Shown in pieces: positions 1-64,000 of a stretch of DNA of 64,000 nucleotides. The DNA lies in the NCBI RefSeq assembly GCF_015352955.1, contig NZ_JACYOX010000033.1, forward strand, positions 1 to 64,000. The letters are read 5' to 3'. Position 1 is the first letter of the stretch; the number at the start of each line of letters is the position of its first letter. A program made the position numbers and the translations under genes. This DNA comes from Noviherbaspirillum soli. GTDB lineage: Bacteria > Pseudomonadota > Gammaproteobacteria > Burkholderiales > Burkholderiaceae_D. Under the pieces are notes generated by a model that was given only the letters and a program-made list of their open reading frames with translations, was not told where the DNA came from and made no database searches.

Positions 1-835
1 CAATGAGCATGCCTTCGAGGAAGCGGTGCGGATCGGTTTCGAGGTAGACCCGGTCCTTGAAGGTGCCGGGCTCGCCCTCGTCGATGTTGACCGCCATCAG
101 GCGCGGGCCGGCCTCGGCCCGCACGATACGCCACTTGCGCCCGGCCGGAAAGCCGGCGCCGCCCAGGCCGCGCAGGCCGGACGATTCCATCGCGGCCAGC
201 ACGCTGTCGAGATCGCGCTCGCCGGAGAGGCACTGGCGCAGCAGCTGGTAGCCGCCCTGCTGCAGATAGCCGGCATGGTCGAGATAGCCGGGCGCGGGCG
301 TGTCGGCGACTTCGCCTGCCTGCACGGCGGCCTGCACGGTCTCGCATCGGGCCTGGGGAATCGGCTTCTGGCCGACCACGGCCACCGGCGCCTGTTCGCA
401 GCGGCCGACGCAGGGCGCGGCCAGCACGCGCACGTCGGCGCCGAGGATGGCGGGCAGGCGCTCGATGAGTTCGCCGGCGCCGGCCAGTTCGCAGGCGATG
501 CCGTCGCACACGCGCACGGTCAGCGCGGCCGGGCTGTCCTCGCCTTCGCGCACGATGTCGAAATGATGGTAGAAGCTGGCGACCTCGTAGACCTCGGTCT
601 GGGCCATGCGCAGTTCCTGGGCCAGCGCGGCCAGATGCTGGGTCGACAGGCAGCGGTAGCGGTCCTGGATCAGGTGCAGGCACTCGATCAGCAGGTCGCG
701 CCGGCGCGGCATGTCGCCCAATAGCGCCTGCACTTCGGACAGGGCCTGCGGATCGACCCGCCGGCCCTTGGGCGCCTGGCGCTTGCGTTCACGGGTGGCG
801 CCGACGGCCAGGATGGGAATGACGATCTGGTTCAA
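1..835 (-). CDS. NAD-linked formate dehydrogenase diaphorase subunit, NuoE-NuoF fusion (5' part; runs off the window)
   Basis: Partial gene read from about 835 towards base 1, open throughout. The first ~150 residues look like NuoE/FdsG, the thioredoxin-like [2Fe-2S] subunit: cysteines sit as C-x4-C (CDGIAC) and C-x3-C (CVGRC). The frame continues without a stop into a NuoF/FdsB-like region with the glycine-rich FMN/NADH motif GLRGLGGAGFPAGRKW followed by DEGEPGTFKDR. Such proteins pass electrons from a molybdenum formate dehydrogenase to NAD+ in the cytoplasm. The start is a TTG at 833-835, preceded by an AGGAG box; an ATG slightly upstream is out of frame and meets a stop at once. A ModE-type regulator is divergent and mobA follows it, which supports a formate dehydrogenase rather than complex I. 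The catalytic subunit would lie left of the window, so the assignment is strong for the fold and moderate for the substrate. Confidence 0.85.
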   Translation of the reverse strand, partial: MNQIVIPILAVGATRERKRQAPKGRRVDPQALSEVQALLGDMPRRRDLLIECLHLIQDRYRCLSTQHLAALAQELRMAQTEVYEVASFYHHFDIVREGEDSPAALTVRVCDGIACELAGAGELIERLPAILGADVRVLAAPCVGRCEQAPVAVVGQKPIPQARCETVQAAVQAGEVADTPAPGYLDHAGYLQQGGYQLLRQCLSGERDLDSVLAAMESSGLRGLGGAGFPAGRKWRIVRAEAGPRLMAVNIDEGEPGTFKDRVYLETDPHRFLEGMLI

Positions 836-891
836 GATGCTCCTCGCATGGAATGGGTGGCGACAGCTTCTGGGGCTGCCTTGGCATCGCC

Positions 892-913
892 TTTATGTTT
901 TCATGAACATAAA
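892..913. promoter_or_regulatory. Perfect inverted repeat in the divergent promoter region, candidate operator
   Basis: TTTATGTT and AACATAAA form perfect 8-bp arms around a 6-nt spacer, in an AT-rich island of an otherwise GC-rich sequence. The island lies between the formate dehydrogenase gene (start 835, minus) and the ModE-type regulator (start 990, plus). ModE-family regulators bind AT-rich palindromes, so this is a plausible autoregulatory or operon operator. Binding is inferred only. Confidence 0.45.
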
Positions 914-989
914 GACTTATGTATTTTTCATCCTATGTGTGCAAAATAGCACTGGCTCGCCGACATCGCAATAAGCTATATTAAGCCGA

Positions 990-2069
990 ATGTACAAGGT
1001 CACCATCAGTCCCCAGTGGGAAATCAGCAGCGGCGCGGAAACGCCTTTGGACACCGGCGCCCTGCTGCGGCTGCTGCGCGCCATCGATGAAACCGGCTCG
1101 ATTGCCGAAGCCACCCGCTCGGTCGGGCTGTCCTACCGTTATGCCTGGGGCCTGTTGCGCGATGCTGAACGCATCTTCGGGCACGGCCTGATGCAGAGCG
1201 GCCGCGGCCGCGGCACCCGCCTGACGCCATTGGCGGAGAAACTGATCTGGGCCGACCGCCGCATTGCCGCCCGGCTTTCTCCCACGCTGGAAAGCCTGGC
1301 TTCGGAACTGGAAGCCGAACTGGCCAGGCTGGTCGGCGCGGACACGCAGGCGATCCGGCTCGATGCCAGCCACGGCTTTGCGGTGGCGGCTTTCCTGAAC
1401 CACATCAACGCCGCCGGCCTGCCGATCGAACTGCGCTACCGCAACAGCAGCGACGCAGTGGCCGCGCTGGCGCGGCGCGAATGCGACCTGGCCGGCTTCC
1501 ATGTGCCGCTGGGGGAGCATGAGCCGCAGGCCGCCGGGCGCTACCGGCAATGGCTGTCGCCGCGTTCCCATTGCCTGGTGCACCTGGCCACCCGGACCCA
1601 GGGCCTGATCGTGGCCGCCGGCAATCCGCTGGGCATTGCCGGCCTGGCCGACCTGGCCCGGTCCGGCGTGCGCTTCGTCAATCGCCAGGCCGGCTCCGGC
1701 ACCCGCATGCTGCTGGAACTGATGCTGGCCAGCGCCGGCCTGAAGCCGGAAGCCATCAACGGCTATGAGAACGCCGAGTTCACCCATTCGGCGGTGGCCG
1801 CCTACATTGCCAGCGGCATGGCCGATGTCGGCTTTGGCGTGCAGACCGCGGCCCAGCGCTTCGGCCTGGGCTTCGTGCCCCTGCTGGCCGAACGCTATTT
1901 CCTGGCGGCGCGCAGCGCCTCGCTGGAAGAGCCATTGATGAAGCAGGCGCTGGATATCCTGCGCTCGGCGCCGTTTCGCGCCGCAGTGGATGCGCTGGCC
2001 GGCTATGAAGCCAGCGACAGCGGCGCCATCCTGTCGCTGGGCGAGGCCTTCGGACCGGCATTACAATAG
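990..2069 (+). CDS. ModE-type transcriptional regulator with C-terminal molybdate-binding-like domain
   Basis: 359 aa. Residues ~20-90 form a LysR/ModE-like winged helix (LLRLLRAIDETGSIAEA, then SYRYAWGLL). Residues ~118-335 resemble the periplasmic-binding-protein-like domain fused to ModE-type regulators, including the signature NRQAGSGTRMLLE at about 231-243. The protein probably senses a small ligand (molybdate or formate) and controls the divergent formate dehydrogenase operon. Position and orientation match fdsR of Ralstonia eutropha, but I do not assign that symbol on position alone. mobA follows 58 bp downstream, so cofactor synthesis and enzyme expression may be co-regulated. No Shine-Dalgarno is visible before the ATG, and a TATATT hexamer lies just 7 bp upstream. 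Confidence 0.85.
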   Translation: MYKVTISPQWEISSGAETPLDTGALLRLLRAIDETGSIAEATRSVGLSYRYAWGLLRDAERIFGHGLMQSGRGRGTRLTPLAEKLIWADRRIAARLSPTLESLASELEAELARLVGADTQAIRLDASHGFAVAAFLNHINAAGLPIELRYRNSSDAVAALARRECDLAGFHVPLGEHEPQAAGRYRQWLSPRSHCLVHLATRTQGLIVAAGNPLGIAGLADLARSGVRFVNRQAGSGTRMLLELMLASAGLKPEAINGYENAEFTHSAVAAYIASGMADVGFGVQTAAQRFGLGFVPLLAERYFLAARSASLEEPLMKQALDILRSAPFRAAVDALAGYEASDSGAILSLGEAFGPALQ

Positions 2070-2127
2070 CGCCCGCCCGGCACGGGCCAGCGGCTTGAAC
2101 ACCATGCAGCAAAAGGACGAAAGAAGA

Positions 2128-2715
2128 ATGGACACTGAACAGATAACCGGGCTGATCCTGGCCGGCGGACGCGGCAGCAGGATGGGCCATGTCGACAAGG
2201 GACTGCAGACCTTCCGCGGCGCGCCGATGGCGCTGCATGTGATGATGCGGCTGCAGCCGCAGGTCGGCGAGCTGATGATCAATGCCAACCAGAACCTGGG
2301 GCCGTACGAGTCATTCGGCCTGCCGGTCTGGCCGGATGAAATCCAGGGTTTCGAAGGGCCGCTGGCAGGCATGCACACCGGTCTGGTTCACTGCATGACC
2401 GAATACATGGTGACCGCGCCCTGCGACTCGCCCTTCCTGCCTACCGACCTGGTGGCGCGCCTGGCCGAAGGCCTGGCCGATGCCGATGCGGATCTTGCGG
2501 TCGCCGTGACCGAAGGCAATGGCAAACGCCAGGCGCACCCGGTGTTCTGCCTGATGAAAGCGTCGCTGCTGCAGCATCTGACCGAGTATCTGCGCGGCGG
2601 CGGCCGCAAGATCGACGCCTGGTATGCATCGCTCAAGACCGCCGAAGTGCTGTTCGAGGACGAGGCTGCCTTCCGCAACATCAACACGCTGGCGGAACTG
2701 AAGCAGTACGAATGA
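2128..2715 (+). CDS. mobA: Molybdenum cofactor guanylyltransferase
   Basis: 195 aa, close to the usual MobA length. It transfers GMP from GTP to molybdopterin, giving the guanine dinucleotide cofactor used by formate dehydrogenases and other DMSO-reductase-family enzymes. The N-terminal nucleotide-binding signature LILAGGRGSRMG followed by DKGL is intact (residues ~9-26), as is PCDSPFLPTDLV near residue 97. I chose the ATG at 2128, with purine-rich AAGGACGAAAGAAG before it; the ATG at 2104 would add eight residues (MQQKDERR). It follows the ModE-type regulator on the same strand and may be co-transcribed. This places cofactor maturation directly beside a likely molybdoenzyme operon. Confidence 0.93.
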   Translation: MDTEQITGLILAGGRGSRMGHVDKGLQTFRGAPMALHVMMRLQPQVGELMINANQNLGPYESFGLPVWPDEIQGFEGPLAGMHTGLVHCMTEYMVTAPCDSPFLPTDLVARLAEGLADADADLAVAVTEGNGKRQAHPVFCLMKASLLQHLTEYLRGGGRKIDAWYASLKTAEVLFEDEAAFRNINTLAELKQYE

Positions 2716-2734
2716 GGCGAGCCGGGAAAAGGCT

Positions 2735-2929
2735 TTAACAGACGCCCTTGGCTGCCAGCACCGGCGGGCAGAATTCGCCGACGATGCCTCTTGGTTCGGC
2801 AACCACCGGCAGGTTCTGCAGGGCGCCAACCTGCGGCGTCTCCGACAGCGGCTGCGAGGCGTGCAGCCCGCTCTGGGTGCAGGCGCAGAGCAAGCTCGTC
2901 AATAGCAATGGATAAGCCAGGCGATGCAT
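2735..2929 (-). CDS. Small putative lipoprotein of unknown function
   Basis: 64 aa. The N-terminus MHRLAYPLLLTSLLCAC is a short charged region, a hydrophobic stretch and a lipobox-like LLCAC, so lipidation and outer-envelope location are likely. The mature part is only ~48 residues, rich in Pro and Val, with two further cysteines near the C-terminus (EFCPP and the terminal KGVC). I recognise no family. The gene lies 8 bp downstream of another exported protein on the same strand (2938-3408), so the two are probably co-transcribed. The small size means it could be a chance frame, but the signal peptide plus lipobox argue for a real gene. Confidence 0.55.
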   Translation of the reverse strand: MHRLAYPLLLTSLLCACTQSGLHASQPLSETPQVGALQNLPVVAEPRGIVGEFCPPVLAAKGVC

Positions 2930-2937
2930 GCCGGCGC

Positions 2938-3402
2938 TCAGGAAACCTGCTGCAGGCCGCAGTCGCTGGCCGTGAAGCGTGCGGTACCCAGGGGGCGTCC
3001 GTCCTTGCTGCGGTATTGATAGGAAATGGTGACGCCATGCTTGAGGAAGCCGCGCATTTCATTGCTTTCGCACAGGCGCGCCTGCAGCGGCGGACGAACC
3101 AGTTTCAGGAACTCGGTGCGCTTGATGTCCTTAGACTCGACCGAAGTCAGCGTGTAGTGATAGGTCAGCTTGTGCCCCGGCTCGGAAGTGACCTGGTCGA
3201 GTCGGGTATCCGCGTCGAGCGTGATGGGCACATCGCGGTTCAGATGGGCGCTGACGTTGGCCAGCGTCTGGTCGAGATTACGGCTCTGCCCGCCGTTATT
3301 CCATCCGCCGCCCAGGCCATCCATGAAGTTGTTGAATGGCCCGGCGTGGGCCATGCTGCTTGCTGCGCATGCCAGGAAAATGGCCAGAACGCGGAATTTC
3401 AT
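2938..3402 (-). CDS. Exported protein of unknown function
   Basis: About 154 aa from the preferred start MKFRVLA; an ATG two codons upstream (3408) is also possible. Residues 1-~20 are a clear Sec signal peptide ending in SMAHA, followed by a Gly/Asn-rich segment (GLGGGWNNGG) and a predicted soluble domain with two conserved-looking cysteines (RLCES and SDCGLQQ) that could form a periplasmic disulfide. No enzymatic motif is visible and I do not recognise the family. It is followed 8 bp later by the small lipoprotein at 2735-2929. The envelope location is supported by sequence; the function is unknown. Confidence 0.7.
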   Translation of the reverse strand: MKFRVLAIFLACAASSMAHAGPFNNFMDGLGGGWNNGGQSRNLDQTLANVSAHLNRDVPITLDADTRLDQVTSEPGHKLTYHYTLTSVESKDIKRTEFLKLVRPPLQARLCESNEMRGFLKHGVTISYQYRSKDGRPLGTARFTASDCGLQQVS

Positions 3403-3560
3403 CTCCATCCCCCTTGTTAAAAGATGGCGAAATCTTACCCCGGCCTTCCAAAAAAAGTTTCAAGATTGTCCAGATTACTGAAGGAAACTTGATTTAACTT
3501 AAAAGTTGGCCCGACCCTGCCGCCAGCGCGTGCAACCGTCTTCCCTCATTGCCAGCAAGT

Positions 3561-3917
3561 TCAGGCGGGATGGCTGCGCGCCGGCAAACGGGCGCGCAGC
3601 CGCTCGATTTCCTGCTCCAGGGTATCGATGCGCTGCATCAGCCGCAGCGCCAGCGCCAGGCCCGCGCGGTCGAGTTCGAAGTCATCGCGCAGTCGCCGCG
3701 CCAGCATCGCCACCGGCAACGCAGCGGCAGGAAAACTGAGGCTCTCCTGCGGCTGCGGCTGCGATTCTGCCTGCGCCGCCGGCAGCGGCATCAGGGCGCC
3801 GCTTTCCATCAGCCATTGCACTTCCTCGCCAGTCAGACCCGATGCTTCGATCAGGGCGAGGAAGCTGCAGGTCTGGCCTTCATTGAGCCATACGGCTTCC
3901 ATCGTCATGCCATCCAT
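3561..3917 (-). CDS. cbpM: Chaperone modulator CbpM (MerR-like)
   Basis: 118 aa, typical for CbpM. CbpM binds the J domain of CbpA and inhibits both its DnaK co-chaperone activity and its DNA binding. The N-terminal half has a MerR-like helix-turn-helix flavour (LIEASGLTGEEVQWLMESGAL). The C-terminal half is a helical coiled coil (MQRIDTLEQEIERLRARL). The gene begins 2 bp after the cbpA stop (3920) on the same strand, the standard cbpA-cbpM operon. The start could be M1 or the nearby internal Met (MTMEAV). The middle has a Gln/Pro-rich linker (AESQPQPQES). Confidence 0.88.
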   Translation of the reverse strand: MDGMTMEAVWLNEGQTCSFLALIEASGLTGEEVQWLMESGALMPLPAAQAESQPQPQESLSFPAAALPVAMLARRLRDDFELDRAGLALALRLMQRIDTLEQEIERLRARLPARSHPA

Positions 3918-3919
3918 GC

Positions 3920-4849
3920 TCAGCCTTTCCGGGAAAAGTGACCGCGCGGATTGAATGCCGACGCCTTGGCCAGCGCCTCATACAGTTCACGCTCGCGCGC
4001 AGTCGGCGATGCTGGCACCTCGATGCGCACCACCGCATACAGGTCGCCATGGCCGCCGTCGGCGGTTGGCAGGCCGCGCCGCGACAGCCGCAACTGGCGG
4101 CCGCTGGCGGTGCCGGGCGCCACCTTCAGTTCCACCCGGCCACGCAGGGTCGGCACCTCGACGCTGGCGCCCAGCACGGCTTCGGCTGGCGTCAGCGGCA
4201 GGTCGATATACAGGTCGCGGCCACTGACCCGGTACAGCGGGTGCGGCTGCAGCCGGATCGCGATGTAGAGGTCGCCGGGCGGACCGCCGTTGCGGCCCGG
4301 CCCGCCCTTGCCGGCCAGGCGCAGCCGCTGGCCGTCGCCCGCGCCCTTGGGAATGCGCACGCGGAAAGTGCGGGGAACATGGTGCAGCAGGCCGCGCGCA
4401 TCGTATTCCGGCAAATTAAAGCGCAGGTCGACCTCGGCGCCCTCGCTGACCTGCTCAAGCGTCACCGGCGCGGTCGCCTCGGCATCCTGCCCGCGCTGCG
4501 CCCGCCGCCCGCCGCGGCCGCCACGCGCGGAAGCGAAGGCAGCCAGCAGGTCGGCCAGGTCGACATCGGAAAAATTTTCGCCGGAGCCGAAACCCTGGCC
4601 CCAGTCGGGCGGCGGCTCGAAGCTTTCACCGGCGGGACGGCGGCCCAGATCATCATAGGCGGCGCGCTTCTCCGGATCCTTCAGGGTGGCATACGCTTCC
4701 TGCACTTCCTTGAACTTGGCCTCGCCTTCCGGGTCCTTGGAAATGTCCGGATGGTACTGATGCGCCAGTTTCCGGTAAGCCTTCTTGATCTGCTCGGGTG
4801 CGGCATCACGCTCTACGCCCAGGGTGTCGTAATAGTCCTTGTATTTCAT
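3920..4849 (-). CDS. cbpA: Curved DNA-binding protein / DnaJ-class co-chaperone
   Basis: 309 aa. The N-terminal J domain (residues 1-~65) carries the essential HPD motif at 33-35 (QYHPDISK). A Gly-rich linker with GRGGRR follows, then the two C-terminal beta domains that bind substrate. There is no zinc-finger region, so it is CbpA-type rather than DnaJ. It stimulates DnaK ATPase and, as CbpA, can bind curved DNA in stationary phase. The start MKYKDYY at 4849 has AGAGGAAAG upstream; an in-frame ATG 33 bp further up lacks one. It is in an operon with cbpM. Confidence 0.93.
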
Positions 4850-5083
4850 CCGCAGTACTTTCCTCTGCCCGGTGGAATCCATCGCCGGGCTGCGGATCGC
4901 CCGCTTTCCGGCCGGTTAGCACAGGTTCGGCGATACGTCGCGAACAAGCCTTGATCAAGCACAAATTTTAATTGGCGAGGAGAAAGCGGCGTGGAGGAAG
5001 GTGTGGAAATGGGCTCGGAATGCCTGGCAGACGACTCCGGCCATTACATGCCCGGTTGCCGTTCGAGATCAGGCAAGCGATGC

Positions 5084-5413
5084 TCAGGGCCGGGGTGCAG
5101 GGCTGTCCGGCAAGTGATAGGCGTCGGCCACATAGGCATGGCCTTTCATCACCATCACGATGGCGCACAGGATGGCTGCCTGCATCACGACCATCCAGTT
5201 GAACAGAATGGCGCCGGTGGCGAGGTAGCGCGACATTTCCACCTTGCGCGCCATGCCCTCGCCGCTGTCGAGCGTCAGCAGATGCAGCATGAGGATGTAG
5301 ATAGCCGGCAGCATCGTGCCCAGGGCCAGCACGCCGGGCAGCGCGCGCCAGATGCGACGCTCTAGGCCCGGCGGCGCGGTCCTGGAATTTGGTAGACGGT
5401 TGAACAGATTCAT
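5084..5413 (-). CDS. Small inner-membrane protein of unknown function
   Basis: 109 aa. Two hydrophobic segments are visible: residues ~26-48 (LPGVLALGTMLPAIYILMLH) and ~65-88 (YLATGAILFNWMVVMQAAIL), joined by a charged periplasmic or cytoplasmic loop. The N-terminus is basic (RLPNSRTAPPGLERR), consistent with a cytoplasmic N-terminus. I recognise no functional family. It lies alone between cbpA and sodC on the same strand, with gaps of over 140 bp on both sides, so it is probably its own transcription unit. Confidence 0.7.
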   Translation of the reverse strand: MNLFNRLPNSRTAPPGLERRIWRALPGVLALGTMLPAIYILMLHLLTLDSGEGMARKVEMSRYLATGAILFNWMVVMQAAILCAIVMVMKGHAYVADAYHLPDSPAPRP

Positions 5414-5557
5414 GGCCTGGCCCCGACGACACGATTAGATCGTCGCAGCATAGCCCTATTGCCATCGGCCATGCAGTCGGACAGCCGGCCAAGCTGGTGT
5501 AGGACACCACGAACCGGCGTTGCCTGCCCGGCTGGCCGGACAAGCCGCCTTTGCCGC

Positions 5558-6085
5558 TTACTGCATGCGGATCACGCCACAGGCAACGCGTTTGCCGGAA
5601 TTGCCGGCCGGCTGGCTGGCCAGGTCGTCCGGATCGGCATGAATCACCACCGCCTTGCCGGCGATGGTATTGCTCGCAAGCTTGCTCATGCCGAAGCGGG
5701 CGGTATCCAGTGTCACGTTGAGGGTGGCGTCACCATTGGCGTCGGCGGTGATGTTGCCGAGGTCGCCGCCATGATGTGTTCCACTGCCAGGCGCGCCATG
5801 CTGCTCTCCGGTCGGGTTGTAATGGCCGCCGGCGCTCATTGCATCGGGCGCGCTGCAGTCGCCTTTCTCATGGATATGGATGCCGTGCTGGCCGGGCGTC
5901 AGGCCCTTGAAACGACCATCCACCAGGATCTTGCCGCTGCGCTCGACAAAGGTTGCGGTGCCGTTGGCGGTATTGCCCTGGGTCGGGCTCAAGTCGGCCA
6001 CGGCAATCGGCACGGGCGGCAGGAAGGCGCACCCGGACAGCGCCGCAAGCGAAAGGGAAGCGGCAAGCATGGCGGTTCGTTTCAT
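5558..6085 (-). CDS. sodC: Cu/Zn superoxide dismutase, lipoprotein form
   Basis: 175 aa. It disproportionates superoxide in the periplasm. An N-terminal signal with lipobox LSGC (Cys19) predicts a lipid-anchored enzyme. Metal-ligand motifs are intact: HGIHIHEKGDC near 67-77, GGHYNP, then HGAPGSGTHHGGDLGN, and the late VVIHADPDDL. Two cysteines (in EKGDC and RVACG) should form the conserved disulfide. A good AAAGGAATCCCG ribosome site precedes the ATG. The gene lies 35 bp after the thioredoxin-reductase-like gene on the same strand, suggesting a small oxidative-stress operon. Confidence 0.94.
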   Translation of the reverse strand: MKRTAMLAASLSLAALSGCAFLPPVPIAVADLSPTQGNTANGTATFVERSGKILVDGRFKGLTPGQHGIHIHEKGDCSAPDAMSAGGHYNPTGEQHGAPGSGTHHGGDLGNITADANGDATLNVTLDTARFGMSKLASNTIAGKAVVIHADPDDLASQPAGNSGKRVACGVIRMQ

Positions 6086-6120
6086 CGGGATTCCTTTGGG
6101 TTATTGTCAGATGCAGCACA

Positions 6121-7155
6121 TTAACCGATCTGGAAAGCATCTGTCGATTCCGCGACCCGCGGCGCATGAATTGACTGCGCCTGCGCAGCCCGCTCGCGGT
6201 CTGCGCAGCGCAGGCAGGCCGGCAGCTGGTTATGCACATCGGTGGCGGCAACCGCTGCCTGTCCGGTCGACACGCTGATCTGGTTGATGCCCACCACCAC
6301 ATCGCCGATCGCATACAGGCCATCGACCGTGGTGCGCTGGTGGATGTCGACGACCAGGTCACCGCAGTCGCCCAGTTCCGCCCCCAATTCAGCCGCCAGC
6401 CGCGACCGCGCGTTTTCACCGAGCATTGGGTACAGCACATCGAAGGCATGCTGCTGGCCATCGGCGGTATGCACCAGCGGCGTGCGGCTGTCCCGGGTCG
6501 ACACATCCAGCGCCGGCGCCTCCAGCCAGGCTACCCCGGCCTCGTGCAGCTGCGTCTTTTCCTCCTCGTCCAGCGGCGGCGCGTCCTGCGGCAGCAGCAG
6601 CGTGATATCGGCGCTGAAGGTGCGCATGAAGCGGGCATGCGCCACCCGGTTGTCCTGGCCGCAGACGATGGCGATGCGGCGGTCGGTGACATCGTAGCCA
6701 TCGCAGATCGGGCAAAGCCGGATCGCGCCATGCCTGACCGCCGCGCGCCAGTTCTCGGTGGGCAGGCCGATGTCGACGATGCCGGTGGCCATGATCACCT
6801 TGTGCGCCCGCACCCGGCCGCCATTCCAGTCGGCGTGGAAGCTCTTCTCATCGCGCCCGATGCTGGTGACCTCGCCCTGCGTGACCTCGCCTCCCGCAGC
6901 ACCGAGCTGGTCGCGCAGGCTCTGCAGCAGGGCCGTGCCCTGCACGCCTTCCGGGAAGCCGGGGTAGTTGTGGCTTACAGGAATCAGAGACAGCCGGCTC
7001 TCGCCCTTGTCGATCAGCATGATGTTGCGGTGAAAGCGCCGCAGATAAATGGCCGCAGTCAGGCCGCCGGGACCGCCGCCGATGATCAAACAGTCCAGCA
7101 CCGGTATCTCGTCCGGCGGATTCAGTGCGCTGCCCGTATCGTTTCCGACATTCAT
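6121..7155 (-). CDS. Thioredoxin-reductase-like NAD(P)/FAD oxidoreductase
   Basis: 344 aa. The FAD-binding GGGPGG lies at residues 26-31. A redox-active CPIC pair is at Cys148-Cys151 within [10 protein letters not shown], the position used by low-Mr thioredoxin reductases. The second FAD motif is YAIGDVVVG, near residue 290. The NADPH Rossmann motif is atypical: VCGQDNR replaces the usual GxGxxA. The last ~35 residues (from NQLPACLRC) form an extension with two more cysteines. The physiological partner is unknown; thioredoxin or another dithiol protein is possible. It is the first gene of a likely pair with sodC. Confidence 0.82.
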
Positions 7156-7453
7156 TCATTCTCCCTAGTCCTGCGTGGCGCACCTGCGCGATCCGGCATG
7201 ATGCAGGCTCGCCGAAGGACGTCCCGGACCAGCACAGGCGCATGTCAAAACGTTTTAGGCAAAGTGGTGCAGACGCAAGTTCCATCAAAAGCGCGCGGTC
7301 ATGGGCATTATCAATGACGCATGAAACAGGCCCGTGCCCCACGCCTTGCGCTTGCACAAGCCGGAGGTATAGTAGCGGCTTGATACGGTGCGCCTCCCGC
7401 ACCGCGCTCCTTCATGTCAACGCGCCTGGCTGCGCCATTACCCGGAACTCATC
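7156..7453. promoter_or_regulatory. Divergent intergenic region; candidate maeB promoter at 7346-7373
   Basis: This 298-bp gap separates the thioredoxin-reductase-like gene (minus) from maeB (plus). On the plus strand TTGCGC (7346-7351) and TATAGT (7368-7373) are 16 bp apart, a fair sigma70-type match placed ~80 bp before the maeB start. No clear palindromic operator or RNA element is visible in the rest of the gap. Short open frames crossing it look like chance frames. Confidence 0.35.
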
Positions 7454-9763
<2,310 letters not shown>

Positions 9764-10057
9764 GTCAAGCGAAGAAGCGAGCGCATAAAGACGTAGCCTG
9801 GGTTGAGCAAAGCGAAACCCGGGCAACCCAAGCCAACAATCAGGAATGCGATTGGCAAAGCCGCGGCGGCTATGCCTGACATCGCCCTCCCGCCGCCGCT
9901 GTCTTCTTCACACCGCCTTGCCGAACCTGGCAGTGTCCTCGCTGGCTGATCCAATCAGTTGGATCAAATCAGGATCGTACCCAATGCGTTCCGCGCCTTG
10001 CATGCCGACAGGCATGCCCCGGGTTTCGCTGCACTCAACCCAGGCTACGCTGGCTGC
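9764..10057. repeat. Gene-free region with an inverted pair of REP-like elements and hairpins
   Basis: Two 31-bp arms, 9793-9823 and 10018-10048, are inverted copies of each other with three mismatches, all at the loop position. Each arm is itself a stem-loop (GCCTGGGTT pairing with AACCCGGGC). Between them are a perfect 7-bp hairpin GATCCAA-TCAG-TTGGATC (9948-9965) and another, GCATGCC-GACA-GGCATGC (10000-10017). This is the architecture of a REP doublet or small non-autonomous element. No protein-coding signal is seen. The left arm may also end the maeB transcript. Confidence 0.7.
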
Positions 10058-10565
10058 CTATCGATCCGCACAAGCCCCCCATTCGTCAGCTGGCCTCCAG
10101 GGCTTGCCGCCCTTTACGCGCAGCACCACTCGCTCTCGCCGGCCTGCTCGCCCGGCATGATGTCGATGTCGACGTCCTGGCTGGGAAGGCGTTTCATCTG
10201 CTCCAGGCCCTGCTCGACGTCGCGCAGGTTCAGCAGGTCGCCCGGTGCGGCGGGAAAGGCGCTGCGCCATTGGAACTGCCGGACAGTGTCGGCAAACCGG
10301 ATGGCGCGGATGATGCCGGGCAGCAGGGTCAGCGTGCCGGCCGACAAGTCCTGCTCGGGTACCGTGATGCGGGTCGTGGTGTGGCCTTGTGCCAGCAGTC
10401 GCCGACCGGATCGGCGTCACCCGGCTTCGGAAGCACCCTGACTGCCGGCGTTTGCGCCGATGCATGCCGCGCCGGCATCAGCAAGGCTGCCAGCACGAAA
10501 TATGGCGGCGTGACCAGGCTGACAAGGCGAACGAGGTAATGACATAACAGGGATGTAGGCGTCAT
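10058..10565 (-). pseudogene. Frameshifted, internally deleted remnant of a two-partner-secretion transporter (ShlB/FhaC/HecB type)
   Basis: Three successive frames give pieces of one family. From 10565 a signal-peptide-like start reads MTPTSLLCHYLVRLV and ends in ARHASAQTP. From ~10398 a second frame reads LLAQGHTTTRITVPEQDL, then RAIRFADT and DLLNLRDVEQGLEQMKRLPS with DVDIDIMPGEQAGESE, the typical POTRA region of TpsB outer-membrane transporters. A third frame continues VVLRVKGGKPWR to a stop at 10058. The segment between signal peptide and POTRA is shorter than in intact proteins, and the whole C-terminal beta barrel is missing. No TpsA exoprotein gene is present. The remnant stops 10 bp from a REP-like arm, suggesting loss by rearrangement. 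Confidence 0.75.
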
Positions 10566-10770
10566 GGAGACCATGCCTGGAGCCGGGAACGGCGTGCGCC
10601 ATGCGCTGCGTATGAGGCTGCGCGCTTCAGTCGTGCTTGATGCGGCACAGATAGCAGGACGCCATATGGCGCGCCTTGGCAGGCGACATGGCTGTGCGCT
10701 CACGGCAAATACTGCGAGAGACCCGCCTGGCGATCCGCCGGCGGGAAGGGATCATGGCTGGTGGCTGGTG

Positions 10771-10802
<32 letters not shown>

Positions 10803-10821
10803 ACGGTATCTCAACAGGGGT

Positions 10822-12675
10822 TCAGCCATCAATACCGATGACGCCATCCCCGCCCTGCGCCAGCGCGCTCACCATCTGCGCGCGCCGCGCCAGCACGGCG
10901 GACTGGTTGATATAACCCTTGTCGGTGATCTCGCCGGCATCCACCGAAGCGGGCTCGCTCATCAGCAGCGCTCGGGTGGCATAGGTGGAACTGCCGCCGC
11001 CCAGGCCACGCATCGCACGCAGTCCCTGCCGCACCCTGTCGCGCACCGCCGGATGCGCCAGCGCCTCCGCCGCCGGCGCACCGGCCGGCAGGCCTGCCAG
11101 CGCGCGGCAGGCCGGCAGACTGGCGAACACCAGGAAGCCGATCTGCTCGCCATCATGGCCGGTCACCACGATGTCCTGCGCCACCGGCGCCAGCAGCTCG
11201 ATGCCCTTGATGCGCACCGCGCCGACATTGACCCAGGTGCCGCTGGAGAGCTTGAAGTCTTCCGCCACGCGGCCGTCGAACACCAGTCCCGCTTCCGGTT
11301 TGCTCTCGTCGGCAAAGCGCACCGCGTCGCCGATGCGGTAATAGCCTTCCTCGTCGAAGGCCCTTGCAGTCAGCTCCGGCTGGTCGAGGTAGCCGGGCGT
11401 GACGTTCGGGCCGCGCACCCTAATTTCCAGCTTGCCGCCGGCAGGCAGCAGCTTCAGTTCCACGCCGGGCGCCGGCAAGCCGATCACGCCGGAGCGCGGC
11501 GCCTGGAAATGGCAATCGGTGGCCAGCGGCGCGGTCTCGGTCGAACCCCAGGCAGTGACCATGGGCACCGGCTGGCCGGTTTCCTGGACCGACAGCGCGA
11601 TCAGATCTTCCCACAGGTTCTGCGGCAGGGCCGAGCCGGCGTAGAACATCAGCTGCAGCCTTGAGAAGAAATTGCGGCGCAGCGCGGCGTCGGTACGCAA
11701 GGCCGACACCAGCATGTCGAAGCCGCGCGGCACATTGAAGTACAGCGTCGGCGCGATCTCGCGCAGATTGGCGATGCTGGCGTCGAACAGGCCGGGCGCC
11801 GGCTTGCCGCCATCGATATGCAGCGTGCCGCCATGGCGCAGCACGAGGTTGAAGTTATGGTTGCCGCCGAAAGTGTGGTTCCAGGGCAGCCAGTCGACGA
11901 TCACCGGCGGCGTGTCGGCCAGGAAGGGCCAGAGCTGGGCCTTGGCCTGCTGCGAGGCGCAGAGCATGCGCTGGGTATTGATCACGCCCTTGGGCTCGGC
12001 GATGGAGCCGGAGGTGAACAGGATCTTGGCCATCGTATCCGGGCCAACCAGCGCATGCCGCGCATCGACCGCGGCCTCGTCCTCGTGCGCCAGCAGGCTG
12101 GAAAACGGCTGCGCGCCGGCGGGCACATCGCCATCGTCCGACACCACCAGCGCCGCCTGGTGCAGGCCCTCGATGGCGGCCAGCGCGGCGCCGTAGCGCT
12201 GCGCCGACGCCGCATACAGCAGGCCGGGCCGCAGGCGCGCCACCAGCGCGCGCAGCTTGGCATGGTCGCGCGACATCAGTGAATAGGCCGGCGACAGCGC
12301 GGCATACGGTATGCCCACATGCAGGCAGGCCAGCATCAGCAGCGCATGCTCGATGCTGTTGTCCGACAGCACCGCCACTGGTCGCCCTTCCGGCAGGCCC
12401 ATCTGCAACAGGCTTGCGGCAATGCGCCTGACCTGTTGCCGCGCCTGGCCATAGCGCAGTTCGCGCCATGCGCCATCGGCGGCGCGCTCGGCCAGGAAAA
12501 GCCGCTGCGGCGCCTCGTCCGCCCAGTGTTCCAGGTCCGCGCCGACGCAGCGCGGATAGGCCTGCAGCGGCTGCGGCGAAGACAGCAGGATCGCGCCGTC
12601 GTCGCGCCGTGACAGCCGCACCCGCGGCGCGGCGAACAGCCGCGCCGGGTCGCGCTCGATATCCGCGGATCCCAT
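10822..12675 (-). CDS. Feruloyl-CoA-synthase-like acyl/aryl-CoA ligase
   Basis: 617 aa, the length of the feruloyl-CoA synthase group of ANL adenylating enzymes. It should activate a carboxylic acid with ATP and CoA. The P-loop-like motif reads ILFTSGSIAEPKGV (~216-229; the usual TSGSTGxPKG is altered at two positions). The adenine motif is AWGSTETAP (~373-381). The C-terminal lysine region contains GEITDKGYINQ. It is the last gene of a minus-strand series after a binding protein, hotdog thioesterase and FAD monooxygenase, so an aromatic or hydroxycinnamic acid substrate is likely but not proven. It begins 9 bp after the binding-protein stop. Confidence 0.85.
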   Translation of the reverse strand: MGSADIERDPARLFAAPRVRLSRRDDGAILLSSPQPLQAYPRCVGADLEHWADEAPQRLFLAERAADGAWRELRYGQARQQVRRIAASLLQMGLPEGRPVAVLSDNSIEHALLMLACLHVGIPYAALSPAYSLMSRDHAKLRALVARLRPGLLYAASAQRYGAALAAIEGLHQAALVVSDDGDVPAGAQPFSSLLAHEDEAAVDARHALVGPDTMAKILFTSGSIAEPKGVINTQRMLCASQQAKAQLWPFLADTPPVIVDWLPWNHTFGGNHNFNLVLRHGGTLHIDGGKPAPGLFDASIANLREIAPTLYFNVPRGFDMLVSALRTDAALRRNFFSRLQLMFYAGSALPQNLWEDLIALSVQETGQPVPMVTAWGSTETAPLATDCHFQAPRSGVIGLPAPGVELKLLPAGGKLEIRVRGPNVTPGYLDQPELTARAFDEEGYYRIGDAVRFADESKPEAGLVFDGRVAEDFKLSSGTWVNVGAVRIKGIELLAPVAQDIVVTGHDGEQIGFLVFASLPACRALAGLPAGAPAAEALAHPAVRDRVRQGLRAMRGLGGGSSTYATRALLMSEPASVDAGEITDKGYINQSAVLARRAQMVSALAQGGDGVIGIDG

Positions 12676-12684
12676 GCGAGCCTC

Positions 12685-13830
12685 CTATTTGGCGTCGCCC
12701 AGCAGCTTCCATTCGCCCTTGTCGATGCGCACCAGCACCCGGGCCCGGTCGTCATGGCCGTAATGGTTGGTCGGGCTCATGTTGAACACGCCATGCGCGC
12801 CCACCACTTCCCGGCCCGACTCGATCGCGTCGCGCAGCGCCTGGCGGAAGGCCGGCGTGCCCGGCTGGCCGCCCTTGAGCGCGGTCGGCACTGCGGCCTC
12901 GAACAGCTTGTAGGCATCGAGCATGTGCGCGCCAAAGGACGACACCGAGCCGGCGCCGTATTTCTCCTCGTACTGGCGGGTGTACTCGACGCCGACCTTC
13001 TTCGAAGGATGGCTGTCGGGCAGCTGCGCCGCCACCACCACCGGACCCACCGGCAGCACCGCGCCTTCCACGGCCTTGCCGCCCACGCGCATGAATTCCT
13101 TGTTGGCCGCGCCATGGCTCTGGTAGATCTTGCCCTTGTAGTTGCGCTCGGCCAGCGCGGTCTGCGGCAGCGCCGCCGGGGTGCCCGAACCGGCGATCAT
13201 GATGGCGTCCGGGTTGGCCGCGACCAGCTTGACGACCTGGCCGGTGACGCTGGTGTCGGTCCGGTTGTAGCGCTCGCTGGCCACCACCTTGATGCCGGCC
13301 GCTTCCGCCGCCTTGGTCATCTCGCGCGCCCAGCCTTCGCCGTAGCCGTCGGCAAAGCCGATGAAGCCCAGCGTCTTGACGCCGGCCGCCTTCATGTGGC
13401 TGGCCAGCGCCTGCGCCATCAGCGCATTGTGCTGCGGCACGACGAAAACCCAGTTCTTTTTCGCATCGGCCAGCTCCACCGGCGCCAGCGCAATCTGCGG
13501 CGTCTTGGTTTCGCTGGCGACCTCGGCGATGGCCAGCGCGGTGGGCACGGCCGACGAGCCGAAGATGATGTCGGCATTGTTCTCGGTGACGAACTTGCGC
13601 GCGTTCTTGTTGGCTTCGGTCGGATTGGTGGCGTCGTCGAGAATCACGTAGTTGATCTTCTGCCCCGCCACGCTGGTGGGCAGCAGCGCCGCCGTGTTCT
13701 TCTCGGGTATGCCCAGCGAGGCCGCCGGACCGGTGGTCGATACGGAAATGCCCACCGTGATGTCGGCCCAGGCCGGCAGCGCGGCGAAGGCAAGGGCGAT
13801 GGCGGCGGCGATGCGGTTTGCTGATGTCAT
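12685..13830 (-). CDS. ABC transporter substrate-binding protein, branched-chain amino acid/aromatic type
   Basis: 381 aa. Residues 1-~22 are a signal peptide ending in ALPAWA, followed by the type-I binding fold (DITVGISVSTTGPAASLG). These LivJ-like proteins bind amino acids or aromatic carboxylates in the periplasm. The start at 13830 has a GGAGACC ribosome site; a much longer upstream open frame is only chance GC-rich coding. No permease or ATPase genes are adjacent, so it is an orphan binding protein. Being embedded between a thioesterase and a CoA ligase, its ligand is probably the substrate of that catabolic operon. Confidence 0.9.
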   Translation of the reverse strand: MTSANRIAAAIALAFAALPAWADITVGISVSTTGPAASLGIPEKNTAALLPTSVAGQKINYVILDDATNPTEANKNARKFVTENNADIIFGSSAVPTALAIAEVASETKTPQIALAPVELADAKKNWVFVVPQHNALMAQALASHMKAAGVKTLGFIGFADGYGEGWAREMTKAAEAAGIKVVASERYNRTDTSVTGQVVKLVAANPDAIMIAGSGTPAALPQTALAERNYKGKIYQSHGAANKEFMRVGGKAVEGAVLPVGPVVVAAQLPDSHPSKKVGVEYTRQYEEKYGAGSVSSFGAHMLDAYKLFEAAVPTALKGGQPGTPAFRQALRDAIESGREVVGAHGVFNMSPTNHYGHDDRARVLVRIDKGEWKLLGDAK

Positions 13831-13892
13831 GCTGGTCTCCTCTGTCGTTGTTTTATTGGTTGATGACTGCGCGGATGATGATTCGGACGAAG

Positions 13893-14336
13893 CTAGCCCG
13901 GCGCTTCTGGTGCCGGCCGGCGCAGCACCGACATCGTCAGGCGCGATACGCATACCAGCGCACCGGCCTCGTTGGTGATATGGATCTGCCACACGTGGGT
14001 GGACTTGCCGATGTGCAGCGGACGGGCGGTGCCGGTGACCCAGCCGCTGCTGGCGCCGCGCACATGGTTGGCATTGATGTCCAGGCCCACGCAATAGAAT
14101 TTCTCCTGGTCCACGCACAGGTTGGCGGCGCAGCTGCCCACCGACTCGGCCAGCAATGCCGAAGCGCCGCCGTGCAGGATGCGAAACGGCTGCACGGTGC
14201 GGGCGTCGACCGGCATGCGCGCGGCCAGCCAGTCCTCGCCGATGGCGCAGAATTCGATGCCGAGATGGCCTTCGGCGGTATCCACATGCCGCTCTTTCAG
14301 GTCTTCCAGCGTGAATGATTTCTTCCAGATCGCCAT
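13893..14336 (-). CDS. PaaI/YdiI-type hotdog-fold thioesterase
   Basis: 147 aa, single hotdog domain. The motif RILHGGASALLAESVGS (HGG at 55-57, Glu64) is the catalytic region of PaaI/MenI-type thioesterases, which hydrolyse aryl- or acyl-CoA esters. The neighbouring CoA ligase makes CoA thioesters, so this enzyme may recycle CoA from dead-end products or release the pathway product. It lies 27 bp downstream of the monooxygenase stop and 62 bp upstream of the binding protein, on the same strand. Confidence 0.9.
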   Translation of the reverse strand: MAIWKKSFTLEDLKERHVDTAEGHLGIEFCAIGEDWLAARMPVDARTVQPFRILHGGASALLAESVGSCAANLCVDQEKFYCVGLDINANHVRGASSGWVTGTARPLHIGKSTHVWQIHITNEAGALVCVSRLTMSVLRRPAPEAPG

Positions 14337-14363
14337 GCGGCTCCCTTGATTGGGTTGAGAGGT

Positions 14364-15620
14364 TCAGCGCTTGGGCGCGGCGGCCAGCGACTGCTTGTCG
14401 AAGCCGGCAAGGCGCTTGTAGCGCTGGGATATGGCTTCCCGCTCGGCATAGGGAATCACTTCGTCGATACTGTAAAAACCGTTGGGCGCCCTTTCCTCGG
14501 CCATCTGCATCACCTGCTCCGGTCCGTTCATGCGGTTGCGCAGCACGATGCCGGCGGTGCGCGGCAGCCGCTCGGCCTCGTACTCCTTCAACGCATACAG
14601 CAGGCTGCTGCGGCCTTCGCCGCACTCGGCAAGGCAGTCGGCCAGGTAGCGGGCATCGAGGATCGCCTGCGCGCTGCCATTGGAGCCGATCGGGTACATC
14701 GGATGGGCGGCGTCGCCCAGCAGCGTGACCCGGCCCACGGTCCAGCGCGGCAGCGGGTCGCGGTCCACCAGCGGGAATTCGTAGATGGTGGCTGCGCCCT
14801 CGATGATGGCCGGGATGTCGATCCAGTCCCATTTCCAGTCGGCGAATGCGGGCGCGAACACCGAGCGGTCGACCCGCTTGTTCCAGTCGGTCGTCGGCGG
14901 CGCGCCGTCCGGCACGCGCAGTTCCGCGATCCAGTTGATCAGCGAGCGGCCCTGTCGCCGCAGCGGCTCGGAAATCGGGTAGGCGACGAACTTCTGGTCC
15001 TGGTGCCCTGCCATGAACATCGAGCGGCCATCCATGAACGGCTGGGTCTCGGTGATGGCGCGCCACAGCATGCGCCCGGAAAAGCGCGGCTCGTCGCCGA
15101 CCGGATGCAGGAGGCGCCGCAGCGCCGAGTGGATGCCGTCGGCGCCCACCAGCACGTCGGCCCGGGTTTCCACCAGCGCATTGTCGGTGCGGCGCCGCAA
15201 GCGCGCCACCACGCCGGCATCGTCCTGTTCGAAGGATTCAAGCGCATGGCCCTGGTGCACCTTGTCCGCGCCGATGCGCTGCGTGGCGGCCCGCAGCAAT
15301 GCCATCTGCAGCGCGCCGCGATGGATGGAAAACTGCGGCCAGTCATAGCCGGCGGCGCGGCCGCGCGGCTCGGCCCAGATCTGCTGTCCATGCCGGTTGT
15401 AATAGGCCAGCTGGGAGGTCTTGATGCCGATCTCCGCCAGCGTGTCTTCCAGCCCGAGTTCGGATAGCTCCTTCACCGCATGGGGCAGCAGGTTGATCCC
15501 CACGCCCAGCGGCTTCAATTCCTCAACGGCTTCCCATACTTCAGCCTCGATGCCGCGCTTGTGCAGCATGAGCGCCAATGCCAGCCCGCCGATGCCGGCG
15601 CCGGCTATTGCGATCTTCAT
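14364..15620 (-). CDS. Flavin-dependent monooxygenase, PhzS-like group A hydroxylase
   Basis: 418 aa. It has the N-terminal FAD motif GAGIGGLALALML (~8-20), the middle DG motif (LVGADGIHSALRR) and the C-terminal GDAAHPMYPIGSNGS (~297-311). These class A flavoproteins hydroxylate aromatic rings with NAD(P)H and O2. The close relatives I recognise are the phenazine/unknown-aromatic flavin-dependent oxidoreductases rather than classical 4-hydroxybenzoate hydroxylase. The ATG at 15620 has AGGGG six bases upstream; the ATG at 15626 sits too close to it. It is the first gene of the four-gene operon with thioesterase, binding protein and CoA ligase. The actual substrate cannot be read from sequence. 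Confidence 0.87.
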   Translation of the reverse strand: MKIAIAGAGIGGLALALMLHKRGIEAEVWEAVEELKPLGVGINLLPHAVKELSELGLEDTLAEIGIKTSQLAYYNRHGQQIWAEPRGRAAGYDWPQFSIHRGALQMALLRAATQRIGADKVHQGHALESFEQDDAGVVARLRRRTDNALVETRADVLVGADGIHSALRRLLHPVGDEPRFSGRMLWRAITETQPFMDGRSMFMAGHQDQKFVAYPISEPLRRQGRSLINWIAELRVPDGAPPTTDWNKRVDRSVFAPAFADWKWDWIDIPAIIEGAATIYEFPLVDRDPLPRWTVGRVTLLGDAAHPMYPIGSNGSAQAILDARYLADCLAECGEGRSSLLYALKEYEAERLPRTAGIVLRNRMNGPEQVMQMAEERAPNGFYSIDEVIPYAEREAISQRYKRLAGFDKQSLAAAPKR

Positions 15621-15804
15621 AATCATCCCCTGATCTGGCGCGCCAGGTGTCCCGGTCGCGTTGCCGCCATGGCGGCAGTGTGGAAGATTCTATAACACAA
15701 GCGTGCGCCATTCGCCCTAAACAGACTAAAGCGGAGGGTCATCAGGCTTTTCTCAAGACTGTTAAAATGTTGCAGTACATCACTATTAACATCAACGACC
15801 GCGA

Positions 15805-17913
15805 ATGGACTCCTCCCTGACTTATCTGACCGGCAGCTATCATCTAGGTCTCGTGTCCCTTTCGGTTGCGGTTGCCATGATGGCTTCCTATACCGCCCTC
15901 AACCTGACCGGCCGCGTGACCGAGACGGAGGGACGCACCAGCCTGCTGTGGCTGGCCGGCGGCGCGCTGGCGATGGGCAGCGGCATCTGGGCCATGCACT
16001 TCATCGGCATGCTGGCCTTTTCCCTGCCGATCCGCGTGAGCTATGAAATCAGGACCACCCTGCTGTCGCTGCTGGTGGCGATCGGCGTATCCGCCTTCGC
16101 GCTGCGCATCGTCACCCGGCCCACCGTGCGCACGCCGCATTTCCTGATCGGCGGACTGCTGATGGGACTGGGCATCTGCGGCATGCATTACATGGGCATG
16201 CATGCAATGCGGATGGACCCGGCAATTCACTACGACCCCGCCGGCTTCCTGGCATCGGTGGCGATTGCCGTGGTCGCCTCGATCGCGGCGCTGTGGCTGG
16301 CCTTCACGCTGCGCGCCGGCCATAACCTGGCCGCCCATGCGAAGAAGGCCGGCGCCGCGGTGATCATGGGCCTGGCCGTGATCGCGATGCACTATACCGG
16401 CATGGAAGCGGCGCGCTTCGACATGGCAAGCATCTGCATGGTCGAAGGCGGCGTCGACGGCAACTGGCTGGCCGCGCTGGTCGGCCTGGCGTCGCTGTCG
16501 CTGTTGAGCATTACGCTGCTGCTGTCGGTGGTGGATTCGCGGCTGGCTTCGCGCACCGCGGGCCTGGTGAATTCCCTGAGCCATGCCAACCGGCAGCTGC
16601 ACCATATGGCGCTGCATGACAGCCTGACCCGGCTGCCCAACCGCAGCCTGCTGGAAGACCGGATCTGCCAGGCCATCGCCTCCGGCCAACGCTCGGGCAA
16701 GGGCTTTGCGCTGATGTTCCTCGATCTCGACCGCTTCAAGACCATCAATGACTCGCTGGGCCATCACTACGGCGACAAGCTGCTGCAGGGCGTGGCCGAG
16801 CGCCTGGGCCAGGCGCTGCGGGCGCAGGACACCGTGGCGCGTCTGGGCGGCGATGAATTCGTGGTGCTGCTGGCCGAAGTGGCCGCGCCCGAGGTTGCGG
16901 CCAATGTCGCCCAGAAGCTGCTGGAGCGCCTGGCCCTGCCGATCGAGGTGGAAGGCCAGGAGCAGAATGTGTCGGTCAGCATTGGCATCAGCCTCTATCC
17001 GGAAGACGGCAGCCAGCTGCGCGACCTGATGAGCAATGCCGACAGCGCGATGTACCACGCCAAGAAGATGGGCCGCGCCAACTTCCAGTTCTTCACGCCG
17101 CAGATGAATGCCGCCGCCGGCGCCCGCCTGGCATTGGAACGCGACCTGCGCCGCGCACTCGACCTGGGCGAGTTCGAACTGCATTACCAGCCCAAGGTCG
17201 ATGTCGCCAGCGGCGCGGTGCATGCGATGGAAGCGCTGGTGCGCTGGCGCAGCCCGGAACGCGGCCTGGTGCCGCCCAACGACTTCATCCCGGTGGCCGA
17301 GGACATTGGCCTCATCATCCCGCTGGGCGCCTGGGTGCTGCGCGAGGCCTGCCGCCAGAACCGCGCATGGCAGCTGGCCGGCCTGGCGCCGCTGCGGGTG
17401 GCGGTGAACCTGTCGGCCTACCAGTTTGCCCAGAACAATCTGCCCGACTTCGTCGCTGGCGTGCTGACGGAAACCGGCATGGCGGCGAGCTGCCTGGAAC
17501 TGGAAGTGACGGAGAGCGTGGTGATGCACAACCCGGCCGAAGCGGCGCAGATCCTGGAGCGGCTGCATGCGCAGGGCATCCATATTTCCGTGGACGACTT
17601 CGGCACCGGCTATTCCAGCCTCAGCTATCTCAAGCAGTTCCGCCTCGACACACTGAAGATCGACCGCTCCTTCGTGCGCGACATCAGCTCGGATGCCGAC
17701 GACGCCGCCATCGTGCGCTCGGTGATCGCGCTGGCCCATAGCCTGCGGCTGCGGGTGATCGCGGAAGGCGTGGAAACCGACGAGCAGCTGGCCTACCTGC
17801 GCCAACTGGGCTGCGACCACTACCAGGGCTACCTGAGCAGCAAGCCGCTGCCCGCTGCGGAATTCGAGGTGCTGCTGCGCGCGGCGCAGGCGGCGGAAGC
17901 GAACGCGGCCTGA
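15805..17913 (+). CDS. MHYT-GGDEF-EAL cyclic-di-GMP turnover protein
   Basis: 702 aa. The N-terminal ~230 residues form a seven-helix MHYT sensor with MHFIGM, MHYMGM and MHYTGM repeats, thought to bind a metal and possibly O2, CO or NO. A GGDEF domain follows (LGGDEF at ~349-354, intact) and then an EAL domain (EALVRW near 475, DDFGTGYSSLSYL later, both intact). It may therefore act as diguanylate cyclase, phosphodiesterase or both; sequence does not decide. It is monocistronic, divergent from the monooxygenase operon, and followed by a terminator hairpin. Its layout resembles Pseudomonas MucR/YkoW-type proteins. Confidence 0.94.
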   Translation: MDSSLTYLTGSYHLGLVSLSVAVAMMASYTALNLTGRVTETEGRTSLLWLAGGALAMGSGIWAMHFIGMLAFSLPIRVSYEIRTTLLSLLVAIGVSAFALRIVTRPTVRTPHFLIGGLLMGLGICGMHYMGMHAMRMDPAIHYDPAGFLASVAIAVVASIAALWLAFTLRAGHNLAAHAKKAGAAVIMGLAVIAMHYTGMEAARFDMASICMVEGGVDGNWLAALVGLASLSLLSITLLLSVVDSRLASRTAGLVNSLSHANRQLHHMALHDSLTRLPNRSLLEDRICQAIASGQRSGKGFALMFLDLDRFKTINDSLGHHYGDKLLQGVAERLGQALRAQDTVARLGGDEFVVLLAEVAAPEVAANVAQKLLERLALPIEVEGQEQNVSVSIGISLYPEDGSQLRDLMSNADSAMYHAKKMGRANFQFFTPQMNAAAGARLALERDLRRALDLGEFELHYQPKVDVASGAVHAMEALVRWRSPERGLVPPNDFIPVAEDIGLIIPLGAWVLREACRQNRAWQLAGLAPLRVAVNLSAYQFAQNNLPDFVAGVLTETGMAASCLELEVTESVVMHNPAEAAQILERLHAQGIHISVDDFGTGYSSLSYLKQFRLDTLKIDRSFVRDISSDADDAAIVRSVIALAHSLRLRVIAEGVETDEQLAYLRQLGCDHYQGYLSSKPLPAAEFEVLLRAAQAAEANAA

Positions 17914-17931
17914 CGCGGCACACCGGATGAA

Positions 17932-17971
17932 GCGGGCGCCGGGCCGGCCGGGCGCCGCCGCCCGCGTTTTT
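17932..17971 (+). terminator. Intrinsic terminator after the MHYT-GGDEF-EAL gene
   Basis: GCGGGCG (17932-17938) pairs with CGCCCGC (17959-17965), with further GC pairing inside the loop. A run of five T follows. It lies 18 bp after the stop codon. Confidence 0.7.
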
Positions 17972-18026
17972 CCAGTCGCCCTTAGAATGACGCCCAGACC
18001 AGCATCCCGTCATCAAAAGGAGAACC

Positions 18027-18860
18027 ATGGAGACCAGTCAGCCAGCAGCGCATGTACTCGACGCCGCCATCGCCCTTGCCCCGGATAACGCAGGCGGCCC
18101 CGGCCACTATCTCGGCCATACCAGCCCGGCCTATGCCAACATGGTCGGTCCGTTCGGCGGCACCATTGCCGCCACGCTGCAGAATGCAATCATGCTGCAT
18201 CCGGAAAAGCTGGGCGACCCGCTGTCGCTGACCGTGCATTACGCTGCGCCCATTGCCGATGGCCAGTTCGAGGTGCAGGCCCGCGCGTTGCGGACCAACC
18301 GCACCACCCAGCATTGGGTGGTGGAACTGCGCCAGCAGGGCCAGGTGGCCGCTTTCGCCACCGCCGTCACCGCGATCCGGCGCGACACCTGGGGCGCCAC
18401 CGATGCCAGCTTCCCGCTGGCGCCGCCGCCCTCCAGCGTGGCGCAGGCGCCGGCCCATCCGCGCGCCGCCTGGACCGGCCGTTACGATATGCGCTTCATC
18501 GCCGGCGGCATGGGCCCGGACCAGAGCGATGCCAGCGGCCATCCGTCCGAAACCCGGCTCTGGATACGCGACCAGCCGCCACGGCCGCTCGACTTCCCGG
18601 CGCTGGCGTCGATCTGCGACGCGTTTTTCCCGCGCATCTTCCTGCGCCGCGCCAGCTGGACCCCGGCCAGCACGGTGGCCCTGACCACCTACTTCCATGC
18701 CGACGCGGCGCAACTGGCGGCGCAGGGCGACGCGCCGCTGCTGGCGGTGGCCCGCGGCCAGCACTACGGCAAGGGATTCTTCGATCAGAACGCGGAGATA
18801 TGGAGCGCCGGCGGCGTGATGCTGGCGGCCAGCCACCAGGTGGTGTACTTCAAGGAATAA
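18027..18860 (+). CDS. TesB-like acyl-CoA thioesterase family protein
   Basis: 277 aa, consistent with a double-hotdog thioesterase. The N-terminal half contains VGPFGGTIAATLQNA, like the GGxxxA motif of TesB-type enzymes. The C-terminal half contains DAFFPRIFLRR and ALTTYFHAD, typical of the second hotdog, and ends with a conserved-looking GQHYGKGFFDQNAEIWS. It probably hydrolyses acyl-CoA, but no substrate can be deduced. An AGGAGAACC ribosome site precedes the ATG. It is a single gene, convergent with the endopeptidase gene on its right. Confidence 0.82.
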   Translation: METSQPAAHVLDAAIALAPDNAGGPGHYLGHTSPAYANMVGPFGGTIAATLQNAIMLHPEKLGDPLSLTVHYAAPIADGQFEVQARALRTNRTTQHWVVELRQQGQVAAFATAVTAIRRDTWGATDASFPLAPPPSSVAQAPAHPRAAWTGRYDMRFIAGGMGPDQSDASGHPSETRLWIRDQPPRPLDFPALASICDAFFPRIFLRRASWTPASTVALTTYFHADAAQLAAQGDAPLLAVARGQHYGKGFFDQNAEIWSAGGVMLAASHQVVYFKE

Positions 18861-18873
18861 AGGCAAAGAGTTC

Positions 18874-18897
18874 GCGGCCGCATGACTTCGCGGCCGC
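18874..18897. repeat. Double GCGGCCGC hairpin between convergent genes
   Basis: Two identical GCGGCCGC octamers (18874-18881 and 18890-18897), each self-complementary, sit in the 49-bp gap between convergent stop codons. They can pair as a GC-rich stem with an 8-nt loop. There is no T-tract, so it is at best an imperfect terminator. Confidence 0.45.
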
Positions 18898-18909
18898 CGC
18901 AACAGCGCA

Positions 18910-19794
18910 TCAGAGCTGCGCGACCAATGTTTTGGAACGGCGTGACGACTTGGCATGACGGGCGGCCTTGCGCTTGGGCGCGGGCGTCGCCGCGGCTTCC
19001 ATCATGGGTTCGCCGCGCACCAGGCGATGCAGATTCATCGCGTCGGCGGTGCGTATCACCGACTCGCGGGCATTGAGCAGCACCATCACGGTGGAGCGGC
19101 CGGCTGCCTTGACACGCATCACCAGGCAGCGGCCCGCCTCGCGGGTGAAGCCGGTCTTGGACAGGCGGATATCCCAGGCGCTGTTGCCGACCAGCCGGTT
19201 GGTATTGCGGTAATGGGTGGCGGCGCCCTCGACGTCGATCAGGTCGGCCGACGAAGTGGTCAGGCGCTCGATCTCGGGATACCGCCCGGCCGCCGTCACC
19301 ATCTTCGCCAGGTCGGTGGCGGTGGAGGTGTTATGCGGCGACAGCCCGGTGGGCTCCTCGATATTGGTGCGGCGCAGGCCGAGTTCCATGGACTTGTTGC
19401 GTACCGCCTGGCGGAAGCCGTCCAGGCCGCCGGGATAGGTGCGCGCCAGCGCAAAGGCGGCACGGTTGTCCGAGGACATCAGCGCCAGTTCCAGCAGCGT
19501 GCCCCTGGGGAAGGTGGCGCCCACCGGCACCCGGGACGAGCTGTGTTTCAGGGTGTCGACATCCTGCTCGCTGATCGTGACCGGCTCCTGCAGGTCGAGC
19601 CCGGCATCGAGCACCACCATCGCGGTCATCAGCTTGGTGAGTGACGCAATCGGAACGATGTCATTCGCATTCTTTTCGAGAAGCACAGCGCCGCTGTCCT
19701 CGTCGATCAGAAGCGCATGCCGCGAACCCAGCGATACTGCGCCGGCCGATACCGTGAAGCTCAACAAGGCCGTCACCAATGCTGTCTTGATCAT
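18910..19794 (-). CDS. pbpG: D-alanyl-D-alanine endopeptidase, PBP7/8 type (peptidase S11)
   Basis: 294 aa. After a signal peptide (residues 1-~19) come the three penicillin-binding motifs: SxxK at 51-54 (SLTK), SDN at 108-110, and KTG at 213-215. The enzyme cleaves or trims peptidoglycan cross-links in the periplasm. It lacks the long C-terminal domain of DacA-type carboxypeptidases; instead the C-terminus is a basic tail (PAPKRKAARHAKSSRRSK) that could bind peptidoglycan or membrane. The start MIKTALV at 19794 gives a proper signal peptide; a longer open frame upstream does not. An AT-rich gap lies on its 5' side. Confidence 0.88.
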   Translation of the reverse strand: MIKTALVTALLSFTVSAGAVSLGSRHALLIDEDSGAVLLEKNANDIVPIASLTKLMTAMVVLDAGLDLQEPVTISEQDVDTLKHSSSRVPVGATFPRGTLLELALMSSDNRAAFALARTYPGGLDGFRQAVRNKSMELGLRRTNIEEPTGLSPHNTSTATDLAKMVTAAGRYPEIERLTTSSADLIDVEGAATHYRNTNRLVGNSAWDIRLSKTGFTREAGRCLVMRVKAAGRSTVMVLLNARESVIRTADAMNLHRLVRGEPMMEAAATPAPKRKAARHAKSSRRSKTLVAQL

Positions 19795-20049
19795 TGCCGC
19801 ACCATAATTGTCCAAAAGAAAGAATGATATCGAGAAATTAGGTGCGATTATGAAATAAATAGTTTGATAGCAATAAAAATTTTCAACCAGGTGTCGGGCA
19901 TCAATCGGATTCGGCGCAGTCGAACGGGGCCGCCCAGAACATGGCGGTACGTACCGGATCAAACATTGCCCTGCTGCGCGCTGACACTGGCAGCTTGCTT
20001 TGCCTAGAATCGCGCTATCGGCATTTTTCTTTTTGCAACGATCATCTTC

Positions 20050-21216
20050 ATGCCGTCCAACGACATCGCTCCCCCACTGCTCCTGCATTCCAAGGCCCCG
20101 GCGGTTACCCAGCGCATTGCCAATCCCGTCAACTTCATCCTGCTCGGCGTGGTGTACGCCAGCTGGGCCGCCCGGGTGCCGGCGGTGCGGGACGCCCTGG
20201 AACTGAATGCGGCCGAACTGAGCTTTGCCCTGCTCGGCGGCGGCGCCGGCGCGGTGCTGTCCTTTCCGGTGGCAGCCGGCCTGGTGCGCTGGCTGGGCGC
20301 GCGGCTGGCTTCCTGCGCTGCCGGCCTGACGATGATGCTGTCACTGCTGTGCATTGCGCTGTCGCCGTCGCTGCCCTGGCTGGCCGCCTCGGTGTTCCTG
20401 TTCGGCGCGTCGACCAGCTGCTTCGACGTCTCCATCAATGCGCTCGGCGCCGTCAGTGAAAAGGCGGCCGGCCGCTCCATCATGTCCATGCTGCATGCCT
20501 GGTTCTGCGCCGGCGCGCTGGCCGGCGCCCTGCTCGGCAGCGCGGCGGCCAGCGCCGGCTTGCCGGTGCTGCAGCATTTCACACTGATCGCCCTGCCGAT
20601 GGCGGCACTGCAGCTGGTCAACAGCCGCTGGCTGCCGCGCGACGAGGCCGGGCCGTCATCGCACGCGCCGCTGTATGCGCTGCCGCATGGCCCGCTGGCG
20701 GTGCTGGGCGCCATCGGCTTTTTCGGCGCCATGGCCGAAGGATCGGTGGGAGACTGGAGCGGGGTTTATCTGAAGGACATCCTGCATGCCGCCGATGGCA
20801 CGGCGCCGCTTGCCTTTGCCGGATTCACCGGCATGATGCTGTTCGCCAGGCTCTTCTGCGACCGCCTGAAAGACCGGTTTGGCGCGCGCCGCGTGGTCGC
20901 CTGCAGCGCGCTGTGCGCGTCCGGCGGCCTGGGCCTGGCGACGGCGGCGCTGAACCTGCCGCTGACGCTGGCCGGCTTTGCGCTGACCGGCGCCGGCCTG
21001 GCCGCGGTTTTCCCCTTTGTATTCAGCGCCGGCGGCCGCCATGGGCCAACCGCGCTGGCAGGCGTTGCGACGCTGAGCTACAGCGGCAGCCTGCTCGGTC
21101 CGCCCGTGATCGGGATGATCGCCCACAGCCAGGGCATGCAGGCCGCGATCGGCTTCCTGGCCCTGGTCTGCGTCGCCATTTCGCTGGCATCGCTGAAGGC
21201 GTCGGCGCTGGACTAG
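20050..21216 (+). CDS. Major facilitator superfamily transporter, YbjJ-like
   Basis: 388 aa with about 12 hydrophobic segments (for example FILLGVVYASWAARVP near 30, and LAGFALTGAGLAAVFPFVFS late). The spacing suits an MFS permease in the inner membrane, and the sequence style resembles YbjJ-type sugar-proton symporter-like proteins. No substrate can be assigned. The next gene, a trehalose-forming TreZ, starts 45 bp downstream on the same strand, so a link to sugar metabolism is possible but only inferred. The start ATG at 20050 follows a poor ribosome site. Confidence 0.83.
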   Translation: MPSNDIAPPLLLHSKAPAVTQRIANPVNFILLGVVYASWAARVPAVRDALELNAAELSFALLGGGAGAVLSFPVAAGLVRWLGARLASCAAGLTMMLSLLCIALSPSLPWLAASVFLFGASTSCFDVSINALGAVSEKAAGRSIMSMLHAWFCAGALAGALLGSAAASAGLPVLQHFTLIALPMAALQLVNSRWLPRDEAGPSSHAPLYALPHGPLAVLGAIGFFGAMAEGSVGDWSGVYLKDILHAADGTAPLAFAGFTGMMLFARLFCDRLKDRFGARRVVACSALCASGGLGLATAALNLPLTLAGFALTGAGLAAVFPFVFSAGGRHGPTALAGVATLSYSGSLLGPPVIGMIAHSQGMQAAIGFLALVCVAISLASLKASALD

Positions 21217-21261
21217 CCAGACGACACGAATCCCATTGATAAATGCACCGGAGTCATTTTC

Positions 21262-23127
21262 ATGCTTACCCAAGACCTGCCCGACAGGGCCCTCTCCGAC
21301 ATCCCCTCCACCACCTACGGCGCCACGCTGCTGGCGCCCGGCCTGACCAGCTTCCGGTTCTGGGCGCCCAACGCCGGCCGGGTCGACATCGTGCTCGACC
21401 ATGGCGAACGCAGCATTGCGATGCAGGCGCTGGCCGACGGCTGGTTCGAGGCCATCGTCGATTGCGGCGCCGGCACCCGCTACATGTTCTGCCTGGACGG
21501 CGAGCTGCAGGTGCCGGACCCGGCCTCGCGCGCCCAGGAAAACGATGCGCATGGCCCCAGCGTCGTGATGGACCCCGGCAGCTACCAGTGGCGCGACCGC
21601 GACTGGCGCGGCCGGCGCTGGGAGCAGACCGTTCTGTACGAACTGCATGTGGGCGCCTGCGGCGGCTTTGCCGGCGTGACGGAGATGCTGCCGGCGCTGG
21701 CGCGGCTGGGCATCACGGCGGTCGAGCTGATGCCGATCGCCGCCTTTCCCGGCAACCGGAACTGGGGCTACGACGGCGTGCTGCAATACGCGCCCGAAAC
21801 AAGCTATGGCACGCCCGACCAGTTGAAGGCGCTGGTCGACACCGCCCATGCGCTCGGCGTGCAGGTGTTCCTGGACGTGGTCTATAACCACTTCGGACCG
21901 GACGGCAACTACCTCAATGCCTATGCCCGCTCCTTCTTCCGCCATGACGTCGATACGCCCTGGGGCGCGGCGATCGATTTCAGGCGCGCCGAGGTCAAGG
22001 AGTTCTTTGTCCAGAATGCGCTGTACTGGCTCAATGAATTCCATATCGATGGCCTGCGCATGGATGCGCTGCATGCGATCAACGAGCAGGAATGGCTGCC
22101 CGAACTGGCCAGCGACATCCGCGCGCGGGTAGCATCCGACCGCTGCGTCCACCTCGTGATGGAGCACGAGGACAATGCGGCCCACCTGATGCCATCGGCA
22201 TTCAATGCGCAGTGGAACGACGACGGCCATCATGCGCTGCATGTGCTGCTGACCGGCGAGACCGAAGGCTATTACGCCGACTATGCGGAAGATGCCGCGG
22301 CCAAGCTGTGCCGCTGCCTGGAACAGGGCTTCATCTACCAGGGCGAGCCTTCGCCGCACCGCAACGGCGTGCCGCGCGGCCAGCCCAGCGGCCACTTGCC
22401 GCCGTCAGCCTTCGTACTGTTCCTCCAGAATCACGACCAGATCGGCAACCGCGCCTTCGGCGAGCGCCTGACCACGTTGACCCGTCCGGCCGCGCTGCGC
22501 GCCGCGATGGCCCTGCTGCTGCTGTCGCCGCAGATACCGCTGCTGTTCATGGGCGAGCCGGTGGGCGCCACCGAGCCGTTCCGCTATTTCACCGACTACA
22601 GCGATGAACAGCTGGCTGAGGCCGTGCGGGAAGGCCGGCGCAGCGAGTTCGCCGCATTCGACGCCTTCGAGGACCCGGAAACCCGGGCCGCGATTCCCGA
22701 CCCGAACGACGCTAGCACCTTCGAAGCGTCGATACCCGCCACCATCACCGACACCGACCTCAGCGCCAACCGCCGTCGCTGGCTGAAATGGACGCGCTCG
22801 CTGCTGGCCGCCCGGCATGCCCACATCATCCCGCGCCTGGCCGGCTGCAGCGCCGACCGCGCCCGGGTGCTCGGCAGCCATGCGGTGGAAGCGCGCTGGA
22901 AGCTGGGCGACGGCACGCTGCTGCAGATCGCGGTGAACCTGTGCGACAGCCCCATCCCTTATCAGATGGATGCGCTGCCCCACGAACTGGAGAACATGCT
23001 GCTGTTCGAAACCCCGGGCGCGCTGCTGGGCATGCGGAATGGGGTGCTGCCCGGCGACGGCCTGGTTGCCCTGCTGATACCCTCTGCGTCTGCGCAAGCC
23101 GTCGCGGGGCAAATCGATGTAGCCTGA
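21262..23127 (+). CDS. treZ: Malto-oligosyltrehalose trehalohydrolase
   Basis: 621 aa, GH13 family. It releases trehalose from maltooligosyl-trehalose made by TreY. An N-terminal beta-sandwich (FRFWAPNAGRVDIVL) precedes the barrel. Barrel motifs are intact: VELMPIAAFPGNRNWGYDG, DVVYNHFGPDGNYL, the nucleophile region IDGLRMDALHAI (Asp near 265), the acid region LVMEHEDNA (Glu near 301) and NHDQIGNR. Neither treY nor glgX nor treS is present in this window, so the partner must lie elsewhere. It is preceded by the MFS gene and followed 72 bp later by an alpha/beta hydrolase. Confidence 0.93.
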   Translation: MLTQDLPDRALSDIPSTTYGATLLAPGLTSFRFWAPNAGRVDIVLDHGERSIAMQALADGWFEAIVDCGAGTRYMFCLDGELQVPDPASRAQENDAHGPSVVMDPGSYQWRDRDWRGRRWEQTVLYELHVGACGGFAGVTEMLPALARLGITAVELMPIAAFPGNRNWGYDGVLQYAPETSYGTPDQLKALVDTAHALGVQVFLDVVYNHFGPDGNYLNAYARSFFRHDVDTPWGAAIDFRRAEVKEFFVQNALYWLNEFHIDGLRMDALHAINEQEWLPELASDIRARVASDRCVHLVMEHEDNAAHLMPSAFNAQWNDDGHHALHVLLTGETEGYYADYAEDAAAKLCRCLEQGFIYQGEPSPHRNGVPRGQPSGHLPPSAFVLFLQNHDQIGNRAFGERLTTLTRPAALRAAMALLLLSPQIPLLFMGEPVGATEPFRYFTDYSDEQLAEAVREGRRSEFAAFDAFEDPETRAAIPDPNDASTFEASIPATITDTDLSANRRRWLKWTRSLLAARHAHIIPRLAGCSADRARVLGSHAVEARWKLGDGTLLQIAVNLCDSPIPYQMDALPHELENMLLFETPGALLGMRNGVLPGDGLVALLIPSASAQAVAGQIDVA

Positions 23128-23199
23128 CTTCAACAGGAACTTGCCTAAGACACAAGGGTCACAAGGCCAATCACGGACTTACTTCAACCAGACTGCTCG

Positions 23200-24252
23200 A
23201 TGCCGAACTTAAAATACAACGACACCGTCAGGCAGGTAGGCGGCGCCCTCCTCGCCACCGGCGCGGTGCTGGCGGCTTCTGCCCTCTACGCGCAGCTGCG
23301 CACCCGCCAGGCCGAACGCAACAATCCGCCGCAGGGCGAATTCATCGATATCGACCGCGTGCGGCTGCATTACATCGACCGCGGCACCGGCCCGGCCGTC
23401 GTGCTGGTGCATGGCAATGGCAGCATGATCCGGGATTTCGAGCTCAGCGGCATCGTCGACCGGCTCGCCCAGACCAACCGGGTGATCGTCTTCGACCGCC
23501 CCGGCTATGGCCACAGCGACCGTCCCGACTTCCGCAACTTCGACCCGCGCTCGCAGGCCGCCCTGCTGCGCCGTGCGCTGCTGCGGCTACACGTCGAAGA
23601 CCCGGTGATCGTGGGCCATTCCTGGGGCACCCTTGTAGCCTTGTGGATGGGCATCATGCATCCGAATGCGATCCGCGGCCTGGTGCTGATGTCAGGCTAT
23701 TACTATCCATCGCTGCGGCTGGATGTGCCCATCCTGTCGCTGCCGGCGGTGCCTTACCTGGGCACCTTCCTGCGCTACTCGATCTCGCCGGTGATGAGCC
23801 GCCTGATGTGGCCGCTGATCAAGCGTCGCATCTTCGGCCCGCCCGCCACGCCGGAGCCGTTCGCCTCCCAATATCCGGTATGGATGGCCTTGCGGCCCGG
23901 GCAGCTGTATGCAAGCGCCAGCGAAACCGCGATGATGCAGGGCGCCGCCAGCGAACTGGCGCCGCAGTTCGAGCGCCTGAAGGTGCCCGTGACCCTGGTG
24001 GCCGGCGGCGCCGACCGCCTGGTATCGACCAAGGCGCAGACGCAGCGGCTGCACAAGGCGATCCGCACCAGCAAGCTGCACCTGGTCAAGGGCGCCGGCC
24101 ACATGGTGCATCATGAAGCGCCCGATGAAGTCGTCATGGCCATCCGCGAGGCGCTGAAGGAACCCGCGCCCAGCCAGCCACGCTTGTCCGGCGCGGCCAA
24201 CACAACCGCCCATGACCTGTACGGCACCCACAAGGGCGTCTCACATGGCTGA
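23200..24252 (+). CDS. Alpha/beta hydrolase with N-terminal membrane anchor
   Basis: 350 aa. A hydrophobic stretch (VGGALLATGAVLAASALYAQL, ~14-34 in two parts) looks like an uncleaved signal anchor. The hydrolase fold follows with VLVHGNGS (oxyanion region), the nucleophile elbow GHSWG (Ser near 141), and the catalytic histidine region GAGHMVHH near 298. The acid is probably the Asp in AGGADRLV. The substrate is unknown; esterase or haloalkane-dehalogenase-like activity are both possible by fold. Its stop overlaps the start of the next gene by 8 bp, indicating translational coupling. Confidence 0.85.
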   Translation: MPNLKYNDTVRQVGGALLATGAVLAASALYAQLRTRQAERNNPPQGEFIDIDRVRLHYIDRGTGPAVVLVHGNGSMIRDFELSGIVDRLAQTNRVIVFDRPGYGHSDRPDFRNFDPRSQAALLRRALLRLHVEDPVIVGHSWGTLVALWMGIMHPNAIRGLVLMSGYYYPSLRLDVPILSLPAVPYLGTFLRYSISPVMSRLMWPLIKRRIFGPPATPEPFASQYPVWMALRPGQLYASASETAMMQGAASELAPQFERLKVPVTLVAGGADRLVSTKAQTQRLHKAIRTSKLHLVKGAGHMVHHEAPDEVVMAIREALKEPAPSQPRLSGAANTTAHDLYGTHKGVSHG

Positions 24253-24745
24253 TCCGATTCTCAAGGTCGCGCTGCGCGCGCTGGCTTCCGGGACCGTGGC
24301 CGGCATCACCACCGCGGCCACTGCGGCCGCCGCCGGCAAGCGCGAGGACAATTCCTATGCCGCGCCGATCAATGCCACCAGCCATATCGTCTGGGGCGAC
24401 AAGGCCGCGGCGCAGGATGCCCCATCATTGAAATACACGCTGACCGGCTTCCTGCTCAATCATGCGTCGGCCGTGTTCTGGGCGATGTTCTATGAAAAGC
24501 TGTTCGGCCGCCGCCGCCGCGTGCCGGGGGCAAGCGACAGCCTCGTCAGGCCCTTGCTGGGCGCGGCTGCCGTCAGCGCCGGCGCCTACCTGACCGACTA
24601 CTATCTGGTGCCCAAGCGATTCACGCCGGGCTATGAGAAGAGGCTCTCCGGCCAGTCCATGACCGCAATCTATGGAATGCTGGCGCTGGGCCTGGTGGCC
24701 TATGACCTGTTCGACGCCGCCCACCCGCGGCGCAAGGCGACCTAA
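24245..24745 (+). CDS. Small membrane protein of unknown function
   Basis: 166 aa. Hydrophobic segments appear at ~10-30 (ALASGTVAGITTAATAAAA), ~64-80 (TGFLLNHASAVFWAMFYEKLF), ~100-118 (LLGAAAVSAGAYLTDYYLV) and ~140-156 (IYGMLALGLVAYDLF). This gives about four membrane helices. A basic loop (FGRRRRVPG) lies between helices two and three. I recognise no named family. The ATG at 24245 lies inside the end of the hydrolase gene, so the two proteins are probably made together and may act in the envelope as a pair. Confidence 0.72.
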   Translation: MADPILKVALRALASGTVAGITTAATAAAAGKREDNSYAAPINATSHIVWGDKAAAQDAPSLKYTLTGFLLNHASAVFWAMFYEKLFGRRRRVPGASDSLVRPLLGAAAVSAGAYLTDYYLVPKRFTPGYEKRLSGQSMTAIYGMLALGLVAYDLFDAAHPRRKAT

Positions 24746-24845
24746 CCGCGCCGCAGCTAGGGACGCGTGCGGGCCAACTGGCCCGGGGGCGCTGTAGAGA
24801 CTGTCATGGCGGCTTCCAGCCCTGTCCTGAGGCTCATCACAGGCT

Positions 24846-25271
24846 CTATGACTGCCGGGCCTCGCCTTCGGCAAGCGACTGCGCCAGCGTTGCCCGCAGC
24901 TTCCGATAAGGGTTTTCGGGCTGTTCGTCGGTCTGCATCTGGGACAGGTTGAACAGGCCGTTTGCGCCCAGTGTTTTCATCGCTGTGCGGATACCGCGGG
25001 TGATCGCGCTCGACAGCATCCCTTCGTCCCTCAGCACGCCCCAGAACGGGATGGCGCGCAGCGCCTCCTCTGCCTTGACGTACTTGAGAAGGTCGAACAT
25101 GCGGCCATCGTCGAAATGTACGCCACAGGCGATCATATCGACATCGCGCGTCAGCGCCGCCTGCGCTTCCTGAAGCGATGTGCACATGACCAGGTCGAAT
25201 TCGTCGCCCATCACCTCGCGCATCAGCCCGGCGTCCTCCGGGCGAATGGCAACAACGATCCTGTATTTCAT
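24846..25271 (-). CDS. Receiver-like protein lacking the phospho-acceptor aspartate
   Basis: 141 aa. The pattern resembles a response-regulator receiver: IVVAIRPEDAGLMREVM at the start, then DVDMIACGVHFDDGRMFDLLKYVKAEEALR where strand 3 and helix 3 should be, and AIPFWGVLRDEG for strand 4. The residue expected to be the phosphorylated Asp after strand 3 is not Asp (MIACGVHF), so it would be a pseudo-receiver. The tail is charged and helical. There is no output domain and no kinase nearby. Function is unknown; the receiver resemblance is my reading and moderate in certainty. Confidence 0.6.
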   Translation of the reverse strand: MKYRIVVAIRPEDAGLMREVMGDEFDLVMCTSLQEAQAALTRDVDMIACGVHFDDGRMFDLLKYVKAEEALRAIPFWGVLRDEGMLSSAITRGIRTAMKTLGANGLFNLSQMQTDEQPENPYRKLRATLAQSLAEGEARQS

Positions 25272-25464
25272 GCCAGCTCCTCATCGGTGTTCGTGACGTC
25301 GACCGCGCCTCTTTCGACAGCCATGCAGGCGCGAGTGTAAAGTCCTGGCGGACCGATGTAAATCCGGATGGTTGTTCAGGCTGGCCGCAACGGCCGGCTG
25401 CAGGCATGACCGCCGCTTTTCGCGATGCAGGCCCGCGGCGCATGCATATCATTCGCCAAAGGAA

Positions 25465-25495
25465 AAAGGCCGGCTGACAATGTCAGCCGGCCTTT
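25465..25495 (-). terminator. Intrinsic terminator downstream of tRNA-Leu
   Basis: An almost perfect 15-bp stem (AAAGGCCGGCTGACA with its complement, single-base centre) lies just 3' of the tRNA on the minus strand, and a T-run follows in that direction. Confidence 0.8.
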
Positions 25496-25502
25496 CAAAT
25501 TG

Positions 25503-25587
25503 TGGTGCCCACGGAGGGACTCGAACCCCCACACCTCGCGGCACATGGACCTGAACCATGCGCGTCTACCAATTCCGCCACGTGGGC
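25503..25587 (-). tRNA. tRNA-Leu (anticodon CAG)
   Basis: 85 nt including an encoded CCA end. The acceptor arm GCCCACG pairs with CGTGGGC. The D-arm region contains GGTAGACGC. The anticodon loop TTCAGGT carries CAG, and the T-arm has GGGTTCGAGTCCC. A long variable arm (GTGCCGCGAGGTGT) is typical of leucine tRNA. It decodes CUG, the dominant leucine codon in the genes of this window. Confidence 0.95.
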
Positions 25588-25736
25588 TTCGCTTCGCGCT
25601 GCTGCCTGTTTCTGCTTCAGCGCTTGCGGAGAGCCAGAACTATATAGAACATACGGTAACCGGTCAATGCTTTGGCAACATAATTTTTCCAGTTGCCCTG
25701 CCCTGTCCAGCATGCGTTGCGCCACAGGCCATCAAT

Positions 25737-25765
25737 AAAAAAACGCCGGACTTGATCCGGCGTTT
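25737..25765 (-). terminator. Intrinsic terminator after the phosphoribosyltransferase gene
   Basis: AAACGCCGGA (25741-25750) pairs with TCCGGCGTTT (25756-25765) as a 10-bp stem. On the minus strand it is followed by a run of seven T. It lies 20 bp after the stop codon at 25786 and probably ends the hisZ-purA transcript. Confidence 0.8.
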
Positions 25766-25785
25766 CGAGGCTACGGGCGCAGGGC

Positions 25786-26322
25786 TTATTTGCTCTCGCC
25801 CTTCTTCATCCAGGCCGACAGCTGGTGCGGACGCAGGCCGTCATATTCTTCAAACGGCTGGTGAATCCAGGGATTGGTGTCCAGGTACTGCAGGTAGAAG
25901 TCCGGACGCACCGAGGAGCAGGCCTTGCACCAGATCACCGCCGACTTCACTTCCGTTACCGCCGGGAAGTTGCTCTTCAGATGCGACTGCACCTGCTCCA
26001 GCGTGACGCCGGAATCGACCAGGTCATCCACCAGCAGCACACGGCCCGACAGGGCGCCGCGGGTCATCGTGATGTGCTTGGCGATATCCAGGTTGCCGCG
26101 CACCGTGCCCTCTTCCTCGCGGTAGGAGCTGGTCGACAGGATCGCCAGCGGCACGTCGAAGATGCGCGAAAAGATATCGCCGGGACGCATGCCGCCGCGC
26201 GCCAGGCACAGCACGTGGTCGAAGCGCCAGCCCGACTCATGCACCATCAGCGCGAGCGCCTCGATGGCGCGGTGATAATCATCCCAGGAAACCCAGAGGT
26301 CCTTGTCCGTAGAAACCGGCAT
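25786..26322 (-). CDS. Purine-type phosphoribosyltransferase
   Basis: 178 aa. The PRPP-binding loop VLLVDDLVDSG lies at ~95-105 and the preceding region has LARGGMRPGD, as in hypoxanthine/xanthine-guanine phosphoribosyltransferases. It should salvage a purine base with PRPP to give a nucleotide. It follows purA by 23 bp on the same strand, consistent with a purine role. Base specificity cannot be read with certainty, so I give no symbol. A terminator sits directly downstream, making it the last gene of the hisZ-purA unit. Confidence 0.85.
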   Translation of the reverse strand: MPVSTDKDLWVSWDDYHRAIEALALMVHESGWRFDHVLCLARGGMRPGDIFSRIFDVPLAILSTSSYREEEGTVRGNLDIAKHITMTRGALSGRVLLVDDLVDSGVTLEQVQSHLKSNFPAVTEVKSAVIWCKACSSVRPDFYLQYLDTNPWIHQPFEEYDGLRPHQLSAWMKKGESK

Positions 26323-26345
26323 TATTCTCTTCCTTCTTTGCAGAC

Positions 26346-28813
<2,468 letters not shown>

Positions 28814-29016
28814 GAACGAAGAAGTGATACGTAAAAGAGGAAAAACGGGTTCGACCTGCATGACAATGCCGACGGACCGATAACTCGGCGTCGGCATGGT
28901 GAACCGGGATTTCGTTAAAGCGGGCCCTGCATTTCGGCAAGGTCGAATGCCGGGCCGGCGGGTGCCGGCTCAGCCAAAGGCAGTATTGTTACCGAGACTA
29001 ACGATTCGCGCCAGTA

Positions 29017-29901
29017 TTACTTTTTGACGGAACCGCCATCGGCGCCGCGGAAATACCGGAAAAACTCGGTATTCGGGTCCAGCACCAGCAGGTCGCTGCG
29101 GCTGCGGAAGCTGCTGCGGTAGGCTTCCAGGCTGCGGTAGAACTTGAAGAATTCCGGATTCTGGCCAAACGCCTCGGCATAGATCTGCGACGCCTTGGCA
29201 TCGCCGTCGCCACGGATCGACTCGGCATCGCGGTAGGCTTCGGCCAGGATCACCGTGCGTTGACGGTCGGCATCGGCACGAATCTTCTCCGATTCGGCAG
29301 CGCCCGTGGAACGCAGCTCGTTGGCGACGCGGGCACGCTCGGATTTCATGCGCTCGTAGACCGAGTTATTGATCTGCTCGACGTAATCGACCCGTTTCAG
29401 GCGTACATCCAGGATCTCGCCGCCGATCTGCTTGGCCTCGTCCGACACCTTGGTGCGGATCGCGTCCATCACCTTGCCGCGCTCGCCGGAAATCACTTCG
29501 CGCACCGTGCGCTTGGTGATTTCCTCATTCAACGCCGCCTTGATGATCTGCGCCATCCGATCCTGCGCCCGGCGCTCGTCGCCGCCGAAGCTGACGAAAT
29601 AGAGGCGCGGGTCGGTGATACGGTATTTCACGAAGGCATCGACCAAGATGTTTTTCTTTTCAGCGGTAATGAAACGGTCCGCTTCCGGCGTGTCGAGGGT
29701 CAAAATGCGCTTGTCCAGGAACACCACATTCTGGAATGGCGGCGGCAGCTTGAAGTGCAGCCCCGGCTCGCTGATGACCTTCTTGACCTCGCCCAGCGCA
29801 AAAACGATTGCGTACTGACGCTGGTCGACGACGAACAGGGTAGAAAAGAGCAGGAACAGGGCAACCAGGCCCAGAACCAGCATGGTAAAGGCGCGGCTCA
29901 T
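29017..29901 (-). CDS. hflC: HflC subunit of the HflKC complex
   Basis: 294 aa, SPFH/stomatin family. One N-terminal membrane helix (FTMLVLGLVALFLLFSTLF) is followed by the SPFH domain (VDQRQYAIVFALGEVKK) and a long helical region (VYERMKSERARVANELR). With HflK it forms a large periplasmic cage around FtsH and restrains its proteolysis of membrane proteins. The ATG overlaps the hflK stop (ATGA at 29901), so the two are translated together. The C-terminus ends GADGGSVKK. Confidence 0.96.
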   Translation of the reverse strand: MSRAFTMLVLGLVALFLLFSTLFVVDQRQYAIVFALGEVKKVISEPGLHFKLPPPFQNVVFLDKRILTLDTPEADRFITAEKKNILVDAFVKYRITDPRLYFVSFGGDERRAQDRMAQIIKAALNEEITKRTVREVISGERGKVMDAIRTKVSDEAKQIGGEILDVRLKRVDYVEQINNSVYERMKSERARVANELRSTGAAESEKIRADADRQRTVILAEAYRDAESIRGDGDAKASQIYAEAFGQNPEFFKFYRSLEAYRSSFRSRSDLLVLDPNTEFFRYFRGADGGSVKK

Positions 29902-31196
29902 CAGCGGGTCTCCCGGTCACGGCTCATGCGGCTTTCACGGCTGCGCGCGTCGTTGGCGCGTGGCAGTTCGATTGTTGGCGCCGGCTCCACGGTCGGCGCC
30001 GGCGCCGCGCCTTGGGCTGGCGCAGGCGAACGTGCGGCACTGTCGGCGGCCGACTGGCTGATTAGCTTATCCAAAGGCAAATACATCAGGTTATTGCTGG
30101 AACGGGAGTCAACCATGAGCTTTGTCGTGTTGGAAAAAATCTGTTGCATGACGTCGAGATACATCCTGTCGCGGGTAACGGCCGGCGCCTTCTGGTACTC
30201 GACCAGCACCTGCTTGAAGCGCGCCGCCTCGCCCTCGGCGTTGGCAATGATGCGGGCGCGATAGCCCTCGGACTCCTGCGCCAGTCGCGAAGCCGCGCCG
30301 CGCGCCTTGGGCACCACGTCGTTGGCATAGGCCTGGCCTTCATTCTTCAGGCGCTCGCGGTCCTGTCCGGCCTTGACCGCATCGTCGAAAGCTGCCTGCA
30401 CCTGTTCCGGCGGCTGCACGCCCTGCATGGTGACGTTGGTGATTTGCACGCCGGCCTTGTAACGGTCAAGGATCTGCTGCATCAGCTGGCTGACCTCGAA
30501 CGCCACTTTTTCCCGGCCTTCATACAGCACGAAATCCATCTTGCTCTTGCCCACGATTTCCCGGATGGCGGTTTCGGCCACCTGCTTGACCGTCTCTTCC
30601 TGGTCGCGCAGGTTGAATACCCATTCGGAGGCATTCTTGAGCTTGTATTGCACCGCAAACTGGATGTCGATGATGTTCTCGTCATCCGTCAGCATCAGCG
30701 ACTCGCGCGCGACCTTGTTGCGCACGCTGGAGCGGTAACCCACTTCAACCGTGCGCACTGTCGAGATATTGACGATTTCATGGCTCTGGATCGGCGACGG
30801 CCAACGCCAGTTGAAACCGGCCGGGGTCATGTGGCTGTAGCGCCCGAAGGTCATCACGACGCCGGTCTGGCCTTCCTGGACGATGAAGAAGCCGCTGATC
30901 AGCCAGAGGAAGAGAATGATGGCGGCAACGATGCCTGCGCCGATGCCGGCGCCGCGCATATCGGGCCGGAAACCATCGCCGCCCCCGTTGCCACTGCCAC
31001 CGCCTCCGCGCCTGCCAAACAGGCGGTTGATGCGCTGATTGAAGTCGCGCCAGAGCTGATCGAGGTCAGGCGGACCGTCGCTGGGGCGCTTGTTGTCCTG
31101 ATTCTGGGGTGGCTCGTTATTATCCGAGCCACGCCCCCAGCGCGGATCATTCAGCGAAAATTTAAGACCGATCTTCTTCAATAAGGGTACAGGCAT
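29901..31196 (-). CDS. hflK: HflK subunit of the HflKC complex
   Basis: 431 aa. A Gly/Pro-rich cytoplasmic N-terminus (NDPRWGRGSDNNEPP, then GGGGSGNGGGDG) precedes a single membrane helix (GIVAAIILFLWLISGFF, ~85-105) and the SPFH domain (IVQEGQTGVVMTFGRYSH). A long coiled region follows, and the tail is rich in Ala/Pro and Arg (SRESRMSRDRETR). It partners HflC in controlling FtsH. hflX ends 24 bp upstream on the same strand, so the order hfq-hflX-hflK-hflC is kept as in other proteobacteria. Confidence 0.96.
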   Translation of the reverse strand: MPVPLLKKIGLKFSLNDPRWGRGSDNNEPPQNQDNKRPSDGPPDLDQLWRDFNQRINRLFGRRGGGGSGNGGGDGFRPDMRGAGIGAGIVAAIILFLWLISGFFIVQEGQTGVVMTFGRYSHMTPAGFNWRWPSPIQSHEIVNISTVRTVEVGYRSSVRNKVARESLMLTDDENIIDIQFAVQYKLKNASEWVFNLRDQEETVKQVAETAIREIVGKSKMDFVLYEGREKVAFEVSQLMQQILDRYKAGVQITNVTMQGVQPPEQVQAAFDDAVKAGQDRERLKNEGQAYANDVVPKARGAASRLAQESEGYRARIIANAEGEAARFKQVLVEYQKAPAVTRDRMYLDVMQQIFSNTTKLMVDSRSSNNLMYLPLDKLISQSAADSAARSPAPAQGAAPAPTVEPAPTIELPRANDARSRESRMSRDRETR

Positions 31197-31219
31197 GCTG
31201 TCGCAATCCGGCTTAAAAG

Positions 31220-32380
31220 TTATAAATTTGTGTGCTGATCGGGCGCGCTGAACCGCACGTCTTCCTCATCGGACGACTGCTGCGCCCCGGCTTGCATGGC
31301 ATGCTCACCGACTGCGAATTCCCCTATCGCCTCCCGCAACAAGTCGAGGCCGGCGCCGGTCTGGGCGCTGATGAAAACCCGGCGGATTTTATCATATTCA
31401 TCACGTTCGACCGCCGGCTCCAGGCCGGCCGCGTCGATCTTGTTCCAGACCAGAATCTGGGGAATCCGGTCGGCGCCGATCTCGCGCAACACCGCATTGA
31501 CCTCTTCCACCTGCTCCAGCCGCGTCGGGCTGGCTGCGTCCACCACATGCAGCAGCAGGTCGGCGCGTATGGTTTCCTCCAGGGTCGCGCGGAAAGCCGC
31601 CACCAGCTGGTGCGGCAGTTCACGGATGAAGCCGACCGTGTCCGAGATCACGACGCTGCCTGCCTCGCCCAGATAAATCCGGCGCGAGGTCGTGTCCAGC
31701 GTTGCGAACAGTTGGTCGGCCGCATACACCTGCGCCTTGGTCATCGCATTGAACAGCGTCGACTTGCCGGCATTGGTGTAACCCACCAGCGACACCGACA
31801 GCGTATTGCTGCGGCCGCGTGCCCGGCGCTGGGTTTCATGCTGACGCTGCAGTTTCTTCAGCTTGGCGCGCAGCGCCTTGACCCGCTCGCCGATCAGCCG
31901 GCGGTCGGTCTCGAGCTGGGTTTCGCCCGGACCACGCAAGCCGATGCCGCCCTTTTGCCGCTCCAGGTGGGTCCAGCCGCGGATCAGGCGGGTAGCCAGA
32001 TGCTGCAACTGGGCCAGTTCGACCTGCACCTTGCCCTCGTGGCTCTGCGCGCGCTGCGCAAAGATATCGAGGATGAGGCTGGTGCGATCGACCACGCGGA
32101 CCTTCAGCACCCGCTCGAGATTACGCTGCTGGGCAGGTGAAAGCGCGTGGTTGAAGATGACGAGATCGAGGTTGCCGTCGTGGACGGCCTGGGCGATTTC
32201 CTGGGCCTTGCCCGAACCCACATACAGCGCGGGATCGGGGCTGGCGCGCTTGCCCATGATGGTGAGCACCGGCTCGGCGCCCGCGGAACTGGATAACAGG
32301 CCGAGTTCTTCCAGGCTGGCGGCAAACTCCCCTTTGCCAAAATCCACGCCAACAAGTGCGGCACGCATGTCAGCAGCCAT
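31220..32380 (-). CDS. hflX: Ribosome-associated GTPase HflX
   Basis: 386 aa. The N-terminal HflX domain includes DPALYVGSGKAQEIA and NHALSPAQQRNLE. Then come the GTPase motifs VGYTNAGKSTLFN (G1, ~206), DTVGFIRELPHQL (G3) and VWNKID (G4). HflX splits or rescues stalled ribosomes, notably in heat stress. The start may be 32380 or the second Met at 32368 (MRAALVGVDFG), which fits the family better; ribosome sites do not decide. It starts 27 bp after hfq. Confidence 0.95.
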   Translation of the reverse strand: MAADMRAALVGVDFGKGEFAASLEELGLLSSSAGAEPVLTIMGKRASPDPALYVGSGKAQEIAQAVHDGNLDLVIFNHALSPAQQRNLERVLKVRVVDRTSLILDIFAQRAQSHEGKVQVELAQLQHLATRLIRGWTHLERQKGGIGLRGPGETQLETDRRLIGERVKALRAKLKKLQRQHETQRRARGRSNTLSVSLVGYTNAGKSTLFNAMTKAQVYAADQLFATLDTTSRRIYLGEAGSVVISDTVGFIRELPHQLVAAFRATLEETIRADLLLHVVDAASPTRLEQVEEVNAVLREIGADRIPQILVWNKIDAAGLEPAVERDEYDKIRRVFISAQTGAGLDLLREAIGEFAVGEHAMQAGAQQSSDEEDVRFSAPDQHTNL

Positions 32381-32406
32381 CCGCAGGACTGGCAGTATGC
32401 AAGGCG

Positions 32407-32643
32407 TTATTCAGCGTCGGACTCCAGGTTGAGATTGACGGCACGTGCCGGCACGACGGTGGAAATTGCGTGTTTGTAGACCATCTGGGTCACGGTATTG
32501 CGAAGCAGAACGACATACTGGTCGAATGATTCGATGTGTCCCTGAAGTTTGATCCCGTTGACCAGATAGATCGAGACGGGGACATGCTCTTTGCGCAAGG
32601 CGTTGAGGAAGGGGTCTTGTAACAGTTGCCCTTTGTTGCTCAT
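32407..32643 (-). CDS. hfq: RNA chaperone Hfq
   Basis: 78 aa, the short form usual in betaproteobacteria. It forms a hexameric ring that pairs small RNAs with mRNAs. The Sm1 region ([21 protein letters not shown]) and Sm2 region ([13 protein letters not shown]) are intact, including the conserved YKHA. There is only a short acidic C-terminal tail (NLNLESDAE). The start MSNKGQLLQ at 32643 has TGGAG upstream; the 21-codon in-frame extension above it is not conserved in character. Confidence 0.97.
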
Positions 32644-32768
32644 GAAAGCTCCATTGTGTTGTTGTGATGAGGAGTTGGAGGCAACTCGACCATATTCAAG
32701 TAGCACGTTGCCGCGATGAATCTCGAATGTAATCGATTTCCCTGAGTATTACCAAATCAATGGCGTTT

Positions 32769-34109
32769 TTAATCGGATTTCGCAAACGGATTTTTACCAG
32801 AACGCAGTTCTATACGCAGTGGAGTGCCGACCAGTGAAAAAGTTTCGCGGAAGTGCTTTTCCAGGTAGCGCTTGTAGTTTGCGTCAATTGCGTCGAGCGC
32901 ATTGCCGTGGATGACGATGACGGGCGGATTCTGGCCGCCCTGGTGGGCGTAACGCAGCTTGGGCCGGATCGAGCCCTTGCGGCGCGGCTGCTGATGTTCC
33001 ACCGCTTCCAGCAATGCCCGGGTCAGCTTGGGCGTGGGCAGGTTGGCGGTGGCGGCAGCATAGGCGGCGTCCACCGACTTCATCATTTGCGCGATACCGG
33101 TCGACTTGAGCGCCGACACAAAATGAAACTTGGCGAAGGACAGGAAGGACAGCTTGCGATCCAGATCCATCTTGATCTCGTCGCGGCGGTCGCTGGTCAG
33201 GCCATCCCACTTGTTCACGCCCACCACCAGCGCCCTGCCGCTTTCGAGGATGAAGCCGGCGATATGCGCGTCCTGTTCGGAAATGTCCTGCTGCGCATCG
33301 AGCAGCAGGATCACCACATTGGCTTCGGATATGGATTGCAGCGTCTTGACCACCGAGAATTTCTCGATCGCCTCGAACACCTTGCCGCGCTTCCTGATGC
33401 CGGCGGTGTCAATCAGCGAATAGCGGCGGCCATCGCGCTCGAACGGGATTTCGATCGAATCGCGGGTGGTGCCCGGCATGTCGAAAGCGATGACCCGCTC
33501 CTCGCCAAGCAGGGTATTGACCAGCGTCGACTTGCCGACATTGGGGCGGCCGACGATGGCGATGCGGATGCCGCGATCCTGCTCGTCCAGCATTTCCTGG
33601 GGCGTCGTCTGCTGTGCAAAGGCCAGGTCCAGCGCCTCGTCCACCAGGTCCATCACGCCGTCGCCATGCGCGGCGGAAATCACATACGGATCGCCCAGGC
33701 CGAGTTCGTAGAATTCAGCAGTGACCGAGGTGTATTTCATGCCCTCGGACTTGTTCACCACCAGCATTACCGGCCGTCCGGAACGGCGCAGGAAGTCGGT
33801 AATGGTCTTGTCGTGCGGCGTCAGTCCCTGCCGGCCGTCGACGATGAACACCACGATGTCGGCCTCGGCGACCGCCTGCTTGGTCTGCTTGGCCATTTCG
33901 TGCATGATGCCTTCCTTGGCCACCGGCTCGAAGCCGCCGGTGTCGATGACAAGAAAGGGACGTTCGCCGATGCGGCCTTCGCCGTAATGCCGGTCCCGGG
34001 TCAGGCCCGGCAGGTCGGCAACCAGGGCATCACGCGAACGCGTCAGGCGATTGAAGAGCGTGGATTTGCCGACATTGGGTCGACCTACTAATGCGATAAC
34101 CGGCTTCAT
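32769..34109 (-). CDS. der: Double-domain ribosome biogenesis GTPase Der (EngA)
   Basis: 446 aa. Two tandem GTPase domains each start with [10 protein letters not shown] (residues ~8 and ~186), with DTGGFEP and DTAGIRKRG as G3 motifs and NKSE/NKWD as G4. A C-terminal KH-like domain follows. Der is essential for 50S subunit assembly. It starts 7 bp after bamB on the same strand, a conserved pairing. The last ~15 residues ([13 protein letters not shown]) are a typical basic tail. Confidence 0.97.
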
Positions 34110-34116
34110 GACTTTC

Positions 34117-35277
34117 TTACTCGGCCCTTAATGCGGCCACAGTTCCTGCTTGTGTTTGGAAAATGAGACTGCTGCCTGCCACGACCGGGGTGCCGATCAC
34201 GCGGCTGCCATCGCTGGCAACGCGCGCCATCAGCGCACCATCTTCAGGCGACAGGAAATGCATGTAGCCCTGGTAATCGCCGACGGCGACCGTGCGGCCC
34301 AGGGCGACCGGCGTTGCCAGGCGGCGATTGGCGAGACTGGTGTTGCGCCAGACGCTGACGCCGGCGTCGCGCGTTAGCGCACTGACGTTGCCGCGGTCAT
34401 CGGCGCCATAGACATGACGCTCGTCGGCGCCGAGGCCGACTTCACTGGAAAATTCCTTGGCCCAGCGGGTCGCGCCACTGGCCGCATCAACGCAGCCAAG
34501 CCGTCCCTGATAGGCCACCGCGCATATCTCGCGGCCGAGCAGCAGCGGTATGCCCGACACGTCGGCGATACGCTCCAGTTCGGTTGCGCCACGCGGATCG
34601 CCGACAGCCACTTCCCAGCGCGGCCCGCCATTCGACAGTGCCAGCGATACCAGACGGCCGCCAGGCAGTCCGACATAAGCGGACTGGCTGTCCACGGCGA
34701 TGCCAGGGGCGCTGCGCAGCGCCAGGGCTGGCGCATTGCGCTGCAACTGCCACTTGCGGGTGCCGCTGTCGGCGTCGAAAGCGACGATGCGGTTGTCGAT
34801 GCTGCGCACGATCACCAGGCCCTGGGCGACTGCAGGCGCGCCCAGGATTTCGCTGGAGGCCTGCGCTTTCCAGCGCTGCTTGCCATCGGCGCTGAATGCC
34901 AGCACCACGCCACCGGCGGCGCCGACCGCGATCGTGTCGGCACTGGCGCCGACGCCGGCGGTCAATGGCATGCCTGCCTTGATGCGCCAGATCTGGCGGC
35001 CAGTGTCGGCCTCCAGCCGCGCCAGGGTACCGTCGGCGGCAGCGACATAGATGCTGTCGCCGCCCAGCGCCGGATTGAACAATGCGTTGCCGGCGCTGCC
35101 CACGTTGACGCTCCAGGCGGTCTTGACGGTCATGGACGGCTTGAAATCGACCAGCGCAGCCGGCGGATTGCGCGGCGTCGGCTTGCTGGCAAACGGATTG
35201 AGGGATTGCAAGGTTGAACAGCCGCCCAGCACGGCGAGAGCGATCGAGATGGAAACGGCCTTTGTTGCAATGTGCAT
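34117..35277 (-). CDS. bamB: Outer-membrane protein assembly factor BamB
   Basis: 386 aa. A lipoprotein signal with lipobox LGGC (Cys20) is followed by repeated beta-propeller strands with PQQ-like repeats ([32 protein letters not shown]-like units). BamB is a scaffold of the BAM complex on the periplasmic face of the outer membrane. It sits between yfgM and der in the standard order. No unusual features are seen. Confidence 0.95.
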
Positions 35278-35319
35278 TGTTTTCCCTTCTTTTTCTGGTT
35301 TTTCCTGGCGTGGCCGGGG

Positions 35320-35964
35320 TCAGGCCGCGGCCTTGGCGCCACCGATCGCATCCAGCTTCAGCTGGATCAGCTGGCGGCCCGGGCTCTTGGCGTCCGACTT
35401 CTGCAGGGCTTCCTGATAAGCGGCCCGCGCTTCGGCAACCTTGTTCTGCGCCATCAGCAGGTCGCCCCGGCGATCGGCCAGCGCGCCGGCGAAGGCGACA
35501 GGCACGTCGGCGGACAATACCTTCATGCCTTCGTCATAGGCTTTTTCATCCAGCAGCACGCCGGCCAGGCGGATGCGCGCCAGGGCGCGGTATTCCTCGT
35601 CCCGCCCGCTGTCGACCACCCACTGCAACTGCGCCTTGGCGCCGTTGAGGTCGTTGGCGTCGAAGGCCGCCTTGGCGGCGGTGAGCGCGGCCATCTCGGC
35701 ATACGCGGTGCGGCTGAACTTCTCGCGCATGTCGGCGGCGCCGCGCAGCACGCGGGCAGTGTCCTTGGCGGCGACGGCACGGGTGATTTCATCGTAGAGC
35801 TGGCCGGCCTGCGCTGCCTGGCTGCGCTGGTAGTAGTTCCAGCCGGACCAGGCGGCATAGGCGCCCAGTGCCGCAATCAGCAGCCAGGTGATCAGGTTGC
35901 CATACTGCTTCCACCAGCTTTTGAGAGTCTCAATCTGTTCCTGTTCTTCAAGATCGTATGCCAT
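35320..35964 (-). CDS. yfgM: YfgM-like TPR protein, SecYEG-associated
   Basis: 214 aa. The N-terminus is cytoplasmic (MAYDLEEQEQIETLKSWWKQYG). One membrane helix follows (NLITWLLIAALGAYAAWSGW, ~23-42), then a periplasmic TPR-like domain (LKSWWKQYG before it, ALARIRLAGVLLDEKAYDEGM within). In E. coli YfgM associates with SecYEG and PpiD and passes substrates to periplasmic chaperones. The gene lies 42 bp before bamB and 21 bp after hisS, matching the conserved hisS-yfgM-bamB-der order. Confidence 0.92.
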   Translation of the reverse strand: MAYDLEEQEQIETLKSWWKQYGNLITWLLIAALGAYAAWSGWNYYQRSQAAQAGQLYDEITRAVAAKDTARVLRGAADMREKFSRTAYAEMAALTAAKAAFDANDLNGAKAQLQWVVDSGRDEEYRALARIRLAGVLLDEKAYDEGMKVLSADVPVAFAGALADRRGDLLMAQNKVAEARAAYQEALQKSDAKSPGRQLIQLKLDAIGGAKAAA

Positions 35965-35985
35965 GGCAAGCCCGCTTAATGTTGC

Positions 35986-37353
35986 TTAATGTTTGTAGTG
36001 GACATGACCGTCGTGGTCATGATCGTGATCGTGATCGTGGCCGGCGCTGATGATTTCAGTCACCAGGTAATCGGCCACCTTGTCGAATTCGACGCTGCGC
36101 TGCTGGCTGCTCTCGCCTTCCGCGCCGCGCAATGTCTTGACGCTGGCGGTATGGCTGGCGACTTCGTCCTCGCCGATGATGACCGCAAACGCCGCGCCGC
36201 TGGCATCGGCCCGCTTCATCTGCGACTTGAAGCTGCCCACGCCGGTGGCGGCGGCGCAGTGCAGCACCACATCCAGGCCGGCATCGCGCAGCCGCTCGCC
36301 CAGCACGAATGCCTGCAGCTGCGCCTCGCTGCCCTGATGCACCAGGTAGACGTCGCACTGGTTGGGCGCAAATTGCTCGCCGGCTTCCTTCATCAGTTCG
36401 AGCAGGCGTTCCACGCCGATCGCGAAGCCGCAGGCCGGCGTCGGCTTGCCGCCAAACATTTCGACCAGCGGATCATAGCGGCCACCGCCACAGACCGTGC
36501 CCTGCGAACCCAGCTGGTCAGTCACCCACTCGAACACGGTACGGTTGTAGTAATCCATGCCGCGCACCAGCCGCGGATTGATGGTGAAGGGAATATTGCT
36601 GTGACGCAGGATGGTCTGCACGCCTTCGAAATGCGCCTTCGATTCCTCGCCGAGATAGTCCAGCAGCTTCGGGGCGGCATTCACCAGTTCCTGCATCGCC
36701 GGGTTCTTGGTGTCGAGGATGCGCAGCGGATTGCTGTGCAGGCGGCGCTGGGCATCGGCGTCGAGCTGGTCTCGATGCGCCTCGAAGTAGGCGATCAGGT
36801 CGGCACGGTGGCGGCTGCGCTCCTCGGCGTCGCCGATCGAATTGAGTTCCAGGCGGATGCTGTCCAGGCCGAGGTCATCCCACAGGCGCTGGCACAGCAT
36901 GATCAGTTCGGCGTCGATGTCCGGCCCCGCAAAGCCGATCGCTTCCGCGCCGACCTGGTGAAACTGGCGATAGCGGCCGCGCTGCGGACGCTCGTGGCGA
37001 AACATCGGGCCGGCATACCAGAGCCGTTTCGGGCCGTCGTAGGTCAGGTTGTGTTCCAGCGCCGCGCGCACCACGCCTGCGGTGCTTTCCGGCCGCAGCG
37101 TCAGCTGGTCGCCATTCATCGAGTCGGTGAAGGAATACATTTCCTTCTCGACGATGTCGGTGACTGCGCCAAGACCGCGGGCAAACAGCGGCGTCGGCTC
37201 GACGATGGGCGTGCGGATCTGCTGGAAGCCATAGCTCTTGAGCACGGTCTGCACCGTGTTCTCGAACAGTTCCCACAGCGGCGCATCCGCCGGCAGGATG
37301 TCGTTCATCCCTTTGACGCCGACGATTTTTTCGGTTTTTTTATTTTCTGACAT
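35986..37353 (-). CDS. hisS: Histidyl-tRNA synthetase with His/Asp-rich tail
   Basis: 455 aa. It is a class II synthetase: motif 1 region near [16 protein letters not shown], motif 2 [17 protein letters not shown], the histidine-specific [15 protein letters not shown], and motif 3 [13 protein letters not shown]. The anticodon-binding domain follows. The odd feature is the extreme C-terminus: after the usual end ([11 protein letters not shown]) come five HD pairs and GHVHYKH, giving eight histidines in the last 17 residues. This is not needed for catalysis and could bind metal. Neighbours are ispG (5 bp upstream) and yfgM. Confidence 0.97.
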
Positions 37354-37358
37354 GATCT

Positions 37359-38666
37359 CTACGACTCGTTTTCAACTTGGCTGGCCGCGTCGGCGGCCTG
37401 CGATGTGCTGCCATTTCCATAGCGGCTGCGCACGTAATCCAGCACGATGGCCTGGAATTCCTCGGCGATGCGCTCGCCGCGCAGCGTGACGGTTTTCTTG
37501 CCGTCGACAAAGACCGGCGCCGCCGGCGACTCGCCGGTGCCCGGCAGGCTGATGCCGATGTTGGCATGCTTGGATTCGCCCGGGCCGTTGACGATGCAGC
37601 CCATCACGGCCACATTCATTTCCTCGACGCCGGGGTATTGCGTCTTCCAGGCCGGCATCTGCTCGCGCAGGAAGGTCTGGATATCGTCCGCCAGTTCCTG
37701 GAACACGGTGGATGTGGTGCGGCCGCAGCCGGGACAGGCAATGACCATGGGCGTAAACTTGCGCAGGCCCATGGTCTGCAGGATTTCCTGTCCGACGATC
37801 ACTTCCTTGGTCCGGTCGCCGCCGGGTTCGGGGGTAAGCGAAATACGGATGGTGTCGCCTATGCCCTGCTGCAACAGCACCGACAGCGCCGCGGTGGAAG
37901 CAACGATGCCCTTGCTGCCCATGCCGGCTTCGGTCAGGCCCAGGTGCAGCGGGTAGTCGCAGCGGCTGGCAAGTTCGCGATACACCGCGATCAGGTCCTG
38001 CACGCCCGATACCTTGCACGACAGGATGATGCGGTCGCCCGCCAAGCCCAGTTCCTCGGCGCGACGGGCGTTTTCGATTGCCGACGTCACCAGCGCCTCG
38101 TACATCACCGCCTGCGCCGACCATGGCTGGGCGCGCCGCGCATTTTCGTCCATGATGCGCGCCAGCAGCGACTGGTCCAGGCTGCCCCAGTTCACGCCGA
38201 TTCGCACCGGCTTGTCATAGCGGCAGGCCACCTCGATCATCTGGGCGAATTGGCTGTCGCGCTTTGCGCCCTGCCCCACATTGCCCGGATTGATCCGGTA
38301 TTTGGACAGCGCCTGGGCGCACTCAGGGAAGTCATTGAGCAGGGTATGGCCGTTGTAATGGAAGTCGCCGACCAGCGGCACGTCGATGCCCATGCGGTCC
38401 AGCTGCTCGCGTATCGCCGGCACGGCGGCGGCGGCCTCGGGATTGTTGACGGTGATGCGCACCATCTCGGAGCCTGCACGCGCCAGTTCCTTGACCTGGA
38501 TCGCGGTGCCAATGGCGTCGGCCGTGTCGGTATTGGTCATCGACTGCACCACCACCGGCGCATTGCCGCCGATGATGATTTCCCGGCTGCCATGGCGCAC
38601 CACCGCGCGCCGCGTGGCGTGGCGCGGGGACGGGCCCGATGCCGCGGCCTGGCTTGCTTGATTCAT
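37359..38666 (-). CDS. ispG: 4-hydroxy-3-methylbut-2-enyl diphosphate synthase (GcpE)
   Basis: 435 aa. It carries out the penultimate step of the MEP isoprenoid pathway using a [4Fe-4S] cluster. Three cysteine ligands are visible in CPGCGRT and GCIVNGPGE. The barrel region contains GDFHYNG and [14 protein letters not shown]. The start at 38666 has AAGGAAGGAA upstream. The C-terminal tail ([16 protein letters not shown]) is probably disordered. It lies 5 bp before hisS and 92 bp after rodZ, the usual order rodZ-ispG-hisS. Confidence 0.97.
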
Positions 38667-38758
38667 GTCGAATTTCCTTCCTTGTATGACGTGGCCTTGG
38701 CTTGGCGGGGAAGCAATCAACGATGCTCTGCTACCCGTCTGCCTGCCGCGCTCGATGT

Positions 38759-39709
38759 TTATTTCACGGTGACGCGGGCAACGTTGTTGCGTGTGGTGCC
38801 AGCCAGGTTCAGCGGCTCGCCGCGCACGCTTGCGTCGACGCCGCGGGCATTGCCCACGGTCAGGGACAGCGGACCAGCCAGGTCGAAGGATTCGGTCGTG
38901 CCGGCACGCATCACCCGCGCCACCACGGTGCTGTTGTCCGCCCGCTTCACTTCAACCCACGAATCCTGCTTGAAATTGAGCACCAGCGCGCTGCTGGCCG
39001 GCGTTGCAGCGGCCAGCGGCGCTTGGGCGGCCGGCGCCGGTGCCGGCGTTGCCGGCTCGGGCGTCGGGGCTGCCGGCACCGGAGTCGGCGCAGCTTGCTG
39101 TGCCGAGGCTGAATCGACATGCGACAGCGGCGGCGTCACGTCGGTTTCAACCACGCGGCCCGGCTTGTCGGCCGCAGCCGTCGGCGCAGGCGCAGCCTCC
39201 TTGTTCAGGCGCTCGGCAACCGACGGCGGCACCAGTTCGGCCAGACGGTCGCGCTGGCTGATCAGGGCAGCCGCGGCAAAGGCGACCACGACCACGCCAC
39301 CAATCATCAACAACTTGCCTGGGCCGCGCTGCCGACGGCGTGAAGCGGCACGGTGCGGCGTGAAGGTGGCGGTCGGGATCGCCCGCCGCAGGGGAATCGC
39401 CTGTTCTGCCACGCCGGGGATCTGGGCGATCTGCGCCAGCATGGGCGTCGCGTCGAGCTGGAGCAGCTTGGCGTAGGCGCGAATGAATCCGCGTGCCACC
39501 GCCATACCCGGCAGCGCGCCGTAATCGTCGGTTTCCATCGCGAGTATCTGGCGCGGCGCCAGGTTGAGCTGCCTGGCCACCTGATCGACGGTCCAGTTGA
39601 ATTGCTGACGCCGCATGGCCAGTTGCATGCCTGGCGTTGGCTGTCCGTGTTCCGCCGGCGTCTGCTGGCTGGCGTGTTCAGTCGGTTCAGTCATGGAAAA
39701 ATCACTCAT
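38759..39709 (-). CDS. rodZ: Cytoskeletal membrane protein RodZ-like
   Basis: 316 aa. An N-terminal helix-turn-helix of the Xre type ([20 protein letters not shown]) precedes a basic segment (RRRQRGPGK), a single membrane helix ([18 protein letters not shown], ~130-150), a Pro/Ala-rich periplasmic linker and a C-terminal DUF4115 beta domain ([17 protein letters not shown]). RodZ connects MreB to the cell-wall elongation complex. The gene begins within the last 8 bp of pilW and precedes ispG. Confidence 0.92.
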
Positions 39710-40496
39710 CGTATGCCCCGCGCGTCAGGGCGGCATATTCACGCGAATCCGGAAAGCGGCGGCGCAGCTGGTTCGACAGCGAGGATTCGGCGTCCCGGTC
39801 GCCGAGCTTGCGCTCCACCCTGATTGCCATCCAGAGCGCGGCGGCGTTAGTCTGGTCAGCCCGCATCAAGCGGCTGACGTAGAAACGCGCGCGTTGATAG
39901 TCGCCGCGGCTATAGTAAAGCTGCGCCAGGTTCAGGTTCGCATCCGAATTGCCGGGATCGGCCTGGAAAGCCTGGTTGAAATAGCGCTCCGCTGCCGCCG
40001 CGTCCTTGAGCCGCAGGCTGCAGACGCCGGCATTGTTCAACGCCTTGGCGGGCGAAGTGTAGCTGCGGTTCTTCAGCGCGCTTTCGAAATAAGCCAGCGA
40101 TTCCGTTGCGCGACCGTTTTCGCACAGGAACCAGCCATAGTTGTTGGCAAAGTCAGGGTTGCCGGGCGCCAGCTTCATCGCCCGCTGGAAGCTGTCTTCC
40201 GCCAGCTGGGTTTCATGCATGTCCATGTAGATCAGCGCGCGCACGCTGTAGGCATCCGCCAGCGCCGGATTGATCTGGATTGCCTGCTTGATCTCGTCCA
40301 GCGCAGTGGCGAGCTGGCCCTGTCCGTAGTAGCCGACCGCGAGCTGCAGCCGGATCTGGGCGCGACGCTCGATATCGGTCTGATCGACGCTGGTACGCAG
40401 GTCCTGCGGCGCCGGCGCCTGGCCGACGCCTGCGCATGCGCAAAGCAACAGAAGGGAAAACGCTACGCCTGACCAGCCGCCCAGGCCAGCCTTCAC
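39702..40496 (-). CDS. pilW: Type IV pilus biogenesis/stability lipoprotein PilW (PilF)
   Basis: 264 aa. A lipobox-like LLCAC near residue 21 follows a hydrophobic signal. The mature protein is made of TPR repeats ([40 protein letters not shown]). PilW/PilF is the pilotin-like lipoprotein needed for PilQ secretin assembly. Its ATG overlaps the rlmN stop by 4 bp and its stop overlaps the rodZ start by 8 bp. Other pilus genes are not in this window. Confidence 0.92.
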
Positions 40497-41662
40497 GAAG
40501 ATATCTCCACGATGCGGCCGAAATCCTTGCCGAACTTCTGCTGGTACTCCGCCATCTTCTGCATCCGCTCCTGCACCCGGGTACGGTCCTGGACTTCGCC
40601 CGCCAACTGGCCGCAGGCGGCATCGATATCGTCACCGCGGGTCTTGCGGATGGTGGTGACGATGCCGGCATCCATCAGCACCTTGGCAAAGGCCTTGATG
40701 CGCACATTGTTGGAACGTTTCAGACCCGATTCGGGGAAGGGATTGAAGGGAATCAGGTTGAACTTGCACGGCACCGGGTTATCGCCCTGCTGCACCAGCG
40801 CAATCAGTTCACGGGCATGCTGATCGGTGTCGTTGACGCCATCCAGCATGCAGTATTCGAAGGTAATGAAGTCGCGCGGCGCGAACTCCAGATAGCGACG
40901 GCAGGCCGCCATCAGTTCACGCAGCGGGTATTTCTTGTTCAGCGGCACCAGTCCGTCGCGCAGCGCATCGTTGGATGCATGCAGCGACACGGCCAGCGCC
41001 ACCGGGCATTCCTGGGAAAGCTTGTCCATCATCGGCACCACGCCGCTGGTCGACACGGTGACACGCCGGCGCGACAGGCCATAGGCATTGTCGTCCAGCA
41101 TCAGCTTGAGTGCCGTGACGGTGGGCTCGAAATTCAGCAGCGGCTCGCCCATGCCCATCATCACGACATTGGTGATCTGGCGCTCGCCCTTCGGCCCGGG
41201 CTCGATGCCCTTGGCGCGACGCAGCGCAAATTCAGCCATCCAGAGCTGGCCGATGATCTCGCCCACCGTCAGGTTGCGCGAAAAGCCCTGCTTGCCGGTC
41301 GAACAGAAACGGCAGTTGACCGCACAGCCGGCCTGAGTGGAGATGCACAGGGTGCCGCGATTTTCCTCTGGAATGAAAACGGTTTCGACCGCATTGCCCT
41401 GCCCGACGTCGAGCAGCCACTTGCGGGTGCCGTCGCTGGAGGTGTGATCGCTGATCACCGATGGCGCCGCGATGAAGGCGCGCGTGGCCAGCTTGTCACG
41501 AAGGGACTTGGCGAGATCCGTCATCGCATCGAAGTCGCTCGCGCCGAACTGGTGTATCCAGCGCAGCAATTGCTTAGCGCGAAAAGGCTTCTCACCCAGC
41601 TCGGCGCAATAAGCGACGAGTTGCGCGGGATCCTTGTCCAGCAGATTGGTGAGTTGCGTCAT
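40493..41662 (-). CDS. rlmN: 23S rRNA (A2503-C2)/tRNA (A37-C2) methyltransferase RlmN
   Basis: 389 aa. Radical SAM enzyme: the CAVNCRFC motif (C-x3-C-x2-C) binds the [4Fe-4S] cluster, and [13 protein letters not shown] and [10 protein letters not shown] are typical. The late cysteine in CGQLAGE is the methyl-carrying residue region. It methylates A2503 of 23S rRNA and A37 of some tRNAs. The start at 41662 ([10 protein letters not shown]) is preferred to an ATG 9 bp upstream. It follows ndk by ~54 bp. Confidence 0.96.
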
Positions 41663-41716
41663 CACTAGCATTCCAGAGGAATGGCACCGCCTGAATGGCG
41701 GCGCCGGTTGAACGAA

Positions 41717-42142
41717 TTAACGGGAGTAGACGTTCAAGGTGGGGAAGAAGTAGGCGATTTCAACGGCGGCGGTTTCGGCCGCGTCGGAGCCGTGAACGGC
41801 ATTGGCGTCGATGGAATCGGCGAAATCGGCGCGGATCGTGCCCTTGTCAGCCTTCTTCGGATCGGTGGCGCCCATCAGGTCGCGGTTCTTGGCAATTGCG
41901 CCTTCGCCTTCCAGCGCCTGCACCATCACCGGGCCGGAGATCATGAAATCGACCAGGTCCTTGAAGAAGGGACGCTCGCGGTGCACCGCGTAGAAGCCTT
42001 CAGCTTCGGCACGCGACAGATGCATCATGCGGGCGGCGACCACTTTCAGGCCAGCGTTCTCGAAGCGGGTATAAATCTGGCCAATAACGTTCTTAGCGAC
42101 TGCGTCCGGTTTGATGATCGACAGGGTGCGCTCGATTGCCAT
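41717..42142 (-). CDS. ndk: Nucleoside diphosphate kinase
   Basis: 141 aa, the full family length. It balances NTP pools through a phospho-histidine intermediate. The active-site His lies in [10 protein letters not shown] (near 117), and [13 protein letters not shown] and [14 protein letters not shown] are conserved. The start MAIERTL at 42142 follows TGGAGTTTTCAACT; an in-frame ATG five codons upstream is less likely. It heads the long minus-strand block and is divergent from the Bax-inhibitor-like gene. Confidence 0.98.
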
Positions 42143-42341
42143 AGTTGAAAACTCCAATGAAAATAATGGGTTAAAGATCAGGGGAAGGAATAGGATTAGC
42201 CGGTGATTTTACCACGAATGCTCTACTGCACAGAAGAAGCGAGCTTGCCGGCGTCAGGAATGGACCAGCACGGAACTTCAAATGAAGCGTGTTATGCTTT
42301 CCGGGTACTTACCTGCATTGCTCACACACGGAGAAAACAGC

Positions 42342-43034
42342 ATGGATACCAGATTGCAATCGACTTTCGGCGGCGTCGGCGAAGCCCTGGCAAGCCGCCA
42401 CCGCGTCCTGCGCAACACCTACTGGCTGCTTGCGCTGTCAATGATTCCCACGGTGCTGGGCGCCTGGCTGGGCGTGCAGATGAAGTTCACTTTCTTTGCC
42501 GGCAGCCCGATGATCGGCTTCATGGTGTTTCTCGCCATTGCCTTCGGATTTTTCTACGCCATCGAAAAAACCAAGCACAGCGCCGCCGGCGTGGCGGTCC
42601 TGCTGGGCTTCACCTTCTTCATGGGCCTGATGCTGTCGCGGCTGATCGGCCACACGCTCGGCTACAGCAATGGCGGCACGCTGGTCATGACGGCATTTGG
42701 CGGTACGGCGGCAATCTTCGGCGTGATGGCAACCGTTGCCACCGTGTCCAAACGCGACTTTTCCGGCATGGGCAAATGGCTGTTCGCCGGCGTGCTGGTG
42801 ATCCTCGCCGCGGCCGTGCTGAACATCTTCCTGCAGTTGCCGGCGCTGTACCTGGCGGTGTCGGTACTGGCCATCGCCATTTTCTCTGCCTACATCCTGT
42901 ACGACGTGCAGCAGGTGATCAACGGCGGCGAGACCAACTATATTTCCGCCACGCTGGCCATTTATCTCGACCTCTACAATGTGTTCGCCAACCTGCTGTC
43001 GCTGCTGGGCTTTCTGGGTGGCAATCGCGATTGA
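42342..43034 (+). CDS. Bax inhibitor-1 family membrane protein (YccA-like)
   Basis: 230 aa with seven hydrophobic segments (for example NTYWLLALSMIPTVLGAWLG, VLLGFTFFMGLMLSRLIG, YLAVSVLAIAIFSAYILYDV). This topology and the late YDVQQVINGGETNYI motif are typical of the BI-1/YccA family. E. coli YccA is a substrate and modulator of FtsH; hflKC, which also act on FtsH, are in this window but not adjacent. The start at 42342 has GGAGAAAACAGC upstream. A strong bidirectional terminator follows. Confidence 0.93.
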   Translation: MDTRLQSTFGGVGEALASRHRVLRNTYWLLALSMIPTVLGAWLGVQMKFTFFAGSPMIGFMVFLAIAFGFFYAIEKTKHSAAGVAVLLGFTFFMGLMLSRLIGHTLGYSNGGTLVMTAFGGTAAIFGVMATVATVSKRDFSGMGKWLFAGVLVILAAAVLNIFLQLPALYLAVSVLAIAIFSAYILYDVQQVINGGETNYISATLAIYLDLYNVFANLLSLLGFLGGNRD

Positions 43035-43047
43035 CGGGCTTCCTGTC

Positions 43048-43084
43048 AAATAAAAAGCCGGCCCTCGTGGCCGGCTTTTTATTT
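43048..43084. terminator. Bidirectional intrinsic terminator
   Basis: A perfect 16-bp stem (AAATAAAAAGCCGGCC and its complement) with the 5-nt loop CTCGT separates the convergent Bax-inhibitor-like gene and rlmD. A- and T-runs flank the GC core on both sides, so it can stop transcription from either direction. Confidence 0.9.
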
Positions 43085-43101
43085 GCCTCCAGGCACTTCG
43101 A

Positions 43102-44457
43102 TCAGGCCGGCAACTCGAATACCGCAATCGATTCCACATGGGCCGTGTGCGGGAACATATTCATCACGCCTGCCATGTGCAAGCGGTAGCCAGCCTGATT
43201 CACCAGTGTGCCGGCATCGCGCGCCAGTGTGGACGGACTGCAGGAGACATACACGATGCGCTTGGGCAAGACTTCCGGCGCGCGTTCCTTCAGGCTGGCC
43301 AGCGCCTCGCACACCGCGGCTGCGCCGTCGCGCGGCGGATCGATCAGCATACGGTCGAACTTGCCCAAGGCCAGCATGTCGTCCCCGGTCACTTCGAACA
43401 GGTTGCGGGTGCTGAAACTGACCTTGTCCGCCAGGCCGTTGTGACGCGCATTGTCAAGCGCCCGCGCAGTCAGCGTGGCGCTGCCCTCGATGCCCATCAC
43501 CTCCCTGGCCCGGCTGGCAATCGGCAGGGTGAAATTGCCGAGACCGCAGAACAGGTCGGCCACCCGCTCATCCGGCTGCACATCGAGCAGGGCCATCGCG
43601 CGCGCCACCAGGGTGCGGTTGACCTGGTGATTGACCTGCGTGAAGTCGGTCGGCTTGAACGGCATTTCAATGCCGAACTCAGGCAGACGGTAAAGCAAGC
43701 GGGTATCGGTCGGGTAGAACTGGTAGACGCTGTCCGGGCCGGCCGGCTGCAGCCACCACTGCACCTGGTGCAGGTCGGCGAATTCGCGCAGCAGGACCTC
43801 GTCCTGCTGCGACAGGGGCGCCATGTTGCGCATCACCAGTGCCGTGACAGGACCATTGAGGCCATCGCCGACCGCCAGTTCAAGTTGCGGCACCTGCTCC
43901 ATGATGGACAGCGAGGCAATCAGGCGCCGCAGAGGCACCAGCATGGCCGACACATGCGCCGGCACCACCTCGCAGGACTGCATGTCGGTGATAAAACCGG
44001 ATTTGCGTTCGTGGAAACCGACCAGCACCCCACCTTTCTTCACCACGTTGCGTACCGAAAAACGTGCGCGGTAGCGGTAACCCCACGTTGGTCCATGGAT
44101 GGGCCGCAACATCATTTCCGGCTGCAGCCGGCCGATATGCTTGAGATTGTCTTCCAGCACCCGCTGCTTGGCCGCAACCTGCGCCGATGGCTCGATGTGC
44201 TGCATTGCGCAGCCGCCGCATGTGCCGAAATACTTGCAGCGCGGCCTGACCCGGAGGGCGCTTTCGCGATGCACCGCCAGCAAATGCGCCGCTTCCCACT
44301 TGGACTTGCGCCGGTAAGACTGGAAACTCACCAGTTCTCCGGGAAGGGCGCCTTCGACAAAGACCACCTTGCCGGGCGTGCCGTCCTCATTCTTCAGATG
44401 GCCGACACCGCGGGCCTCCATGTCGAGGGATTCGATTTCTATCAGTGATTGGGACAT
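43102..44457 (-). CDS. rlmD: 23S rRNA (uracil-1939-C5)-methyltransferase
   Basis: 451 aa. An N-terminal TRAM domain ([26 protein letters not shown], in part) is followed by Fe-S cysteines ([10 protein letters not shown]). The SAM-binding motif is [12 protein letters not shown] and the catalytic motifs are DPPRDG and [12 protein letters not shown]. It modifies U1939 of 23S rRNA. It follows the exonuclease gene by 57 bp on the same strand and could be the last gene of the surE-pcm-nlpD-rpoS transcript. Confidence 0.95.
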
Positions 44458-44514
44458 GAGCTAGGAAAATTCAACAGGGGCGCGGCGAACGGGGCGCCGG
44501 CGCGAAGGGTGAGA

Positions 44515-45306
44515 TTATGGCCGCAATTGTTGCCGGGGCCAAGCATCGAGGAATGCCCGCCAGTGGTGGCCTTCCAGCTCGGCGAGCGAAGACCTGACCA
44601 GCGCCATTTCAGCTTCATAGGCAGCAGCCGACATCTGGCCGCGCAGGAACTGGAAGCGGCAATAGACGAGGTAGGTATTGACCACGTCGGTCTCGCAGTA
44701 ATCACGGATCTCCCGCAGCCGCCCCTCCTGGTACAGCGGCCAGACCTGCGCGCCATCCACGCCCTGCTTGCCGGGAAAGCCGCACAGCCTGGCAATGTCG
44801 TCCAGCGGCGCATAGGCGCGGCTGTTGTACAGCGCCAGGAAGTCCATCATGTCGAGATGCCGGCTATGGTAGCGGCCCAGGTAATGGTTCCAGCGGAACT
44901 CCCTGTCCTCCTCGCCCTGATCCCAGTAACGCGGCGCCGGCACGCCAAGCGCAAGGGCGCGATAGTGCAACACCGGCAAGTCGAAACCGCTGCCGTTCCA
45001 GGAAACGAGTTGCGGCGTGTAGCGCTGGATAACGCGAAAAAAGTCGGCAACCAGGCGCCCTTCGTCGTCCTCCAGGCTGCCCAGCGAGCGCACGCGGAAT
45101 CCCTGATCATCCCGGAACACGCAGGAAATCGCAGCGACCTGGTGCAGATGATGCGGCAGGAAGGTCGAGCCGTTCTGCGCCTGACGCGCATCGAATGCCA
45201 CTTGCGCCACTTCGGCATCGGTCATTGCATCGGGATGCCGGTGCAGCAGGCGCAATCCGGTCACGTCCGGGATGGTTTCGATGTCGAACACCAGCACTGG
45301 CGTCAA
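44515..45306 (-). CDS. Predicted 3'-5' exonuclease related to PolB exonuclease domain
   Basis: 263 aa. The DEDD-type exonuclease motifs are visible: ExoI DIET at residues 8-11, ExoII around [17 protein letters not shown], and ExoIII around [18 protein letters not shown]. These match the stand-alone PolB-type exonuclease family. It presumably degrades single-stranded DNA or RNA ends; the target is not known. Its ATG overlaps the stop of rpoS by 4 bp (ATGA), so it is translated with the stationary-phase sigma factor and likely follows its expression. Confidence 0.88.
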
Positions 45307-46301
45307 AACAAGGCGTCCTTGCCGACACCGCGTGCGGCGAGCGCCCGCTTCAGTTTGACCAGCGCCTCCTGCTGGATCTGCCTGACCCGCTCGCGGGTGA
45401 CGCCCATTTCCAGCGCCAGTTCCTCCAGCGTGGCCGGGTCGTCATGATCAAGGCCGAAGCGGCGCATGATGACGACGCGCTGCTTCTCCGGCATGCGGCC
45501 CAGCCACTCCCGGACCAGCACCATGATTTCATGATGCTCGGCCTGGGAGTCGGGTGCGTCCTCGAGATTGCCGGGCAGCATATCCATCAGGCTGGCCTGC
45601 GGATCATTGTCCAGCGGCGCGTCCAGGGAAGTGGCATGCTCCGACAGGCTCAGGATGTCCTGCACGTCTTCCACCGGGCGGTCGAGCAGATGCCCAATAT
45701 CCTCGCAGCTGGCATCCTTGCCGTCACGATGCTGGGCTTCCAGGTGGTACTTCGCGCGCAGCACCTGGTTCAGTTCGCGTACCACATGGACCGGCAGCCG
45801 CACGGTACGGCCCTGGTTCATGATGGCGCGCTCGATGCTCTGGCGTATCCACCAGGTGGCATAGGTCGAAAAGCGGAATCCACGTTCGGGCTCGAACTTG
45901 TCGATTGCCCGCATCAGGCCGAGGTTGCCTTCCTCGATCAGGTCAAGCAGCACCACGCCACGGTTGATGTAATGCTTGGCGATCGACACCACCAGCCGCA
46001 GGTTGTGCTCGATCATTTTCTGGCGCGCACTGAATTCGCCCGCCTTCGCCAGCGTCGCAAAATGCTGTTCCTGCTCCACCGACAGCAGGGGATGCAGGCC
46101 GATGCGGTTCAGATAATGCTGGGTGGCGTCAGTGGACAGCTCCGCCGCGAGCACCGTCCTGAGCTCATCCACCGGGGCGGCCACCTCGATACGCAGTTCG
46201 CCTGCGCCTTCCTCCACCGCGCCCTCCCCTTCGAGCACTATTTCCGGGGGAGCCTCCGGAAGATCGTCATCTTCAAGCGGATCGCGGTGGTCGGCATTCA
46301 T
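45303..46301 (-). CDS. rpoS: RNA polymerase sigma factor RpoS
   Basis: 332 aa. Sigma region 1.2 starts near [16 protein letters not shown]. Region 2 has [20 protein letters not shown] and [18 protein letters not shown]. Region 3 has [12 protein letters not shown] and region 4 ends [20 protein letters not shown]. It directs stationary-phase and general stress genes. The N-terminus is unusually acidic ([14 protein letters not shown], then [12 protein letters not shown]). It lies directly after nlpD with a 5-bp gap and before the exonuclease it overlaps. Confidence 0.97.
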
Positions 46302-46306
46302 CGCAT

Positions 46307-47278
46307 TTATCTGGCCGGTAGAAACTTCGAAGGATCGACCGGCTTGCCCTGCTGCCGGATTTCAAAATGCAGCTTGACGCTGTCGGTGTCGGAGTTGCCC
46401 ATTTCCGCAATCCGCTGTCCCTTGGTGACCGCCTGCCCTTCCTTGACCAGTATGGTCTTGTTATGGGCGTAGGCCGACAGCAGGTTGCTGCTGTGCTTGA
46501 CGATGACCAGGTTGCCGTAACCGCGCACGCTGCTGGCGTACAGCACGGTGCCGGCGCCAGCCGCCATCACCGGCTGTCCCATCTTGCCGGCAATGTCTAT
46601 GCCCTTGCGGCCGCCTTCGAAGGTGCCGACCACGCGGCCTTCGGCCGGCCAGATCCAGCCGATGCCGTCATCCGGCGCCCGCGCCGCGTCGGCCGGCTTG
46701 TCGGCAGGTTTTTCCAGTGCCTTCTCGGCGCTGCGCGCGACTTCGGTCCGTGCCGGCGGTGCGCTGTCCGGCTTTTGCAGCTCGGCCAGGGCGCCTTCGG
46801 AATACGGACGCTTGTCGCCGCGCGGCCAGGTCTTGTTGCCGCCGTTGGCTGCCGGCGCGGCGATCGGATTGCCGTTCGCCGCAGGCGCCGCGGCCGGCGC
46901 CCCCAGCGGACGCACTTCCACGCCCGACGAGGTGGCAATGCTGCCGGTCTGCGCAGCGCCGGGCGCGGGAGCGCCGGCGCCGTCCGGCGGCGCCACCCGC
47001 AACACCTGGTCGACCTTGATGTCGTTCGGGCTGGTCAGCCCGTTCCAGATCACGATGTCGCGAAAGCTCTGATTGTGTTCCTGGGCGATGCGGTTGAGCG
47101 TGTCGCCTTTCTTGACCGTGTAATAACCCGGTCCGTTTTCCACCGGGCGCGGCTTGGCTGCCGGCGCCGGCCGCGGCACTGACGCGCGCTCGACCACGGG
47201 CGCAACAGTGTGGGTCGTGCCGCATGCGGCCAGACCCGCCACCATAACGATCGTCAATGCCAAGCGTGTATTCTTCAT
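46307..47278 (-). CDS. nlpD: NlpD-type LysM and M23-domain murein hydrolase activator
   Basis: 323 aa. A lipoprotein signal with lipobox LAAC is followed by a Pro/Ala-rich region, a LysM domain ([17 protein letters not shown]) and a C-terminal M23 domain ([33 protein letters not shown]). As in E. coli NlpD, the first metal-binding motif is degenerate (GIDIAG in place of HxxxD), so it should activate an amidase rather than cut peptidoglycan. The start could be 47278 (MKNTRLAL) or three codons upstream (47287). It is between pcm and rpoS; promoters inside nlpD often drive rpoS. Confidence 0.93.
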
Positions 47279-47315
47279 TCTTACCATATTGAGTGTTTCA
47301 TTTCGGGTATGCCGG

Positions 47316-48116
47316 TCAGGCTGCCGTACCAGGGCGCAGCGGCACAAAGTGACAGTCCTCCAGCGTTGCTGTCGTCCATTCTTCATTGCTCACGCGCTCG
47401 ATCACTTTCAGGACCTGGTGGCGCGCGCCGACAGGTGCAACCAGGCGGCCGCCGATTGTCAGCTGTTCGAGCAGGGTTTGCGGGACTTCCATGCCCGCGG
47501 CGGCCAGTATGATGCCATCGAATGGCGCCACCTGCGGGAAGCCAAGCATACCATCTCCATAATGCAAGCGGATATTGGGGATGCGCATTGGCCGCAAGTT
47601 TGCTTTTGCCAACTCGTGCAAGGCGCGTATGCGCTCGATGGAATACACCTCGGTAGCCACCCTCGACAGCACGGCCGCCTGGTAGCCGCAGCCGGTGCCG
47701 ACTTCCAGCACCCGCTCCAGCGCCCCGCCGTTGCGGTTGCCGCGCATGACCTCGATCATGCGTGCCACGATGTAGGGCTGGGAGATGGTCTGATGATGGC
47801 CTATCGGCAGCGAGGCATCTATATAGGCCTGGCTGGCAAGGCCGGGCTCGAGAAACAGGTGGCGCGGCACGACCGACATGGCCGCCAGCACTTTCTCGTC
47901 GCGCACCCCCTGACGCGCAATCCGCGTCACCATGGCCGAACGCACCGCATCGGACACCATGGACATCGGGCGCGCCGGCTCGGCGCCGGGCATTGGCTGC
48001 CGGGCGCTCGTCTGCGCCCGGTTGCGGGTGGCGGTTTGCGGCGTGGCCACGCCGCCGGTCTTTGCGCGCTCGCCGAGCGAAGCCAGCGACAGCGGGAAGC
48101 GTTTGCCCTGTGTCAT
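47316..48116 (-). CDS. pcm: Protein-L-isoaspartate O-methyltransferase
   Basis: 266 aa. It repairs isoaspartyl residues in aged proteins. The SAM-binding motif [15 protein letters not shown] and the [10 protein letters not shown] region are intact, as is the catalytic [13 protein letters not shown]. It is ~50 residues longer than usual, with an N-terminal extension rich in Arg/Thr ([16 protein letters not shown]) of unknown role. Its ATG overlaps the surE stop (ATGA at 48113-48116). The cluster surE-pcm-nlpD-rpoS is a well-known stationary-phase locus. Confidence 0.94.
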
Positions 48117-48850
48117 GGAAGCGCCTGACGCAATGCATCGAGTTGCGCGGTGTGCGTCAGGTCGATACGCAGTGGCGTTACCGAGACACGGCCCTGCGCC
48201 GTCGCATGGAAGTCTGTGCCCTCGCCGCTGTCGAGCGCCGCGCCGGGCGGCCCGATCCAGAAGATCTCGTTGCCTTGCGGGTCCGTGGTGCGGATTACCG
48301 GCTCGGATTGATGCCTTTTCCCCAGCCGGGTTGCTACCGCGGGACCGATGTCCTCGTACGGCAGATTCGGGATGTTCACGTTCAGCAGCCACGGCTTTTG
48401 CAACTGCTCGAAGCGGCGCAGCACGATCTCTCTCGCCACGCGGGCCGCGGCTTCCAGGTGCGCCCAGCCATGCTGCACTTGGGAAAATGCAATTGCCGGA
48501 ATACCAAACAGGAATCCTTCCGTGGCAGCAGCGACCGTGCCGGAGTAGAGCGTGTCGTCGCCCATGTTCTGGCCCTGGTTGATGCCTGACACCACCAGGT
48601 CCGGGCGCTGTGCCATGATGCCGGTCAGGGCAATGTGGACGCAGTCGGAAGGCGTACCGTTGATCGAATAAAAGCCATTGGCGGCACGATATACTCGCAG
48701 CGGGCGGTCCAGCGTCAATGAATTCGAGGAGCCGGAACGGTTGCTGTCCGGCGCCACGACCGTAATCTCGGCAATGCCAGCCAGCGCATCCGCCAGCGCG
48801 GCGATGCCAGGGGCCAGATAACCGTCGTCGTTACTCACAAGAATTTTCAT
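48113..48850 (-). CDS. surE: 5'/3'-nucleotidase SurE
   Basis: 245 aa. It removes phosphates from nucleoside monophosphates and other small phosphates in stationary phase. The metal-binding NDDGYLAPG (residues 6-14) and [14 protein letters not shown] are conserved, as are [19 protein letters not shown] and the C-terminal [13 protein letters not shown]. It is the first gene of the rpoS locus and divergent from the quinone oxidoreductase, with ~100 bp between the starts. Confidence 0.96.
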
Positions 48851-48953
48851 AGCGCGATTCTAACCGATGCCTTCGCAGTGATTTCGCCAACCAGACTGCA
48901 TTTTTACGGCATAATCCCAAAACCAAACGACCGTTCTATTTTAAGGAGACATG

Positions 48954-49934
48954 ATGAAGGCTATCGTCTGTGAAGCATGGGGTCTGCCCGATACATTGGT
49001 AGTAAGAGAACTGCCCGACGTTGTTCCTGATGCCGGCAAGGTGGCGATCAAGGTCGAGGCCGCGGGCGTGAATTTCCCGGACGTGCTCATCATCCAGAAC
49101 AAGTACCAGTTCAAGCCGGAACTGCCGTTCACGCCGGGTGGCGAACTGGCAGGCACCGTGACCGCTGTCGGCGAAGGCGTGACCCAGTACAAGCCGGGCG
49201 ACCGTGTGATCGCCTTCGTCGGCCAGGGCGCATTCGCCCAGCAGATCGCGGTACCGGAAAAGTCGGTCATGCCGATGCCGCCAGGGATGGACTTCGACAC
49301 CGCCGCTGCAATCACCCTGACTTACGGCACGTCGCACCATGCCGTGGTGGACCGGGCGCAGCTGAAGGCCGGGGAGACCATGCTGGTGCTGGGCGCAGCG
49401 GGCGGCGTTGGCCTGGCGGCAATCGAGATCGGCAAGGCGCTGGGCGCACGCGTGATCGCAGCCGCCTCTTCCGACGAGAAGCTGGAAATCTGCAAGCAGC
49501 ACGGCGCGGACGCGACCATCAACTACAGCACGCAGGACCTGCGCGAAGCGATCAAGGCCACCACCGACGGAAAGGGTCCGGACGTGATCTACGATCCGGT
49601 CGGCGGCATCTATGCCGAACCGGCATTCCGCTCGATCGGCTGGCGCGGACGCTACCTGGTCGTGGGCTTTGCCAACGGCGAGATTCCCAAGCTGCCGCTG
49701 AACCTGACGCTGTTGAAAGGCGCTTCGCTGGTCGGCGTGTTCTGGGGCGAATACGTGCGGCGAGAGCCCAAGGCCAACATGGCAGGCATGCGGGAACTGA
49801 TGGGCTGGCTGGCCGAAGGCAAGATCCGCCCGCACATTTCCGGACGCTATGCGCTGGCCGACACGCCCAAGGCACTGAACGACATGGCCGCCCGCAAGGT
49901 GACCGGAAAGGTCGTCATCCAGCCTCAGAAGTAA
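48954..49934 (+). CDS. NADPH:quinone oxidoreductase, zinc-free MDR family
   Basis: 326 aa. The N-terminal GroES-like domain has the GVNFPDVLIIQNKYQ and PGGELAGTVTAVGEGV signatures. A Rossmann motif (VLGAAGGVGLAAIEIGKALGARV) binds NADPH. No zinc ligands are present, consistent with the quinone-reductase branch. Two ATGs are in tandem; AAGGAG sits 2 bp from the first (48951) and 5 bp from the second (48954), so I chose the second. Its 3' end overlaps the convergent helicase gene by 20 bp. Confidence 0.9.
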   Translation: MKAIVCEAWGLPDTLVVRELPDVVPDAGKVAIKVEAAGVNFPDVLIIQNKYQFKPELPFTPGGELAGTVTAVGEGVTQYKPGDRVIAFVGQGAFAQQIAVPEKSVMPMPPGMDFDTAAAITLTYGTSHHAVVDRAQLKAGETMLVLGAAGGVGLAAIEIGKALGARVIAAASSDEKLEICKQHGADATINYSTQDLREAIKATTDGKGPDVIYDPVGGIYAEPAFRSIGWRGRYLVVGFANGEIPKLPLNLTLLKGASLVGVFWGEYVRREPKANMAGMRELMGWLAEGKIRPHISGRYALADTPKALNDMAARKVTGKVVIQPQK

Positions 49935-51924
49935 GCGCTTCGGCGCTCGGCGCGAAGAAGGCCCGCACCTGCTCCAGGTCGCGGGTCCGCTTGAATGCCG
50001 GCAGGCTTTGCCAGATGCGCCGGCCATAAGGCTTGGTGATGAGCCGGGTGTCGCAGATCATCAGCACGCCGCGGTCGGTCTCGTCGCGTATCAACCGCCC
50101 GGCGCCCTGTTTCAGGTTGATGATGGCCGATGGCAGCTGGTGGTGCACGAAGCCATTCAGTCCTTTCTTTTCCAGCGCCGCAATGCGTGCCGCCAGCACC
50201 GGATCATCCGGCGGCGCGAACGGCAGCTTGTCGATGATCACCACGGACAAGGCCTCGCCCCGCACGTCCACGCCCTCCCAGAAGCTCTGGCTGCCGATCA
50301 GGACCGCATTGCCGGCGGCGCGGAAGCGGTCCAGCAGTTCGGTGCGCCCGGACTCGCCCTGCACCATCAGCGGAAACGGCAGCCCGCGCTGCTCGAACTC
50401 CTCGCGCAGCCGCTCTGCGGCGCGGTTGACGGCCCGTATCGTGGTGCACAGCAGGAAGGCGCGGCCGCCGGCGGCTTCGATCACCGGCAGCGCGGCATCG
50501 ATCACCGCGTCAGTGTAGTTCGGCGCATTTGCCTGTGGCATGTCATTGGGCACGTACAGCAGGCCCTGGTTGCCGTAGTCGAACGGACTGGGCCAGGTGC
50601 GGGCCTGCTCGTTCATCATGCCCATCTGGGCAGTGTAATGATTGAAGTCGTTCTTCACTGCCAGCGTGGCGGAGGCGAAGATCCAGCTGCGTGGCGGGCC
50701 CTCGCGCTGCTTGCTGAAGATGGGCGCAATCGACAGCGGGGTCTGATGCAGCTGCAGCGAGGACGCATAGGCTTCCACCCACAGCACCTTGTCGGGATCG
50801 GACGCGGCCTGCTCGCCGCCGGCGGTCCAGGCGCCCAGCCGTGCGGCCAGTTCCACCGCGCGCACCCGGCACTGTTCCAGCGTTTCGGCGCGCTGCGCCT
50901 GGTCTTCCAGAACCTCGATCATGGCCGCCAGTTCATCCTGCACCGCTTCGAGCGCGGGGAAGAACGGGCTGGACGGCGCGATCTGGTGCGCGGCCAGCTT
51001 GACCGAATCCTGCGGAAAGGTCAGGCGCAGATCGCGTGCGGCACGTTCGACGGCGCCCGACAGCTGGCTCCAATCGGCGCCGTCGCGGGCATGCGACAGG
51101 CCTTCGGCCAGCACGTCGCGGCACAGTTCGATGATCTGAGAGGTCGAAACCGTCTCGCCGAAGAACAGGGTCGCGGTTTCGGGCAACTGGTGGGCTTCGT
51201 CGAAGATGATGGTGTTCGCAGATGGCAACAGCTCCGCCACGCCGGTGTCCTTCAGCGCGACATCGGCGAAGAACAGGTGGTGATTGACGACCACCACGTC
51301 CGCCTGCTGGGCTTCCTTGCGCGCCTTCATCACGAAGCAGTCGTTGTAATACTGGCATTCGCTACCCATGCAGGTGTCGCGCGTCGATGTCACCAGGTTC
51401 CACACCGAGGCATTCTCCGGCACCTTGGACAATTCCGCCTTGTCGCCGGTGGAGGTGGTCTTGATGAAGCGCGAGATCTCCCGCAGGAAGCCGACATCCT
51501 CGCGCGAGGTCAGGCGGCCGTTCTGCAGCGTGCGCTCCAGATGGAAATGGCACAGGTAATTGGCGCGCCCCTTGAGCAGGGCGACCGACACCGGCGCATT
51601 CAGGGCCTTGCGTACGGTCGGAATATCGCGCAGGTAGAGCTGGTCCTGCAGGTTCTTGGTCCCGGTGGAAATGACCGTCTTGCCGCCCCAGAGCAGGGCC
51701 GGAACCAGGTAGGCAAAGGTCTTGCCGGTGCCGGTGCCGGCTTCGGCGATCAGGGTTTTTTGCCCGGCAATCGCATCGGCAATCGCCTTGGCCATTTCCG
51801 TCTGGGGAAGGCGTGGCCGGAAACCACGTACGGCATCCACCAACGGACCTGTCGGGCCAAAGAGCTGCTCGACCTCGGCGTCGCGCTCGCCCGTGATATC
51901 TGCGCTGGAATGTTCTGCTGTCAA
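49915..51924 (-). CDS. DinG/YoaA-family ATP-dependent DNA helicase
   Basis: 669 aa. It is an XPD-like superfamily 2 helicase. The Walker A motif is EAGTGTGKTFAYLVP, the DEAH box is FDEAHQLPE, and motif VI is near QGAGRLIRDETDRG. Four cysteines that could bind a [4Fe-4S] cluster lie in NYLCHFH, DTCMGSECQYYNDCF. It should unwind forked DNA or RNA-DNA hybrids during repair. The gene converges with the quinone oxidoreductase and overlaps it at the 3' ends. Confidence 0.92.
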   Translation of the reverse strand: MTAEHSSADITGERDAEVEQLFGPTGPLVDAVRGFRPRLPQTEMAKAIADAIAGQKTLIAEAGTGTGKTFAYLVPALLWGGKTVISTGTKNLQDQLYLRDIPTVRKALNAPVSVALLKGRANYLCHFHLERTLQNGRLTSREDVGFLREISRFIKTTSTGDKAELSKVPENASVWNLVTSTRDTCMGSECQYYNDCFVMKARKEAQQADVVVVNHHLFFADVALKDTGVAELLPSANTIIFDEAHQLPETATLFFGETVSTSQIIELCRDVLAEGLSHARDGADWSQLSGAVERAARDLRLTFPQDSVKLAAHQIAPSSPFFPALEAVQDELAAMIEVLEDQAQRAETLEQCRVRAVELAARLGAWTAGGEQAASDPDKVLWVEAYASSLQLHQTPLSIAPIFSKQREGPPRSWIFASATLAVKNDFNHYTAQMGMMNEQARTWPSPFDYGNQGLLYVPNDMPQANAPNYTDAVIDAALPVIEAAGGRAFLLCTTIRAVNRAAERLREEFEQRGLPFPLMVQGESGRTELLDRFRAAGNAVLIGSQSFWEGVDVRGEALSVVIIDKLPFAPPDDPVLAARIAALEKKGLNGFVHHQLPSAIINLKQGAGRLIRDETDRGVLMICDTRLITKPYGRRIWQSLPAFKRTRDLEQVRAFFAPSAEALTSEAG

Positions 51925-52023
51925 GTTCGATGCTGTATTGGATGCACGCGCTGCGCGCCGGTGGGCCGGACCATGATGGCCGGAAAAGAGCCGCTATTTT
52001 ATCAGGAGCCGGCCCCGGCCCGC

Positions 52024-52227
52024 TCAGGCCGGGATGTCGGGAATCAACTGCATCTTGAGCAGGGTGATGTGATCCTTCAACTGCAGGCGCCGCTTCTTCA
52101 GGCGCCGGAGTTGCAATTCCTCATGCTGGCCATGGGTGCTGAGCATGTCGATGACAGAGTCGAGATCGCGATGTTCCACTTCCAGTTCGATGATGCGTTT
52201 TTTTATGTCTTCAGCAAGCTTGTTCAT
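52024..52227 (-). CDS. YdcH/DUF465 family small protein
   Basis: 67 aa. It matches the DUF465/YdcH type: a short helical protein with DLDSVIDML and a basic helix (LRRLKKRRLQLKDHITLLKMQL). Function is not established in the family. It is divergent from the PP2C phosphatase with a 107-bp gap and probably has its own promoter. Confidence 0.85.
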   Translation of the reverse strand: MNKLAEDIKKRIIELEVEHRDLDSVIDMLSTHGQHEELQLRRLKKRRLQLKDHITLLKMQLIPDIPA

Positions 52228-52334
52228 GGAAAAGTTTCCGTGCTAATCATCGCAATTCTTTCCTACAGGACATTTTGCGTGGGATAATTTGGCGAATTTC
52301 TCGACAGGCGGCAAGTTTAATCCAAGCGGAACAC

Positions 52335-53141
52335 ATGGGCCAGTACAAGATAGAGGCAGCAACCGGTCAGCACATCGGCGACCGCGACGAGCAACAGGAC
52401 CGGGTGGCGCTGTTTGCCGCGCCGCGCGCGCCGGGCTACATGATGGCGGTGCTGGCCGACGGCCGCGGCGCCGGTTCAGGTGGCGCGATGGCGGCGGAAC
52501 AGGTGATCCGCACCGCGCGCCAGGTCTTCGAGCAGTTTTCGCCGCTGACCGAACAGGTCGATGAGATGCTGTCCTCCATCGCGCTGGAAGCGCACACCGT
52601 GATCAACCTGGCGCGCATTACTTCCGGCGAGCGGCCGCAGAGCACCCTGGTTGCGCTGGTTCTGACGCCCGAGGGCACGGCGCACTGGGCGCATGTCGGT
52701 AATTCACGGCTTTACCGCTTCAGCGGCCCTAACCCGGCGTTTCGTACCGTCGATCATTCCTACCGCGAGAAGCTGATTGCCGAAGGCAAGCTGAAGCCGG
52801 ACGATCCCGGCGGCGCCAAGCTGGCGCGGCTGTTGCTCAACACGCTGGGCGGCGGCAACCAGCACATGAGCGTCACCAGCGGCCGGCACGACGGTCTGCA
52901 GGCGGGCGACAGCTTTCTGCTCTGCTCCGACGGGCTGTCGAACTACTTCGCGGATGCTGAACTGGGCGCCGCCCTGGCCGCACGCTCGCCGCGGGAGGCG
53001 TCCGAAATGATGATCGCCAAGGCGCGTGAACGCGGCGCCGGCAAGCGCGCCGATAACTGCACGCTGGCGCTGGTCAGGCTGGTCACGCCGCCGCCGGAGA
53101 AGAAGACCTATCAGGCGCAGGGCATACGGCGCGCGGTTTGA
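52335..53141 (+). CDS. PP2C-family serine/threonine phosphatase
   Basis: 268 aa. PP2C metal-binding motifs are recognisable: GDRDEQQDRVALF at the N-terminus, VLADGRGAGSGG (for the usual ADGMGGxxxG), HVGNSRLYRF (Asn instead of Asp in GDSRxY), LLCSDGLSNYF and the final RADNCTLALVRL. It probably dephosphorylates Ser/Thr residues in the cytoplasm. No Hanks-type kinase or FHA gene is adjacent, so the partner is unknown. The ATG at 52335 follows a weak ribosome site; the 20-codon upstream extension is not convincing. Confidence 0.85.
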   Translation: MGQYKIEAATGQHIGDRDEQQDRVALFAAPRAPGYMMAVLADGRGAGSGGAMAAEQVIRTARQVFEQFSPLTEQVDEMLSSIALEAHTVINLARITSGERPQSTLVALVLTPEGTAHWAHVGNSRLYRFSGPNPAFRTVDHSYREKLIAEGKLKPDDPGGAKLARLLLNTLGGGNQHMSVTSGRHDGLQAGDSFLLCSDGLSNYFADAELGAALAARSPREASEMMIAKARERGAGKRADNCTLALVRLVTPPPEKKTYQAQGIRRAV

Positions 53142-53156
53142 GCCTCGCAGCCAGCT

Positions 53157-53972
53157 TCATGGCGCCCTGGCGGCGCCCTGTTTTTCCTTGTCCTGTTTTT
53201 CCTTGTCCTGTTTTTCCTTGTCCTGTTTTTCCTTGTCCTGTTTTTCCTTGTCCTGCTTTTCCTTGTCCTGCTGCGCCCGCTTGGCTTTCTTTTCTTCCAC
53301 CTTGCGTTGACGCTCCAGCGCCTCTTCCTGCTTGCGCTGGTAGGCGGCGATGTTCCTTTCCCGTTCCGCCGACTTGGACTCCTCCTCGGCGCGCGCCTTT
53401 GCCATGCGCGCCTCATGCTCGGCGATGCGGTCCCGGCCATCCGTCCGGGGCGCGTCCGGCTCGGGACGCGGCGTAGCCGGCTTCCTGCCTTTCGGCGGAT
53501 TTTCCGGCACTGCCTGCCGCGCTGCCACATCCGCAGCCTTTCTTGCGGCTTTCTCCGTATTGACGCGTTCCCGTTCGGCCCGCTCGGGCGCCTCGCGCGC
53601 CTCTCGCGCGCGCTGCTCTTCGAGCATGCGATCGCGTTTTTCGACGACATCGCGACGCTTGAAGGCATTGGCCTCGACCTCGATCGGCTTGAGCCGTTCC
53701 AGATCCGCCCGGCGCTGTTCCTTGACCTTGCTTACGCAAGGCGAGGAAAAGAACTTGCTGTAGCAGGCATATTCAGTATCCTGGGCACGCGCCTCGACTT
53801 CCTCGCGTTCCCGCTTGACGTCCGCCAGCGCCGCATCGGCCGACTCGACCGAGTCGATCGAACCCTTGGGATAGCGCGCGACGACCTCATCCGTGTCGCT
53901 GGCCGCGGCATGCAGCGCGGCGAGGCCCAGCACCATCGTCAGCGCCAGCCGGCGCACGGCAATCAATCGCAT
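53157..53972 (-). CDS. Exported coiled-coil protein with QDKEK tandem repeats
   Basis: 271 aa from the second Met. Residues 1-~24 are a signal peptide (RLALTMVLGLAALHAAAS). The mature part is almost entirely charged helix (REREEVEARAQD; REREEVEA; AREAREAPERAERER), with two cysteines (EYACYSKF, SSPCVSKV). The C-terminus has six exact QDKEK copies encoded by six 15-bp units. No family is recognised. Its ATG overlaps the zapE stop. The charged coiled coil suggests a structural envelope protein, an inference only. Confidence 0.8.
   Translation of the reverse strand: MRLIAVRRLALTMVLGLAALHAAASDTDEVVARYPKGSIDSVESADAALADVKREREEVEARAQDTEYACYSKFFSSPCVSKVKEQRRADLERLKPIEVEANAFKRRDVVEKRDRMLEEQRAREAREAPERAERERVNTEKAARKAADVAARQAVPENPPKGRKPATPRPEPDAPRTDGRDRIAEHEARMAKARAEEESKSAERERNIAAYQRKQEEALERQRKVEEKKAKRAQQDKEKQDKEKQDKEKQDKEKQDKEKQDKEKQGAARAP
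53178..53267. repeat. 15-bp minisatellite, six copies in frame
   Basis: Six tandem 15-bp units (CTGTTTTTCCTTGTC as seen on the plus strand) fill 90 bp; five are identical and the sixth has one T-to-C change, silent in the minus-strand reading (AAA versus AAG lysine). The unit length is a multiple of three, so copy-number change would lengthen or shorten the protein at 53157-53972 without breaking it. Confidence 0.97.
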
Positions 53973-55072
53973 CATCGGGACAGGGACTCCATCACATTGC
54001 GCCGCTCGGACTGCATGTACTCGCGCGACTGCATTTCGACAATGCGCGACACCGTGCGGTGAAACTCATTGGACAGCACGCCTTCGGTATAGAGTTCCTC
54101 GGCCGGCACTTCGGCCGACATCAGCAGCTTGACCTTGTGGTCGTACAGCACATCGATCAGCCAGGTGAAGCGACGCGCCTCGGACGACATCGCGGCCGAC
54201 ATCTTCGGCACCGAAGACAGGATCACGGTATGGAACTGGCTGGCGATTTCCAGGTAATCGTTCTGCGAGCGCGGGCCGCCGCACAGCGTGGCAAAGTCGA
54301 ACCAGATCACGCCGCCGGCGCGCCGCAGCGCCCGGATTTCGCGGGACTCGATGCGGATCAGCGGATCCTGGTCTTCGCTCTCGGCGATCTTGGCGTAGCC
54401 ATGGCGCAGCTGGCGGTCGGCCTCCTGCCCCAGCGGCGTGTGATAGGCCTCGACCTGCTCCAGCGCCCGCTTGCGGTAGTCGATCCCGGCGTCGACGCAC
54501 ATCACGTCCAGCCGGTCCTTCAGCAGCTCGATCGTGGGCAGCATGCGGTCGCGATGCAGGCCGTTCGGATAGAGCGTGTCCGGCTCGTAGTTGGAAGTCA
54601 TCATGAACGACACGCCATTGTCGAACAGGGCCTTGAGCAGGTTGTAGAGAATCATCGCATCGGCAATGTCCGACACATGGAACTCGTCGAAGCAGATCAG
54701 CCGGTACTTCCTGGCGATGCGCTGGGCCACGGTGTCGAGCGGATTGGCCACGCCTTTCAGGTCGTCGAGCTCGCGGTGCACGCCGCGCATGAATTCATGG
54801 AAGTGCAGCCGGGTCTTGCGCACCACAGGCACCACCAGATAGAAGCTGTCCATCAGGAAGGACTTGCCGCGCCCGACACCGCCCCACATGTAGACGCCGC
54901 GCGGCACCGCGGGGCGACTGATCAGGCGCTTGAACACGCTGGCGCGCTGCGCCTTGTATTCCACCCATTCCTCATAGCAGCGCTGAAGCCGCTCTACCGC
55001 CGCATGCTGGGCCTGGTCTGCCGAAAAGCCCCGCTCGGCCAGCGCATGCTGGTAATACTCGCGCACATCCAT
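53972..55072 (-). CDS. zapE: Cell division protein ZapE (AFG1-like ATPase)
   Basis: 366 aa. The Walker A motif YMWGGVGRGKSFLMDSF, Walker B LICFDEFHVSDIADAM and sensor region TSNYEPDTLYPNGLHR are intact. ZapE binds FtsZ and is needed for division under stress. The start MDVREYYQH at 55072 has GGGAGG 9 bp upstream; an upstream in-frame ATG at 55117 lacks this. The stop overlaps the start of the coiled-coil protein gene, suggesting co-translation. Confidence 0.93.
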   Translation of the reverse strand: MDVREYYQHALAERGFSADQAQHAAVERLQRCYEEWVEYKAQRASVFKRLISRPAVPRGVYMWGGVGRGKSFLMDSFYLVVPVVRKTRLHFHEFMRGVHRELDDLKGVANPLDTVAQRIARKYRLICFDEFHVSDIADAMILYNLLKALFDNGVSFMMTSNYEPDTLYPNGLHRDRMLPTIELLKDRLDVMCVDAGIDYRKRALEQVEAYHTPLGQEADRQLRHGYAKIAESEDQDPLIRIESREIRALRRAGGVIWFDFATLCGGPRSQNDYLEIASQFHTVILSSVPKMSAAMSSEARRFTWLIDVLYDHKVKLLMSAEVPAEELYTEGVLSNEFHRTVSRIVEMQSREYMQSERRNVMESLSR

Positions 55073-55123
55073 CAAATTCCGCCTCCCGTGCCGCGTCTGC
55101 CGCGCGGCCATGAACAAAGTCCC

Positions 55124-55280
55124 TCACGGATGAGCGTGACGCCGTAGGGCGCAATACCCAAAGGGCATTGCGCCATCGTCGCCAAACGGCGATGGGCCCC
55201 ATGGGCCGTTTGCCGTGGTCAACCATCGGTGCAATGCCCCTGCGGGGTATTGCACCTTACGGAGTCACGGGCATCCGTGA
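55124..55280. repeat. 157-bp imperfect palindrome (MITE- or REP-doublet-like)
   Basis: The outer arms begin TCACGGATG and continue CGTGAC, CCGTA, GCAATACCC and GGGCATTGC in the same order on both strands, with scattered mismatches. The inner part pairs through AAACGGC and GATGGGCC-like segments around the centre near 55200. Each half also contains its own hairpin (GCAATACCC with GGGCATTGC; GTGCAATGCCCC with GGGGTATTGCAC). It encodes nothing and has the structure of a non-autonomous mobile repeat. Confidence 0.75.
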
Positions 55281-55290
55281 AGAACCTGAA

Positions 55291-55318
55291 AAAATTGGGG
55301 CGAGAACATGCCTCGCCC
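55291..55318 (-). terminator. Intrinsic terminator after the Gly-rich lipoprotein gene
   Basis: GGGCGAG (55298-55304) pairs with CTCGCCC (55312-55318). On the minus strand the stem is followed by AATTTTTTC. It lies ~60 bp after the stop at 55380. Confidence 0.7.
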
Positions 55319-55379
55319 TTCTGCTCGCTGTTATTTGGCTGTTATGCCACAACGTAGACGCCTTGAAGCCGTAGCACTC

Positions 55380-55808
55380 TCACAGCGGGTTCATTTCAAC
55401 CAGCACACTGGCCGGCACCGACGATGGGCTGGCGCCTCCGCCTATGGGCACGCCAAGCCCGATGCCGTATCCGACACTGCCGCCCCCGCCGCCCAGGCCG
55501 AAGCCCAGGCTGGTGCGGCCGCCATAGCCGTCGTAACCGGCATAGCCGCCGCGATAGAGCACCTCGGACGTCCGGTAGCCCTGCTTGTTGCATACCACCC
55601 GCAGGTCGCCACGGGTATTGCGTGCCGGCACGACGGCAGGCGTGACGATGTTGAAACTGCCTTCGACCAGCTGCACCGTGCAACTGGCGCCAGCCACCGG
55701 CTGGCCGCGGCTGACGGTCTCGATGCCGAGGTCATTGCTGACCGGCGCCGTGGCGCAGGCCGCCAGGCCCAGCGCCGACAGGGTTGCAAGCAGTGCGCGC
55801 CATCTCAT
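55380..55808 (-). CDS. Glycine-rich putative lipoprotein
   Basis: 142 aa. A signal with lipobox LAAC (ALGLAACAT) is followed by a predicted beta domain (ASCTVQLVEGSFNIVTPA) with two cysteines, a tyrosine-rich stretch (YRGGYAGYDGYGGRTSLG) and a Gly-rich C-terminal half. I recognise no family. It is likely anchored in the outer membrane. The second of two tandem ATGs (55808) is best spaced from GGAGG. It lies 27 bp downstream of lpd on the same strand, but a terminator ends the unit after it. Confidence 0.75.
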   Translation of the reverse strand: MRWRALLATLSALGLAACATAPVSNDLGIETVSRGQPVAGASCTVQLVEGSFNIVTPAVVPARNTRGDLRVVCNKQGYRTSEVLYRGGYAGYDGYGGRTSLGFGLGGGGGSVGYGIGLGVPIGGGASPSSVPASVLVEMNPL

Positions 55809-55835
55809 CATCGCCTCCGTCAAAGGACGTTCGAC

Positions 55836-57263
<1,428 letters not shown>

Positions 57264-57341
57264 AGTTTTCCTTCCATTCCTTGCACATCAGTCGGCAAAA
57301 CAATGGCGGCTCGTGGCCGCCATTGTTCGCCGCGGGGGTGA

Positions 57342-58616
57342 TTACAGATCGAGCAGCAGGCGTGCCGGATCTTCCAGCGCTTCCTTCATGGCCACCAGGC
57401 CGAGGACCGCTTCGCGGCCGTCGATGATGCGGTGGTCATAGGACATGGCCAGGTAGTTCATCGGGCGGATCACGATCTCGCCGTTCTCGACCACTGCGCG
57501 GTCCTTGGTCGCATGCACGCCCAGGATCGCCGACTGCGGCGGGTTGATGATCGGGGTCGACAGCATCGAGCCGAAGGTGCCGCCGTTGGAGATTGAGAAG
57601 GTGCCGCCGGACAGGTCGTCCAGGGTCAGCTTGCCGTCCTTGGCCTTGGCGCCGAATTCGCCGATCTTCTTCTCGATCTCGGCGATCGACATCTGGTCAG
57701 CGTTGCGCAGGATGGGCACCACCAGGCCGCGCGGCGAACCGACCGCGATGCCGATGTCGAAGTAGCCGTGGTAAACGATGTCGTTGCCGTCAACGGATGC
57801 GTTGATGATCGGGTACTTCTTCAGTGCGGCAACCGCTGCCTTGACGAAGAAGGACATGAAGCCCAGCTTGACGCCGTGCTCTTTCTCGAACTTGTCCTTG
57901 TACTTGTTGCGCAGGTCCATCACAGGCTTCATGTTGACTTCGTTGAACGTCGTCAGGATGGCGTTGGTGGACTGCGACTGCACCAGGCGCTCGGCGATAC
58001 GGGCGCGCAGGCGGCTCATCGGCACGCGCTCTTCCGGGCGGTCGCCGAGGTTGCCGGCGACCGGCGCGGCTACCTGCGGCAGCGCAGGCCTGGCGGCAGG
58101 CGCCGGGGCGGCGGCAGGCGCTGCGGCCGGCTTGGCTTCCAGCTTGCCCAGCACATCGCCCTTGGTCACGCGGCCATCGCGGCCGGTGCCGGCGACATCG
58201 CCTGCGGAGAGGCTGTTTTCCGACAGCAGCTTGGCTGCGGCCGGCATGGCCACGCCGGACGATGCCTTGGCGGCCAGGTTGGCGATCGCAGCCTGAACCG
58301 GGTCGGCGGCAGGTGCGGCCGCAGCGGGTGCGGGAGCGGCGGCGGCTGCGGCTGGCGCGGCGGCGCCGGCCTTCGCTTCGGTGTCGATCCTTGCAATGAT
58401 TTCACCGGCGACGACCATGCTGCCGTCAGCCTTGATGATTTCGGTGATCACGCCGGCGTCCGGCGCGGGAAGCTCGAGCACCACCTTGTCGGTTTCGATG
58501 TCGATCAGGTTTTCATCGCGGCTAACAGCTTCGCCGACTTTCTTGTGCCATTGCAGCAGGGTCGCTTCGGCGACGGATTCCGACAGTTGCGGGACTTTGA
58601 CTTCAAGAATTGCCAT
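57342..58616 (-). CDS. sucB: Dihydrolipoamide succinyltransferase (E2 of 2-oxoglutarate dehydrogenase)
   Basis: 424 aa. An N-terminal lipoyl domain (lipoylated Lys in [10 protein letters not shown]) is joined by an Ala/Pro-rich linker to an E3-binding domain ([19 protein letters not shown]). The C-terminal catalytic domain contains [12 protein letters not shown]. The long linker is rich in AAPA repeats. It lies between sucA (67 bp upstream) and lpd. Confidence 0.97.
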
Positions 58617-58683
58617 GTATTACTCCGTTTCGGTATATGCGCAACGCGCCGCCCGCTTCGGGCCGGCGCGCTGAAAGTTTTTC

Positions 58684-61548
58684 TTATTTGGTCAGGACGA
58701 AGCCCTTGAGCTTGGAAAAGGCGGTGTCGATCAATGCCTTCTGCTGCGCATAGTGCTTGTCGTAGTAACCGACAGCAGGCGATGCGCTGGCCGGACGGCC
58801 TGCATAGGCCAGCTTGCGACCTTCCTCGATGTTCTCGAAGATGTTGTGCTGGATCTGGAACCATGCGCCCTGGTTCTGCGGCTCATCCTGCGCCCATACC
58901 AGTTCGGTGTAGTTGGGGAATTTCTTCAGCTCGGCCGCGAATGCCTTGTGCGGGAACGGATACAGCTGTTCCATGCGGATGATGGCGGTATCGGACTGGC
59001 CGCGTTCCTTACGGGCGTTGACCAGGTCGAAATACACCTTGCCGGAGCAGGCGATCACGCGCTTGACCTTGCGCGGATCGATCGCTTCGTCGACTTCGCC
59101 GATCACGGTCTGGAAGGTGCCCTTGGCCAGCTCGGACAGGGGCGATCCGGCATCCTTGTTACGCAGCAGCGACTTCGGCGTCATGATGACCAGCGGCTTC
59201 CTGAACAGGCGGATCATCTGGCGGCGCAGCAGGTGGAAGATCTGCGCTGCCGTGGTCGGCTGCACCACTTGCATGTTGTTGTCCGCGCACAGCTGCAGGT
59301 AACGCTCCAGGCGTGCCGACGAGTGCTCCGGGCCCTGGCCTTCATAGCCGTGCGGCAGCATCATCACCAGGCCGGAAGCGCGACCCCACTTCACTTCGCC
59401 GGAGCTGATGAACTGGTCGATCACGACCTGCGCGCCGTTGGCGAAGTCGCCGAACTGGGCTTCCCAGATCGTCAGGGTGTTGGGTTCGGCGGTCGAGTAA
59501 CCGTATTCGAAACCGAGCACGGCTTCCTCGGACAGCACCGAGTCGATCACATTGAACGGCGCCTGCTGTTCCGACACGTTCTGCAGCGGAATGTAGGAAC
59601 CGGCGTCCCAGCGCTCGCGGTTCTGGTCGTGCAGCACCGAATGGCGATGCACGAAGGTGCCGCGGCCGGCGTCCTGGCCGGTCAGGCGCACTGCGTAGCC
59701 GGACGACACCAGCGATGCATAGGCCAGGTGTTCACCCATGCCCCAGTCGAGGTTGATGTCGCCGCGGCCCATGGCGGCGCGGTCTGCCAGCACCTTTTCC
59801 ACCAGCGAGTGCGGCTTGAAGTTTTCCGGCACCGTGGTGATGCGGGAAGCCAGGCGCTTCAGTTCTGCCAGCGGCACGGCGGTGTCGGCGGCGTCGGTCC
59901 ATTTGCGGTTCAGGAACGGCATCCAGTCGACCGCGTACTTGCTCTTGAAGTTCGAGATCACCGGGTCGACGGTGTGGCGGCCGGCGTCCATCGCGTCGCG
60001 ATAGGCCTTGACCATTTCATCGCCAGCCGTGGCCGGGATGGTGTTCTGGGTTGCCAGCTTGTCGGCATACAGCTTGCGGGTGCCTGGATGCTTGGCGATC
60101 TTCTTGTACATCAGCGGCTGCGTCAGCGCCGGGGTGTCCTGCTCGTTGTGGCCCAGCTTGCGGAAGCAGATGATGTCGACCACGATGTCCTTCTTGAACT
60201 GGACGCGGTAGTCCAGCGCGATCTGGGTGGCGAACACGACGGCTTCCGGATCGTCCGCATTCACATGCAGCACCGGCGCCTCGATCATCTTGACCACGTC
60301 CGAGCAGTACAGCGTGGAACGGGAGTCGCGCGGATCGGAGGTGGTGAAGCCGATCTGGTTGTTGATCACGATATGCACCGTGCCGCCCGTGCCGTAGCCG
60401 CGGGTCTGCGCCAGGTTCAGGGTTTCCATCACGACGCCCTGGCCGGCGAATGCGGCGTCGCCGTGCACCAGCACCGGCAGCACCTGCGAGCCATCCTTGT
60501 CGCCGCGGCGCTCCATGCGCGCCTTGACCGAGCCCTCGACCACCGGGTTGACGATTTCCAGGTGCGACGGGTTGAATGCCAGCGACAGGTGGACCGGGCC
60601 GCCAGGCGTGGTGACGTCGGACGAGAAGCCCTGGTGGTATTTCACGTCGCCAGCCGGCAGGTCGTCGGCATGCTTGCCTTCGAATTCGGCGAACAGTTCC
60701 TGCGGCATCTTGCCCAGGATGTTGACCAGCACGTTCAGGCGGCCGCGGTGGGCCATGCCGATCACGATTTCCTGCACGCCCTTTTCACCGGCGCGCTGAA
60801 TGGTTTCATCAAGCGATGCGATGAAGCTCTCGCCGCCTTCCAGCGAGAAGCGCTTCTGGCCGACGTACTTGGTGTGCAGGTAGCGTTCCAGGCCTTCGGC
60901 CGCGGTCAGGCGCTCGAGGATGTGCTGCTTCTTTTCGGCGGTGAAGTTCGGCGTTGCGCGCACGGACTCCAGGCGCTCCTGCAGCCAGCGCTTCTCGCCC
61001 GGATCGGTGATGTACATGAACTCCGAACCGATGGAGCGGCAGTAGGTGTCGCGCAGCGCATTGAGCAGGTCGCGCAGCGATGCCGTCTCGGAACCGAAGT
61101 AGGTATTGCTGATGTTGAACACGATGTCCATGTCGGCATCGGTGAAGCCGTAGAAGCTCGGCTCCAGTTCAGGGATGCTGGGGCGCTCCTGGCGCTGCAG
61201 CGGATCGAGATTGGCCCAACGGGAGCCAAGAAAACGGTAAGCGGCGATGAGCTGGGTGGCGGCGACGCGCTTGCGGCCCATTTCGGCATCGGTGGACGCG
61301 CTCACGGTGCGGATCGGGCCTTGCTTGGCGCGTTCTGCAAAGGAAGCGACGACGGGTGCGTGGGGAACGTCAGGGCGGGTCGATCCGTCCACTGCCGGCA
61401 CGTGCTGCATGGCGTCGAAGTAAGCGCGCCAGTTGTCAGGCACCGAGCCGGGATTGTTCAGATACGCTTCGTACAGTTCTTCGACGTACGGTGCGTTTCC
61501 TCCGAACAGATAGGAATTGGAGAGGTACTGCTGCATCATCTTGCTCAC
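58684..61548 (-). CDS. sucA: 2-oxoglutarate dehydrogenase E1 component
   Basis: 954 aa. It decarboxylates 2-oxoglutarate with thiamine diphosphate and passes the succinyl group to SucB. Conserved regions include the N-terminal E1-specific helix (MMQQYLSNSYLFGGNAPYVEELYEAY, in part), GMAHRGRLNVLVN, GDAAFAGQGVVMETLNL, and the late EAQFGDFANGAQVVIDQF. It is the first gene of the sucA-sucB-lpd operon. A 520-bp gap lies upstream. Confidence 0.97.
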   Translation of the reverse strand: MSKMMQQYLSNSYLFGGNAPYVEELYEAYLNNPGSVPDNWRAYFDAMQHVPAVDGSTRPDVPHAPVVASFAERAKQGPIRTVSASTDAEMGRKRVAATQLIAAYRFLGSRWANLDPLQRQERPSIPELEPSFYGFTDADMDIVFNISNTYFGSETASLRDLLNALRDTYCRSIGSEFMYITDPGEKRWLQERLESVRATPNFTAEKKQHILERLTAAEGLERYLHTKYVGQKRFSLEGGESFIASLDETIQRAGEKGVQEIVIGMAHRGRLNVLVNILGKMPQELFAEFEGKHADDLPAGDVKYHQGFSSDVTTPGGPVHLSLAFNPSHLEIVNPVVEGSVKARMERRGDKDGSQVLPVLVHGDAAFAGQGVVMETLNLAQTRGYGTGGTVHIVINNQIGFTTSDPRDSRSTLYCSDVVKMIEAPVLHVNADDPEAVVFATQIALDYRVQFKKDIVVDIICFRKLGHNEQDTPALTQPLMYKKIAKHPGTRKLYADKLATQNTIPATAGDEMVKAYRDAMDAGRHTVDPVISNFKSKYAVDWMPFLNRKWTDAADTAVPLAELKRLASRITTVPENFKPHSLVEKVLADRAAMGRGDINLDWGMGEHLAYASLVSSGYAVRLTGQDAGRGTFVHRHSVLHDQNRERWDAGSYIPLQNVSEQQAPFNVIDSVLSEEAVLGFEYGYSTAEPNTLTIWEAQFGDFANGAQVVIDQFISSGEVKWGRASGLVMMLPHGYEGQGPEHSSARLERYLQLCADNNMQVVQPTTAAQIFHLLRRQMIRLFRKPLVIMTPKSLLRNKDAGSPLSELAKGTFQTVIGEVDEAIDPRKVKRVIACSGKVYFDLVNARKERGQSDTAIIRMEQLYPFPHKAFAAELKKFPNYTELVWAQDEPQNQGAWFQIQHNIFENIEEGRKLAYAGRPASASPAVGYYDKHYAQQKALIDTAFSKLKGFVLTK

Positions 61549-62069
61549 CTTTCTTCGCGTTTCGCGAGATTAGCGGGTTGTTTAACCTTCCGCGACACGG
61601 CCTGACCGGTTAGCGGATTGCACATCAAGTTGTGGGGGAAGGACCTGTTTGACCTGGACCACGTAGTGGATTTAAATCAAGTGCGAAAGAATAGCATATA
61701 AAGCCTGATGCCAAGAAGACGGCGGGAAGCGCCGCGGCTTTATTTGCGCCCGGTGGCGCAAACCTGGGTACAACCGTCGTAAAACTGTGGCGCAAGGGCA
61801 TCCGCCGTCGCCAGCCGACATGCTCATTGCATGCAGATGACTCCCCACGTTGCACCACGAACGGGTCCGCGCGATCCATGACGGTGCATCCGCAGAGCGC
61901 CAGGTCCCTTAGCGGCCGGCCTGATGCGGCTCCCTTCCATGCCACTGAAAATACAACCTGCCCACAAGCGGATAAGGAACAGGCACTTGCGAAAAACAAT
62001 GGCATGAATGATGCCTCATGGCACGTTCCGTGCTCAGACGACAGCAGTCCTTCTTACACGGAGATTTCC
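61549..62069. promoter_or_regulatory. Divergent intergenic region between sucA and the peptide-binding protein gene
   Basis: No convincing gene lies here; open frames across it lack family character. Possible promoter parts on the plus strand are TTGACC (61649-61654) and TTAAAT 17 bp later, with the palindrome CCAC-GTA-GTGG (61659-61669) between them. An AT-rich stretch at ~61670-61705 could serve the sucA promoter on the minus strand. The remainder holds nothing I can assign. Confidence 0.3.
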
Positions 62070-63680
62070 ATGCAATTGCTGTCCGCTTCGCTGCTGCGTT
62101 GCCTCATTTCGGTACCCGCGGCCCTGGTCCTGCATGCAGGCGCCCATGCCGAAACCGTTGCCCGTTATGGCATTTCGATGGCCGATATCCCGCTGACCAC
62201 CGGCCAGCCGGACCGCGGCGCCGGCGCCTACCAGTTCACCGGCCATACGATCTATGACCCGCTGATCGCCTGGGAAGCCAATGTCGGCAACCGACCCGGC
62301 AAGCTGGTGCCAGGACTGGCGAGTGAATGGAAAGTCGATGCAAAAGACAACAGGAAGTGGCTGTTTTCGCTGCGCAAGGGCGTCAAGTTCCACGACGGCT
62401 CCGACCTGGCTGCGGACGCGGTGGTCTGGAACCTCGACAAGGTCCTCAATGACAAGGCGCCGCAATTCGACGCCAAGCAGAGCGCCCAGGTCAGGCCGCG
62501 CATCCCGTCCATTGCCAGCTACCGCAAGGTGGACGACGGCACGGTGGAAATCGTCACCAAGGACGTCGATGCGCTGTTCCCCTATCAGCTGCCATGGCTG
62601 CTGATCTCCAGCCCGGCCCAGTGGGAAAAGCTCGGCCGCGACTGGAGCAAGGTCGCTGCCCAGCCTTCCGGCACCGGCCCGTTCAGGCTGGAAAAGCTGG
62701 TGCCCCGCGAGCGCGCCGAGCTGGTGAAGAATACCGGCTACTGGGACAAGAACCGCATGGCCAAGACCGACCGCATCGTGCTGCTGCCGATCCCCGATGC
62801 CCTCACGCGCGCCAACGCCCTGCTCAACGGCCAGGTCGACATCATCGAGACGCCGCCGCCGGACGTGCTGCCGCAACTCCAGGGTTCCGGCTTCAAGCTG
62901 GTGAAGAACGTCACGCCCCACGTCTGGCCCTATCACTTCAGCACCCAGCCCGGCTCGCCATGGACCGACATCCGGGTGCGTAAGGCCGCCAACCTGGCAA
63001 TCGACCGCGAAGCGATCGTCAAGCTGCTCAATGGCCTGGCGACGCCGGCCAAGGGACAGCTCGACACTACCAGCCCATGGTTCGGCAAGCCCTCGTTCGA
63101 TCTCAAATATGACCTGGCGTCGGCGCGCGCGCTGATGGCCCAGGCCGGATACGGCCCAAACAAGCCGCTCAAGGCCAAGATCATCATTGCGCAGGGCGGC
63201 ACCGGGCAGATGCTGTCGCTGCCGATGAACGAGTTCATCCAGCAAAGCCTGGCCGAAATCGGCATCCAGCTTGAATTCGAGGTGGTGGAACTGGAGAACC
63301 TGTACTTGCACTGGCGCAGCGGCGCCAAGGCGGATATGAACGCCGCCAAGGGCATCACCGGCATCAACCTGGGGTATGTGACAGCCGACCCGTTCTATGC
63401 GCTGACGCGCTTCGCAGACAGCCGGTATGTCGCGCCCAACGGCGTCAACTGGGGCGGCTACGCCAATCCCAAGGTGGATGCGGCGATCGACAAGATCCGC
63501 GTCAGCTTCGACGCGAAGAGCCAGGACGCGCTGCTGGCGTCGGTGCATCAGGCGATGGTGGATGACGCGCTGATGCTGTGGGTGGTGCATGACGTCAATC
63601 CGCATGTGATATCGCCGAAGGTCAAGGAATTCATCCAGGCGCAGCACTGGTTCCAGGACCTGACCACGATACGGATGTAA
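62070..63680 (+). CDS. ABC transporter substrate-binding protein, peptide/opine type (family 5)
   Basis: 536 aa. A signal peptide (1-~27, ending HAGAHA) precedes a family 5 solute-binding fold (DPLIAWEANVGNRPGKLVPGLASEW, in part; FSLRKGVKFHDGSDLAADAVVW, in part). Such proteins bind peptides, nickel or glutathione-like ligands in the periplasm. The ATG at 62070 has CGGAGATTTCC upstream; a longer frame starting at 61827 is not conserved in style. A DppB-like permease gene starts 78 bp downstream. Confidence 0.93.
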   Translation: MQLLSASLLRCLISVPAALVLHAGAHAETVARYGISMADIPLTTGQPDRGAGAYQFTGHTIYDPLIAWEANVGNRPGKLVPGLASEWKVDAKDNRKWLFSLRKGVKFHDGSDLAADAVVWNLDKVLNDKAPQFDAKQSAQVRPRIPSIASYRKVDDGTVEIVTKDVDALFPYQLPWLLISSPAQWEKLGRDWSKVAAQPSGTGPFRLEKLVPRERAELVKNTGYWDKNRMAKTDRIVLLPIPDALTRANALLNGQVDIIETPPPDVLPQLQGSGFKLVKNVTPHVWPYHFSTQPGSPWTDIRVRKAANLAIDREAIVKLLNGLATPAKGQLDTTSPWFGKPSFDLKYDLASARALMAQAGYGPNKPLKAKIIIAQGGTGQMLSLPMNEFIQQSLAEIGIQLEFEVVELENLYLHWRSGAKADMNAAKGITGINLGYVTADPFYALTRFADSRYVAPNGVNWGGYANPKVDAAIDKIRVSFDAKSQDALLASVHQAMVDDALMLWVVHDVNPHVISPKVKEFIQAQHWFQDLTTIRM

Positions 63681-63758
63681 GCCAGACGCCGCTTGCCGGG
63701 CCGGGCCGCTTGCGGCAGGCCTGGCGCCACGCGCAGATCCATCAGGAAAAAATTCACC

Positions 63759-64000
63759 ATGCTTTTCCATATACTCAAACGCTTTTTTTACGCGATACCG
63801 ATCGCGCTGGGCGTGACGCTCCTGTCGTTCATGCTGGTCTACCTGGCGCCCGGCGACCCGCTCAATGCAGTTGCGCCGGCAGACGCCCCGATGGAAGTGA
63901 TACAGGCGCTCAAGAGCGCCTATGGCCTGGACCGGCCGGTGCCCGTGCAATATGGCCTGTGGCTGGCGCGCGCCCTGCACGGCGACCTCGGCACCTCGAT
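63759..64000 (+). CDS. ABC transporter permease, DppB/OppB type (5' part; runs off the window)
   Basis: The first ~80 residues are visible. The N-terminus MLFHILKRFFYAIPIALGVT with a following hydrophobic segment (LLSFMLVYLAPGDPL) is typical of DppB-family permeases, and the start of the periplasmic region follows (LKSAYGLDRPVPVQYGLWL). It should form the membrane channel with a second permease and ATPases beyond the edge. AGGAAAAA precedes the ATG. It is in the same operon as the preceding binding protein. Confidence 0.9.
   Translation, partial: MLFHILKRFFYAIPIALGVTLLSFMLVYLAPGDPLNAVAPADAPMEVIQALKSAYGLDRPVPVQYGLWLARALHGDLGTS

Follow-up and report, generated by a model that had tools for sequence, protein, structure and literature searches.

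An in-frame 15-bp repeat and its probable expansion in the charged tail of a zapE-linked, probably exported protein of Noviherbaspirillum soli

The 64,000-nucleotide stretch of Noviherbaspirillum soli DNA analysed here (contig NZ_JACYOX010000033.1, hereafter the window) carries, close to the 3' end of one gene, a 15-bp unit repeated six times, and this raises the question of whether the encoded protein varies in length and what such variation would mean for the cell. The initial annotation had described an exported, coiled-coil, highly charged protein coupled to zapE, with a (QDKEK)6 minisatellite that was expected to differ in length among strains and that might affect cell division or surface properties. 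The repeat itself is as described: five identical copies and one single-base variant lie directly against one another. On the coding strand, unit 1 reads CAGGACAAGGAAAAG and units 2–6 are mutually identical and read CAGGACAAGGAAAAA; all six encode QDKEK, and the one base that sets unit 1 apart is synonymous (AAG at its end in place of AAA). Seven further residues, QGAARAP, follow the array before the protein ends. The features of the locus are collected in Table 1.

Table 1. Features of the repeat-bearing gene and its neighbours (positions in the window).
Feature	Position	Strand	Evidence or detail
PP2C-type phosphatase gene, convergent	52335..53141	plus	PF13672, E 1.1e-11
Gene of the probably exported protein	53157..53975	minus	272 codons and stop codon; ORF call, profile matches
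Predicted terminal charged helix, residues 180–269, array included	53169..53438	minus	AlphaFold2 model, charge
(QDKEK)6 array	53181..53270	minus	six abutting 15-bp units, residues 236–265
Pro-rich linker, residues 156–179	53439..53510	minus	low pLDDT, 57–58 in mid-linker
Conserved predicted helical hairpin, residues 43–155, with C71 and C80 at the tip	53511..53849	minus	models, cysteines, dN/dS
Export-type N-terminus, about residues 1–25	53901..53975	minus	sequence reading; hydropathy in orthologues
zapE (AFG1-like ATPase)	53972..55072	minus	PF03969, E 1.9e-123; NF040713, E 2.9e-134
Terminator-like hairpin ahead of zapE	55298..55318	minus	pattern scan alone

Tandem Repeats Finder described the array as 6.3 copies of period 15 with 98% matches and a score of 181, the next best of the seven rows returned for the window scoring 68. 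Allowing one mismatch, the unit occurred six times in the window, whereas 100 dinucleotide-preserving shuffles gave 0.00 occurrences on average, and an 18-base pattern taken from the array found, with the same tolerance, six matches in the genome of the organism, all of them inside the array. The count of six rests on a draft assembly of 105 contigs, in which a miscount may occur. The array is an in-frame tandem repeat of near-identical units. Because 15 is divisible by three, a change in copy number would alter the length of the protein and never its frame, and the gene would not be switched off. A phase-variable contingency locus of the on/off type was ruled out for this reason. The open reading frame on the minus strand proved real; two ATG codons stand side by side at its beginning, and the start that had been assigned to it, at position 53972, is the later one, the first lying at 53975.

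To place the array among its relatives, 110 distinct orthologous loci were assembled, 30 of them the best orthologue matches and 80 picked from the best-scoring part of a profile search of 392 genomes; being drawn from best-scoring matches, the set leans towards closer relatives. Of 116 loci scanned, 115 matched (L042, which holds residues 221–270 only, gave no profile match) and five duplicates were dropped; these came from six loci of a scan of named genomes and had gene frames identical to loci already present. Four named-genome loci with such identical frames belong to Herminiimonas, Noviherbaspirillum and Glaciimonas, and the family of the window probably corresponds to Oxalobacteraceae.

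The sister species has exactly one unit at the site of the array (GCGCAG-CAGGACAAGGAAAAG-CAGGGC), with the same sequence on either side of the unit as in the window, while QDKEK is absent from two further congeners, whose tails differ there. Variation in array length is therefore borne out between species, with one unit against six, the comparison being one of species level because each species was represented by one genome. The simplest account is that a pre-existing unit was multiplied in the lineage of the window, a direction that rests on one sister species; the alternative direction is a contraction in the sister species. Dating the array by the identity of its units was not decisive, since at the dS of 0.425 between the two genes we estimate that only about two synonymous changes are expected in six units, and one base distinguishing units was found. 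Across the orthologues, the last conserved block of the protein stops just short of the array, which lies within a variable C-terminal tail. The tail beyond this block ranged from 1 to 89 residues (median 21) in 109 orthologues, L025 being omitted as its tail could not be located, and measured 37 residues in the window. At least three exact copies of any pentapeptide were present in the reading frame of the window only, among the 110; in other tails there were brief runs, for example of Ala-Pro or Ala-Ser-Ser. Tandem Repeats Finder returned rows for 21 of the 110 orthologue genes, the highest score after that of the window being 78 (L023). In one orthologue (L115) a Gln-rich CAG/CAA repeat near the 3' end was observed, an independent low-complexity tail.

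A role for the array at the level of DNA was also considered. The stop codons of the gene and of the convergent PP2C-type gene are 15 bp apart. On the plus strand a terminator-like GC hairpin (53161–53177) is followed by CTGTTTTTCC (site 53161–53187), so that the first T run of the array on that strand closes the hairpin and might terminate transcription of the PP2C-type gene. Terminator-like sites in the region were barely more numerous than in shuffled sequence (5 versus 2.3 ± 1.6), a common hairpin was not found among the seven relatives compared, and the gap between the two genes spans −53 to 340 bp in the 70 of 110 loci at which the PP2C-type gene was found within flanks of limited length. 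Only the first unit lies near the stem, which leaves the six copies unexplained. On the shuffle counts and the lack of hairpin conservation this role was rejected as the main explanation, and we regard it as very improbable.

The protein appears to belong to the cell envelope. Its reading as an exported protein was borne out from sequence alone, by an N-terminus with an Arg-containing start, a hydrophobic stretch and an end of small residues. Hydropathy of the N-terminus exceeded our own cut-off (mean of 1.6 over 14 residues) in 102 of the 110 orthologues, and the other eight scored 1.38–1.53; the protein is probably exported to the periplasm. In a few orthologues a lipobox closes the signal-like sequence, most clearly by eye in L085, L109, L119 and L121; a loose lipobox pattern picked out ten sequences, several of them apparently by accident. 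Judged from these motifs, the protein thus seems to carry a lipid anchor in only some of the species.

Behind the N-terminus, the AlphaFold2 model places two helices (residues 43–71 and 77–155) that meet at a cysteine-flanked tip, then a loose linker and a helix from residue 180 to 269. The two cysteines, C71 and C80, are kept with fixed spacing in all 110 orthologues, and no further cysteine occurs in the mature part, as we delimited it, in 108 of them. This conservation of both cysteines, with almost no others, suggests a disulphide that probably closes the tip of the hairpin. Modelled alone from alignment A2 (109 sequences, L014 being left out for its long insert), the hairpin module gave a pLDDT of 93.9; pTM was moderate, at 0.66 for the module and 0.53 for the whole model. 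Foldseek searches of the PDB found no match at E ≤ 0.001 with either the whole model (best FadA, E 0.34) or the module (best PspA, E 1.1), and a profile search of PDB sequences found none up to E 1. FadA, spectrin-repeat, PspA and CnrX were accordingly rejected as fold relatives and taken as generic helical matches.

The terminal helix is highly charged, as had been proposed, with 60% Asp, Glu, Lys or Arg over residues 180–269. Its predicted pLDDT was 96–97 for residues 231–260 and 83 for residues 261–270, values to be read with the reservation that the model is least secure over the array helix, as a single sequence covers the array and the other rows are gapped. The coiled-coil label did not hold for the array, because QDKEK has no hydrophobic residue and shows no heptad pattern, whereas the predicted hairpin may pack as a coiled coil. 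Lacking such residues, the array would be better named a candidate charged single helix.

Selection differs along the gene. The protein is 88–89% identical to that of the sister species, with a dS of 0.425, a dN of 0.061 and a dN/dS of 0.144 for the whole gene, in comparison to 0.046 for the neighbouring zapE and 0.035 for the PP2C-type gene. Between the same two species dN/dS was lowest over residues 28–155 (0.073) and rose to 0.246 over residues 156–179; the value of 0.118 over residues 180–237 showed that the terminal helix is under purifying selection just before the array. Residues 1–27 gave 1.06, on 27 codons and few changes, indicating an N-terminus without purifying selection.

The protein belongs to a real family that is uncatalogued. 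Of 392 genomes sampled within the family of the window, 380 matched a family profile built from 30 orthologues (alignment A1), as did 343 of the 346 with a completeness of 90% or more and a contamination of 5% or less; across the order the profile matched in 37 of 300 genomes, ten of these 37 being from the window's own family. At E values up to 1 the protein of the window matched nothing in Pfam, and in NCBIfam it matched a single model, at 8.4 bits against a cut-off of 650 bits. When 30 full-length members and 109 N-terminal modules were searched, each Pfam or NCBIfam family that was matched occurred in only one or two members. A collection of plasmids searched with the protein gave no match.

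Coupling to zapE, the second part of the earlier proposal, was confirmed by an ATGATG at the gene start that overlaps the zapE stop codon. In 107 of the 110 loci (exceptions L021, L022 and L110) a zapE gene precedes the orthologue on the same strand, with a median of 68 and a maximum of 552 bases between the end of zapE and the first profile-matched base. As the terminator-like hairpin, one of the 5 sites of the pattern scan (2.3 ± 1.6 in shuffles), precedes zapE, the two genes may share a transcript of their own. The gene linkage and the start–stop overlap favour the idea of a protein that works specifically with ZapE in dividing cells and whose array influences division. ZapE has been described as an ATPase of the inner membrane that is linked to FtsZ-dependent division, with YidC as a suggested bacterial partner (PMC7314023), which makes an exported partner thinkable and no more. 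ZapE works in the cytoplasm and the protein is probably exported, shared function is not shown by gene order alone, and in the flank examined the link to zapE is missing from three of the 110 loci and from each of the four loci checked outside the family (L130, L132, L133 and L134). A division partnership is accordingly unlikely. A bolder version would see an undescribed core envelope factor of this probably Oxalobacteraceae family, co-translated with ZapE and built on a disulphide-closed hairpin, that connects what ZapE does in the cytoplasm on FtsZ or the membrane insertase to the periplasm; its terminal charged helix would serve as a spacer of adjustable length, reset by changes in repeat number. 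This we hold to be quite improbable. ZapE is a direct neighbour with overlapping start and stop codons and itself looks ordinary here, and the protein is unrelated to it. The zapE literature, available mostly as titles and the beginnings of abstracts, yielded nothing on a gene downstream of zapE, which leaves absence from print unproven.

Further upstream, a long palindromic element (55124–55280) was observed between the gene at 55380–55823 and zapE. It belongs to a repeat scattered through the genome: 82 match rows fall into some 40 places when hits separated by more than 500 bp are counted apart, and several of these places cluster. In the sister species this site holds one copy plus a second, partial one. 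As RNA its predicted fold has about −108 kcal/mol. The genome holds a single Y1_Tnp (PF01797) match (L143, contig C21, around 77055), and in its 3.3-kb surroundings the palindromic element was not matched, so that a link to a REP transposase was not found.

The closest parallel to the array is the repeat of tolA. In E. coli, tolA has repeat units of 15 or 18 bp within the part that encodes a long helical domain, their number varying from 8 to 16 among 234 isolates, with a RecA-dependent contraction at 6.9x10^-5 and with stress tolerance that varies with unit number (PMC3477136). Both systems have in-frame 15-bp units (some of 18 bp in tolA) in a long α-helical part of an envelope protein, predicted as such here, and in both a change in unit number alters length with the frame kept (PMC3477136). 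TolA differs in being part of the Tol-Pal system, in its anchor in the cytoplasmic membrane and in its 13 repeats, which are imperfect and rich in Lys and Ala (PMC3477136). In the window the six QDKEK units stand almost at the C-terminus of a zapE-linked protein unrelated to TolA, and variation was seen at the level of species. Descent from TolA was rejected on the empty Pfam result and the absence of any NCBIfam TolA model among the matches of the protein; searched against 30 orthologues, tolA_full matched two (best E 0.0047) and PRK09510 one (E 0.061). Membership of a tol-pal cluster was ruled out, the neighbours being zapE and the PP2C-type gene. As for the TolA-type layout, which combines an uncleaved N-terminal membrane anchor with a C-terminal domain III, a hydrophobic N-terminus that may or may not be cleaved is present and only the seven closing residues follow the array. 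The array resembles the tolA repeat in its mode of action, yet the protein is not TolA. A second parallel is tp0470 of Treponema pallidum, which carries 4 to 37 copies of a 24-bp unit (EAEEARRK) behind a tetratricopeptide domain (PMC9531955). Both repeats are highly charged and C-terminal to a folded domain, and the tp0470 product is predicted to be periplasmic; unit length and the tetratricopeptide domain set tp0470 apart, and its copy number varies among strains (PMC9531955), whereas the window array was compared between species. With these precedents, the type of repeat is already known (PMC3477136, PMC9531955).

The tolA case also suggests a reading in which unit number sets the reach of the charged helix into the periplasm and is itself shifted up or down by selection (PMC3477136). 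The difference between sister species and the perfection of all six units at the protein level would fit such tuning, and by analogy the altered phenotypes of E. coli with different tolA repeat numbers would count against mere tolerance (PMC3477136). So would the purifying selection on the part of the terminal helix that immediately precedes the array. Against tuning, the array is unique among the 110 orthologues, tails vary freely and no binder is known for the C-terminal end, and we consider it rather unlikely.

Our preferred reading, to which we assign a probability of about 0.62, is that the protein is exported and helical and that a recent, probably tolerated repeat expansion made its terminal charged helix longer. 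The gene would be the second member of a zapE-plus-partner pair, with an exported and probably periplasmic product that folds into a long helical hairpin, its tip probably closed by the C71–C80 disulphide, followed by the Pro-rich linker and the long charged helix. The 15-bp unit, single in the sister species, would have been raised to six in the lineage of the window by recombination or slipped replication between units, which would add or remove five residues per unit and leave the frame intact. A helix rises by 1.5 Å per residue, and the 25 residues added by the expansion would thus extend the protein by about 3.7 nm if helical. This lengthening was most likely tolerated; we favour tolerance over tuning because strong conservation of the hairpin goes together with a tail that varies across the family in both length and sequence.

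In summary, the observation of the repeat was correct and its explanation is ordinary. The locus adds a further case of an in-frame, length-changing repeat in what is predicted to be a charged envelope helix, and it offers a clean pair of one and six units with which tolerated and tuned tails may be told apart. More useful still is the protein that came to light with the repeat: near-universal in its family yet uncatalogued, it is linked to zapE, probably exported and marked by two invariant cysteines. Its family merits a name, and it is a concrete candidate for a periplasmic side of ZapE function.
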